From positions 1 to 42,692 of the forward strand of contig CAMDXM010000005.1 in the NCBI GenBank assembly GCA_945878025.1: a DNA stretch of 42,692 nt, given 5' to 3'. How positions within the stretch are numbered: the first letter of the stretch is position 1; each line of letters begins with the position of its first letter. Under the pieces are notes generated by a model. It was not told where the DNA came from, ran no database searches, and worked only from the letters and a program-made list of their open reading frames with translations. Shown piece after piece: positions 1 to 42,692 of the stretch. The position numbers and the translations under genes are program-made. Source of the stretch: Pseudorhodoplanes sinuspersici. GTDB taxonomy: Bacteria; Pseudomonadota; Alphaproteobacteria; Rhizobiales; Xanthobacteraceae.

Positions 1-1023
1 GCTGATCAGCAACACGTTGACGGTCGCCTCCATCACCATGCCGGCGGCGAAGAGCAGCGCCAGCACGATGAATAGCGTCAGATATGGACTGCCGGCGAAG
101 GTCGCGAGGAAGTCTGTGATCGCCTGCGGCGCCTGTTCGAGCGTGATCGCATAGCCGAGCGCCGCCGCCATGGTGATGATCAGCATCACCATGCCGACAT
201 CGACGATCGAATGCTCCATCGCCTCGATGAAGGTCTTCCAGGTCAATTCGCGGTAGATGAAAATCCCGACAAAGAGTGCATAGGCGACGACCACCGCGCC
301 GGCTTCCGTCGCGGTGAAAAAGCCGTAACGGAAGCCGAGCAGCAGGAAGACCGGAAACACCAGCGCCCAGAAGCAGTCGATAAAGCTGCGTCCGAGTTCG
401 CGCGCTGTCGGCAGTTCCTTCAGCTCGGGCGCGTAACCGTGATAACGCGCGACGATCCAGGTCGTCCCCATCAGCACGACGGTCATCAAGAGGCCGGGAA
501 TGACGCCGCCGAGCAGCAGCCGGCCGATCGAGACTTCCGCGATGAAACCGAACAGCACGAGTCCGATGCTCGGCGGAATGGTCGCGGTGATAACCGAGCC
601 GAAAGCGATGACGCAGGCGCTGAAGCCTTTGGCGTAGCCGCGCTTGTCCATCGCGGGGCCGAGCAGGCGCGCTTCCATCGCGGCGTCGGCGACGGCGGAG
701 CCGGAAATACCGCCCATCAAGGCGCTCAGCGCAATCGCGACCTGCCCGAGGCCGCCGGCCATCCAGCCGGTAAGCAGGCGCGCGAATTCGAGCAGCCGCT
801 GCGTGATGCCGGTCGTGTTCATCAGATTGCCGGCCAGGATGAAGAACGGCACCGCCAGCAGCGGGAATGACTGCGTGGCGTCATACATGCGCTGCACCGC
901 GACGGTCGGCGGCATGTAATTGCCAAGCAGGAATACGGGAATGGTCGAGAGCGCGAGCGCGAAGGCGACCGGGACGTTGACGATCAGGAAAACGAAGAAC
1001 AGGACGGCGATCAGCGTCAGCAT
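1..1023 (-). CDS. dctM: TRAP transporter large permease (DctM family), 3' end outside window
   Basis: Open minus-strand frame from ATG at 1023 running off the window start; hydrophobic; immediately follows DctQ and DctP genes. Confidence 0.8.
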   Translation of the reverse strand, partial: MLTLIAVLFFVFLIVNVPVAFALALSTIPVFLLGNYMPPTVAVQRMYDATQSFPLLAVPFFILAGNLMNTTGITQRLLEFARLLTGWMAGGLGQVAIALSALMGGISGSAVADAAMEARLLGPAMDKRGYAKGFSACVIAFGSVITATIPPSIGLVLFGFIAEVSIGRLLLGGVIPGLLMTVVLMGTTWIVARYHGYAPELKELPTARELGRSFIDCFWALVFPVFLLLGFRYGFFTATEAGAVVVAYALFVGIFIYRELTWKTFIEAMEHSIVDVGMVMLIITMAAALGYAITLEQAPQAITDFLATFAGSPYLTLFIVLALLFAAGMVMEATVNVLLIS

Positions 1024-1568
1024 CACACCACGTCCCGGACTTCGGTTTTCGCTTCCCGGCCGGACAGCGCGACAAAGATCTGCTCAACGAGCGTGATCGT
1101 CATCAGCGCGAAGCCGACCGGCAAGGCCGCGGTGGCAAAGGACGACGGCACGCCGATGAGCGGAAGCGGGCGCAGGTTGCTGATCTGCACGAACTTCCAG
1201 GCATAGAACATCAGCATCAGGAGCAACGCGCCGATGATCAGATGGATCAGGATGTCGAGTGCGAGGCGCGCTTTCCGCGGCAGCAGACCGACGATCATGT
1301 CGAGCCGGAAATGCCCGGACCGCTGAAGCGTGATGTCGGCGGCGATAAACGACAGCCACACGAAGCTGGCCTGCGCCGCTTCCTCGGTCCAGATGGCCGG
1401 GCTGCCGGCGAAACGAAAGACGGTGCCGATGATGACGACGGTGACGATGGCAGCCAGGAGCGCGATCGCAGCCGCGCGCTCCGCCCGGCGGAGCATCGCA
1501 AGCGCTTTGATGAGCATGGGGACGTGTCCGGTGGGTGGATGCGGAAAAATGCGCCTCCGGCCGAACAT
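1023..1568 (-). CDS. dctQ: TRAP transporter small permease (DctQ family); likely start at an internal Met (MLIKALAML)
   Basis: 181 aa ORF with about 4 TM segments (WTEEAAQASFVWLSFIAADITLQRSGHFRLDMI is DctQ-like), between DctM and DctP. Confidence 0.85.
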   Translation of the reverse strand: MFGRRRIFPHPPTGHVPMLIKALAMLRRAERAAAIALLAAIVTVVIIGTVFRFAGSPAIWTEEAAQASFVWLSFIAADITLQRSGHFRLDMIVGLLPRKARLALDILIHLIIGALLLMLMFYAWKFVQISNLRPLPLIGVPSSFATAALPVGFALMTITLVEQIFVALSGREAKTEVRDVV

Positions 1569-1588
1569 CGGACCGGAGGCGCGGGGCG

Positions 1589-2572
1589 TTATTTCTTCAG
1601 CGCCGCCTGCACTTCCGCGACCATCGGCGCGAGGCCGAGCTCCTGATGCACGGCTTTCACGGCCGCCCGGAACGGCGCCTTGTCGGGCTCGCTCACGGTG
1701 ACGCCCTTCGCCTTGATGTCGGCGAAGATTTTCGCCGCGCCGTCCACATTGGACTTGAGCGCGGATGCGCCCCAGCGCTTCGATTCCTCAATAACGATTT
1801 TCTGATAATCGGCCGGCAGCGATTGCAGCCATTTGTCGCTGACAATCAGGCCGCTCATCAGGAAAATATGCTCGGTGAGGGTCACATGCGAGACGACCTC
1901 ATAAAGCTTGGCGCCCCAGATCGCGGACGGCTGCGCTTCCGCGCCGTCTATCACGCCGGTCTGCAAGGCGGGATAAACTTCCGCCCATGGCAACGGGGTA
2001 GCGGTCGCGCCCATCGCATTGATGGTCTTGATCCAGAGCGGCTCGCCGATGGTGCGAACGCGCACGCCCTTCAGGTCGTCGGGCTTGGCGACCGATTTCT
2101 TGGTCAGCATGTGCCGTGCGCCCTGATACCAGTTGAACGACAACAGCGTCAGTCCGGTCTTGGCGCGAAGCTGCTCGTTCCATTTGGCGAAAGTGTCCGA
2201 TTCCGCGAAGCGCGCGATCTCGTCGATATTGGTGAAAACGTAAGGCGCGACCAGCACGTTGAAATTCGGCACGTGCACCGCGACGCGCGAGGCCTCGACG
2301 AAGGTTCCGACGCCCGCGCCCGCGGCCGCCTGATCCATCATGGCTTGCGTGTCGCCGAGCTGCGAACTCGGGAAAATCTGCACGCGCACTTCGCCCTTGG
2401 TGCGCTCTTCCACCGCCTTCTTCATGCCTTCGGCGGCGACAACCAGCGGATCGCTCGGCGCGAGCACGGTGCCGAGACGCAATGTGTAGGACGCCGCCGA
2501 GGCAGCGGAAATGGCGGCAGGCGAAAGCGTCACGGCCAGCACGGCCGCGAGAATCACGGAGCGGAATGTCAT
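1589..2572 (-). CDS. dctP: TRAP transporter substrate-binding protein (DctP family)
   Basis: 327 aa, signal peptide, typical DctP motifs (VRTIGEPLWIKTINAMGATATPLPWAEVYPALQTGVIDGAEA). Confidence 0.92.
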   Translation of the reverse strand: MTFRSVILAAVLAVTLSPAAISAASAASYTLRLGTVLAPSDPLVVAAEGMKKAVEERTKGEVRVQIFPSSQLGDTQAMMDQAAAGAGVGTFVEASRVAVHVPNFNVLVAPYVFTNIDEIARFAESDTFAKWNEQLRAKTGLTLLSFNWYQGARHMLTKKSVAKPDDLKGVRVRTIGEPLWIKTINAMGATATPLPWAEVYPALQTGVIDGAEAQPSAIWGAKLYEVVSHVTLTEHIFLMSGLIVSDKWLQSLPADYQKIVIEESKRWGASALKSNVDGAAKIFADIKAKGVTVSEPDKAPFRAAVKAVHQELGLAPMVAEVQAALKK

Positions 2573-2647
2573 GGATGTCCTCCCGAAGCGGAAACGTTTT
2601 GTCCGGAGCCGTCTTGCGCGGCTCGTCCCTGGTGATTTACACTAAAA

Positions 2648-2663
2648 CACTAATGCATTAGTG
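2648..2663. promoter_or_regulatory. 16-bp perfect palindrome CACTAATGCATTAGTG, candidate operator of the divergent GntR-family regulator
   Basis: Perfect dyad in the dctP/GntR divergent intergenic region. Confidence 0.6.
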
Positions 2664-2768
2664 AATCAAGAGCAAAGGCTTCCGGCTTTGCTTGTACTTT
2701 TCGGCGAGGCCGGCAAAACAAGGATGAAGCCCGCGCCGCCCGCGACGCCGCGCCTCAGACATTCGGAC

Positions 2769-3467
2769 ATGGACGCAAAGCTCAAACGAAATCCCGGACG
2801 TCTCGACCGCTCGCGACAGGCGGCGCCGCAGATTTTCGAGACGTTGCGCGACCGCATCCTTTCGCTCGAACTCAAGCCGAACACGCTGCTGTCGCGCGCG
2901 GCATTGCAGAGCGAATTCGGCATCAGCCAGACGCCTTTGCGCGACGCGCTGATGAAGCTCGATCAGGAAGGGCTGGTGGAGGTCTATCCGCAGCACGCCA
3001 CGGTCGTCGCACGCATCGACATCGACGCGGCGCGCCAGGCGCATTTCCTGCGCATCGCGATCGAGCTTGAAGCCGTGCGCCGCCTCGCGGAAAAGCCAAG
3101 CCCGGCTTTCATCGCGCGGCTGCGCGCGGCGATCGGTGAACAGCGCCGCATGAAGGCGCGCGACTATCCTGGCTTCGTCGTGGCCGATCACGCGATGCAC
3201 CAGATGTTCTGCGAGGAAGCGGGCGTGCCCGATCTGTGGCAGATCATCCGCCGCCAATGCGGCCATATCGACCGGTTGCGGCTTTTAAATCTTCCGCTGC
3301 CGGGAAAGATCGAGGCCGTGATCCGCGATCACGAGGCGATCGTGGATGCGATCGAGCGCGGCGAGCCCGATGCGGCCGCAGCCGCGTTACGAAAACATTT
3401 GTCCGGCACGCTGTCGATCATCGACCAGATCCGGGAGCGCCATCCGGATTATTTCCTTGGCAGTTAG
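2769..3467 (+). CDS. GntR family transcriptional regulator (FCD domain)
   Basis: N-terminal wHTH (QIFETLRDRILSLELKPNTLLSRAALQSEFGISQTPLRDALMKLDQEGLVEVYPQ) plus FCD-like C-terminus; divergent from TRAP genes; ATG at 2769 preferred over GTG at 2661 inside the palindrome. Confidence 0.88.
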   Translation: MDAKLKRNPGRLDRSRQAAPQIFETLRDRILSLELKPNTLLSRAALQSEFGISQTPLRDALMKLDQEGLVEVYPQHATVVARIDIDAARQAHFLRIAIELEAVRRLAEKPSPAFIARLRAAIGEQRRMKARDYPGFVVADHAMHQMFCEEAGVPDLWQIIRRQCGHIDRLRLLNLPLPGKIEAVIRDHEAIVDAIERGEPDAAAAALRKHLSGTLSIIDQIRERHPDYFLGS

Positions 3468-3477
3468 CGTTGGCGCT

Positions 3478-3632
3478 GCGCGCTTGTCCCGGGCGCAGCG
3501 CAGCACGAAGTGGTGCGCTGCAGAACCGGGACCGTCGCGAGCGCCGCCGCTGGAACGGCCCCGGTCCAGCGGCGCATCACTCCGCTACGCTTCGTGCTGC
3601 ACCGCGCCCGGGGCAAGCGAGGACAAGCGCGG
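3478..3632. repeat. Intergenic palindromic repeat element
   Basis: Ends are inverted copies (cgcttgtcccgggcg.. / ..cgcccggggcaagcg; cagcacgaag / cttcgtgctg); no CDS. Confidence 0.6.
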
Positions 3633-3664
3633 CCATGACAGTTGAGGCGTGCGAAGGAATAACC

Positions 3665-5284
3665 CTACGCCCGCGCCGCTCCCGCCTTCGCATCCTGCAA
3701 AATCATGTCCGCACCCTTCTCGCCAATCATCACAATGGCGGCGTTGGTGTTGCCGGACACGACGGTCGGCATGACCGCGCCGTCGATCACGCGCAGGTTT
3801 TCAAAGCCGCGCACGCGCAGGCGCTCGTCGACGACGGATGTCGCATCGGGACCCATGCGGCAGGTCGAGGTCGGGTGGAAGATGGTGGTGCCGGTCTCGC
3901 GCATATACTCAAGAAAATCCGCATCGCTCGTGCAGGCCGGACCAGGCAGCCGCTCCTCCGCGATATAGCGGCGCATCGCCGGCTGCCCCATGATGTTGCG
4001 CATCAGCTTCGTGCCGGCCAGCATGGTGTCGCGGTCGCTCTGCGCGGAGAGATAACGCGGCTGGATCGCGGGGGCGACGTGAGGATCGGCCGACTTGATC
4101 TGGACGAAGCCGCGGCTCTCCGGCCGCAGCTGGCAAACCGACGCGATGAAGCCCGGAAACGGATGCAGCTTGGCGCCGATCTTCTCGGCGCTGAAGATGA
4201 TGAAATGCACCTGCACGTCGGGCGTCGCCACATCGGGGCCGGTGCGGAAAAATCCGCCCGCGTAGCCCGCGCCGATGGTGAGCAGACCCTTGCGGAACAG
4301 GATATAGCGCAAACCCGCCATCAGGCTGTGGCGGCGGCTGTTGATCACGTCGTTCATGGTGATCGGTTCGGTGCAGCGATACTGGAACCGCGCCTGGAAA
4401 TGATCCTGCAGATCCGCGCCGACGCCGGCATGATCCGCGAGAACGTCGATGCCGTGCGAACGCAAGAGTTGCGCCGGGCCGACGCCGGAGAGTTGCAAAA
4501 TCTGCGGGGAGTTGATCGCGCCCGCCGAGAGGATCACTTCGCCATCGGCACAAGCGGTGCGCGTCTCGCCGCCCACGCGGTATTCGACGCCCTTTGCACG
4601 ACGGCCATCGAAAAGAATCCGCGTCGTGAGCGCGCCGGATTCGATCTTCAGATTGGCGCGCCGCCGCGCCTGTTTGAGGTAACCGGTCGCAGTCGATGAC
4701 CGGCGGCCATTGCGTGCGGTGAGCTGGAAATAGCCCGCGCCCTCCTGCTGCGGCCCGTTGAAATCGTCGTTGCGCGGAAAGCCCGCCTGTTCCGACGCTT
4801 CGATGAACGCCTCGCAGAGCGGATGCGGCTCGCTCACATCCGACACAGCCAGCGGCCCGCCTGCGCCGTGCAGATCGTCCGCCCCGCGCTCCTGGTCCTC
4901 CGAGCGCTTGAAGCAAGGCAGCACGTCCTCGAAGCTCCAGCCGGCGTTGCCGAGCTGGCGCCAGTGATCGAAATCCTCGCGCTGGCCGCGCACATACAAA
5001 AGCCCGTTGATCGAACTCGACCCGCCCAGCACCTTGCCGCGCGGCTGGATGATGCGGCGATTGTTCAGTTCCGGCTCCGGCTCGGACTGATAAAGCCAGT
5101 TCACCTTCGGATCGGTGAATAATTTTCCGTAGCCGAGCGGGATGTGGATCCAGGGGTTGCTGTCGCGCCCGCCCGCTTCCACGAGCAGTACGCGGTATTG
5201 GCCGGACTCGGTCAGGCGATGCGCCAGCACGCATCCCGCACTGCCAGCGCCGACCACGATGTAATCGAAGGATTGCACTTCCAT
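3665..5284 (-). CDS. GMC family oxidoreductase (choline dehydrogenase-like)
   Basis: FAD motif DYIVVGAGSAGCVLAHRLTE, PRGKVLGGSSSINGLLYVRG, C-terminal VVSGNTNAAIVMIGEKGADMI. Confidence 0.95.
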   Translation of the reverse strand: MEVQSFDYIVVGAGSAGCVLAHRLTESGQYRVLLVEAGGRDSNPWIHIPLGYGKLFTDPKVNWLYQSEPEPELNNRRIIQPRGKVLGGSSSINGLLYVRGQREDFDHWRQLGNAGWSFEDVLPCFKRSEDQERGADDLHGAGGPLAVSDVSEPHPLCEAFIEASEQAGFPRNDDFNGPQQEGAGYFQLTARNGRRSSTATGYLKQARRRANLKIESGALTTRILFDGRRAKGVEYRVGGETRTACADGEVILSAGAINSPQILQLSGVGPAQLLRSHGIDVLADHAGVGADLQDHFQARFQYRCTEPITMNDVINSRRHSLMAGLRYILFRKGLLTIGAGYAGGFFRTGPDVATPDVQVHFIIFSAEKIGAKLHPFPGFIASVCQLRPESRGFVQIKSADPHVAPAIQPRYLSAQSDRDTMLAGTKLMRNIMGQPAMRRYIAEERLPGPACTSDADFLEYMRETGTTIFHPTSTCRMGPDATSVVDERLRVRGFENLRVIDGAVMPTVVSGNTNAAIVMIGEKGADMILQDAKAGAARA

Positions 5285-5339
5285 AAAGCGTCTATAGCAG
5301 GCCGGGGCGCGGGGAATGCAAGAGCGTCAATTGCGGCCT

Positions 5340-5381
5340 TTCACTCGCCACCCTTCACTCGCCACCCTTCACTTGCCGTCC
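5340..5381. repeat. 14-bp tandem repeat, 2 perfect copies plus 1 degenerate copy (TTCACTCGCCACCC)
   Basis: TTCACTCGCCACCC at 5340 and 5354, then TTCACTTGCCGTCC at 5368. Confidence 0.8.
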
Positions 5382-5701
5382 TTCTTCGCCTTCTGCAGTT
5401 CGTCGAGCTTTGCCTGCATCTTGCCGAGCGTATCCTTCAGCGCCGCAAGCTCCTTGTGCGCCAGCGCGATCTCCCTGCTGGCGGCGGCGATCTCCTTTTC
5501 GGCGAGGCCAAGCTTCTGGCGGGATTCGGTGGCGGCCTTGCGGATCTCCTGCTGCAGGAATTCGACATTGCTCTGCAGGCAGCCGGTGCGCCGTTCCATC
5601 TGCTTTTCGGCGGTGCAGTTTTCGAGGCCGCGTATGTCCTGCGCGGAAGCGGACGCGGCCGCGACGATAAAATGCGAACACACGATGATGGCGCGTCTCA
5701 T
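5369..5701 (-). CDS. Putative exported coiled-coil protein of unknown function
   Basis: N-terminal signal-like MRRAIIVCSHFIVAAASASAQ then heptad-rich KAATESRQKLGLAEKEIAAASREIALAHKELAALKDTLGKMQAKLDEL. Confidence 0.6.
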   Translation of the reverse strand: MRRAIIVCSHFIVAAASASAQDIRGLENCTAEKQMERRTGCLQSNVEFLQQEIRKAATESRQKLGLAEKEIAAASREIALAHKELAALKDTLGKMQAKLDELQKAKKDGK

Positions 5702-5712
5702 GGAGCCCCTCG

Positions 5713-5749
5713 AAAAAATGCACGCCGGCCTCCTTTCGGAGAGCCGGCG
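5713..5749 (-). terminator. Rho-independent terminator for the downstream-reading DUF465 gene
   Basis: Minus strand CGCCGGCTCTCCGAAAGGAGGCCGGCG then TGCATTTTTT. Confidence 0.75.
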
Positions 5750-5784
5750 GCTCAACCGCGCGAATTCCAAAGAACAAGAGGGCG

Positions 5785-5976
5785 TCAATGAATGCTGACG
5801 CTGACGCTGGTGTCGTGTTGCAATCTTACGATTTCGTCCTTGACCTGCAACTTGCGACGCTTCAACTCGACAATTTTACTGTCGTCGGTAGAGGGATGCG
5901 CGAGCGCCTCGGAAATCTGGTCTTCCAGCGCCCGGTGCTGCGATTCGAGTTCGGCAAGATGCGGATTTAACGGCAT
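5785..5976 (-). CDS. DUF465 / YdcH-family small protein
   Basis: 63 aa: HLAELESQHRALEDQISEALAHPSTDDSKIVELKRRKLQVKDEIVRL matches the YdcH/DUF465 pattern. Confidence 0.85.
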   Translation of the reverse strand: MPLNPHLAELESQHRALEDQISEALAHPSTDDSKIVELKRRKLQVKDEIVRLQHDTSVSVSIH

Positions 5977-6090
5977 CGGCTAAGGTCTCCTTCCGGTTGG
6001 GAGCCCGACAGTGCGTCGCAAGTCTGACATGGGCATTGCAGCAAGTCGATTGCGGCATCTTGTGCAACGCGACAAATCCCCGTTTTCCAA

Positions 6091-6167
6091 CTAGTGCGGT
6101 GGTTCAGACGTTCCCTTTAACTATGCGGCGAATCCGCAAGGGAACGTCTGGACCAAAACCGCACTAG
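6091..6167. repeat. 77-nt long imperfect palindrome (element 1)
   Basis: CTAGTGCGGTGGTTCAGACGTTCCCTT ... AAGGGAACGTCTGGACCAAAACCGCACTAG. Confidence 0.85.
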
Positions 6168-6179
6168 AATCATCAAGTT

Positions 6180-6255
6180 GCCAGTGTCCTTTGAATCCGA
6201 AGTTCGCTACCGAAGGTGCTGCGAAATAAAGCGAACTTCGGATTTGGACACTGGC
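6180..6255. repeat. 76-nt long imperfect palindrome (element 2)
   Basis: GCCAGTGTCCTTTGAATCCGAAGTTCGCT ... AGCGAACTTCGGATTTGGACACTGGC. Confidence 0.85.
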
Positions 6256-6438
6256 TGTTCCCCTGCCGCTTGAACCATCCGCCGGATGAGCGGATAATCA
6301 TAGATGGCTCCGCCGGAGACTCACATTTTGCGAGAAATTTCAGCAAATCCGCCGGACCTTCAGCGGGTCGGCGGCGGCCTGGCGGTCCATCTGGGCGGCC
6401 TTCATGGGAACCACAGGATCCTCGGTGCCATCGCAGTG

Positions 6439-6645
6439 ATGACGGAAGAGGAAGAACGCGAATTCCGCGCGCAGCTGGCCCGTCTGCAGCAGGAGCACCG
6501 CGACCTCGACGCGGCGATCCTGGCGCTCGCGCAATCGCCGGGTTCGGACCTTGTTCAGGTGCAGCGGCTGAAGAAGCGCAAACTCGTGCTGCGCGACCGC
6601 ATTTCCTATATCGAGGACCAGCTCACGCCCGATATCATCGCGTAG
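6439..6645 (+). CDS. DUF465 / YdcH-family small protein (second copy)
   Basis: MTEEEEREFRAQLARLQQEHRDLDAAILALAQSPGSDLVQVQRLKKRKLVLRDRISYIEDQLTPDIIA. Confidence 0.85.
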   Translation: MTEEEEREFRAQLARLQQEHRDLDAAILALAQSPGSDLVQVQRLKKRKLVLRDRISYIEDQLTPDIIA

Positions 6646-6650
6646 TCTTT

Positions 6651-6771
6651 TCCCTCCCCTGCAAGGGGAGGGTGGCGAGCGAAGCGAGACGGGTGGGGTC
6701 ATTCGATAATGCAGTCACCCCACCCCGCCGTTCGCTAACGCTCACGGCGACCCTCCCCTAAAGGGGAGGGA
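6651..6771. repeat. GC-rich intergenic palindromic repeat, copy 1
   Basis: TCCCTCCCCTgcaAGGGGAGGGTGGCGAGCGAAGCGAGACGGGTGGGGT ... ACCCCACCCC ... CCCTCCCCTaaAGGGGAGGGA; related to 13253-13379. Confidence 0.8.
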
Positions 6772-6799
6772 TAAGATAAACGACGTTTCGCCTTTCGCC

Positions 6800-6827
6800 T
6801 TGTAGTGGCACCGCCCCTGCCTATAAT
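6800..6827 (+). promoter_or_regulatory. Candidate sigma70-type promoter of purEK
   Basis: TTGTAG - 16 nt - TATAAT, about 30 nt before the purE ATG. Confidence 0.5.
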
Positions 6828-6857
6828 CCGCCGCTTCCTTTTCGGGGGCATTACCAG

Positions 6858-7415
6858 ATGGCGGCGAGACCGTCCAAAAAGTCGCCAAAAAAACCGGCCA
6901 GAAAATCCGCCCGCAAATCCGCGCCAAAATCCGGCAAAAAACCGGTCGCGATCATCATGGGCAGCCAGTCGGACTGGACCATGATGAAGCATGTGGCGGA
7001 AACGCTGGATACGCTGAAGATCGGGCATGACGCGCTGATCGTGTCGGCGCATCGCACGCCCGACCGTCTTTACAAATTCGCCAAGGGTGCGCGGGCGAAA
7101 GGCTTCAAGGTCGTGATCGCGGGCGCGGGCGGGGCCGCGCATCTGCCCGGCATGGCGGCGTCGATGACCTCGCTGCCGGTTCTGGGCGTGCCCATGAATA
7201 CGCATGCGCTCGAAGGCAGGGATTCGCTTCTCTCCATCGTGCAGATGCCGGCGGGCGTTCCGGTCGGCACGCTCGCGATCGGAAAGGCCGGCGCGATCAA
7301 CGCGGCGCTGCTCGCCGCCGCGATACTTTCATTGTCCGACCCGGCCCTCGCCAAAAGGCTCGACGCCTTCCGCGCGCGCCAGACCGCCGCCATCGGCAAA
7401 CGCCCGAAAGACTGA
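6858..7415 (+). CDS. purE: 5-(carboxyamino)imidazole ribonucleotide mutase
   Basis: [48 protein letters not shown]. Confidence 0.96.
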
Positions 7416-7426
7416 AAAAGCCCAGA

Positions 7427-8521
7427 ATGTCCGCGCAACGATTTTCACCGCTCAAGGCCGGCGCGACCATCGGCATTCTCGGCGGCGGCCAGCTCGGCCG
7501 CATGCTGGCGCAGGCGGCCGCCAAGCTCGGCCTGCATTGCCATGTCTATTCGCCGGAGCAGGATTCCTGCGCCTTCGAGGTGGTGCGGCGCTCGACCGTC
7601 GCGCGCTATGACGACCGGAAGGCGCTCGACGCTTTCGCGCGCGATTGCGACGTCATCACCTACGAATTCGAGAATGTGCCGGCCGAATGCGCCGCTTTCC
7701 TCAAGAGCCGCAAGCCCGTGCTGCCGGATCCGTCGGTGCTGGAGAACACCCAGGACCGGCTGATCGAGAAGGATTTCATCGTTGCGCAGAAAATCGCGGT
7801 CGCGCCCTATGCGCCGGTGCACAGCGCCTCGCAGCTTGAAGCCGCGATCGCCAAGGTCGGACGGCCCGCCGTGCTCAAGACCCGCACGCTCGGCTATGAC
7901 GGCAAGGGGCAAGCCATGATCGGCAAGGGTGACGATCCGCTCGCCGCCTGGAAGACGCTCAAACACGCGCCCTGTATCCTGGAAGGCTTCGTCAAATACG
8001 AGCGCGAGGTCTCGGTCATTACCGCGCGCTCGCGCGACGGCCATGTCGAGTGTTTCGACGTCACCGAGAACGACCACCGCGATCACATCCTGAAAGTCTC
8101 GAAAGTTCCCGCCCGCGTCACCCCCGCGCTCGAGAAAGAGGCGCGCCGCATCGCCGAACGGCTGGCAAAGGCGTTCGACTATGTCGGGGTCATGGGCGTG
8201 GAGATGTTCGTCATCCGGCGCGGCAAGACCCGCGCCCTCCTCGTCAATGAAGTCGCGCCGCGGGTGCATAATTCGGGGCATTGGACGCTCGACGGCGCGT
8301 CGGTCTCGCAATTCGAGCAGCATATCCGGGCGGTCGCCGGCTGGCCGCTGGCCAAGCCCGTCCGGCGCGGCCGCGCCGAGATGACCAACCTGATCGGGGC
8401 GGAGGTCCACGATCTCGAAAGCTGGCTGGCTTTGCCCGGCGCCTCGATCCATCTCTACGGCAAGGGGGAGGCCCGCCCGGGCCGTAAAATGGGGCATGTG
8501 ACACGGGTCTTTTCGAAATAA
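7427..8521 (+). CDS. purK: 5-(carboxyamino)imidazole ribonucleotide synthase
   Basis: GATIGILGGGQLGRMLAQAAAKLG, ATP-grasp, VNEVAPRVHNSGHWT; adjacent to purE. Confidence 0.96.
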   Translation: MSAQRFSPLKAGATIGILGGGQLGRMLAQAAAKLGLHCHVYSPEQDSCAFEVVRRSTVARYDDRKALDAFARDCDVITYEFENVPAECAAFLKSRKPVLPDPSVLENTQDRLIEKDFIVAQKIAVAPYAPVHSASQLEAAIAKVGRPAVLKTRTLGYDGKGQAMIGKGDDPLAAWKTLKHAPCILEGFVKYEREVSVITARSRDGHVECFDVTENDHRDHILKVSKVPARVTPALEKEARRIAERLAKAFDYVGVMGVEMFVIRRGKTRALLVNEVAPRVHNSGHWTLDGASVSQFEQHIRAVAGWPLAKPVRRGRAEMTNLIGAEVHDLESWLALPGASIHLYGKGEARPGRKMGHVTRVFSK

Positions 8522-8607
8522 CCGAAGATCCCGCCCTTGCCCCAATTCCCCCGAAAAGCCGCCCGCTGGTGGACTCTTAACCCCTGATCTGCTACACGCG
8601 CGCGACT

Positions 8608-8634
8608 CGAAAGCCCTGAAAACAGGGACTTTCG
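8608..8634 (+). promoter_or_regulatory. Hairpin in the rpsU leader
   Basis: CGAAAG-CCCTG AAAA CAGGG-A-CTTTCG, 45 nt before the GTG start. Confidence 0.55.
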
Positions 8635-8678
8635 GCCCGAATTCGAAACATTCAACGCTCTAGAAGGAACGCCACCCG

Positions 8679-9044
8679 GTGCAAGTTCTCGTCCGCGACA
8701 ACAACGTCGATCAGGCCCTCAAGGCGCTCAAGAAGAAGATGCAGCGCGAGGGCATTTTCCGCGAAATGAAACTTCGCGGCCATTTCGAAAAGCCCTCCGA
8801 GAAAAAGGCCCGCCAGAAAGCGGAAGCGGTGCGCCGCGCCCGCAAGCTCGCGCGCAAGAAGATGCAGCGCGAAGGCCTGCTGCCGATGAAGCCGAAGCCC
8901 GTGTTTGGCGCTCCCGGCACCGGCGGTCCGGGTGGACGCGGTGGCCCTGGCGGCAGCGCCGGCGGACGCGGCGGCTTCAGCCGCGGCGGTGCTGGTGGCG
9001 GCGGCGGTTTCGGCGGCGGTGGCGGCGGCTTCGGTCGCGGCTAA
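8679..9044 (+). CDS. rpsU: 30S ribosomal protein S21 with a Gly/Arg-rich C-terminal extension (GTG start)
   Basis: [61 protein letters not shown]. Confidence 0.95.
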
Positions 9045-9068
9045 CACGATTTCAGACTTTCAGTGATG

Positions 9069-9105
9069 TGATCGCCGGGCCCAAAGCCCGGCGATTTCAT
9101 TTTGG
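9069..9105 (+). terminator. Intrinsic terminator of rpsU
   Basis: ATCGCCGGGCccaaaGCCCGGCGAT followed by TTCATTTT. Confidence 0.75.
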
Positions 9106-9903
9106 GAGGGTCGTGCCGAGGAATTCGCGCGCCGCGTCGACCGCGCCGTAATCATTGAGGTCTTCGTGTCCGCCGCGCGGAAAGCGGACGAATTTTTTCG
9201 GCTCGCGCGCGAGCGAAAACAGCTTCTCGCCATAGCCGATGGGCACCACGCGATCGAGTGCCCCGTGCAGGACGAGAAGCGGCGCGCTCACCTTGCCGAT
9301 GCGTTCGTCGGAGCGGAACTGATCCTTCATCAGGAGCCGGACCGGGAAGATCGGATAGGTCGCAGCCCCGATGTCGGCGGTCGATGTGAAGGGCGCTTCC
9401 AGAATGAGCGCGTCGGCCTTTTTCTCGGCCGCGATCGCGACCGCGACGCCGGTCCCGAGCGACTCGCCCCAGAGCACAAGCCGCGCGGACGGATAGCGCG
9501 CCACAGCGAAGTCGTAGGCCGCGCGCGCATCGGCGAACAGCCCCTCTTCGCTCGGCGACCCGGTGGATCCGCCATAGCCGCGATAGGACAAGGCGACGAG
9601 CCCGGTGCCGTCGCTCGCGAGAGAAGCAAAGCGCGCCAGACGATGGCGCAACGCGCCGCCATTGCCGTGGAAATAAACCACCACTGGCTTTCCTTCGCGC
9701 GGCGGCGCGTGCCAGACGATCACCCGCGCGCCGCCGGCCGAATCGAGCACGGCCTCCTGCGCCCGCGGAAATCCGGCGGCGGCCGGCGGCGTCCGCGCCG
9801 TCTCGGGGAAATACATGAGCGAGCGCTGCGCGACATACAGCAGCGCAAGCAGGCCGCAATAACCCGCCGCCGCGACGATCAGGATCCATTTCAGTGTCGT
9901 CAT
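9097..9903 (-). CDS. Alpha/beta hydrolase (BEM46/YfhR-like)
   Basis: VVVYFHGNGGALRHR, LSYRGYGGSTGSPSEEGLFADA, LWGESLGTGVAV; likely start MTTLKWILIV at 9903. Confidence 0.9.
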   Translation of the reverse strand: MTTLKWILIVAAAGYCGLLALLYVAQRSLMYFPETARTPPAAAGFPRAQEAVLDSAGGARVIVWHAPPREGKPVVVYFHGNGGALRHRLARFASLASDGTGLVALSYRGYGGSTGSPSEEGLFADARAAYDFAVARYPSARLVLWGESLGTGVAVAIAAEKKADALILEAPFTSTADIGAATYPIFPVRLLMKDQFRSDERIGKVSAPLLVLHGALDRVVPIGYGEKLFSLAREPKKFVRFPRGGHEDLNDYGAVDAAREFLGTTLPK

Positions 9904-9961
9904 GCCGTGTGATAGCACGGCTTTGTAACACTGCGACAATGGCAAGGACTTAAAGGACGGC

Positions 9962-10774
9962 ATGAACACTGGACTTGACGCGGATCGGTATTTCGCCCGG
10001 ATCGGCTACAGCGGTCCACGGTCTGCGACGCTCGACGTCCTGCGCGATCTGCACGGATTGCATCCCGCCGCCATCCCATTCGAGAATATCGACGTACTGC
10101 TGAAGCGGCCGATTCGGCTGGAGCTCTCCGCCATCGCGGACAAGATCCTCGCGCGCGGCCGCGGCGGCTATTGTTACGAGCAGAATACGCTGTTGATGGC
10201 GGCGCTCCAGTCATTGGGATTTGCGGTTCGCAGTGTCGCCGGCCGCGTCCAGTTGAATATGGACGGCGTCGTCACCGCGCGCAGCCACATGGTGCTGCTC
10301 GTTTCGCTGTCGGACGGCGATTACATCGCCGATGTCGGATTCGGCGGGTTGACGCTCACCGCGCCGTTGCGGCTCGAACCAGACATCGAGCAGCTGACTC
10401 CGCACGGCACGTACCGCCTTATACGCGTGGGCGCCGAATTCCAGCTGCAGGCCCGGCTCGATTGCCAGTGGACGGCCATGTATCAGTTTTCGCTCGCCGA
10501 ACAGGCCCCGGCAGACTGGGACATGGCGAACTGGTTCATCTCGACATCGCCGGACTCCATCTTCACGCAAACATTGATCGTCGCACGGCCGGTCGGCGAC
10601 AGCCGTCATGCGCTTCGCAACAACCGCCTTCGCGTATACCGGCCTGACGGCACGACCGAGCAGCGGCTGCTATCGAGCCCCGGCGAATTGGCTGATGTCT
10701 TGCGTCACGACTTCAGCCTCATGCTTCCGCCGGCTGAAGAGCTCGCCGATATCTTGTCGATCGCCGGCGTCTGA
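9962..10774 (+). CDS. nat: Arylamine N-acetyltransferase
   Basis: RGRGGYCYEQNTLL (catalytic Cys), SHMVLLV, DVGFGG. Confidence 0.93.
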   Translation: MNTGLDADRYFARIGYSGPRSATLDVLRDLHGLHPAAIPFENIDVLLKRPIRLELSAIADKILARGRGGYCYEQNTLLMAALQSLGFAVRSVAGRVQLNMDGVVTARSHMVLLVSLSDGDYIADVGFGGLTLTAPLRLEPDIEQLTPHGTYRLIRVGAEFQLQARLDCQWTAMYQFSLAEQAPADWDMANWFISTSPDSIFTQTLIVARPVGDSRHALRNNRLRVYRPDGTTEQRLLSSPGELADVLRHDFSLMLPPAEELADILSIAGV

Positions 10775-10861
10775 GCGCCTGACGTCGCGCCCTATCATGG
10801 GCACAAAACGAAAACCGGCGGAGCAAGCCCCGCCGGTCACTGAAATCAAATACGAGGCGGC

Positions 10862-11233
10862 TTATTTCTTCTTGGCTTTGCGCTTCGGCTTCTTCTTCAT
10901 GGACGCGAAATAAGCCGCGACCTTCTTGGAGGAATGGCCGACTTTCTTCACCGCGGCCTTGAGCTTCGCCGGCGTGGTCTTGAATTTCTTCGACCAGTAG
11001 CTCACCTCGTGGGCTTGGCTGACCGCGATCAGGGCGCGGTCGCGCTTCTTGGCTTTCTTCATCTTGATATAGGCGCCGACTTTCTTGGACGAGCGGCCCA
11101 CCGCCTTCACCGCGGCCTTCAGCTCGGCCGGAGTGCATTTGAATTTCTTCGACCAGTAGCGAACCTCATAGGGCTCCTTGACCGCGATCAGGCCGCGATC
11201 CGAACCGCCGCGTTTTTTCTTGTCGTCTGCCAT
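10862..11233 (-). CDS. DUF3606-like protein with two tandem domain copies
   Basis: RGLIAVKEPYEVRYWSKKFKCTPAELKAAVKAVGRSSKKVGAYIKM / RALIAVSQAHEVSYWSKKFKTTPAKLKAAVKKVGHSSKKVAAYFAS. Confidence 0.85.
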   Translation of the reverse strand: MADDKKKRGGSDRGLIAVKEPYEVRYWSKKFKCTPAELKAAVKAVGRSSKKVGAYIKMKKAKKRDRALIAVSQAHEVSYWSKKFKTTPAKLKAAVKKVGHSSKKVAAYFASMKKKPKRKAKKK

Positions 11234-11313
11234 TTGAATTCTCCATTTGCCGCAATCGTGATTGCAATCGCACGCAAGATTACCATGGCCGAGAACTTAC
11301 AGAGCCTGAGTCC

Positions 11314-12708
11314 TTACATTGCTTTGACGATGCTCTCGGTCATCTTCTTGGCATCGCCGAGCAACATCATGGTGTTGTCGCGATAGAACAGCGGATTGTC
11401 GATGCCGGCATAGCCCGAGGCCAGCGAGCGCTTGATGAACATCACGGTGCCGGCTTTCCAGACCTGCAGCACCGGCATGCCGTAAATGGGCGAGGACTTG
11501 TCATCCTCGGCGGCCGGATTGGTCACGTCGTTGGCGCCGATCACGAAGGCGATATCGGCCTGCGCGAATTCGGAATTGATGTCCTCGAGCTCGAACACTT
11601 CGTCATACGGCACGTTCGCTTCGGCCAGCAGCACGTTCATGTGGCCGGGCATGCGGCCGGCGACCGGATGGATGGCGTATTTGACCTCGACGCCTTCCTT
11701 CTTGAGATGATCGGCAAGTTCGCGCAAAGCGTGCTGCGCCTGCGCTACCGCCATGCCGTAACCCGGCACGATGATCACCTTGGAGGCGTTCTTCATGATG
11801 TAGGCGGCGTCTTCCGCCGAGCCGAGCTTGACCGGACGCTGCTCCGCCGCCCCGCCCGCGGCCGCGACCTCGCCGCCGAAGCCGCCGAGAATCACCGAGA
11901 CGAACGAGCGATTCATGCCCTTGCACATGATGTAGGACAGGATCGCGCCCGACGAGCCCACGAGCGCGCCGGTGATGATGAGCGCGGAATTGCCGAGCGT
12001 GAAACCGATGCCGGCCGCGGCCCAGCCGGAATAGGAATTGAGCATCGAGATCACGACCGGCATGTCGGCGCCGCCGATCGGGATGATGATCAGCACGCCG
12101 AGCGTGAGCGCGATGACCGTCACCAGCCAGAAATCCATCTGGCTCTGGGACACGACCAGGCCGTAGATGAAGAACAGCAGCGCGGCGGCGAGCGCGATGT
12201 TGACGATGTGACGCCCGGGCAGCAGGATCGGCGCGCCGCTCATGCGGCCCGACAATTTCATGAATGCGATCACCGAGCCGGTAAACGTGAGCGCGCCGAT
12301 GGCGACGCCGATCGACATTTCAACGAGGCTCGATTTGTGGATGTTGCCGACCGTGCCGATATCGAATGCCTGCGGCGCGTAGAACGCGCCGGCCGCGACC
12401 AGCACCGCGGCCATGCCGACCAGCGAATGGAAGGCGGCGACGAGTTCCGGCATCGAGGTCATCGGCACGCGCCGCGCGATCACCGCGCCGATGCCGCCGC
12501 CGAGCGCAAGACCGAGAATGACCAGCGCCCAGGCGCCGAATCCGGCCGGCGGATGCGAGGCGAGCGTCGCCAGGATGGCGATGGTCATGCCGGCCATGCC
12601 GAGGAAATTGCCCTGACGGCTGGTTTCCGGATTTGACAGGCCGCGCAAGGCCAGAATGAAGAGGACGCCCGCGATGAGATACAACAGCGCGGCGAAATCG
12701 GCGGTCAT
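11314..12708 (-). CDS. pntB: NAD(P) transhydrogenase subunit beta
   Basis: 464 aa, IVPGYGMAVAQAQHALRELADHL, GRMPGHMNVLLAEANVPYDEVFELEDIN. Confidence 0.97.
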   Translation of the reverse strand: MTADFAALLYLIAGVLFILALRGLSNPETSRQGNFLGMAGMTIAILATLASHPPAGFGAWALVILGLALGGGIGAVIARRVPMTSMPELVAAFHSLVGMAAVLVAAGAFYAPQAFDIGTVGNIHKSSLVEMSIGVAIGALTFTGSVIAFMKLSGRMSGAPILLPGRHIVNIALAAALLFFIYGLVVSQSQMDFWLVTVIALTLGVLIIIPIGGADMPVVISMLNSYSGWAAAGIGFTLGNSALIITGALVGSSGAILSYIMCKGMNRSFVSVILGGFGGEVAAAGGAAEQRPVKLGSAEDAAYIMKNASKVIIVPGYGMAVAQAQHALRELADHLKKEGVEVKYAIHPVAGRMPGHMNVLLAEANVPYDEVFELEDINSEFAQADIAFVIGANDVTNPAAEDDKSSPIYGMPVLQVWKAGTVMFIKRSLASGYAGIDNPLFYRDNTMMLLGDAKKMTESIVKAM

Positions 12709-12721
12709 GACTTAATCTCTC

Positions 12722-12892
12722 CGTCGTCATGCACGGGCCTGGCCCGGGCATCCACGTCTTGCGGATGACGAATTGGAATGAAGACGTGGATGGCCGGGCC
12801 TTCAGCGCGAACACGCGCGGAGCCTGTCATCGGGCCGCGCTTCGCGCGGACCCGTTGGCGCTTCCGCCCGTCCATGACGGCGTCTTTTTTTG
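12722..12892. repeat. Intergenic palindromic repeat between pntB and pntAB
   Basis: cgtcatgcacgggcctggcccgggcatccacgtcttgcggatgacg ... gaagacgtggatggccgggcc ... cgcttcgcgcggacc; inverted arms (CCACGTCTT / AAGACGTGG). Confidence 0.6.
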
Positions 12893-12909
12893 CTTGATTC
12901 ATGCCGCCG

Positions 12910-13230
12910 TCACTTCTTTTTCTTCTGATACATCGCGAGCATGCGCTGCGTGACGAGGAAGCCGCCGAAGATGTTGATGGCGGCGAAAACGAGCGCGATG
13001 AAGCCGAGAGCGCGCGCCCAGATCGGACCCGATCCGCCGGCGAGCGGCACGCCGACCGCCAGCAATGCGCCGACCACGATCACGGACGAAATCGCGTTGG
13101 TCACCGACATCAGCGGCGTGTGCAAGGCGGGCGTGACCGACCACACCACGTAATAGCCGACGAATACGGCCAGAACGAAAATCGAGAGCCGGAAGACAAA
13201 AGGGTCTACCGCCTGGGCGACGTCATGCAT
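12910..13230 (-). CDS. pntAB: NAD(P) transhydrogenase subunit alpha, part 2
   Basis: 106 aa, 3 [42 protein letters not shown]. Confidence 0.96.
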
Positions 13231-13252
13231 GGGCGAGGCTCCTTACTTCTTC

Positions 13253-13379
13253 TCCCTCCCCCTGAAAGGGGGAGGGTAGCCGAGCAACGCGAGGCGGGTG
13301 GGGGTCGGTCGATCAACGTGATCCCCACCCGGCCCGCTGCTTGCGCAGCGCGCCACCCTCCCCTTTTCAAGGGGAGGGA
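13253..13379. repeat. GC-rich intergenic palindromic repeat, copy 2, between pntAB and pntAA
   Basis: TCCCTCCCCCTGAAAGGGGGAGGGTAGCCGAGCAACGCGAGGCGGGTGGGGGTC ... CCCCACCC ... CCACCCTCCCCTTTTCAAGGGGAGGGA; same architecture as 6651-6771. Confidence 0.8.
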
Positions 13380-13409
13380 AAGAAAACTGATCGCGAGCGC
13401 AGGTTATCA

Positions 13410-14543
13410 TCACGCGGCTGGCTTCGGCTTGAAAATCGGATGGATGACGGCGCCGTCGCGCGTCAGCGCGGTGCCCTTCACGATCTCGTCGTCCCAGTTG
13501 ATCGCGATCTTCTTTTCTTTCTTGTCGATCAGCGTTTCCAGGAAGGTCAGAAGATTTTTCGAATAAAGCGCGGACGCCGAAGCCGCGAGCCGGCCCGCCA
13601 TGTTGTCATAGCCGACGATCTTCACGCCGCCGACCTCGGCCACTTCGCCGCGCTTGGCGCCCTCGACATTGCCGCCGCGCTCGACCGCGAGATCGATGAT
13701 CACGGAGCCCGGCCGCATCGAGGCGACCATGTCTTTCGACACCAGCTTCGGGGCCGGACGGCCCGGAATGAGCGCGGTGGTGATGACGATGTCCTGCTTC
13801 TTGATGTGGTCGGCGACAAGCGCCGCCTGCTTGGCCTGGTAGTCTTTCGACATTTCCTTGGCGTAGCCCGCGGCCGTCTCGGCCTGCTTGAATTCCTCGT
13901 CTTCGACCGCGATGAATTTCGCGCCGAGGCTCTGCACCTGCTCCTTCACAGCGGGGCGCACGTCGGTCGCTGTCACGATGCCGCCGAGCCGGCGCGCGGT
14001 CGCGATCGCCTGCAGGCCGGCGACGCCGACGCCCATCACGAAAATCTTGGCGGCGGGAATAGTGCCGGCCGCGGTCATCATCATCGGGAAGGCGCGGCCG
14101 AATTCCGCCGCGGCGTCGATAACGGCGCGGTAGCCGGCGAGATTGGCCTGGCTCGAAAGCACGTCCATCGATTGCGCGCGCGTGATGCGCGGCATCAATT
14201 CCATGGCGAAGGCAACAAGGCCCGCGTCGGCAAACGCCTTGATCGCGGGCTCGTTGCCGTAGGGGTCCATGATGGCGGCGACAAGCGCGCCCTTCTTGTA
14301 GGTCTTGATTTCGTCAGGGGCAGGCCGGCGGACCTTGAGGACGATATCGGCGTCCTTGACCGCGCCCTTGGTCACGGTCGCGCCGGCGGTCTTGAAGTCT
14401 TCGTCGGGAATGCCGGAACGCACGCCCGCGCCCTGCTCGACGGCGATCTGCGCTCCGAGCGCGATAAACTTCTTGACCGTTTCTGGTGTCGCCGCGACGC
14501 GTGGCTCGGACGGATCGGTTTCAGCCGCAACAGCTATAAGCAT
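13410..14543 (-). CDS. pntAA: NAD(P) transhydrogenase subunit alpha, part 1
   Basis: MLIAVAAETDPSEPRVAATPETVKKFIALGA; RITRAQSMDVLSSQANLAGYRAV. Confidence 0.97.
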   Translation of the reverse strand: MLIAVAAETDPSEPRVAATPETVKKFIALGAQIAVEQGAGVRSGIPDEDFKTAGATVTKGAVKDADIVLKVRRPAPDEIKTYKKGALVAAIMDPYGNEPAIKAFADAGLVAFAMELMPRITRAQSMDVLSSQANLAGYRAVIDAAAEFGRAFPMMMTAAGTIPAAKIFVMGVGVAGLQAIATARRLGGIVTATDVRPAVKEQVQSLGAKFIAVEDEEFKQAETAAGYAKEMSKDYQAKQAALVADHIKKQDIVITTALIPGRPAPKLVSKDMVASMRPGSVIIDLAVERGGNVEGAKRGEVAEVGGVKIVGYDNMAGRLAASASALYSKNLLTFLETLIDKKEKKIAINWDDEIVKGTALTRDGAVIHPIFKPKPAA

Positions 14544-14588
14544 GAAAATTTCCGTCCCAAGAACTTCCGCACCAAGAACTTCCGCACC
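14544..14588. repeat. 15-bp tandem repeat directly before pntAA start
   Basis: AAGAACTTCCGCACC at 14559 and 14574 plus a degenerate unit at 14544-14558. Confidence 0.75.
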
Positions 14589-14644
14589 AAGACAAAATCA
14601 CAACTCACGCCAAACGCGGACCGACCGTATTCCCAGCGCCGGCG

Positions 14645-14938
14645 TCAGCCCAGAGCGGCGACGGCGAGGCCGAGAAGCGCAATCCCGACCGAGGCAAAAC
14701 TCCAGCTCTTGACGCCGGTGACCAAGGCCGGGATCGCCAAAACGGTCCCGATGATGATCACGCCGACGCCAATGGCCGGACGATGCGTTGCGCCGACAGC
14801 GGCAAGACCGATGACGATCGCGATGGCATAGGCCGACAGCGCGAAGGCCAGATTGAGGAATTGCACATAAGTGCCCTCATGCTCGCGGTAATCGTTGCCA
14901 TCAGCCGTGGTGTATTGGACTTCGCCGTGGTCGGCCAT
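14645..14938 (-). CDS. aa3-type cytochrome c oxidase subunit IV-like protein
   Basis: DYREHEGTYVQFLNLAFALSAYAIAIVIGLA is the family's N-terminal signature. Confidence 0.8.
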   Translation of the reverse strand: MADHGEVQYTTADGNDYREHEGTYVQFLNLAFALSAYAIAIVIGLAAVGATHRPAIGVGVIIIGTVLAIPALVTGVKSWSFASVGIALLGLAVAALG

Positions 14939-15066
14939 CGTCGTCTCCTGGAAATCAGAATTCCTTGTAGCCGAATTACCGCATGGCAGCCGCACTGGCA
15001 ATGCCGGAGCCTTTTATCACGCCAAGGCCTGTGAAGTCGCCATAGGAGGCTTCGATTGACCGATTG

Positions 15067-15663
15067 TCATTCAGGCCCGGCAGCGAGGCCTGCCAGCAAA
15101 AGACGAATGACCCGGCGGGCGGCTGCAGCATCGGCCGGATAATCTTTCACAAAATAGGGATGATGGAAGCGCGAGGTCGCATCGAGCACGGCGGCGGCGG
15201 AAACCTTAGCGTCTTTCACGTTGAATTCTCCGCTCGTCATGCCGTCCGCGATGATCGCCTGCAATTGCGTCAGCAGCATCAGGACATGACCCGACACCAC
15301 ATCGCGGGCCGCTTCCGCGATCGCGCTGTAGGCCGCGAACATCTCGCGATCCTCGTTGACCTTGCGCTGCTTGATCGCGATCAGCGTGGTCAACCAGTCT
15401 TCCAGCCGTTTCGCTGCCTTGCCGCGGCGGGCTACAATGTCATTGAGTGGTTCGGACACCGAGGCCAGCCAACGTTCGGCGACTGCATCGAACAGCGCGT
15501 TCTTATTATCGAAATAGCGGTACACGGCGGCGTGGCTGACGCCGAGCGCGCGTGCGACATCGACCACACCGGTCTTCGCCGGCCCGTGCCGGCGAAGCTG
15601 GTCAACCGCCGCATCCAGAATGCGGCCTCGCATATCGGCAATGTCGGCGCGCGCGCGGGACAT
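15067..15663 (-). CDS. TetR family transcriptional regulator
   Basis: RGRILDAAVDQLRRHGPAKTGVVDVARALGVSHAAVYRYFDNKNALFDAVAERWL. Confidence 0.93.
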   Translation of the reverse strand: MSRARADIADMRGRILDAAVDQLRRHGPAKTGVVDVARALGVSHAAVYRYFDNKNALFDAVAERWLASVSEPLNDIVARRGKAAKRLEDWLTTLIAIKQRKVNEDREMFAAYSAIAEAARDVVSGHVLMLLTQLQAIIADGMTSGEFNVKDAKVSAAAVLDATSRFHHPYFVKDYPADAAAARRVIRLLLAGLAAGPE

Positions 15664-15670
15664 ACCCTCG

Positions 15671-16666
15671 TTATGACGCAAGCCGCCGCTCGCTGTCGAG
15701 TGCGCCCATTTGTTCGGCGGGATAACGGTCGCCGACAACCGCGGAGGCCGGAACCGCCGCCTCGATGCGCGCGAGGTCGTCCGCCGACAACGACCGGTCC
15801 GATGCCGCGACAAAATCCGCCAATTGTGTCCTGCGTCTTGCGCCAGCCAACGGAATGATGTCGTCACCGCGCGATAGCGCCCAGGCCGCCGCAAGCTGGG
15901 CGACATTGACGCCCTTTTCAGCAGCGATTTCGGAGAGCGCGTCCACCAGTCGAAGGTTTTTCTGCAGATTTTCGCCCTGGAAACGCGGCAAATGCGAGCG
16001 GAAGCCTCCGCCCTTGGCGGCATTGGCGCTTCCGATCAGGCCGCGCGACAGGATGCCATAAGCGGTCAATCCGATTCCGAGTTCACGGAGCACCGGAAGG
16101 ATGTCCGCCTCGACGCCGCGGGTCATCAGCGAATACTCGATTTGCAGATCCGAGATCGGATGCACGGCATGCGCAGCGCGGATCGCCGCCGGACCGACCT
16201 CGGACAGGCCGATATGCTGGACATAACCCGCTTTCACCAAATCGGCGATGGCGCCGATCGTGTCCTCGAACGGCACTTTCGGATCAAGGCGCGAGGGACG
16301 GTAGATGTCGATATAGTCGGTGCGAAGACGCTTGAGCGAATAGCTGAGCGCGGTCTTTACCGCGTTCGGGCTCGCGTCATAGCCGAGGAACCGTCCGTCG
16401 GGCGAACGCTGCGCCCCGAACTTGACGCTCAAGAGATATTTGTCGCGCGCCACACCGTGCAAGGCGCGGGACAGCAGCATTTCGTTGTGGCCCATGCCGT
16501 AGAAATCGCCGGTGTCGAGCAAGGTGATTCCGGCATCGAGCGCGGCTTTCACCGTGGCTTCACTCTCGGCTTCATCGGCCGGGCCATAGAAGTCCGACAT
16601 CCCCATACAGCCAAGGCCGAAAGCCGAGACTTCCGGGCCGGATATTCCAAGACGACGCGTTTTCAT
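15671..16666 (-). CDS. Aldo/keto reductase
   Basis: LGLGCMGMSDFYGPADEAES, LLDTGDFYGMGHNEMLLSRAL, GVNVAQLAAAWALSRG. Confidence 0.95.
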   Translation of the reverse strand: MKTRRLGISGPEVSAFGLGCMGMSDFYGPADEAESEATVKAALDAGITLLDTGDFYGMGHNEMLLSRALHGVARDKYLLSVKFGAQRSPDGRFLGYDASPNAVKTALSYSLKRLRTDYIDIYRPSRLDPKVPFEDTIGAIADLVKAGYVQHIGLSEVGPAAIRAAHAVHPISDLQIEYSLMTRGVEADILPVLRELGIGLTAYGILSRGLIGSANAAKGGGFRSHLPRFQGENLQKNLRLVDALSEIAAEKGVNVAQLAAAWALSRGDDIIPLAGARRRTQLADFVAASDRSLSADDLARIEAAVPASAVVGDRYPAEQMGALDSERRLAS

Positions 16667-16701
16667 GAGATCGCTCCCGTTGTTGATGCGGAGCAATCTA
16701 G

Positions 16702-16740
16702 AGTGATAAGTTACAAATATCAAATTATGTAATTTATACT
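16702..16740. promoter_or_regulatory. AT-rich imperfect inverted repeat, candidate TetR operator/promoter
   Basis: AGTGATAAGTTACA aatatcaaatta TGTAATTTATACT. Confidence 0.5.
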
Positions 16741-18128
16741 TTTGTAGCGAGCCCGGCGGCCTCCAAAGCGACCGCCTGGCGGGCCGCGACCCTTTCGACC
16801 GAGAAATTCGCGATCGCCTCGTTGAACAGGCGGAAGAAATTCAACTCCGCCCTCAGGTGCAGAAACACGCCGCCAAGGCCGATGGCTGCCCGGTCCATGA
16901 ACACGAATTCGCGCGGCACCATGACCGGACCCATGGCTTTGAGCGCCTGATGCACGCGAAAGGCCTCGCGGCGGCCATATTGCGACGGCTTCACCCCGTC
17001 GGCGATGGAGCGAACGCGATCGTCGAGCAGCGGACCGTAGATAAAGCGCGCCCATATATTGAGCGCATCTATCAGCTCACGGCTGAGCTTGCGGAAGCCC
17101 CAGCTCTCATAGGCCTTCACGATAAGATCGTCGTCGTTCGTTCTCAAACCGTGATAGAGATCGACCACGCCGCCGACAAAGGACGGCGGGAAAATACGGA
17201 TGCAGCCGTAATCGAGCAGATTGATTCCCGCCGGCGCCCCGCCCTCCTCGAAGGCGGTGTAATTGCCGAGATGCGGGTCGCCGTGGATCACGCCGTATTG
17301 GCTGAACGGCATCCACCATGCGGTGAACATCGCGGTCGCAAGGCGATTGCGGATGTCGAGCGAAGCATCCTTGTGCATGAGTAATCTCTCGCCCTCCATC
17401 CAGTCGAGGGTGAGCAGCCGCCCGGTGGACAATTCCGGCCGCACGCCCGGGACGCGCACGAGATCGGTGTCCGACAGCATCTGCCGGTAGAGCGCGACAT
17501 GTTTCGCCTCGCGCCGGTAATCGAGCTCTTCGCGAATGCGCTCGCTGATCTCCTCGCCGATCTGGGTCGCGTCGATCGCGGGCTCCATGCGCCGGTGCAG
17601 CGCGAACAGCATCTGCAATTGATTGAGATCGGCTTCGACCGCGGACTGCATGTCCGGATATTGCAGTTTGCAGGCGAGCGGCATGCCGTCGAGCGATGTC
17701 GCGCGATGCACCTGGCCGAGCGAGGCGGCGGCGGCCGGCTGATGCTCGAAGCTTTTGAATTTCGCCTGCCAATCGGTTCCGAGTTCGGCCGACATGCGCC
17801 GTTTCACGAAAGCCCAGCCCATCGGCGGCGCTTCGCTCTGCAGCTTGGCGAGTTCTTCGGTGTATTCCGGCGGGATCGCTTCGGGAATGGTGGCGAGAAG
17901 CTGCGCCACCTTCATGATCGGACCCTTCAGTCCGCCGAGCGCCGCGCCGAGCGCCGCGGCATTCTCCGCGCGGTCGAGACCCATTCCGAAAAAACGCGAG
18001 GCCGCGAGGCGCGCCGCGATCATGCCGACGCCGGTGCCGACCCGCGCATAACGGACCGCGCGGGCGGAAAACCGGTTCTGTTCGCTGTCGATCATGAAAT
18101 TGCGGATTGAACCCAGGAGAACGGTCAC
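16734..18128 (-). CDS. ABC1 / AarF / UbiB-like protein kinase family
   Basis: KVAQLLATIPEAIPPEYTEELAKLQSEAPPM, AAASLGQVHRA, LACKLQYPDMQ, QYGVIHGDPHLGNY. Confidence 0.93.
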   Translation of the reverse strand: MTVLLGSIRNFMIDSEQNRFSARAVRYARVGTGVGMIAARLAASRFFGMGLDRAENAAALGAALGGLKGPIMKVAQLLATIPEAIPPEYTEELAKLQSEAPPMGWAFVKRRMSAELGTDWQAKFKSFEHQPAAAASLGQVHRATSLDGMPLACKLQYPDMQSAVEADLNQLQMLFALHRRMEPAIDATQIGEEISERIREELDYRREAKHVALYRQMLSDTDLVRVPGVRPELSTGRLLTLDWMEGERLLMHKDASLDIRNRLATAMFTAWWMPFSQYGVIHGDPHLGNYTAFEEGGAPAGINLLDYGCIRIFPPSFVGGVVDLYHGLRTNDDDLIVKAYESWGFRKLSRELIDALNIWARFIYGPLLDDRVRSIADGVKPSQYGRREAFRVHQALKAMGPVMVPREFVFMDRAAIGLGGVFLHLRAELNFFRLFNEAIANFSVERVAARQAVALEAAGLATKV

Positions 18129-18172
18129 ACATCAAATAGGTGCTGCGAACGGGAACGCCAGATCAGCCTCGT

Positions 18173-19087
18173 TCAACCGCCGTGCGACTTGCCGCGCCCG
18201 AGGGTCTTGTCCGCGAGCGCGCACGACGCGCGCACGTCTGATGGCGTTGCGACGTCCCCGCCCGCCGCGTGCACGAGGCGCACAACCTCCTCCACCAATC
18301 CGCGATTGGTTTCGCGAACGCCCCAGGGCCGATCCTCAAGACCGACACGGATATGCCCGCCGCGCTCAACGGCCGGGGCGATCAGCGGGCGGATGTCGAC
18401 ACCGAGACCCGCCACCATCCACGGCGCGCCGTTGTCGTATTCGGAAAGCAGCGCGAGATGCGTATCGAGATATTGCGGCTTCGGCGGAAAGCCGAAACAG
18501 AATTCGTCCGCGAACATGAAGCGATAGACCGCCGCCGGCACGCGCGGCATTTGTTTGGCTTTCGCCGCCCCGAGCCGGGTGCAGCCCGCTTCATAGATTG
18601 CAAAGCTCGGACGCACGCCATATTGCGCGCCGATCCGCATGCCTTCATAGAAATGATCGTCGGGATTGTAATAAGTGTAGCCGGGCTCCCCGCGCGCCAC
18701 CTCGTCGAAGCGCGTGAAAACCGCCGAGCCCGGATCGATCACCGCCCATTCGGCGAGGCCGTTCTGCGCGAGCTTTTCGAGATGCCTGTAGCGCTCTTTC
18801 GCGCTGCGCAATTCGCCGGCATAGCCCGATCCCGTGATCGGCAAGGTTGGATAGACGATGGCGTCGCATTTCGCGCGGATGCCTTCGATGATCGGCGCGT
18901 ACAGATCGTAATCGTCCTTCTGCCGCCCGGTCGTCTCGTCATAGGCATGCAGATGGACGATGGCCGCGCCAGCTTTCGCCGCCGCGACGCCGTCGGCGAT
19001 GATCTCGTTTCTGGAAATCGGGATCGCGGGCTGGCGCTCGCGCGTCCATGCGCCGTTCAGCGCGCATTCGATCCAGATTTTGGTCAT
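18173..19087 (-). CDS. Beta-keto acid cleavage enzyme family (BKACE; former DUF849)
   Basis: ITIECALNGAWTRERQPAIPIS-like N-terminus, AAAIVHLHAYDETTG, VDIRPLIAPAVERGGHIRVGLEDRPWG. Confidence 0.9.
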   Translation of the reverse strand: MTKIWIECALNGAWTRERQPAIPISRNEIIADGVAAAKAGAAIVHLHAYDETTGRQKDDYDLYAPIIEGIRAKCDAIVYPTLPITGSGYAGELRSAKERYRHLEKLAQNGLAEWAVIDPGSAVFTRFDEVARGEPGYTYYNPDDHFYEGMRIGAQYGVRPSFAIYEAGCTRLGAAKAKQMPRVPAAVYRFMFADEFCFGFPPKPQYLDTHLALLSEYDNGAPWMVAGLGVDIRPLIAPAVERGGHIRVGLEDRPWGVRETNRGLVEEVVRLVHAAGGDVATPSDVRASCALADKTLGRGKSHGG

Positions 19088-19512
19088 CGACCGGATTTCT
19101 TCAAAGGCAGCGAGCTGTTGTCCGTGACCCAGCGCGAAAAGCTTTCCTCGCTCACTTCACCAGCGGCGAGAGATATCATCATAGCCGTTGCCTGCGCCTG
19201 ATCGGGTGCAAACATCACGCCGTTCTTCCGCAGGAAGACCGCCGCCGCGAGGAATGCGATGCGTTTGTTGCCGTCCACGAATGCATGGTTCTTCGCCAAG
19301 CCGAACGCATAGGCGGCGGCGAGCTCGTGCAGCGGAGCCTGCTCGTATTGCCCCTTTTTGCGCGGCCGCTCGACCGCGGATCGAAGCATGCCTTCGTCGC
19401 GCAAGCCTGGCGCCCCGCCGAAGCGGCGCAACTGGCGGCTATGGATGGCGATCACTTGCTCGTAGGTGATCCACGCCGGCTCTTCAGGACCGGACATAAC
19501 TCGCCCGATCAT
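19084..19512 (-). CDS. Doc/Fic-type toxin (death on curing family)
   Basis: Fic core HAFVDGNKRIAFLAAAVFL; 142 aa; overlaps upstream antitoxin by ATGA. Confidence 0.92.
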   Translation of the reverse strand: MIGRVMSGPEEPAWITYEQVIAIHSRQLRRFGGAPGLRDEGMLRSAVERPRKKGQYEQAPLHELAAAYAFGLAKNHAFVDGNKRIAFLAAAVFLRKNGVMFAPDQAQATAMMISLAAGEVSEESFSRWVTDNSSLPLKKSGR

Positions 19513-19745
19513 TTAGCTAAAGTGGCAAGTGTATCGCGATACTCGTCCATGATTTCGTCGGCGACGTCCATCGTCTTTTCGAAATCGGGATCGTAGGGAA
19601 TTGCTTGAAACCCGCCGCCCGCCAGCTCTGTGATGTGCAGCGACTGGCCTCTCTTCAAGTCGAGACGCTGCATCAATTCGCGCGGCAGGATCAGTCCGTC
19701 GGAATTTCCGATTTTTTTGATGTCGAGCTTCATCGCCGAGCCCAT
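19509..19745 (-). CDS. AbrB/MazE-type antitoxin
   Basis: MKLDIKKIGNSDGLILPRELMQRLDLKRGQSLHITEL swapped-hairpin motif; AGGAG 10 nt before ATG at 19745. Confidence 0.9.
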   Translation of the reverse strand: MGSAMKLDIKKIGNSDGLILPRELMQRLDLKRGQSLHITELAGGGFQAIPYDPDFEKTMDVADEIMDEYRDTLATLAK

Positions 19746-19761
19746 ATCCTGAAATCTCCTG

Positions 19762-19789
19762 AGCATGTTATACAGATGTATAACATGCT
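19762..19789. promoter_or_regulatory. Operator-like palindrome of the TA module
   Basis: AGCATGTTATACA GA TGTATAACATGCT: 13-bp perfect arms, 2-nt spacer, just upstream of antitoxin SD. Confidence 0.8.
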
Positions 19790-19825
19790 TCAATAGAGAG
19801 TTCAACGCCTGTTGGACGGCGCTGA

Positions 19826-21703
19826 TTAGCGATCCAGCGCCTCGATCTCGGCGATCATGCGCGCGATCACCGACAGCCCGCCCTGCCAGAAATTCGGATC
19901 GCGCGCGTCGAGCCCGAAGGGCTTGAGCAATTCCGAATGATGCTTGGTGCCGCCGGCCGAGAGCATCGCAAGATAGCGGTCGGCAAAGCCATTCTCAGCT
20001 TTCTCGTAGACCGCGTAAAGCGAGTTCACCAGGCAATCGCCGAACGCATAAGCGTAAACGTAGAACGGCGAATGGATGAAGTGCGGGATGTAAGTCCAGA
20101 ATACTTCATAGCCGGGCCTGATGTCGATCGCGGGCCCCAGGCTCTCGCGCTGCACCTGCATCCAGATCTCGCCGATGCGCTCGGAGGTGAGTTCCCCGCT
20201 CTTGCGTTCGGTATGGATCATGCGCTCGAAGGTATAGAACGCGATCTGGCGCACCACCGTATTGAGCATGTCCTCGACCTTGCCGGCGAGCATGGCTTTG
20301 CGCTGCGCTTTGTCGGTGGTCGCAGCGAGAAGCCGCTGGAAGGTGAGCATCTCGCCGAACACGCTTGCCGTTTCAGCGAGCGTGAGCGGCGTTGGCGCCA
20401 TCAGCGGGCCGTTCGGCGCGGCCAGCACTTGATGCACGCCGTGGCCGAGCTCATGCGCGAGCGTCATCACGTCGCGCGGCTTGCCCTGGTAATTGAGCAT
20501 CACGTAAGGATGCGCCGACGGCACGGTCGGATGCGCGAACGCGCCCGGCGACTTGCCCGGCCGCACCGGCGCGTCGATCCAGCGCTCGTCGAAAAAGCGT
20601 CCGGCGATCTGCGCCATCCTTGGCGAGAACGCGCCATAGGCCGAGAGCACGGTATGCTTCGCCTCGTCCCACTTGATGCTGCGCATATCCACCGTCGGCA
20701 GCGGCGCGTTGCGGTCCCAATGCGGCAGCTTGTCCTTGCCGAACCAGCGCGCCTTCAATGCGTAATAGCGGTGCGACAATGACGGATAGGAGGCGCGCAC
20801 GGCGGAGACGAGCGCTTCCACCACTTCCCGCTCGACGCGATTGGACAGATGCCGGTCGTCGGCGATGTCCTTAAAGCCGCGCCAGCGGTCGGAGATTTCC
20901 TTGTCCTTGGCGAGCGTGTTGGTGATGAGAGTAAAGAGCCGCACGTTATCCTTGAACGTCTTCGCCAACGCTTCGGCCGCAGACTTGCGAGCTTTCTCCG
21001 AATGACCCTGCAGCATGTTGAGCGTCGGCTCGATCGCGAGGCTTTGCCCCTGCACGTCGAAGCGGAGGCTTGCCATGGTTTCGTCGAACAGGCGGTTCCA
21101 TGCCGAATAGCCGCTGACGGATTTCTCGTGGAACAATTGCTCGATGCGATCCTCGAGCTGGTATGGCTTTTCCTTGCGCACGTCCTCGATCCACGGCCGG
21201 TAATGGCCGAGCACCGGATCGTCCATCGCCTGTTCGAGCAGCGCGTCCTCGATGCGGTTGAGTTCGAGCGTGAAGAAAAGAAGATGCAGCGAGATCGCCG
21301 TGATGCGTTCCTGCACATCGCCGTAGAATTTCGCGTGCGCAGGATCGGTGGTGTTGCCGGCATAGACCAGCGACGCATAGGACACGACGCGGCCAAGCAG
21401 ATCCTGCACCGCCTCGTAGCGCCGCACCGCCTCCGCGAGCGCGGGCCAGCCGGATGGCTGCGCGGCGAAGCCCGAGAGCTTGCCCTTGTAATCCTTCTCG
21501 AAGGCGATGCACTCGGTCTCGCCGCGATCGAGGTCGCGCCGGATGTCGGGCGAATCGATCGCCGGATAAAGATCGGCGAGATTCCATTCCGGCAATGCGC
21601 CGAGATCGGGCGCCTTCGCCGCTTTCACGGCTTTTTTGGCGGCCGGCTTCGGAGCGGGCTTGCTTGAGGGTTTGGTCGCGCGCTTGGCTGAGGAACGGGG
21701 CAT
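19826..21703 (-). CDS. pepF: M3 family oligoendopeptidase F-like
   Basis: Zn motif TLAHELGHGVHQVL; Lys/Pro/Ala-rich N-terminal tail. Confidence 0.95.
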   Translation of the reverse strand: MPRSSAKRATKPSSKPAPKPAAKKAVKAAKAPDLGALPEWNLADLYPAIDSPDIRRDLDRGETECIAFEKDYKGKLSGFAAQPSGWPALAEAVRRYEAVQDLLGRVVSYASLVYAGNTTDPAHAKFYGDVQERITAISLHLLFFTLELNRIEDALLEQAMDDPVLGHYRPWIEDVRKEKPYQLEDRIEQLFHEKSVSGYSAWNRLFDETMASLRFDVQGQSLAIEPTLNMLQGHSEKARKSAAEALAKTFKDNVRLFTLITNTLAKDKEISDRWRGFKDIADDRHLSNRVEREVVEALVSAVRASYPSLSHRYYALKARWFGKDKLPHWDRNAPLPTVDMRSIKWDEAKHTVLSAYGAFSPRMAQIAGRFFDERWIDAPVRPGKSPGAFAHPTVPSAHPYVMLNYQGKPRDVMTLAHELGHGVHQVLAAPNGPLMAPTPLTLAETASVFGEMLTFQRLLAATTDKAQRKAMLAGKVEDMLNTVVRQIAFYTFERMIHTERKSGELTSERIGEIWMQVQRESLGPAIDIRPGYEVFWTYIPHFIHSPFYVYAYAFGDCLVNSLYAVYEKAENGFADRYLAMLSAGGTKHHSELLKPFGLDARDPNFWQGGLSVIARMIAEIEALDR

Positions 21704-21947
21704 GAAAGGAAAAGGCCTTCGGAATGGTCTACGGCAGCGGATCGGTGTGGCGAAGCCACGACATGGCTACAAAAAGCTCTGGATAGGTATCACGCCTGCG
21801 CGTTTCGCACATAACCGGCCCACGGCGGCGAGCGCCAATCGGGAATCGCCTCGCCTTAACAGCCTATTAAGCCAAAAAGCGCCTAATTGCCCCGAATCGG
21901 CACAACCTGCGTTGCCGCGTCGCGCTGAAAGCGCCGGGGAATATGTC

Positions 21948-23480
21948 ATGAGCGAATGCGTTCTGATCGTCGACGACGATCCGGTCCAGCGCCGCCTGCT
22001 GGAGAACATGGCGCAGAAATTCGGCTATGTGGCCATGACCGCCGATAGCGGCGAACAGGCGCTCCGGCTGCTGACCGGGCCGGACGGGCCGCGCGTCGAC
22101 TGCATGGTGCTCGATCTCGTGATGCCCGATCTCGACGGCCTTGGCGTGCTTGCGCGCCTGCGCGATGCCGGCTCCGCGATCCCTGTGATCGTGCAGACCG
22201 CGCATGGCGGCATCGACAATGTCATCTCCGCGATGCGCGCGGGCGCGGTCGACTTTGTGGTCAAGCCGGCCAGCGCCGAGCGCCTGCAGGTCTCGATCCG
22301 CAATGCGCTCTCGACCAGCGCGCTCGCCGGCGAATTGCAGCGCATGAAGCGCAGCCAGTCCGGCACGCTCACCTTCAGGGACATCGTCACCCGCAGCGCC
22401 GCCATGCGGCCCGTGCTCAAGAACGCGGAGAAAGCCGCGTCCTCGTCGATTCCGGTTCTGATCGAGGGTGAATCCGGCGTCGGCAAGGAAATCATCGCGC
22501 GCGCCATCCACGGTTCCGGCGAGCGGCGCGCGAAGCCCTTCGTCGCCGTCAATTGCGGCGCGATCCCCGACAATCTCGTGGAGAGCATTTTGTTCGGCCA
22601 CGAGAGGGGCGCCTTTACCGGCGCGACCGAACAGCATGCCGGCAAATTCGTGGAAGCCTCCGGCGGCACGCTGTTCCTCGACGAGGTCGGCGAATTGCCC
22701 CCCGCGGCGCAGGTGAAGCTCCTGCGCGCCGTGCAGGAGGGCGAAGTCGAGCCGGTCGGCGGCAGGAAGCCGATCAAGGTCGATGTGCGTCTGATCTCCG
22801 CCACCAACCGCGACCTGATCGCCGACGTGAAGGCGGGACGTTTTCGAGAGGATCTATTCTATCGCCTGCACGTGTTTCCGATTTCGGTGCCGCCTCTGCG
22901 CGAGCGGCCGGAAGATATCGCCGATCTGGCGCGGCATTTCCTGGCGCGCTTCGGCGCGGAGGAAGGCAAGACGATCCGCGCGATCACCTCCGAGGCCCTG
23001 GCATTGCTGTCGGCGCATCGATGGCCGGGGAATGTCCGGCAACTTGAGAACGCGGTGTTCCGCGCGGTGGTCCTGGCCGAAGGCCCGGCCATCGGCGCGG
23101 CCGAATTTCCGCAGATTGCCGCGCTCGCCCAACCGGGGAACGAGATGTCGGTCATCGAACATGGCCCGGCGCTGGTCGCGATTCCGGAGCCGTTTCACAT
23201 GACGCCGCATATTCTGGCGCCCGATATCTCGGCGTCCCGGCTCGCGCCGGATTTCAGCCCCGGAATGATGGCGCTGCTCGATGCGGACGATCATGTGCGG
23301 CCGATCGAGGAGATCGAAAGCGAAGTGATCCGTTTCGCGATTAACCATTATCGCGGTCAGATGTCGGAAGTGGCGCGGCGGCTACGCATCGGCCGCTCGA
23401 CCCTGTACCGCAAGCTGGAGAGCCTCGGATTGCAGGAATCCATCAATAAAATCGAGCCGGAACCCGTGTCCCAAGGGTGA
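21948..23480 (+). CDS. Sigma-54-dependent response regulator (REC-AAA+-FIS)
   Basis: VLIVDDDPVQRRL, GESGVGKEIIARAIH, ERGAFTGATEQH, FIS helix MSEVARRLRIGRSTLYRKLESLG. Confidence 0.95.
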   Translation: MSECVLIVDDDPVQRRLLENMAQKFGYVAMTADSGEQALRLLTGPDGPRVDCMVLDLVMPDLDGLGVLARLRDAGSAIPVIVQTAHGGIDNVISAMRAGAVDFVVKPASAERLQVSIRNALSTSALAGELQRMKRSQSGTLTFRDIVTRSAAMRPVLKNAEKAASSSIPVLIEGESGVGKEIIARAIHGSGERRAKPFVAVNCGAIPDNLVESILFGHERGAFTGATEQHAGKFVEASGGTLFLDEVGELPPAAQVKLLRAVQEGEVEPVGGRKPIKVDVRLISATNRDLIADVKAGRFREDLFYRLHVFPISVPPLRERPEDIADLARHFLARFGAEEGKTIRAITSEALALLSAHRWPGNVRQLENAVFRAVVLAEGPAIGAAEFPQIAALAQPGNEMSVIEHGPALVAIPEPFHMTPHILAPDISASRLAPDFSPGMMALLDADDHVRPIEEIESEVIRFAINHYRGQMSEVARRLRIGRSTLYRKLESLGLQESINKIEPEPVSQG

Positions 23481-23570
23481 CACCGCGGTAAAACCAGCGG
23501 ATAGCGGGGACTGGCGGGGTACGATATTGCGCCGCACCCCAAATTAGCATCTGGTCTGATCGCCCTGCGG

Positions 23571-23615
23571 GCTTTATGTCGGTATTCGAACATAAAGCGG
23601 GCGTTTATAACGCCC
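23571..23615. promoter_or_regulatory. Two adjacent hairpins between the response regulator and the L,D-transpeptidase
   Basis: GCTTTATGT ... ACATAAAGC (23571-23598) then GGGCGTT TAT AACGCCC (23599-23615). Confidence 0.6.
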
Positions 23616-23640
23616 CCTCAGGACGGATCAGGAGACATCG

Positions 23641-25641
23641 ATGCGGGGCTTTCATCTCGACCGGATTCTCGCCGGAACGGCGCTTGCGCTGGTTCTGACG
23701 CTGTCAGGGCAGGCGAACGCACAGTCCAATAATCCCGCCCCGGCGGCGATCCCGGTTCCCGAGCCCGCCAACGTTCCGCCCCCGAATGCCGCCGATGTCG
23801 CAAAGAGCGCGCCGACGGTGACGCCGGCGGCGCAAGGAACGACGTTCGAAACGCCCCGCGCGGCCGCACCCAACACCACCGCGACAGCGCCTGCCGCCGC
23901 GCCTGCACCCGCCGCCGCGTCCGCCGATCCGGCCTTCGCGGAGAAGCTGCGCGAAACTCTCACCAGCCGCGGCGACCGCATCTTCAGCCGCAAAGGCGAC
24001 AAGGCCAGCGTCGAGGCTTTCTATCGCGACCGCAATTACGCGCCGCTCTGGGTGAGCGACGGCGCGCCGTCCGCGCGCGCGGTCGAAGCCATCGCCTATC
24101 TGCGCGGCGTCGATGCCGACGGCCTTGAGCCGTCCGAATATCCGGCGCCCGATTTCAGGGCGACCGATCCGGCGGCGATGGCCGAGGCCGAACTCAAATT
24201 CACCGACACCGTCCTCACCTTCGCGCGCCATGCGCAGAACGGCCGCGTGCATTGGAGCCGCGTCAGCCAGGACATCTTCTACAATCAGGATCCGGTCGAG
24301 CCGGCTTCCGTGCTCGCCGGCATCGCCGGCGCCAGAACCGCGGGCGAAGCGCTCGGCAGCTATCTGCCGCAACACGAACAATACAAGGCGCTCAAGGCGA
24401 AGCTCGCCGAGGCGCGCAACCAGAAGGGCGACAAAGCGCCCGCGCGCATCGGCGCAGGCCCGGTGCTCAAGACCGGCAAGGTGCTGGTGCAGGACGAGCG
24501 CGTGCCGCTCTTGCGCGAGAAGCTCGGGCTCGAAGGCGACAAATCCGACATCACCTATGACAAGGAACTGGAAGACGCCGTCGCCAGGTTCCAGAAGCGT
24601 AAGCAACTCGCCGGCAAAGGCGAGCTGAACGCGGCCACGATCGCGGCCCTCAACGGCCCCTCGCGCGAACGCGACGCCGACATCATCGTCGCCAATCTCG
24701 AACGCTGGCGCTGGATGCCGCACGAACTCGGCAAGACCCGCGTCGTGGTCAACATTCCGGATTTCACGCTGCGGCTCTACCGCAACGACCAGCTTTACTG
24801 GAACACGCGTATCGTGGTCGGCAAGCCGAATTTGCCGACGCCGATCATGAGCGCGACGATGAAATTCATCACGGTCAATCCGACCTGGAACGTTCCGCCA
24901 TCGATCATCGCGAACGAATATCTGCCCGCGCTCCGCAACGACCCCGACGCGATCAGGCGCATCGGCCTCAAGATGGAGCAGAATCCGGACGGCACGGTTC
25001 GCATCTATCAGCCGCCGGGCGAAGCCAATGCGCTCGGCCGCATCCGCTTCAACTTCCCGAACAAGTTCCTGGTCTATCAGCACGACACGCCGGACAAGAA
25101 TTTGTTCGCGCACGACAAGCGCGCTTACAGCCATGGCTGCATGCGCGTGCAGGATCCGCTGATGTATGGCGAGAAGCTGCTTTCGATCGTGCTGCCGAAC
25201 GAGAACTACACCTCGGAGCGCCTGCGCAAGATGTTCGGCGGTTCGGAGGTCAATATCGACTTCCCGGTCCATATCCCGGTGCATCTGACCTACCAGAGCG
25301 CCTATGTGGACGAATCCGGCAAGCTTGTGGTCCGCGATGACGTGTATGGCCGCGACGCGGCGCTGCTCGCGATCCTGAAGGGCAACGATCGCCGCGTGGC
25401 CGATATCGGCATCGAACGTTCGCCGACCGGCTCCGGTATCAGCCGCGATGCGCTGCGCTTCAACGTGCCGGGCTCGAGCGATTTCACCAATCCGTTCGCA
25501 TCCTGGTTCGGCGGCGGCCCGCGTGCAACGGCGGCGGCTCCGCGTCCGTCCCAGCCGGTGGCGCAGCGACCGGGCGACCGGCGCGGGAACCGCGTCTCGG
25601 TGCGCGACGAGCCGAGTTTTATCGAGCGTCTTTTCCGCTAA
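23641..25641 (+). CDS. Murein L,D-transpeptidase (YcbB/LdtD-like) with peptidoglycan-binding region
   Basis: Signal peptide, RVVVNIPDFTLRLYRNDQLYWNTRIVVGKPNLPTPI, catalytic YSHGCMRVQDP. Confidence 0.94.
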   Translation: MRGFHLDRILAGTALALVLTLSGQANAQSNNPAPAAIPVPEPANVPPPNAADVAKSAPTVTPAAQGTTFETPRAAAPNTTATAPAAAPAPAAASADPAFAEKLRETLTSRGDRIFSRKGDKASVEAFYRDRNYAPLWVSDGAPSARAVEAIAYLRGVDADGLEPSEYPAPDFRATDPAAMAEAELKFTDTVLTFARHAQNGRVHWSRVSQDIFYNQDPVEPASVLAGIAGARTAGEALGSYLPQHEQYKALKAKLAEARNQKGDKAPARIGAGPVLKTGKVLVQDERVPLLREKLGLEGDKSDITYDKELEDAVARFQKRKQLAGKGELNAATIAALNGPSRERDADIIVANLERWRWMPHELGKTRVVVNIPDFTLRLYRNDQLYWNTRIVVGKPNLPTPIMSATMKFITVNPTWNVPPSIIANEYLPALRNDPDAIRRIGLKMEQNPDGTVRIYQPPGEANALGRIRFNFPNKFLVYQHDTPDKNLFAHDKRAYSHGCMRVQDPLMYGEKLLSIVLPNENYTSERLRKMFGGSEVNIDFPVHIPVHLTYQSAYVDESGKLVVRDDVYGRDAALLAILKGNDRRVADIGIERSPTGSGISRDALRFNVPGSSDFTNPFASWFGGGPRATAAAPRPSQPVAQRPGDRRGNRVSVRDEPSFIERLFR

Positions 25642-25667
25642 TTCACGGCGATATAGCGAGGTCTGGA

Positions 25668-25704
25668 CCGCCCGTTAACCACCAGGTTAGCGGGCGGTTC
25701 GTTT
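25668..25704 (+). terminator. Intrinsic terminator after the L,D-transpeptidase
   Basis: CCGCCCGTTAACC acca GGTTAGCGGGCGG TTCGTTT. Confidence 0.7.
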
Positions 25705-25845
25705 ATGCGGGGTTTGCAGGCGCGCGGCCTCATTTTGCCATACTCGACCGTTACCAAAACCGCGCCGGTTGGCGAGGGGGCGATAACCCTGCCTTAACTC
25801 TTCCCGGTAACACTGCGTTAGGGATTTCCCCGCGGCGCATGCGCC

Positions 25846-27624
25846 GTGGCCAGCCTTGCTGAACGCCACCACACGGGAAAAAACGTGCCAGTTCGGACCG
25901 CACGCAGGGCTGACTTTCGATCTGTGTCGCGCGCCGGAACGCGTATCGGCCTTGCCGCCTTCCTGATCGTCGCCGGCTCCGAAGCCACGCACAACGCGAT
26001 CGCGAACGGCGACACCCGCACGATTTCATTCCACCATCTGCATACCGGCGAAGACCTCACCATCACCTACAAGCGCGATGGCCGCTACGACGACGCCGCG
26101 CTGAAGAAGATCGACTGGCTGATGCGCGACTGGCGCCAGAACCAGGACATCAAGATGGACCCGCACCTGATCGACGCGGTGTGGGAGGCGCATCGGGAGG
26201 TGGGTTCCAAGAGTGCGATCCAGGTCGTGTGCGGATATCGCGCGCCAGTGACCAACGCCATGCTCCGCCGCCGTTCGAGCGGCGTCGCGCAGCAAAGCCA
26301 GCACACCGTCGGCAAGGCGATGGATTTCCTTATTCCGGACGCAAAACTCGACGACCTGCGCGCGGCAGGCCTGCGCCTGCAGCGCGGCGGCGTCGGTTTC
26401 TATCCGGGCTCCGGCTGGCCATTCGTGCATATGGACGTCGGCAGCGTGCGGCACTGGCCGCGCATGACGCATGATCAGCTTGTGAAAGTGTTCCCCGACG
26501 GCCGCACGGTTCATATCCCGACCGATGGCCAGCCGCTGAAAGGTTATACGCTCGCGCTCGCGGATATCGAGAAACGCGGCGGCACGCCGTCGGCGATCTC
26601 GCTCGAAACCGCGCGCATGGCCGGTGTGAATACCGAAAAGCGCAGCACGCTCGCCACCCTGTTCGGCTTCGGCAAGAAGAAGGACAGGGATGAGGACGAG
26701 GAGGCGGACATCCCGGCGCGCGCTCCGCAAGCCCAAGCCGCCGCGGCAGCGCCTGCGGCCAACGCCGCCCGCCCGAATATCTTTGCCTGGAGCGAGGGAC
26801 CAAAGCCCGTCGCCCAGACCGCGCCATCCTCCACGACCGCGCCCCAGACCGCGCAGACCGCTGTGCCGATGCCGAAGGCGAAGCCCGCAGCGCCGGCGCA
26901 GGTCGCGGCAGCCGTCCCCGCGCAGCCCACGCCCGAGAAACCCGCGCGCGCCGCGCAGCCCGGCAGCATCTATTCGCTGGCCAGCGTCACGCCGAACGAC
27001 GTGATCAACTCGCGCGGCTATTGGCAGGGCCTGCCGGAAACGCCGATTGAGACATCGTCCGCGCGCCGCATCGATACTGCGTCCGCCGATCCGCAGGTCG
27101 CAGCCGCGGTCGCAAGAAATCAGGCAACCACCGGAAGCATCGGGCCGTGGGCCAGAGAGATGCCCGGCGAGGTCGCAACCGCTTTCGCCTCGGCCGCCGA
27201 ACCGAAGGCCGATCCGCGCCCCGCCCGATCCGCTCCCGTGGGCCTGGTCACCAGCAACGCCATCCCGCGCAGCGCGGCGGCCGCCGCCGGCACCACCGTC
27301 GCGCTCAAGAGCGCGCCGCACCGTCCCTCGGAAATCCAGACCGCCCTGCCCGCTTCGCTCCCCGTCACCGGGCGCGCCGCCGACGAGCCTTGGCTGCGCG
27401 CGATCATCGCGACGCCGAGCGTACAGGCCTACATGACCATCACGCTGATGGGCACGGCCGACATGCGCATGCTGCAGCCGCTTCTGCGCCGGCCGTCGTC
27501 CGTGCTGATGATGACCTTCTCGGACGATCCGCATGCGGGCATGAGCCACCGCCGCTTCGAGGGCCCGGCGATCGTATTTCTCGCAAGCGTCATGCCCAGC
27601 AGCCGCACCGCAGCTTTGCGGTAA
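25846..27624 (+). CDS. DUF882 / YcbK-like peptidoglycan peptidase (M15-type) with long Ala/Pro-rich region
   Basis: ISFHHLHTGEDLTITYKRDGRYDDAALKKIDWLMRDWR, SQHTVGKAMDFLIPDAKL, GVGFYPGSGWPFVHMDVGSVRHWPRM. Confidence 0.9.
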   Translation: MASLAERHHTGKNVPVRTARRADFRSVSRAGTRIGLAAFLIVAGSEATHNAIANGDTRTISFHHLHTGEDLTITYKRDGRYDDAALKKIDWLMRDWRQNQDIKMDPHLIDAVWEAHREVGSKSAIQVVCGYRAPVTNAMLRRRSSGVAQQSQHTVGKAMDFLIPDAKLDDLRAAGLRLQRGGVGFYPGSGWPFVHMDVGSVRHWPRMTHDQLVKVFPDGRTVHIPTDGQPLKGYTLALADIEKRGGTPSAISLETARMAGVNTEKRSTLATLFGFGKKKDRDEDEEADIPARAPQAQAAAAAPAANAARPNIFAWSEGPKPVAQTAPSSTTAPQTAQTAVPMPKAKPAAPAQVAAAVPAQPTPEKPARAAQPGSIYSLASVTPNDVINSRGYWQGLPETPIETSSARRIDTASADPQVAAAVARNQATTGSIGPWAREMPGEVATAFASAAEPKADPRPARSAPVGLVTSNAIPRSAAAAAGTTVALKSAPHRPSEIQTALPASLPVTGRAADEPWLRAIIATPSVQAYMTITLMGTADMRMLQPLLRRPSSVLMMTFSDDPHAGMSHRRFEGPAIVFLASVMPSSRTAALR

Positions 27625-27690
27625 ATTATCGATTCATTTCCGTCATCCTGAAGCGCTCGGCGCGGAGCGCGCCGCACCTCGGGGCGACGT

Positions 27691-27972
27691 TCAGTTCTTC
27701 AGCATGCCGAGCGCATGCATATAGGTTTCCAGGATCGCGTCCTGTTCCTCGCGCTCGGTGGTTTCCATCTTGCGCAGCCGGATGATGGCGCGCAACGCCT
27801 TCACGTCGAAGCCGTTGACCTTGGCCTCGCCGAATACGTCGCGGATGTCGTCGGAGATTGCCTTCTTTTCTTCCTCGAGCTTCTCGACGCGCTCGACGAT
27901 CGACCGCAGCTGGTCTTTGGCAAAACGGGTGGCGGCGGCGGGCGTTTGCTTGGCTTCTGCGGTGGCCGGCAT
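27691..27972 (-). CDS. gapR: DUF2312 / GapR-type nucleoid-associated protein
   Basis: [52 protein letters not shown]. Confidence 0.93.
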
Positions 27973-28159
27973 TGGACTTCAACTCCTCATGAACGCGGGC
28001 ACACATGCCCCTTTTCATCTTCATGGTGTCCGAGGATGCAGCGCCGGCGTCAAGGCAAAGCACCCGGCTTCGCCCATCATCCACAGGCCAGAAATTTTCG
28101 GGTGATAATCCGCAAATGCCCTTTGCGGCTCGCGGCACGCCGATCGGGCGCGAGACCGT

Positions 28160-28624
28160 TCAGCGCCGCAGCCGCCGGATCGCGGTATCGAGCGCGGAGA
28201 GAAATTCCGAACGATCGCGCCTGGAAAACGGGCGCGGCCCGCCGGTCACGCCGCCCGCCGAGCGCAAGTCCGTCATCAGATCGCGCATGGCGAGCACCAT
28301 GCCGATCGCCTCTTCGGTGAACACGCGCCCATCCGGTGCGATGGCCACCGCGCCCGCCTTGACCGCGCGCGCGGCCAGCGGAATGTCAGACGTGACGACG
28401 ATGGAGTTTTTATCCGCGCGTTGCATGATCCAGTCGTCGGCGGCATCCGGCGCCGGCCCGGCCGCGACCCTTTCGATCAGCGGATCGTCGGGCACCCGGA
28501 TGAAGCCCTGCGCCACGACGACGACCGGAAGGGCGTGGCGTTCCGCGACCCGATAGACCTCGTCCTTCACCGGACAGGCGTCGGCATCGACATAGATGCG
28601 TGTGGATGCGGGCTTTTCCGTCAT
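28160..28624 (-). CDS. YaiI/YqxD family protein (DUF188)
   Basis: RIYVDADACPVKDEVYRVAERHALPVVVVA, DWIMQRADKNSIVVTSDIPLAARAVKAGAVAIAPDGRVF. Confidence 0.93.
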   Translation of the reverse strand: MTEKPASTRIYVDADACPVKDEVYRVAERHALPVVVVAQGFIRVPDDPLIERVAAGPAPDAADDWIMQRADKNSIVVTSDIPLAARAVKAGAVAIAPDGRVFTEEAIGMVLAMRDLMTDLRSAGGVTGGPRPFSRRDRSEFLSALDTAIRRLRR

Positions 28625-28695
28625 CGCGCAGGTTTAGCGGCAGATGCGGATTTCTGCTAGAAGCGGCTTCGGTTTTGATCCAGGGCCGGACAGCG

Positions 28696-29508
28696 ATGGC
28701 AAAACGGAACGCCGGCGCGATCGCGGACGAGATTTTGGCTGCAATCGATGGGCCGTCGCAGATCGCGCCGCCGACGGATCGCGACCCTGCTTTCGGCGCC
28801 GAACAGGCCTGCGAAATACTCGCCGAACTCCGGCGCAAACGCGTTGCGCGCGGCGAGAAGCAGGTCGGACGCAAGATCGGGTTCACCAATCGCGGCATCT
28901 GGGACGAATACAAGGTCTATGCTCCGATCTGGGGCGACATGTTCCACACGACGGTGAGCGAGCTGTCGGCGACAAAGACCGTCCCGGTCTCGCGTTTCTC
29001 GGAACCGCGTATCGAACCCGAAATCGTTTTCAAGCTGGTGAAAGACGTGAAGGCCGGGATTGACGAAACCGGACTGCTCGACGCAATGGAATGGGTCACG
29101 CACGGCTTCGAGATCGTGCAGTCGATTTTTCCCGGCTGGGCGTTCACCGGCGTCGATTGCTTCGCGGCTGAAGGCTTGCACGGCGCTCTGCTCCTCGGCC
29201 CGCCGCGCTCTGTCGCCTCGCTCGGGCCGAATGCGATGGAGGCGCTGGTCAATCTCAACGTGGCGCTGTCCTGCAACGGCAAGGTCATGGATCGCGGACG
29301 CGGCGCCAATGCGCTCGATTCTCCGCTCTCGGCTTTGCGTCATCTCGTCGAGGTGCTCGACAAGGATCCGTTCAATCCACCGCTGCGCGCCGGGGAGATC
29401 GTCACCACCGGCACGCTGACGCGCGCCTTTCCGGTCGCTTCCGGCGAAACCTGGTCGACCACGATCGAAGGCATCGCGCTTGAGGGAGTTGCAGTCGAAT
29501 TCACTTGA
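28696..29508 (+). CDS. 2-keto-4-pentenoate hydratase / fumarylacetoacetase-fold family
   Basis: RKIGFTNRGIWDEYKVYAPIWGDMF, RIEPEIVFKL, VTTGTLTRAFPVASGETWST. Confidence 0.85.
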   Translation: MAKRNAGAIADEILAAIDGPSQIAPPTDRDPAFGAEQACEILAELRRKRVARGEKQVGRKIGFTNRGIWDEYKVYAPIWGDMFHTTVSELSATKTVPVSRFSEPRIEPEIVFKLVKDVKAGIDETGLLDAMEWVTHGFEIVQSIFPGWAFTGVDCFAAEGLHGALLLGPPRSVASLGPNAMEALVNLNVALSCNGKVMDRGRGANALDSPLSALRHLVEVLDKDPFNPPLRAGEIVTTGTLTRAFPVASGETWSTTIEGIALEGVAVEFT

Positions 29509-29521
29509 GCTGTTTTGCGCA

Positions 29522-29616
29522 CTGTCATGCCCCGCGAAGGCGGGGAATCCAGCTGTCAGGGAATCGCAATCATCCAAGAAAGGACTGGATCGCCCGCCTT
29601 CGCGGGCGATGACACC
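29522..29616. repeat. Intergenic palindromic repeat
   Basis: gtCATGCCCCGCGAAGGCGGGGAATCCAG ... CTGGATCGCCCGCCTTCGCGGGCGATGac: inverted ends. Confidence 0.7.
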
Positions 29617-29650
29617 GAGTGTAATAGCGCGGAATGCGAAGGGCCCCGCA

Positions 29651-29684
29651 GAAAAGAAAGGCCGCCCTTTCGGACGGCCCTTCC
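29651..29684 (-). terminator. Intrinsic terminator of the 25-aa small gene
   Basis: Minus strand GAAGGGCCGTCC GAAA GGGCGGCCTTTC TTTTC. Confidence 0.8.
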
Positions 29685-29730
29685 ATTGTCAAACCGCAGC
29701 CCGGATCTCGGACTGTGACTGGCCGCCTTC

Positions 29731-29808
29731 TCAGACGGCGCAGCCCTCGATCGAGCCGAGGGACCAGTTCACAAGAGTCCGCGCTTGCGGCGATAGACAA
29801 TGAGACAC
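29731..29808 (-). CDS. Putative 25-aa small protein MSHCLSPQARTLVNWSLGSIEGCAV (GTG start), absent from supplied ORF track
   Basis: Full-length SD AAAGGAGGTGATCC directly before GTG; intrinsic terminator follows. Confidence 0.6.
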   Translation of the reverse strand: MSHCLSPQARTLVNWSLGSIEGCAV

Positions 29809-29907
29809 TGGATCACCTCCTTTCGGTTGTTAACGATGCGACAAATCTAGGCACAGCTTTTTGATTCGGGAAGGTCAAAACTCCAGCACGCCCTGCCGGG
29901 CGATTGA

Positions 29908-30207
29908 TCAATGCCGGTGGCTCTTCTCGAACGAGGCTTTCTGCTCGGGCGTGGCTTCTTTCTGGTGTTTTGCGCGCCATTCCTCGTAAGGCATGCCGTA
30001 GACGATCTCGCGGCTTTCGTCCTTCGACATCGGAATGCCTTTCTGATCGGCAGCCTCCTTCATCCAGTTGGACAGGCAGTTGCGGCAGAAGCCGGCCAGA
30101 TTCATCAGGTCGATATTCTGCACGTCGGGGCGGGCGTTGAGATGCTCGGCCAGGCGCCGATACACGGCGGCTTCGAGTTCGGTGCGGGTCTTGTCGTCGA
30201 GGGGCAT
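29908..30207 (-). CDS. DUF1244 family protein
   Basis: AAVYRRLAEHLNARPDVQNIDLMNLAGFCRNCLSNWMKEAADQKGIPMSKDESREIVYGMPYEEWRAKHQ. Confidence 0.92.
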   Translation of the reverse strand: MPLDDKTRTELEAAVYRRLAEHLNARPDVQNIDLMNLAGFCRNCLSNWMKEAADQKGIPMSKDESREIVYGMPYEEWRAKHQKEATPEQKASFEKSHRH

Positions 30208-30383
30208 GGGAGTTCCTTGGCGTTTCCTGGTTCCTGATCGGTCGCTGATCCTCAAAATAGGGCCGCGGCCGCGGCCTTGCCATGCCCCGGCGCGGTAAAC
30301 ATGCGCGGGTCTTCGCTATCGACCGGGCGGACGCCGTGAGGCAAAGTGCCCGCCCTTTTGACGCCGGACCCGCGCAGCCGCAA

Positions 30384-31310
30384 ATGACTGCTTCGACTCT
30401 CGCAAAATCCGACCGCCGCCGGACTATTATCGCCTTCGCGGCGCTGGTGCTGGGCGCGGTGGCGATGGGCGCGTCGCCCTTGTTCGTGCGGCTCGCCGAT
30501 GTCGGGCCTTATGCCAGCGCGTTCTGGCGCTGCGCTTTGGCGCTGCCGTTTCTGGCAATCTGGGGATCTTACGAAAAAGGCGGGCTTGCGGCGTCCTTCC
30601 ACGGCATCGACCGCGCGGTGATCCTGTCTGGCGTGTTCTTCGCCGGCGATCTGTTCTTCTGGCATTTGTCGATTCTGGCGACCACCGTCGCCAATGCCAC
30701 CTTCTTCGCAACGACCTCTCCTATTTGGGTCGCGCTCGGGGCGTGGCTGCTGCTCAACGAAAAGATCGGCTGGCGGATCATCGGCGGGCTCGCGCTCTGC
30801 ATGCTGGGCGGCCTGGCGCTGATCGGGCAATCATGGGGGTTCGCACCGCATCGCCTGATCGGCGATCTCTATGGACTGATCACCGCGATTTTCTTCGGCA
30901 GCTATTTGCTGACGATCCGCTCCGCGCGTGCCAAACTCGGCGCAGGGCAATTAGCCTTCATCTCAACCGCGATCACGAGCGTCATCCTGTTCATCATTGC
31001 CGCCGCACTCGAACCGCGCTTGCTCCCACAATCGGCGAATGGCGCGCTCATCCTGCTCGCGCTCGCACTGGTTTCACAGGTCGGCGGACAGGGACTTCTT
31101 GCCGTGGCGCTCGGCACTCTTCCCGCGACCTTCTCGTCGCTGGTGATTTTCCTTGAGGCGATCGCTGCGGCGGCTTTGGCCTGGGCCGTGCTCGGCGAGG
31201 CGCTCGGCGCATTGCAGATGCTGGGCGGATTATTGATCCTCGCTGGCATCTGCATGGCCCGCCCGCGCCAGAGCGCGAAAGACTCGCCGGCGGCCGGAGT
31301 GGCGCTGTGA
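30384..31310 (+). CDS. EamA/DMT family transporter
   Basis: About 10 TM, two EamA halves; FFWHLSILATTVANATFFATTSPIWVAL, LLILAGICMARPR. Confidence 0.92.
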   Translation: MTASTLAKSDRRRTIIAFAALVLGAVAMGASPLFVRLADVGPYASAFWRCALALPFLAIWGSYEKGGLAASFHGIDRAVILSGVFFAGDLFFWHLSILATTVANATFFATTSPIWVALGAWLLLNEKIGWRIIGGLALCMLGGLALIGQSWGFAPHRLIGDLYGLITAIFFGSYLLTIRSARAKLGAGQLAFISTAITSVILFIIAAALEPRLLPQSANGALILLALALVSQVGGQGLLAVALGTLPATFSSLVIFLEAIAAAALAWAVLGEALGALQMLGGLLILAGICMARPRQSAKDSPAAGVAL

Positions 31311-32599
31311 GCATCGCGCCCAGACAATTCCTCGAAGACCTGTTCGAGAAGGCGATCGCCGCCGCGCATCCGTCTATGTGCCTGCCGCCGCTGCTGCCGG
31401 AGCCGCCGCCGGCCGGAAAATTGATCCTGCTCGCGGCAGGCAAGGCCGCGGGCTCGATGACCGAAATCGCCGAGCGGCATTATCTCGAAGAAAAACGCGT
31501 GCCGCGCGAGCGTCTCTCCGGCATCGCGGTCGCACGGCACGGTTATGGACGCCCGACCAAAGTGATCGACATGATCGAGGCCGGGCATCCGGTGCCCGAC
31601 CAGGCAAGCCTCAATTCGGCCGCGCGTGCGCTGGAACTCGCGAAATCCGCGACCGCGGACGATCTCGTGCTGGTGCTGATATCGGGCGGCGCATCGGCCA
31701 ACTGGATCGCGCCCGCCGCGGGTCTCGCGCTCGCGGAAAAACAGGCGGTCACGCGCGCGCTGCTGCGCTCGGGCGCGAATATCGGCGAGATCAACACGGT
31801 GCGCAAGCATCTGTCTCGCATCAAGGGCGGACGGCTCGCGCGCGCCGCTTCTCCCGCGCGCCTGGTCACGCTCGCGATCTCGGACGTGCCGGGCGACGAT
31901 CCCGACACCATCGGATCGGGCCCTACGGTTCCCGACCGCTCGACACTGGCCGACGCACGCGCCGTCGTCGCGCGCTTCAAGCTTGATTTGCCTGATAGTG
32001 TGCATCGCGCGCTCAACGATCCGGCCAACGAATCCCCGAAGCCCGACGATCCGGCTTTCGCCAACGCGCAATTCCATCTCGCCGCGCGCCCTTTGGACGC
32101 GTTCGAGGCGGCGCAGGCGAAAATCCGCATGGCGGGATACGAATGCTTTTTTCTCGGCGCCAATCTCGAAGGCGAGGCGCGCGAGGTCGCAACCGATCAG
32201 GCGCGAACGGCGAAGGTCCTGCGCGCGCAAGGCCGCCGCGCCGTGATCCTGTCGGGCGGCGAACTCACCGTGACCATCCGCGGCAGAGGCCGCGGCGGTC
32301 CGAACCAGGAATATGCGCTGGCGCTCGCGCTCGCGCTCGATGGCGAGACGGGCATTTATGCGCTGGCCGGCGACACCGACGGCACCGATGGCGGCGCGGG
32401 CTCAGCCGAAGACCCGGCCGGGGCGCGCGTGGATGGAGAGACCGTCGCCCGCGCCCGCGCGCTCGGCCTCGATCCGGCCTCGTTTCTTGCCGACAACAAC
32501 TCGACGGGCTTTTTCGGTCCGCTCGGCGATCTCCTCACCCCCGGTCCGACCTTCACGAATGTCAATGATTTCCGTGCCATACTGGTCGACAAGCCGTGA
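31307..32599 (+). CDS. ttuD: Glycerate 2-kinase (MOFRL family)
   Basis: LLAAGKAAGSMTEIAE, VLISGGASA, VILSGGELTVTIRGRGRGGPNQEYALALAL, LAGDTDGTDGG. Confidence 0.94.
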   Translation: MSIAPRQFLEDLFEKAIAAAHPSMCLPPLLPEPPPAGKLILLAAGKAAGSMTEIAERHYLEEKRVPRERLSGIAVARHGYGRPTKVIDMIEAGHPVPDQASLNSAARALELAKSATADDLVLVLISGGASANWIAPAAGLALAEKQAVTRALLRSGANIGEINTVRKHLSRIKGGRLARAASPARLVTLAISDVPGDDPDTIGSGPTVPDRSTLADARAVVARFKLDLPDSVHRALNDPANESPKPDDPAFANAQFHLAARPLDAFEAAQAKIRMAGYECFFLGANLEGEAREVATDQARTAKVLRAQGRRAVILSGGELTVTIRGRGRGGPNQEYALALALALDGETGIYALAGDTDGTDGGAGSAEDPAGARVDGETVARARALGLDPASFLADNNSTGFFGPLGDLLTPGPTFTNVNDFRAILVDKP

Positions 32600-32645
32600 A
32601 TCGCGGGACGGCGTAAGTGCAAGAATTGCGATACGGGAATTCGAA

Positions 32646-33206
32646 TTGAAACTGCGCTGGCTGCATTCTCTTTTCCGATTTGATTGCCGCCGTGCCGCTT
32701 GCGCGCCTGGCGCGGCGATCCTCGCTTGCGCGGCGATGCTGACGGCCAGTCCGGCATTGGCCGATCTCCGGCTCTGCAACAATACCGGCGGCCGCGTCGG
32801 CATCGCCATCGGCTACAAGGACGGCGAAGGCTGGGTCACGGAAGGCTGGTGGAATCTCGCCGCGCGAAGTTGCGAGACCTTGCTGCGCGGCGGGCTGGTT
32901 GCGCGTTTCTATTACGTGTACGGCGTCGATTATGACCGCGGCGGCGAATGGTCGGGGCAGGCCTTCATGTGCACGCGCGACAAGGAATTCACCATTCGCG
33001 GCACGCAGGATTGTCTTGCGCGCGGCTTCGACCGCACCGGCTTTTTCGAGGTCGATACCGGAGAGCAGCGCACCTGGACCGTGCAGCTCACCGAAACCGG
33101 CGAACAGACGCCGCGCTCGCCGCTGCAGCCGGGCTCGCCGATGATCACGACGCCTCCGGCCGGCCGCCAGCAGCCTTCCCCCGCACCCGGAAACCCCGCA
33201 CGATGA
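32646..33206 (+). CDS. DUF1036 domain exported protein (probable TTG start)
   Basis: Signal peptide; DLRLCNNTGGRVGIAIGYKDGEGWVTEGWWNLAARSCETLLRGGLVARFYYVYGVDYDRGGEW. Confidence 0.85.
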   Translation: MKLRWLHSLFRFDCRRAACAPGAAILACAAMLTASPALADLRLCNNTGGRVGIAIGYKDGEGWVTEGWWNLAARSCETLLRGGLVARFYYVYGVDYDRGGEWSGQAFMCTRDKEFTIRGTQDCLARGFDRTGFFEVDTGEQRTWTVQLTETGEQTPRSPLQPGSPMITTPPAGRQQPSPAPGNPAR

Positions 33207-34639
33207 GACGCCTGCGCCGAACCAAGATCGTGGCCACGCTCGGGCCCGCCTCGTCGGAGCGCGCCATGATCGGCCGGCTGTTCCAGGCCGGCGCCGATGT
33301 GTTCCGCATCAACATGAGCCACACCTCGCATGACAAGATGCGCGAATTGATCGCGGCGATCCGCAGCATCGAAAAGGAATACGAGCGGCCGATCGGAATC
33401 CTGGTCGACCTGCAGGGGCCGAAATTGCGGCTCGGACAATTCGGCGGCGGCTTCGCCATGGTGAAGAAAGGCGACACATTCACGCTCGATTCCGACACGG
33501 CGATGGGCGACGTCACGCGCGTTCACTTGCCGCATCCGGAAATCCTGCAGGCCACGCAACCCGGCCAGACCTTGCTGCTCGATGACGGCAAGGTGCGTCT
33601 CACCGCGCTCGAATCGACCGGAAAGCGGCTGGTGACGCGCGTCGAAGTCGGCGGCAAATTGTCCGACCGCAAGGGCGTGAGCCTGCCGGAAACCGTGCTG
33701 CCCTTCTCCGCGCTCGCGCCCAAGGATCGCTCCGATCTCGAAGCCGCCCTCGACGCCGGCATTGACTGGATCGCGCTGTCCTTCATCCAGCGGCCCGAAG
33801 ACGTCGCGGAAGCCAAGAAGATCGCGCGCGGACGCGCCGCGGTCATGTCCAAGATCGAGAAGCCGCAGGCGGTGACCCGATTGGACGAGATCATGGACAT
33901 CTCGGATTCGCTGATGGTGGCGCGCGGCGATCTCGGCGTCGAATTGCCGCTCGAGAAAGTGCCGGGCATCCAGAAACAGATCACCCGCGCCGGGCGGCGC
34001 GCCGGCAAGCCGGTCATCGTCGCGACCCAGATGCTGGAATCGATGATCACAAGCCCGGTGCCGACCCGCGCGGAAGTCTCCGACGTCGCGACTGCGATTT
34101 TCGAGGGCGCCGACGCCATCATGCTTTCCGCCGAATCCGCCGCCGGCCAATATCCGGTCGAGGCGGTCGCGACGATGGACCGTATCGCGCAGGAGATCGA
34201 GTCCGATCCCACCTATCGCACCATCATTCAGGGCCAGCGCGCGGAGCCGGAAGCGACCGGCGCCGACGCCATTGCGGCGGCGACGCGCCAGATCGCCGAA
34301 ACGCTCGACCTCTCCGCCATCATCTGCTGGACCAGTTCCGGCGCGACCGGCCTGCGGGTCGCGCGCGAGCGCCCGGAGCCGCCGATCGTCGCCATCTCGC
34401 CCAACATCGCGACGGGCCGGAAATTATCGCTGGTCTGGGGCGTGCATTGCGTGGTCGCGGAAGACGCGCACGATCAGGACGACATGGTGGAGCGCGCCTG
34501 CCGGATCGCGTTCAAGGACGGTTTCGCCAAGGCGGGACGCCGCGTCATCATCGTCGCCGGCGTGCCGCTCGGAACGCCGGGCGCGACCAACATGGTGCGC
34601 ATCGCCTTTGTCGGATCGGATCTCGGCGAGCAGGCATAA
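33203..34639 (+). CDS. pyk: Pyruvate kinase
   Basis: MRRLRRTKIVATLGPASSERAMI, FRINMSHTSHD, MVARGDLGVELPLEKVPGIQKQI; ATGA overlap with DUF1036 gene. Confidence 0.97.
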   Translation: MRRLRRTKIVATLGPASSERAMIGRLFQAGADVFRINMSHTSHDKMRELIAAIRSIEKEYERPIGILVDLQGPKLRLGQFGGGFAMVKKGDTFTLDSDTAMGDVTRVHLPHPEILQATQPGQTLLLDDGKVRLTALESTGKRLVTRVEVGGKLSDRKGVSLPETVLPFSALAPKDRSDLEAALDAGIDWIALSFIQRPEDVAEAKKIARGRAAVMSKIEKPQAVTRLDEIMDISDSLMVARGDLGVELPLEKVPGIQKQITRAGRRAGKPVIVATQMLESMITSPVPTRAEVSDVATAIFEGADAIMLSAESAAGQYPVEAVATMDRIAQEIESDPTYRTIIQGQRAEPEATGADAIAAATRQIAETLDLSAIICWTSSGATGLRVARERPEPPIVAISPNIATGRKLSLVWGVHCVVAEDAHDQDDMVERACRIAFKDGFAKAGRRVIIVAGVPLGTPGATNMVRIAFVGSDLGEQA

Positions 34640-34744
34640 GCGCAATCCGGCGAAAGCCTGCCCGGACCTGATCCGGGGTGGGAACCGGTTCGCCGCAAGA
34701 TTGCGCGACAAAAAAGAATGAAAGCGCAGCGCGATCGAACCGCC

Positions 34745-35368
34745 TCAGATGTCGCGGCCTTCGACCTTCTCGGTCAGGGTCTTGATCAGATCCGGCACGC
34801 GCGGCAGCCGCGGATGGATCGCCAGCGCTTTACGATAAATCTCGAGCGCGCGCTTGTCGTCGCCGAGATCCTGCATGATGAGGCCGAGACCGGCGAGCGC
34901 GCCGAAATGGCGCGGCTCGCGCGCCAGCACCTGCCGGATGTCGGAGAGCGAACGTTCGTATTCCTTCTTCATGTAATAGGCGGTCGCGCGCCGGTTCCAG
35001 GCTTCGGTGTAATCGGGTTTGAGCTGGACAATCGAATCGAGCAGCTTGATGGCGAGGTCGAGATTCTCGCCGTCCATCGCCATCTTCACGCGGGTCATGA
35101 GAAGATTGGTGGTGTCGCTCTTGGACACCAGCCACAGCGCCCAGATGCGCTCCTCGATCGATTTGGAACTGTCCGCGTCGGGCGCGACCTTGAGCGCGCC
35201 GAACAGGAAATCGAGATTATTGGTGCGGTCGCCGCGCTGCAGGCGTGGCAGCTTTTTCGGCGCCTCGACCCAGCTGCCGGGTTCTGACACGGCCGGCCCG
35301 GCCGGAACGAGGATCGCTCCGCAGAGAGCGATTGCTGCAAGAAGACGGAATCGCAGGCTCATATGCAT
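34745..35368 (-). CDS. TPR-repeat exported protein
   Basis: Signal peptide; YTEAWNRRATAYYMKKEYERSLSDIRQVLAREPRHFGALAGLGLIMQDLGDDKRALEIYRKAL. Confidence 0.88.
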   Translation of the reverse strand: MHMSLRFRLLAAIALCGAILVPAGPAVSEPGSWVEAPKKLPRLQRGDRTNNLDFLFGALKVAPDADSSKSIEERIWALWLVSKSDTTNLLMTRVKMAMDGENLDLAIKLLDSIVQLKPDYTEAWNRRATAYYMKKEYERSLSDIRQVLAREPRHFGALAGLGLIMQDLGDDKRALEIYRKALAIHPRLPRVPDLIKTLTEKVEGRDI

Positions 35369-35476
35369 AGTCTGGCGCGCACCCGGCGCACCAGCAAGGT
35401 CAAAAGCGCATCACAATCCTGCGAAAAATGATGGTTTTCCAGCCAGAACCCCATGACGGGGGGCGGAAGCGGCAAA

Positions 35477-35602
35477 CTAGCCTTGGCGGGCCTTGAAACG
35501 CTTCTGGGTCTTGTTGATGACATAGACCCGACCCTTGCGGCGGACCAGACGGTTGTCGCGATGCCGACCACGCAGGGACTTCAGGGAATTGCGGACTTTC
35601 AT
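35477..35602 (-). CDS. rpmJ: 50S ribosomal protein L36 (41 aa; absent from supplied ORF track)
   Basis: [41 protein letters not shown]. Confidence 0.95.
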
Positions 35603-35727
35603 GGCGTAACCTTCAAGTTTCGCGCCGAAAACAGCGGAATGTGCCGGGAATTGCGGCGGAAACTAATTGCCGGGGTATGGCAAGTCAACGCCGAAGCTCC
35701 TGCAATATAAACGGCAAGGAAACGGCA

Positions 35728-35756
35728 AGAAAAAGCCCCGCTCCGGAGAGCGGGGC
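35728..35756 (-). terminator. Intrinsic terminator of the minus-strand gene 35805-36041
   Basis: Minus strand AGCCCCGCTCTCCGGAGCGGGGCT then TTTTCTT. Confidence 0.8.
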
Positions 35757-35804
35757 TCGCTGTTTCGCTCCCTGCGCCGTCCTCCGCGGACGGCTGAGGG
35801 CCCT

Positions 35805-36041
35805 TTAGCCCTTCGGGCAGAAGGGTTCGACGCACACCATCAGCGACGGGTACCACTTCCCGTCGAGGCCGCACCAGCTCATCTTGCACAGGCCGCCGGC
35901 GCAGGCGCCGGTCGTGTATTTCGGCGCGACGCAAGTCGCGGGCGCCGCTTTCTTCTTGGCCGCGAAGGACGGCGTCGAGAAGGACACAGCCGTGGCCGCA
36001 ACCGCGGCAACGAGCACGAATTTCGAGATCGTCTTCAACAT
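35805..36041 (-). CDS. Small exported Cys-rich protein A (6 Cys in mature part)
   Basis: MLKTISKFVLVAAVAATAVSFSTPSFAAKKKAAPATCVAPKYTTGACAGGLCKMSWCGLDGKWYPSLMVCVEPFCPKG. Confidence 0.75.
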   Translation of the reverse strand: MLKTISKFVLVAAVAATAVSFSTPSFAAKKKAAPATCVAPKYTTGACAGGLCKMSWCGLDGKWYPSLMVCVEPFCPKG

Positions 36042-36215
36042 GGAATAGCTCCCCGCTTCATTGCAAAACCCGGTTGCAAAGAATTGCATAATGGCCTTTG
36101 CGCGACAAGCCGATCGGGGCCGCACTCCAGCCAAAACGCTTGGCTGGAATGCAGCTTAAGGACCGTTCAGGAATCGCGTTCCGAAATTTCCGGCGCAGGA
36201 CGATCAGTCAACGCT

Positions 36216-36476
36216 TCAGCATTTGGGCGGACAAAATGTGCTGCCCTCGAAGCAGAAGCCGAGCGTCGGCGTCATGGTTCCGCTGCTGCTGCAGACTTGG
36301 ACGTTGCACCATTTCGCGGCATTGCATGGGCCGGTGCAAAGAGCGCCTGCCGTGCAGGCCGGTTTCGCCGCCGCTTTCTTCTTCGCGGCGAAGGCCGGCT
36401 GCGACGCGATCAGGGTGAGCGCGGCAATGGCGGCCGCGAGCGAGACGATTGCGATCAGTCTGGTCATTCCGGTCAT
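36216..36476 (-). CDS. Small exported Cys-rich protein B (8 Cys in mature part), paralogue of A
   Basis: MTGMTRLIAIVSLAAAIAALTLIASQPAFAAKKKAAAKPACTAGALCTGPCNAAKWCNVQVCSSSGTMTPTLGFCFEGSTFCPPKC. Confidence 0.75.
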   Translation of the reverse strand: MTGMTRLIAIVSLAAAIAALTLIASQPAFAAKKKAAAKPACTAGALCTGPCNAAKWCNVQVCSSSGTMTPTLGFCFEGSTFCPPKC

Positions 36477-36595
36477 TGGGTTGGCTCCCCGTACGGATCG
36501 ATCGATCCGATTCCGGAAGAATTACATGGCGAAAAAGCGCCCACAAGAAGCGGGCGGCCGCGCTCGGATTTGCGAGGATTACGGCGGGGTTCAAA

Positions 36596-36670
36596 TGGTG
36601 GGCGCGACAGGGATCGAACCTGTGACCCCCTCCATGTCAAGGAGGTGCTCTCCCGCTGAGCTACGCGCCC
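36596..36670 (-). tRNA. tRNA-Val (GAC), CCA encoded
   Basis: GGGCGCGTAGCTCAGCGGGAGAGCACCTCCTTGACATGGAGGGGGTCACAGGTTCGATCCCTGTCGCGCCCACCA; 7-bp acceptor stem, loop TTGACAT. Confidence 0.97.
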
Positions 36671-36777
36671 GGTCCATTCGAGAACGGCCCCTATATCGGC
36701 TCTGGCGGGCCGAGGCAAGAATAGGCCGTAACGTCATCCGCCTGGCGAGCATATTCCCGGCCGGAACCGGCCAAGTC

Positions 36778-37149
36778 CTAGGCGGCCAGCAATTTCTGCA
36801 CTTCGTTGACGAGGTCGCGCAGATGCACCGGCTTGGACAGAACCTTGGCGTGCTTGGGCGCCGCGGAATCGGCATTCAGCGCAACGGCGGCGAAGCCGGT
36901 AATGAACATGATCTTGATATCGGGATCGAGTTCGGACGCGCGGCGGGCGAGTTCGATGCCATCCATCTCCGGCATGACAATGTCAGTGAGCAGGAGTTCG
37001 AACGGTTCCTCGCGCAGACGCTGATAGGCCGACAAGCCGTTGTCGTAGGACACGACCTCGAAGCCGGCATTCTGCAACGCCTTGACGAGGAAGCGGCGCA
37101 TATCGTTGTCGTCTTCGGCGAGCAGGATTTTCGGCAATTCTTCGTTCAT
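36778..37149 (-). CDS. cpdR: Single-domain response regulator CpdR-like
   Basis: ILLAEDDNDMRRFLVKALQNAGFEVVSYDNGLSAYQRLREEPFELLLTDIVMPEMDGIELARRA. Confidence 0.92.
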   Translation of the reverse strand: MNEELPKILLAEDDNDMRRFLVKALQNAGFEVVSYDNGLSAYQRLREEPFELLLTDIVMPEMDGIELARRASELDPDIKIMFITGFAAVALNADSAAPKHAKVLSKPVHLRDLVNEVQKLLAA

Positions 37150-37541
37150 CGGGCGACTATCTCACTCTACGCGCTAACGTCCCGTTACGGCTCGTGCCGG
37201 CCGAAAGACCTTAAGGCACGGCGCCGGACGTCCCGGCGAAAGCCTTCATTGCACTGTCGGAAGGACCCCCAAATCCCTCAAGGTCAACGTCCCTCAAGGT
37301 CGAATTCCCATTAGCCCGATGGCCGGTAAATAACGGGTGAAAACCGGGCCCTAAAGCCCGAAACTTCCACCCACATGGACAATCGGAGCCATAAAGGGAT
37401 AGTGCATCTTATATGAGGTCTGCGCTAGCGTCCCGAATCCGGACTTTGCCCGATCTCGCGGCGCCATCGGCGGCGAATTCCGGATTCCAAGACACAGCGG
37501 CAACGCCATGATTCCAGTGTGGTTTTAGCTCAAGCAGCGCG

Positions 37542-38426
37542 ATGAACACGGACGAAGAGCTCAATCCCCCCTTCGACGTCCTGGAGCCGGCGCATTGGCG
37601 CGGCCCGGTCCTGTTCAATTCGCCGCATAGCGGGCGGATCTATCCGCGCGAATTCCTTGCCGCGTCGCGGCTCGATCTTCCGACGCTGCGGCGTTCCGAG
37701 GATACCTTCGTCGACGAACTCGTCGCCGGCGTCGTGGAGCGCGGCTATCCGCTCATGCGCGCGCATTTCCCGCGCTGCTATGTCGACGTCAACCGCGAGC
37801 CTTACGAACTCGATCCGCGCATGTTCAACGGCCGCCTGCCCTCGTTCGCCAATACGCGCTCGATGCGCGTCGCGGGCGGGCTCGGCACCGTGGCGCGCGT
37901 CGTCGGCGACGCGCAGGAAATCTACGATCAGCGTATTTCCATCGACGACGCCCTGCAGCGCATCGAAAGTCTTTACAAACCCTATCATCGCGCGCTGCGC
38001 CGGCTGTTCGGACAGATCTACAAGGACTTCGGATCCGCGATCCTGATCGATTGCCACTCGATGCCGTCGGCCACCGCCTCGCGCGACGACCGCCCGCGCG
38101 CCGACGTCGTCCTGGGCGACCGCTACGGCACGTCCTGCGTCGCCACCGTGTCGGAGGCGGTGGAGGACACGTTGCGCCAGCTCGGCTACGCGGTCAGCCG
38201 CAACAAGCCTTATGCCGGCGGCTTCATTACCGAGCATTACGGCAATCCGGGCTCCGGCCTGCATGCCATCCAGCTCGAGATCAACCGCGCGATCTATATG
38301 GACGAGAAGCGCTACGAACGCGGAGCCGATTTCGAGCGCGTCGCGGCCGATCTCGAGACCCTGGCCGACCGCGTGGCGGAGATCCCGGCCGAGGAATTGC
38401 GCCCTTACCGCTCGGCGGCCGAATAG
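37542..38426 (+). CDS. N-formylglutamate amidohydrolase family
   Basis: LFNSPHSGRIYPREFL, SEDTFVDELVAG, YVDVNREPYELDPRMF, LIDCHSMPS, HYGNPGSGLHAIQLEINRAIYMDE. Confidence 0.93.
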   Translation: MNTDEELNPPFDVLEPAHWRGPVLFNSPHSGRIYPREFLAASRLDLPTLRRSEDTFVDELVAGVVERGYPLMRAHFPRCYVDVNREPYELDPRMFNGRLPSFANTRSMRVAGGLGTVARVVGDAQEIYDQRISIDDALQRIESLYKPYHRALRRLFGQIYKDFGSAILIDCHSMPSATASRDDRPRADVVLGDRYGTSCVATVSEAVEDTLRQLGYAVSRNKPYAGGFITEHYGNPGSGLHAIQLEINRAIYMDEKRYERGADFERVAADLETLADRVAEIPAEELRPYRSAAE

Positions 38427-38602
38427 GCTCCGCGATCCGTTTTCTGCCTGCCTTATGCTGCATAGCAGCATCGCATTTCATGCAACCCGGCCGCCAGGCT
38501 TGAGCGGGGCGGATGAAGATTCGGCTTGGAGGGCGGCCGGCCGCGCCAGGCTCTTTCAGCGTCATGCCCGCCAGCAAGCCCGCAAACGTTGAAAAACCCA
38601 AG

Positions 38603-38633
38603 AAAAAAGGGCCGCTTGCAGAGCAAGCGGCCC
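38603..38633 (-). terminator. Strong intrinsic terminator of a minus-strand transcript
   Basis: GGGCCGCTTGC tct GCAAGCGGCCC TTTTTT on the minus strand. Confidence 0.9.
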
Positions 38634-38740
38634 AAGTCTAGGGAGGAAACGCCCAAGGAGGGCGGCGGGAATGAGCGAAGCTCATTGCCGCGCTGCAGCA
38701 ATATCGCATCGCGCCGCACAAAAAGCAAGAGGGTATGTCA
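38603..38740 (-). ncRNA. Putative trans-acting sRNA with anti-Shine-Dalgarno motifs (5' end approximate)
   Basis: Hairpin AATGAGC TTC GCTCATT; hairpin CGCCC TCCTT GGGCG (anti-SD loop); single-stranded GTTTCCTCCC; terminator hairpin plus T6. Confidence 0.55.
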
Positions 38741-38830
38741 GTGAGCCTGACCTATCCACAGGGCTAACAATCCGGCCTGCGTCCGCTCTTCTCCCTCTCC
38801 GCGCAAGCCGGGAGAGGTCAGGGAACGAGT

Positions 38831-40105
38831 TCAGGCCTTTCGCCAAGGATCGTGCGCCCAGAGATAGGGGATGCAGGCGGCCAGTACAAACAGCGCCTGC
38901 AGGGCGAAGACCGCGCGATAGGCGTCGAGGGCATAGGCCCCGTTCTCGATCGGAAACTGGTTGATGACGAAGCCGGTGACTGTCTGCGACAGGAACGCGC
39001 CGCCCATTGTCCCCATGTTGAGAAGGGTCATGCCGCGTCCTGCGAGATGCGGCGGGAACAGCGACTTTCCGTGGGCGATCATCACCGGAGTATAGGCGGT
39101 GGCGGCGCCGATCGCGATGAACCAGACCAGCAGCCAGCCCGCCGGCAAAACACCAAAAAAAGCGACCACCGCCAGCGTAAGGGCGGTCAGCACCGCGCCG
39201 GAAAATACCGGAATTTTATAGCTGCGGAAAATCCGGTCGGTCGGTCCGTAAAGAAACGCCGCCACGATCTGCGCGACCACGGCGGCAAACAGCATGTCGC
39301 CGCGCTCGATCAATCCGTAGCCGTAGATATGTGTCAGATAAGGCCCGCCCCACAGGCCGACCACCAGCACGAAGCTGGAATAAGCCGCGAGGTGACAGAA
39401 GAAAAGCTGCCCCATCGACCGCACGCGCAGGGCCTGCCTCAATCCAGCGATGCTTTCGCGGATCGTTTCGTGATGCACGGCGTGTCCGGCAGCGGGCTCA
39501 TCCTCGCGCACGGCCAGCGCAACCAGAATTCCGGCGAAGATCATCAGGCCTGCGATCGCGAGAAACGACGCGCGCCAGCCTATCGATGCGGCCGACCATG
39601 CCAGCGGGGCGGTGGCGAGCAGCGTTCCGAGCGTGCCGATCCCGAGCTGAAAACCGACCAGCGTGCCGAACCGTTCCGGCGGATAGCGCTTCGCGTACAG
39701 CGCCAGCGGCCCCATCAGATAGCAGCAGGAACCGGCCCCCATCAGGACGCGCGCCGCGATCAGCGTGCCCGGGTTCGTACCGATCGCGAACAGCACCGCG
39801 CCGGCCGTGGCGATCGCCGCGCAGACCAGCATGCAGATCTTCGCGCCATAGCGGTCGAGACAGACGCCGAGCGGAATCTGCGCGGCCGCGAAGGAAAAAA
39901 AGAAGGTACTGGACAGAAGCCCGATCTCGGCCGCCGACAGCGTCAGTTCGCGCGCGAGATCCGGCGCAATGACGCCGACCGAATTGCGCAAAAACTGGCT
40001 GACGACATAGATGCCGCCGAGCGTGGCGACCAGGATAACGGTCGCGCTCAATGGTATCGCAGGCCGCGCCACCGGTCCCGGTGGGGCCTTGCTTGGCATC
40101 GTCAT
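38831..40105 (-). CDS. MFS transporter
   Basis: About 12 TM; GVIAPDLARELTLSAAEIGLLSSTFFFSFAAAQIPLGVCLDRYGAK. Confidence 0.93.
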   Translation of the reverse strand: MTMPSKAPPGPVARPAIPLSATVILVATLGGIYVVSQFLRNSVGVIAPDLARELTLSAAEIGLLSSTFFFSFAAAQIPLGVCLDRYGAKICMLVCAAIATAGAVLFAIGTNPGTLIAARVLMGAGSCCYLMGPLALYAKRYPPERFGTLVGFQLGIGTLGTLLATAPLAWSAASIGWRASFLAIAGLMIFAGILVALAVREDEPAAGHAVHHETIRESIAGLRQALRVRSMGQLFFCHLAAYSSFVLVVGLWGGPYLTHIYGYGLIERGDMLFAAVVAQIVAAFLYGPTDRIFRSYKIPVFSGAVLTALTLAVVAFFGVLPAGWLLVWFIAIGAATAYTPVMIAHGKSLFPPHLAGRGMTLLNMGTMGGAFLSQTVTGFVINQFPIENGAYALDAYRAVFALQALFVLAACIPYLWAHDPWRKA

Positions 40106-40171
40106 GGACCCGGCTTCCTGACGCTTGATCGGTCGCGCCGTTTTCGTCGCATGCAAACACTTCTCCTGCAA

Positions 40172-40207
40172 GGTAACCGGCCGGTTACCCCCAAAGTTGC
40201 TCAACTT
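40172..40207. promoter_or_regulatory. Two palindromes in the MFS/hisN divergent region
   Basis: GGTAACCGGCCGGTTACC (40172-40189) and AAGTTG CT CAACTT (40194-40207). Confidence 0.65.
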
Positions 40208-40254
40208 GCGACTCTTCGATAGGTGATCGCTCCGGGTCATTTGCAGGCAATACA

Positions 40255-41037
40255 ATGACGGCCATCGATTTTGCGGCATTCGTCGACGAACTCGCCACCG
40301 TGTCCGGCGAAACGATCCGGCCGTTTTTCCGCACCACGCTCGGCGTCGACGACAAGGGCCCGGCCGGGCGCTTCGATCCGGTCACCGCCGCCGACCGCGC
40401 GGCGGAAGCCGCCATGCGCGCGATGATCAACGAGAACTTCCCCGCGCACGGCATCGTGGGCGAGGAATTCGGCAACGAACGCACGGATGCCGAATATGTC
40501 TGGGTGCTCGATCCGATCGACGGCACCAAGTCGTTCATCACCGGCATGCCGGCCTGGGGCACGCTGATCGCGCTCACCCGCAAGGGAGAGCCGGTCTACG
40601 GCATGATGCATCAGCCGTTCACGCGCGAACGCTTCACTGGCGACGGGACGGCCGCGAATTATCGCGGGCCGGCGGGCGATCGCGATCTGCATGTGCGCTC
40701 CTGCGCATCGCTGTCCGAAGCCATCCTGCTCACCACGAGCCCGCTGCTGATGAAGCCGAAGGACCGCGCCATTTTCGGCCGCGTCGAAGAGAAGGTGCGG
40801 CTGTCGCGTTATGGCGGGGATTGCTACGCCTATTGCATGCTCGCCTCGGGCCATGTCGATCTCGTGATCGAAACCGAACTCAATGCATTCGACATCGTCG
40901 CCCTGATCCCGGTCGTCACTGGCGCGGGCGGAATCATCACGTCGTGGGATGGCGGATCCGCGACCGCGGGCGGACGCATCATCGCCGCGGGCGACGCGCG
41001 CGTGCACAAGGCGGCGATGGAGATTCTGAAGGGCTGA
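40255..41037 (+). CDS. hisN: Histidinol-phosphatase, inositol monophosphatase-like
   Basis: DPVTAADRAAEAAMR, GIVGEEFG, VWVLDPIDGTKSFITGMPAWGTLIAL, SRYGGDCYAYCMLASGHVDLVIE. Confidence 0.93.
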   Translation: MTAIDFAAFVDELATVSGETIRPFFRTTLGVDDKGPAGRFDPVTAADRAAEAAMRAMINENFPAHGIVGEEFGNERTDAEYVWVLDPIDGTKSFITGMPAWGTLIALTRKGEPVYGMMHQPFTRERFTGDGTAANYRGPAGDRDLHVRSCASLSEAILLTTSPLLMKPKDRAIFGRVEEKVRLSRYGGDCYAYCMLASGHVDLVIETELNAFDIVALIPVVTGAGGIITSWDGGSATAGGRIIAAGDARVHKAAMEILKG

Positions 41038-41189
41038 GCTCGCTGCCCTCGGCTCTGGAAAGACGCGGTGTCGAGAAAATTCGCCAAGCGCCTTGCGTGG
41101 ATCATACTAGCTGGAACGGCACTTTCGCTGTTTCTTCAGTTTACTGGCATCCTTGCGCATATCGTCAGTTATGCGTTCGGCTGAAGTGC

Positions 41190-42137
41190 CTACGCAAACA
41201 GCGGCGTGCCCGGCACGAAGGCGTCGAACGCCGCGAGGAATTGCGACCGGTAGCGGTCCTGCTCCATCAGCAATTCGTGCCTGGCGCCGTTCACGATCAG
41301 ATGCGAGCCGGCGCGCAGCCGCAGGCCGAATTCTTCCGTTGCCAAGGTCGAGACGATCTGGTCGCGCCCCGCCGCCACCAGCACCATCGGCTGGCGTAAA
41401 TTCGATGTGAAGCGCGGAGCTGCGAATTGATCCATGGCGTCGAACGCCGCCGCCGCCCAGCTGACGGTCGGCGCGCCGAGGCCGAGCGAGGGCCGCGCTT
41501 CCAGGACCGCGACCGTGCGCGCATGCCGGACCGGATCGGACGTCACTGGGTTGCCGACGAAGGACTGCGCCGCCATCACGGTCGCGTCGCCGCCCGGAAC
41601 ATAGGACGAGCCCATGCCGAACGCGCGCATGATCTTCACCATCGGCTGCGCGAAACGCGGATAGGTTTTCGTCGACAGGCCGATCATCGGGGCCGACATC
41701 ACGATGCGGTCGAACCAGCGCTGCCCTTTGTAAGCCATGCGCAGCATCACGCTCGCGCCCATCGAATGCGCGATGGCGTAATGCGGCGCCGGACAATCCG
41801 GCAGCACGACTTCGCGCATGAAGACTTCGACATCCGATTCATATTCCGCGAAATCGCGAACGTGACCCTTGAACGGATCGGCTAAGGCGCGCTGCGAGCC
41901 GCCCTGCCCGCGCCAGTCGAGGATCGCCACGGCAAAGCCGCGCGCGCGCAGGTCGCGCACGGTCTCGAAATATTTCTCGACGAATTCGGCGCGGCCCTGG
42001 AAAATGCAGACCGTGCCTTTGCGTCCCGGCGGCGGCAGAAACCGCGCGAAGCGCAAGGATACGCCGTCCTTCGTCTTCAGCGTCCCGGCGATGGTTTCGT
42101 CGGGCACCGGATTGGCGGGAATGGAAACGAGGGTCAT
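41190..42137 (-). CDS. Alpha/beta hydrolase (lysophospholipase-like)
   Basis: GTVCIFQGRAEFVEKYFETVRDLRARGFAVAILDWRGQGGS, HYAIAHSMGASVMLRM. Confidence 0.9.
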   Translation of the reverse strand: MTLVSIPANPVPDETIAGTLKTKDGVSLRFARFLPPPGRKGTVCIFQGRAEFVEKYFETVRDLRARGFAVAILDWRGQGGSQRALADPFKGHVRDFAEYESDVEVFMREVVLPDCPAPHYAIAHSMGASVMLRMAYKGQRWFDRIVMSAPMIGLSTKTYPRFAQPMVKIMRAFGMGSSYVPGGDATVMAAQSFVGNPVTSDPVRHARTVAVLEARPSLGLGAPTVSWAAAAFDAMDQFAAPRFTSNLRQPMVLVAAGRDQIVSTLATEEFGLRLRAGSHLIVNGARHELLMEQDRYRSQFLAAFDAFVPGTPLFA

Positions 42138-42314
42138 TGCGAGAGCCGGGGCCGCGGGGAGCGCGCGTTATAGAGTGCAATCCGGCAAAGTGGAAACCGG
42201 TTTGCCGGATCGGGCCCGGATCGTCCGCGACGCCGGCTCGGGCGCCGGGGCAACGGACAAGAGCCCCGGTAACCGGACGCCGGGACCTCACTCTTTTCAG
42301 GCCGTTTCCTGCCC

Positions 42315-42344
42315 CTTGAACCCGATTTCGCGCTTCCTACATTT
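42315..42344 (+). promoter_or_regulatory. Candidate heat-shock promoter upstream of hsp20
   Basis: CTTGAA - 15 nt - CCTACATTT. Confidence 0.45.
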
Positions 42345-42349
42345 TGTCC

Positions 42350-42433
42350 GTGCAGGCCCATCCGGGCTGCATCTTCGTGGGGTCCGGCCAAAAGGCGGAC
42401 TTTCCGCATGTCGCTCACAATGGAGGATATGCC
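42350..42433 (+). promoter_or_regulatory. ROSE-type RNA thermometer in hsp20 5' UTR
   Basis: UYGCU motif (TCGCT) pairing with SD: AUGUC(G)CUC / GAGGAUAU with single bulged G; preceding hairpins GCAGgCCC..GGGCTGC and GTCCGgCC AAAA GGCGGAC. Confidence 0.88.
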
Positions 42434-42692
42434 ATGCGTTTTGATCTCACTCCCTTCCAACGTTCGACCATCGGCTTCGACCGTCTGTTCAGCCTGCTCG
42501 ACCAGGCCGGCGGCCCCGAATCCGCTCCCACCTACCCGCCCTACAACATCGAGCGGACCGGCGAGAATGCCTACCGCATCTCCGTCGCGGTCGCGGGCTT
42601 CAGCCAGGACGAGCTCACGATCGAGCTCAAGGAAAACACCCTCACCATCCGCGGCGAGAAGCAGAGCAAGTCCGAAGAGAAAGCCGGCGAGA
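42434..42692 (+). CDS. hsp20: Small heat shock protein Hsp20 (IbpA-like), 3' truncated by window
   Basis: MRFDLTPFQRSTIGFDRLFSLLDQAGGPESAPTYPPYNIERTGENAYRISVAVAGFSQDELTIELKENTLTIRGEK. Confidence 0.96.
   Translation, partial: MRFDLTPFQRSTIGFDRLFSLLDQAGGPESAPTYPPYNIERTGENAYRISVAVAGFSQDELTIELKENTLTIRGEKQSKSEEKAGE

What the first reader, a model, noticed from the sequence alone, without database searches (positions are those of the whole stretch)
29650..29870. Unannotated 25-codon gene with a full-length anti-16S Shine-Dalgarno and its own terminator
The minus strand reads AACCGAAAGGAGGTGATCCA-GTG. The AAAGGAGGTGATCC stretch is complementary to essentially the whole 16S 3' tail (GGATCACCTCCTTT), far beyond an ordinary SD. 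It leads into MSHCLSPQARTLVNWSLGSIEGCAV-stop, then about 45 nt later a 12-bp GAAA-tetraloop terminator with a T-rich tail. The unit is compact (about 200 nt), has the SD-CDS-terminator order, and is missed by the ORF track. It could be a highly translated microprotein or a dual-function sRNA that engages 30S subunits. I recognise no known family for the peptide.
Basis: partly seen in the sequence, partly recalled or inferred. Interest (0 to 1): 0.8.

Follow-up and report, generated by a model that had tools for sequence, protein, structure and literature searches.

The report
Tiny mRNA with super-strong ribosome site
This is a real, conserved mini-gene of alphaproteobacteria: an RNA of about 186 bases that carries a perfect 17-base match to the ribosome's RNA tail; its kind was described in 2017 in Bradyrhizobium and it is filed in Rfam as the sRNA CC2171, but its peptide looks barely constrained and its promoter carries a cell-cycle methylation site, which appears to be new.

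Summary
On the minus strand, GAAAGGAGGTGATCCAG (29824-29808) matches 17 nt of the 16S 3' tail and runs into the first base of a GTG start; a 25-codon ORF (29808-29731) and a 12-bp GAAA terminator follow. It is the only such site in the assembly. The unit is Rfam RF01867 (CC2171, 77.1 bits, cut-off 75). It belongs with the 'small mRNA with an extended Shine-Dalgarno' of Hahn et al. 2017 (rreB, 14 aa; rreR, 18 aa): I recovered 14-aa ORFs in Bradyrhizobium and 18-aa ORFs in Rhodobacterales behind the same site. The window has a third type (MSHC..., mostly 24-25 aa). So 'no known family' is wrong. New here: (i) start, frame and stop are kept but amino acids hardly are (pN/pS 0.68; 14-aa type shows nonsynonymous excess); (ii) a compensated long-range helix, CAUUGUC/GACAAUG, locks the ORF; (iii) the promoter carries GANTC in 59/102 relatives (7% in controls), in the window in GcrA-type form. 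Best reading: a 30S-binding, weakly translated regulatory mRNA, probably cell-cycle timed, whose peptide sequence matters little. Expression and 30S binding were not testable here.

The parts
29867..29872 (-). -35-like element TTCCCG of the predicted promoter
   Evidence: Conserved block CTTnC/TTGAC, 16-18 nt before CTAnATT, across dereplicated relatives; a generic sigma70 scan does not call it
29862..29868 (+). TGATTCG: GANTC (CcrM) site in the extended GcrA-type form YGAKTCG, at the -35/spacer of the promoter
   Evidence: GANTC in 59/102 relatives' promoters vs 36/510 control windows; motif YGAKTCG from PMC7987155
29844..29849 (-). -10-like element TAGATT; start site then predicted near 29836
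   Evidence: comparative; no transcript data
29651..29836 (-). Predicted transcript (about 186 nt); Rfam RF01867 CC2171 match covers 29832-29658
   Evidence: (77.1 bits, E 3.2e-14)
29808..29824 (-). Extended Shine-Dalgarno GAAAGGAGGTGATCCAG, 17 nt complementary to the 16S 3' tail, overlapping the first base of the start codon
29731..29808 (-). ORF of 25 codons plus stop, GTG...TGA: MSHCLSPQARTLVNWSLGSIEGCAV
   Evidence: stop position kept with TGA/TAA/TAG exchange
29796..29802 (-). 5' arm CATTGTC of the long-range helix (codons 3-5)
   Evidence: compensatory changes in relatives
29758..29767 (-). CTGGTCCCTC inside the ORF: degenerate mimic of the 16S tail that could pair with the SD (strong in relatives, weak in the window)
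   Evidence: window z only -0.76
29684..29690 (-). 3' arm GACAATG of the long-range helix, abutting the terminator
29651..29683 (-). Intrinsic terminator: 12-bp stem, GAAA loop (29683-29656), T-rich tail

Best explanation
A free-standing mini-mRNA of the rreB/rreR (Rfam CC2171) kind. RNA polymerase starts near 29836 from a promoter with a GANTC site, probably activated by GcrA on CcrM-methylated DNA, and stops at the terminator. The RNA presents a 17-nt duplex partner for the free 16S tail, so 30S subunits bind it very tightly. Going on to translate is hard: the duplex includes the first base of the GTG start, which must be freed for initiation, and from codon 3 on the ORF is closed in a stable structure sealed by CAUUGUC/GACAAUG against the terminator. 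The RNA therefore exists mainly as a 30S-bound complex that is slowly translated; the passage of ribosomes, rather than the peptide's sequence, sets its lifetime and output. Shown here: sequence anatomy, conservation, helix covariation, weak amino-acid constraint, promoter-site enrichment. Inferred: 30S binding in this organism, weak translation, GcrA control and any effect on other genes.
For: RF01867 match; found in all 8 genomes of the genus and 37 of 61 genomes searched. Same SD in 269/399 family genomes vs 2/399 for the reversed pattern, and in 34/385 of the class with 0 controls. Duplex -31.0 kcal/mol. ORF kept: frame-0 stop interquartile 72-75 nt with three different stop codons, while frames 1 and 2 scatter. 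Amino acids weakly constrained: pN/pS 0.68 [0.53-0.86], 0.84 in the 18-aa type, 11.9 in the 14-aa type. Long-range helix with CAUUGCC/GGCAAUG and CACCG/CGGUG compensation. Fold z -5.86; start codon about 95% open but codons 3-5 closed. GANTC 59/102 vs 36/510, p 1e-29; YGAKTCG 38/102 vs 8/510; GcrA gene present.
Against: No transcript, ribosome or binding data for this organism. pN/pS is significantly below 1 in this type and 0.38 in the MSD clade, so some peptide constraint remains. The MSD clade largely breaks the long-range helix. The SD is not clearly more open than in shuffled controls (0.45 vs 0.43 across the type). GANTC is lacking in about 40% of the type and is not enriched in the Rhodobacterales type. 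Relatives are not independent, so p-values overstate.
Confidence: 0.6

Rival explanations
1. A functional microprotein gene: the peptide itself acts and the strong SD only ensures its synthesis.
For: Frame 0 has the lowest pN/pS of the three frames; 0.38 in the MSD clade. Motif MSHCLSPR...WILAS.EV is recognisable across genera. Start, frame and stop are kept.
Against: Unrelated peptides (14, 18 and about 25 aa) sit behind the same SD. Codon positions diverge almost equally (0.059, 0.072, 0.081). The 14-aa type has nonsynonymous excess. Some frame shifts keep the RNA motif CTGGA (L005, L006, L069).
Confidence: 0.15
2. A trans-acting base-pairing sRNA (as Rfam's label CC2171 says) in which the SD-like stretch only mimics a ribosome site or serves as a target seed.
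For: Rfam classes RF01867 as sRNA; strong structure with compensatory changes.
Against: The 17-nt match is exactly to the 16S tail and correctly spaced (7 nt from GGAGG) to a kept GTG/ATG and a kept stop in all types. No target search was done.
Confidence: 0.12
3. A 30S decoy: by occupying free 16S tails it lowers or re-balances initiation on other mRNAs, for example at a set point of the cell cycle.
For: Duplex far stronger than a normal SD; single copy, free-standing, terminated; promoter with GcrA-type site.
Against: Would have to be very abundant compared with free 30S; abundance unknown. Does not explain why an in-frame stop is kept.
Confidence: 0.13

Closest known systems
rreB / rreR small mRNAs with extended Shine-Dalgarno (Hahn et al. 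2017, RNA Biol 14:1353, PMC5711450; title seen, content from memory because the paper is not held)
   Same: 17-nt complementarity to the 16S tail overlapping a GTG start, tiny ORF, own terminator, alphaproteobacterial; my loci give 14-aa ORFs in Bradyrhizobium and 18-aa ORFs in Rhodobacterales, as I recall the paper states
   Different: The window has the 25-codon MSHC type with no KRCHLAGIAR or RGVGT; it has the CAUUGUC/GACAAUG helix and a GANTC promoter
Rfam RF01867 CC2171 (Caulobacter sRNA; Landt et al. 2008, not held)
   Same: Full-length covariance-model match above cut-off
   Different: Annotated as noncoding; the 14-aa type scores below its cut-off of 75 (e.g. L024 47 bits, L029 45 bits)
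Leader-peptide attenuators such as trpL/peTrpL
   Same: Short ORF in a structured RNA ending in a terminator
   Different: No conserved downstream gene; neighbours change between relatives
Extended SD-aSD sites of Staphylococcus aureus mRNAs (PMC13009471)
   Same: Long SD duplex reaching toward the start codon
   Different: There a common feature of ordinary mRNAs; here a single 17-nt site in the assembly

Membership tests
RF01867 CC2171 | Covariance-model score over the curated cut-off, full length | tested here: met
   77.1 bits vs 75, model 1-159/159
rreB/rreR extended-SD small mRNA | At least 16 nt complementary to the 16S 3' tail just before a small ORF | tested here: met
   17 nt; 16S tail read in a same-family genome because it is missing from the own assembly
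rreB/rreR extended-SD small mRNA | Free-standing unit with own promoter and terminator | tested here: met
   Comparative promoter, terminator, changing neighbours; not shown by transcript data
rreB proper (14-aa MSHSKRCHLAGIAR type) | The 14-aa peptide sequence | tested here: not met
   Window peptide is 25 aa and unlike it; so a sister type, not rreB itself
rreB/rreR extended-SD small mRNA | Co-sedimentation with 30S; weak translation; ribosome-dependent stability | not testable with these tools
   Needs experiment
GcrA/CcrM-controlled promoter | Methylatable YGAKTCG site at a sigma70 promoter | tested here: met
   TGATTCG at 29862-29868; motif from PMC7987155; promoter elements are predicted
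GcrA/CcrM-controlled promoter | GcrA occupancy and expression change in gcrA/ccrM mutants | not testable with these tools
   Needs ChIP-seq and mutants
Leader-peptide attenuator | Conserved regulated gene downstream | tested here: not met
   DUF1244 upstream in some loci of the genus, DUF188 downstream in others, neither across types
16S rRNA fragment | Homology to 16S beyond the tail | tested here: not met
   Match ends at CCAG; Rfam finds no rRNA in the window

The most novel reading that the evidence does not exclude
A cell-cycle-timed regulator made of RNA and ribosome: GcrA/CcrM switches on, when the locus is replicated and methylation changes, a mini-mRNA that captures 30S subunits through a 17-nt duplex. 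Translating the ORF matters as an act, the peptide does not, and in the sister types the SD is hidden by a built-in copy of the 16S tail (in the 3' UTR in Rhodobacterales), making it a sensor of free 30S subunits.
Probability: 0.25. Interest if true: 0.8.

Novelty: new member of a known kind. Interest (0 to 1): 0.5.

Why it matters
It joins two separate records, an Rfam 'noncoding' sRNA family and a published extended-SD mini-mRNA, into one class-wide family with at least three ORF types. It indicates that the peptide is not what is mainly selected, and it gives a concrete test (GcrA/CcrM) for the open question of what these 30S-binding RNAs do.

Tried and rejected
Generic sigma70 scan: no promoter found; the comparative alignment showed one. 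Origin from a 16S gene: rejected. 3' UTR of DUF1244 or attenuator of a neighbour: rejected (changing neighbours, own promoter). Reading the conserved peptide motif as proof of coding: rejected after the codon test; the first version used loose alignments of distant pairs and gave 0.85, the stricter one 0.68. Frame-preserving indels as proof of coding: inconclusive. SD-mimic pairing as the main fold in the window: weak (z -0.76; not in the minimum-energy fold). Full text of Hahn 2017 and Landt 2008: not held. No protein-library search of the 25-aa peptide itself was made.

Full report
What is there. The minus strand reads GAAAGGAGGTGATCCAG (29824-29808) directly into a GTG start whose first G is the last base of the match. 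A same-family genome shows the 16S gene ending GGCTGGATCACCTCCTTTCTAAGG, so the complementarity is 17 nt; the 16S 3' end itself is not in the window's assembly. The calculated duplex is -31.0 kcal/mol against -11.2 for an ordinary 8-nt SD. A 25-codon ORF ends at 29731 and a 12-bp GAAA-loop terminator covers 29683-29656. The 15-mer AAAGGAGGTGATCCA occurs once in the assembly.

What it is. Rfam identifies 29832-29658 as RF01867, CC2171 (77.1 bits, cut-off 75). The family is in all 8 genomes of the genus and 37 of 61 genomes searched, one copy each. The SD-plus-start pattern is in 269 of 399 family genomes, the reversed pattern in 2. A scan of named genomes found it almost only in Alphaproteobacteria. 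Behind the same SD sit different ORFs: 14 aa (MSHSKRCHLAGIAR-like) in Bradyrhizobium and relatives, 18 aa (MSRVILERGVGTVRGAVA-like) in Rhodobacterales, a mostly ATG-started MSS type of varied length, and the window's MSHC type (20-33 aa, mostly 24-25) in Hyphomicrobiales, Caulobacterales and others. I remember that Hahn et al. 2017 described a 14-aa rreB in Bradyrhizobiaceae and an 18-aa rreR in Rhodobacter/Roseobacter, with a 17-nt SD, 30S binding and weak translation; only the title could be verified. The lengths I recovered agree.

Coding or not. In 51 disjoint pairs of the window's type, pN/pS is 0.68 in frame 0 (95% 0.53-0.86) against 1.36 and 0.93 in the other frames; the MSD clade gives 0.38, the 18-aa type 0.84, and the 14-aa type an excess of nonsynonymous change. 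Yet the stop stays put (25 or 24 aa in 99 of 127; 14 in 34 of 38; 18 in 40 of 42) with TGA, TAA and TAG exchanging, while the other frames scatter. So an ORF is kept and its amino acids mostly are not. In the 14-aa type every SD with GGTGATCC goes with an Ile codon ATC in GGGATCGCC, while most with GGTGGTCC have an Ala codon GCC instead, an amino-acid change that follows SD pairing; this association is clade-linked and so only suggestive.

Structure. The window RNA folds with z = -5.86. CAUUGUC (codons 3-5) pairs with GACAAUG next to the terminator; relatives show CAUUGC/GCAAUG (L020, L068, L074, L075) and CACCG/CGGUG (L109), but the MSD clade breaks most of it. The start codon is about 95% unpaired and codons 3-5 are closed. 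Stretches resembling the 16S tail inside the RNA fit the SD better than shuffled SDs do (mean z -2.0, -1.6 and -2.7 for the 25-, 14- and 18-aa types); in Rhodobacterales a conserved CUAACYGGCCCAUCUCC element before the terminator is predicted to hide the SD (0.21 unpaired vs 0.42 in controls). In the window this is weak.

Promoter. Aligned upstream regions show -35 (CTTnC/TTGAC) and -10 (CTAnATT) elements, the latter about 35 nt before the start. A GANTC lies between or on them in 59 of 102 dereplicated loci of this type against 36 of 510 control windows (p about 1e-29), at two preferred places. Among 16 motifs of the same form only GANTC stands out. 38 of 102 have the extended form, always in the same orientation (CGAATCR or CGACTCR, the complement of YGAKTCG), the motif reported for GcrA-activated methylated promoters (PMC7987155), against 8 of 510 controls. 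The window has it, and the genome encodes GcrA. The 14-aa type shows mild enrichment of GANTC, the 18-aa type none.

Mechanism. Most likely a 30S-trapping, slowly translated mRNA whose fate is set at the ribosome, transcribed under cell-cycle control in this lineage. Tight 30S binding follows from the duplex; slow translation from the duplex overlapping the start codon, the closed ORF and, from memory, the measurements on rreB. What it controls is unknown; the rivals are a microprotein gene, a base-pairing sRNA and a 30S decoy.

Noticed in passing
window 38595-38670 (-): Rfam suhB/mmgR sRNA (RF00519, 71 bits), another known alphaproteobacterial sRNA.
   Followed up: no
window 29520-29617: Two GC-rich inverted repeats (CCCCGCGAAGGCGGGG and CGCCCGCCTTCGCGGGCG) just downstream of the terminator, like interspersed repeats of this family; Rfam gives only a sub-threshold CRISPR-repeat match.
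   Followed up: no
L038, L044, L056 and other 18-aa loci, about 60-110 nt after the stop: Highly conserved CTAACYGGCCCATCTCC before the terminator in Rhodobacterales: a built-in mimic of the 16S tail predicted to hide the extended SD.
   Followed up: partly
L090, L129, L147: A 57-59-aa ORF with a signal-peptide-like start (MSHGASPVVAALFGLAALLTAG...) follows an ATG with the same extended SD; L090 is Azospirillum sp. B21.
   Followed up: no
L053, L106: Extended SD plus short ORFs sharing GQP in a Gemmatimonadota MAG and an unclassified MAG; may be real outside Alphaproteobacteria or mis-binned.
   Followed up: no
L036, L128: The 3' arm (AGCAAU / AGCGAUG) complementary to the start region lies in the terminator loop, suggesting a loop-start pseudoknot.
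   Followed up: no
L221, L226, L227: 12-nt in-frame duplication inside the ORF (WILASFSASAEVLA) in one genus; L226 and L227 are two copies in one assembly.
   Followed up: no
window 29908-30207 (-): DUF1244 protein gene (PF06844) upstream on the same strand, kept next to the unit only within the genus.
   Followed up: partly

Follow-up and report, generated by a model that had tools for sequence, protein, structure and literature searches.

The gap between an N-formylglutamate amidohydrolase (FGase) gene and an MFS gene, in the window studied here (the whole 42,692-nucleotide stretch of DNA), raises the question of whether the structured element on its minus strand is a small RNA gene in its own right and, if so, what family it belongs to and what it might regulate. 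A preliminary description had proposed an anti-SD sRNA with its own terminator, resembling the alpha-r14 or CcsR/cuckoo types. The features that define the locus are:

37542..38426, plus strand: FGase gene (Pfam PF05013, E 1.2e-73), convergent syntenic neighbour
40279..38831, minus strand: MFS gene, ending about 100 nt before the sRNA -35 box
38602..38693, minus strand: alpha-r8 sRNA (RF00519), predicted transcript of about 90 nt with its start at about 38694-38691

Identity of the minus-strand element

In an Rfam search of the whole window, the sole match above cut-off at the place of the sRNA was RF00519, at 38670..38595 on the minus strand. The covariance-model score was 71.0 bits against a cut-off of 41 (E 8e-15) and the match covered the full model (positions 1-77 of 77), while anti-hemB, RcsR1, SorY and sbrA were far under their own cut-offs over the sRNA stretch. 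Rfam lists RF00519 as suhB, 'Makes More Granules Regulator RNA' and MmgR; in Sinorhizobium meliloti it is also called SmelC689 or sm8. The features of the family are present in the window: the 10-mer UUUCCUCCCU is single-stranded and lies downstream of a weak hairpin (38649-38640), the RNA ends in a rho-independent terminator, and an FGase gene adjoins it. On sequence grounds, the element is a copy of a known and very widespread alphaproteobacterial sRNA (alpha-r8/MmgR/SuhB/SisA). The novelty implied earlier was not borne out, as the family has been in the literature since 2005 (PMC1273637) and alpha-r8 RNAs have been characterised in Sinorhizobium and Caulobacter (PMC7143759, PMC12559287).

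The gene is near-universal in this group: RF00519 scored above cut-off in 59 of 61 Xanthobacteraceae genomes and, at the level of the order, in 115 of 150. The typical alpha-r8 site is adjoining FGase (PMC12559287). Of 80 FGase-centred loci, 79 have the sRNA beyond the 3' end of FGase and on the other strand, with a median of 135 bp from the end of the FGase gene to the sRNA core; conversely, FGase lay within 3 kb in 55 of 60 RNA-centred loci, the window's own locus included. Two loci carry tandem alpha-r8 copies adjoining FGase, L080 (cores 4208, 3959) and L085 (cores 4124, 3951), and in both pairs the outer copy retains the RNA but differs in its promoter region. As the window FGase is 84% identical to the FGase of a Pseudorhodoplanes MAG, the organism is, judged by this protein, a member of the Xanthobacteraceae. 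A tRNA gene is also present in the window at 36599-36670 on the minus strand (Rfam RF00005, 68.2 bits).

The window's genome contains one clear RF00519 copy and one sub-threshold match, G000:C11:23321-23385 on the minus strand (29.9 bits). The RNA at this second place carries CCUCCC twice (AACCUCCCUGAUUUCCUCCCCC) as well as a strong GC terminator, and may be a sibling that has diverged or else a different anti-SD sRNA; a similarly weak match is seen in a genome of the same genus (G185). Within the window, a second sRNA match, to CC2171 (RF01867), was obtained at 29658-29832 on the minus strand (77.1 bits, cut-off 75). Its sequence includes AAAGGAGGTGATCCA, apparently the full complement of the 16S rRNA 3' tail, which directly precedes a 25-codon ORF starting GTGTCTCATTGTCTATCGCCGCAAGCG, and the element could represent a leader or a gene for a small protein instead of a trans-acting sRNA.

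The MFS gene shares its strand with the sRNA and ends a short distance upstream, so that the structure could be the 3' end and terminator of the MFS mRNA, or a 3'-UTR-derived RNA processed from it. However, 79 of the 80 FGase-centred loci have the sRNA but only 15 yielded a relative of the MFS gene, so the terminator is not that of the MFS gene. Conserved promoter boxes immediately upstream of the sRNA also argue against this origin, which is very improbable. The statement that no adjacent minus-strand gene explains the terminator was imprecise: the MFS gene is a minus-strand neighbour, although it does not explain the terminator.

Both alpha-r14 (NfeR1) and CcsR/cuckoo sRNAs likewise use CU-rich anti-SD loops, the latter being repeated CCUCCUCCC-loop sRNAs 3' of a cuckoo (DUF1127) gene. 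The resemblance to these types proved to be wrong. When the RNA was compared with the Rfam alpha-r families the outcome was alpha-r8 and not alpha-r14; neither the alpha-r14 model nor any CcsR model was among the matches up to E = 1, and the neighbours of the sRNA are FGase and MFS genes rather than the cuckoo gene expected for CcsR. Membership of either type is refuted and has a negligible probability.

The proposal of a minus-strand anti-SD RNA with its own terminator was sound, as this is a real sRNA gene. The preferred reading, to which a probability of about 0.93 is given, is a single-copy alpha-r8 trans-acting sRNA gene from a member of the Xanthobacteraceae near Pseudorhodoplanes, with its own promoter and terminator and a proposed role in silencing uptake genes. 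Family membership, promoter conservation, the three-hairpin structure, the presence of Hfq and PhaR genes and the enrichment of seed complements at the SD sites of solute-binding-protein genes are direct observations. The identification itself is routine annotation; the only new points, both of them minor, are a 5' hairpin that covaries but is absent from the Rfam model, and a prediction of which class of genes is targeted.

Structure of the RNA

The elements of the RNA, in 5' to 3' order, are:

38664..38691, minus strand: 5' hairpin 1, GCGG.AATGAGC-TTC-GCTCATT.CCGC, with compensatory changes, outside the Rfam model
38649..38663, minus strand: hairpin 2, CGCCC-TCCTT-GGGCG, the short conserved alpha-r8 helix of the RF00519 structure line
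38640..38649, minus strand: seed UUUCCUCCCU, the family 10-mer anti-SD core, invariant and unpaired in both fold and alignment
38602..38633, minus strand: intrinsic terminator, an 11-bp stem (38633-38609) with covarying pairs, and U tract

All four elements described earlier, i.e. hairpins 1 and 2, the unpaired segment and the 11-bp terminator with T6, were found on the minus strand of 38740-38603, and the three-hairpin architecture was correct. The fold of this stretch had an energy of -72.8 kcal/mol, compared with -55.1 kcal/mol for shuffled sequences (z = -4.65, 0/200 shuffles).

The inner part of hairpin 1, AATGAGC-TTC-GCTCATT, is at 38686-38670 on the minus strand, and the stem is longer than had been stated, with GCGG.AATGAGC pairing with GCTCATT.CCGC. 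Among 34 distinct arm pairs the arms differ in sequence yet pair in 89% of cells. There were 23 double-changed cells in these arm pairs and 0 of 2000 shuffles gave as many, although the sequences are related and the shuffles hence overstate the significance. In an alignment of 15 sequences, changes on both sides were seen in 6 of 11 consensus pairs. Judged by this covariation, hairpin 1 is a true RNA structure inside the RNA, as had been proposed. The alternative that it is a promoter palindrome, suggested by the start of the Rfam match at 38670, was ruled out by the conserved -35 and -10 boxes together with the covariation. Inspection by eye showed similar sequences in several other families of the order. 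As the conserved structure in the 2005 description of the family comprises only a short 5' helix besides the terminator (PMC1273637), the extra 5' hairpin looks like a lineage-specific addition, one that the RF00519 model seems to miss.

Hairpin 2 and the 10-mer core were invariant in 15 aligned relatives. The unpaired stretch between hairpin 2 and the terminator is GTTTCCTCCC on the minus strand, and the arms of the terminator stem, GGGCCGCTTGC/GCAAGCGGCCC, are followed by T6. No other terminator in the window combines 11 perfect base pairs with a T tract, and 10 shuffled windows contained no such terminator.

Promoter and transcriptional control

The following features were found upstream of the RNA and over its predicted start:

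38724..38729, minus strand: -35 box CTTGCT; CTTG[CA] is present here in nearly all of 81 FGase-linked copies
38700..38705, minus strand: -10 box GATATT, conserved in relatives, with CATATT in most
38704..38724, minus strand: PhaR/AniA-like site 1, TTTTTGTGCGGCGCGATGCGA, between the -35 and -10 boxes, 19/21 motif positions
38683..38703, minus strand: PhaR/AniA-like site 2, TATTGCTGCAGCGCGGCAATG, over the predicted start, 20/21 motif positions

No promoter was found here by a generic sigma-70 scan because the -35 box is CTTGCT and not TTGACA. A sigma-54 promoter was rejected, as no GG-N10-GC at the right spacing was seen by eye. In S. meliloti, mmgR starts at 3046712-13 (PMC7143759, PMC2573895) and the PhaR site is at 3046679-3046699 (PMC12542648), the start thus being 13-14 nt after the site; transfer of this spacing to the window gives about 38691. 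The predicted start at 38694-38691 follows from this spacing and the position of the -10 box, and on this basis the transcript would be about 90 nt long and include hairpin 1, though the Rfam model begins only at 38670. A sigma-70-type promoter (38729-38700) would initiate this transcript, which would end at the 11-bp terminator.

A dual role for the RNA, as the message for a 23-residue peptide, had also been suggested: the ORF, MRYCCSAAMSFAHSRRPPWAFPP, is readable in the window and open in the closest relatives (L061, L066), but its ATG (38709-38707) is in the promoter spacer just upstream of the -10 box and the predicted start, hence outside the transcript, and is replaced by GTG, AGA, CCG, GTC or GCC in other relatives, among which the frame also shifts as the length of hairpin 1 changes, so that there would seem no reason to assume translation and such a role is extremely unlikely.

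The PhaR-like sites were scored with the S. meliloti motif. Site 1 is at the same position as the site between the boxes of the S. meliloti mmgR promoter, where PhaR binding has been proven by EMSA (PMC12542648). Its core, GTGCRNYGCR, is retained in 77 of 81 copies and that of site 2, TGCRNYGCRRYA, in 74; both cores are present in 72 copies and are 21-22 bp apart in 70 of these. Since the GC-rich window holds 150 hits to the bare core, it is conservation and position, and not rarity, that support the sites. PhaR is encoded in the window's genome (149.8 bits), and repression of the sRNA gene by PhaR is likely. By analogy with Sinorhizobium, the two sites suggest control by carbon-storage status: PhaR would repress the promoter until PHB accumulates, and uptake would then fall under carbon surplus.

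Predicted targets

The seed UUUCCUCCCU is identical to that of Caulobacter SisA. In Caulobacter, pairing of the same 10-mer with target mRNAs, and with the RNA CrfA, has been proven; through it SisA pairs with SD sites and so represses transporters, TonB receptors among them, and CrfA acts as the sponge of SisA (PMC12559287). Hfq is encoded in the window's genome (112 bits) and would be expected to bind the sRNA. The exposed seed would pair with purine-rich SD sites, and the mRNAs of periplasmic solute-binding proteins (TRAP DctP, Peripla_BP_6, SBP_bac_1) and of some metabolic genes would thereby be blocked from translation. The RNA most likely acts as an off-switch for nutrient uptake, masking the ribosome-binding sites of the genes concerned.

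The genome holds six instances of a 9-nt seed complement followed by ATG and none of the reversed pattern. Four of these six genes encode solute-binding proteins (Peripla_BP_6, SBP_bac_1 and two DctP), and a control SD pattern, AAGGAGGT...ATG, gave six hits in the same genome, none with a solute-binding-protein-like translation. A first enrichment test was circular, its query proteins having been picked in part by the motif, and all analysable DctP (PF03480) and Peripla_BP_6 (PF13458) genes above the Pfam cut-off were therefore taken as the target set; the background genes came from a 1.19-Mb share of the 3.94-Mb assembly. Within the 25 nt before the start, gene starts being chosen by script, a perfect seed complement of at least 7 nt was found in 17 of 34 of these TRAP/branched-chain-type solute-binding-protein genes compared with 26 of 1077 others (Fisher p 4e-17). 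When only genes with a strong SD were considered the figures were 17 of 26 and 19 of 316, and when the flanks around GGAGG were permuted, 0 of 289 control motifs hit as many solute-binding-protein genes. With total duplex energy as the ranking criterion the signal was weak, solute-binding proteins making up 3 of the top 30 targets, in contrast to the clear signal from contiguous seed complementarity. In four relatives, inspection by eye showed the seed pattern in a mixed gene set, with clear solute-binding proteins in some.

The complementarity between seed and SD sites is strong, but it is not proof of regulation. There may be other reasons why the solute-binding-protein genes keep this SD, and the real user of these sites could be a different anti-SD sRNA, e.g. 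the G000:C11:23321-23385 RNA. Half of the DctP and Peripla_BP_6 genes in the target set keep an extended seed complement in the SD region, and on this basis the alpha-r8 RNA of Xanthobacteraceae might, at somewhat less than even odds, be a global switch for TRAP and branched-chain-type ABC solute-binding proteins, with a lineage-specific covarying 5' hairpin compared with the 77-nt MmgR. No direct pairing of MmgR has been identified in rhizobia (PMC12559287). Direct mRNA targets of alpha-r8 are therefore lacking there, and the seed-SD match supplies a concrete, testable set.

Comparison with known systems

In rhizobia, AbcR1 and AbcR2 silence the solute-binding proteins of transporters by anti-SD pairing. 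PMC8844928 describes, in outline, a rewiring of metabolism by AbcR. The mode proposed for the window RNA is similar but the sRNA family is different: no AbcR family was among the Rfam matches for the sRNA stretch, where RF00519 was well above cut-off.

The suhB element of Agrobacterium and other alphaproteobacteria (PMC1273637) belongs to the same Rfam family as the window RNA and shares its own promoter and terminator, an unstructured conserved core and a short 5' helix. That helix and the terminator are the only conserved structure given for it by Corbino et al. (2005), whereas the Xanthobacteraceae copies add a further 5' hairpin.

MmgR of S. meliloti has hairpin 2, the 10-mer core and the terminator in common with the window RNA, which at about 90 nt is longer than the 77-nt MmgR. 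The PhaR/AniA site between the mmgR promoter boxes (PMC12542648) has a PhaR-like counterpart there in the window, and genes for both Hfq and PhaR are present in the window's host too.

SisA of Caulobacter crescentus (alpha-r8) has the UUUCCUCCCU core, a site downstream of FGase and transporter-type targets (PMC12559287), as does the window RNA, for which the targets are predicted. Caulobacter has four siblings and the sponge CrfA, whereas the window's genome has its one clear copy and one sub-threshold match, and the targets of SisA are TonB receptors, whereas those predicted for the window RNA are TRAP and ABC solute-binding proteins.
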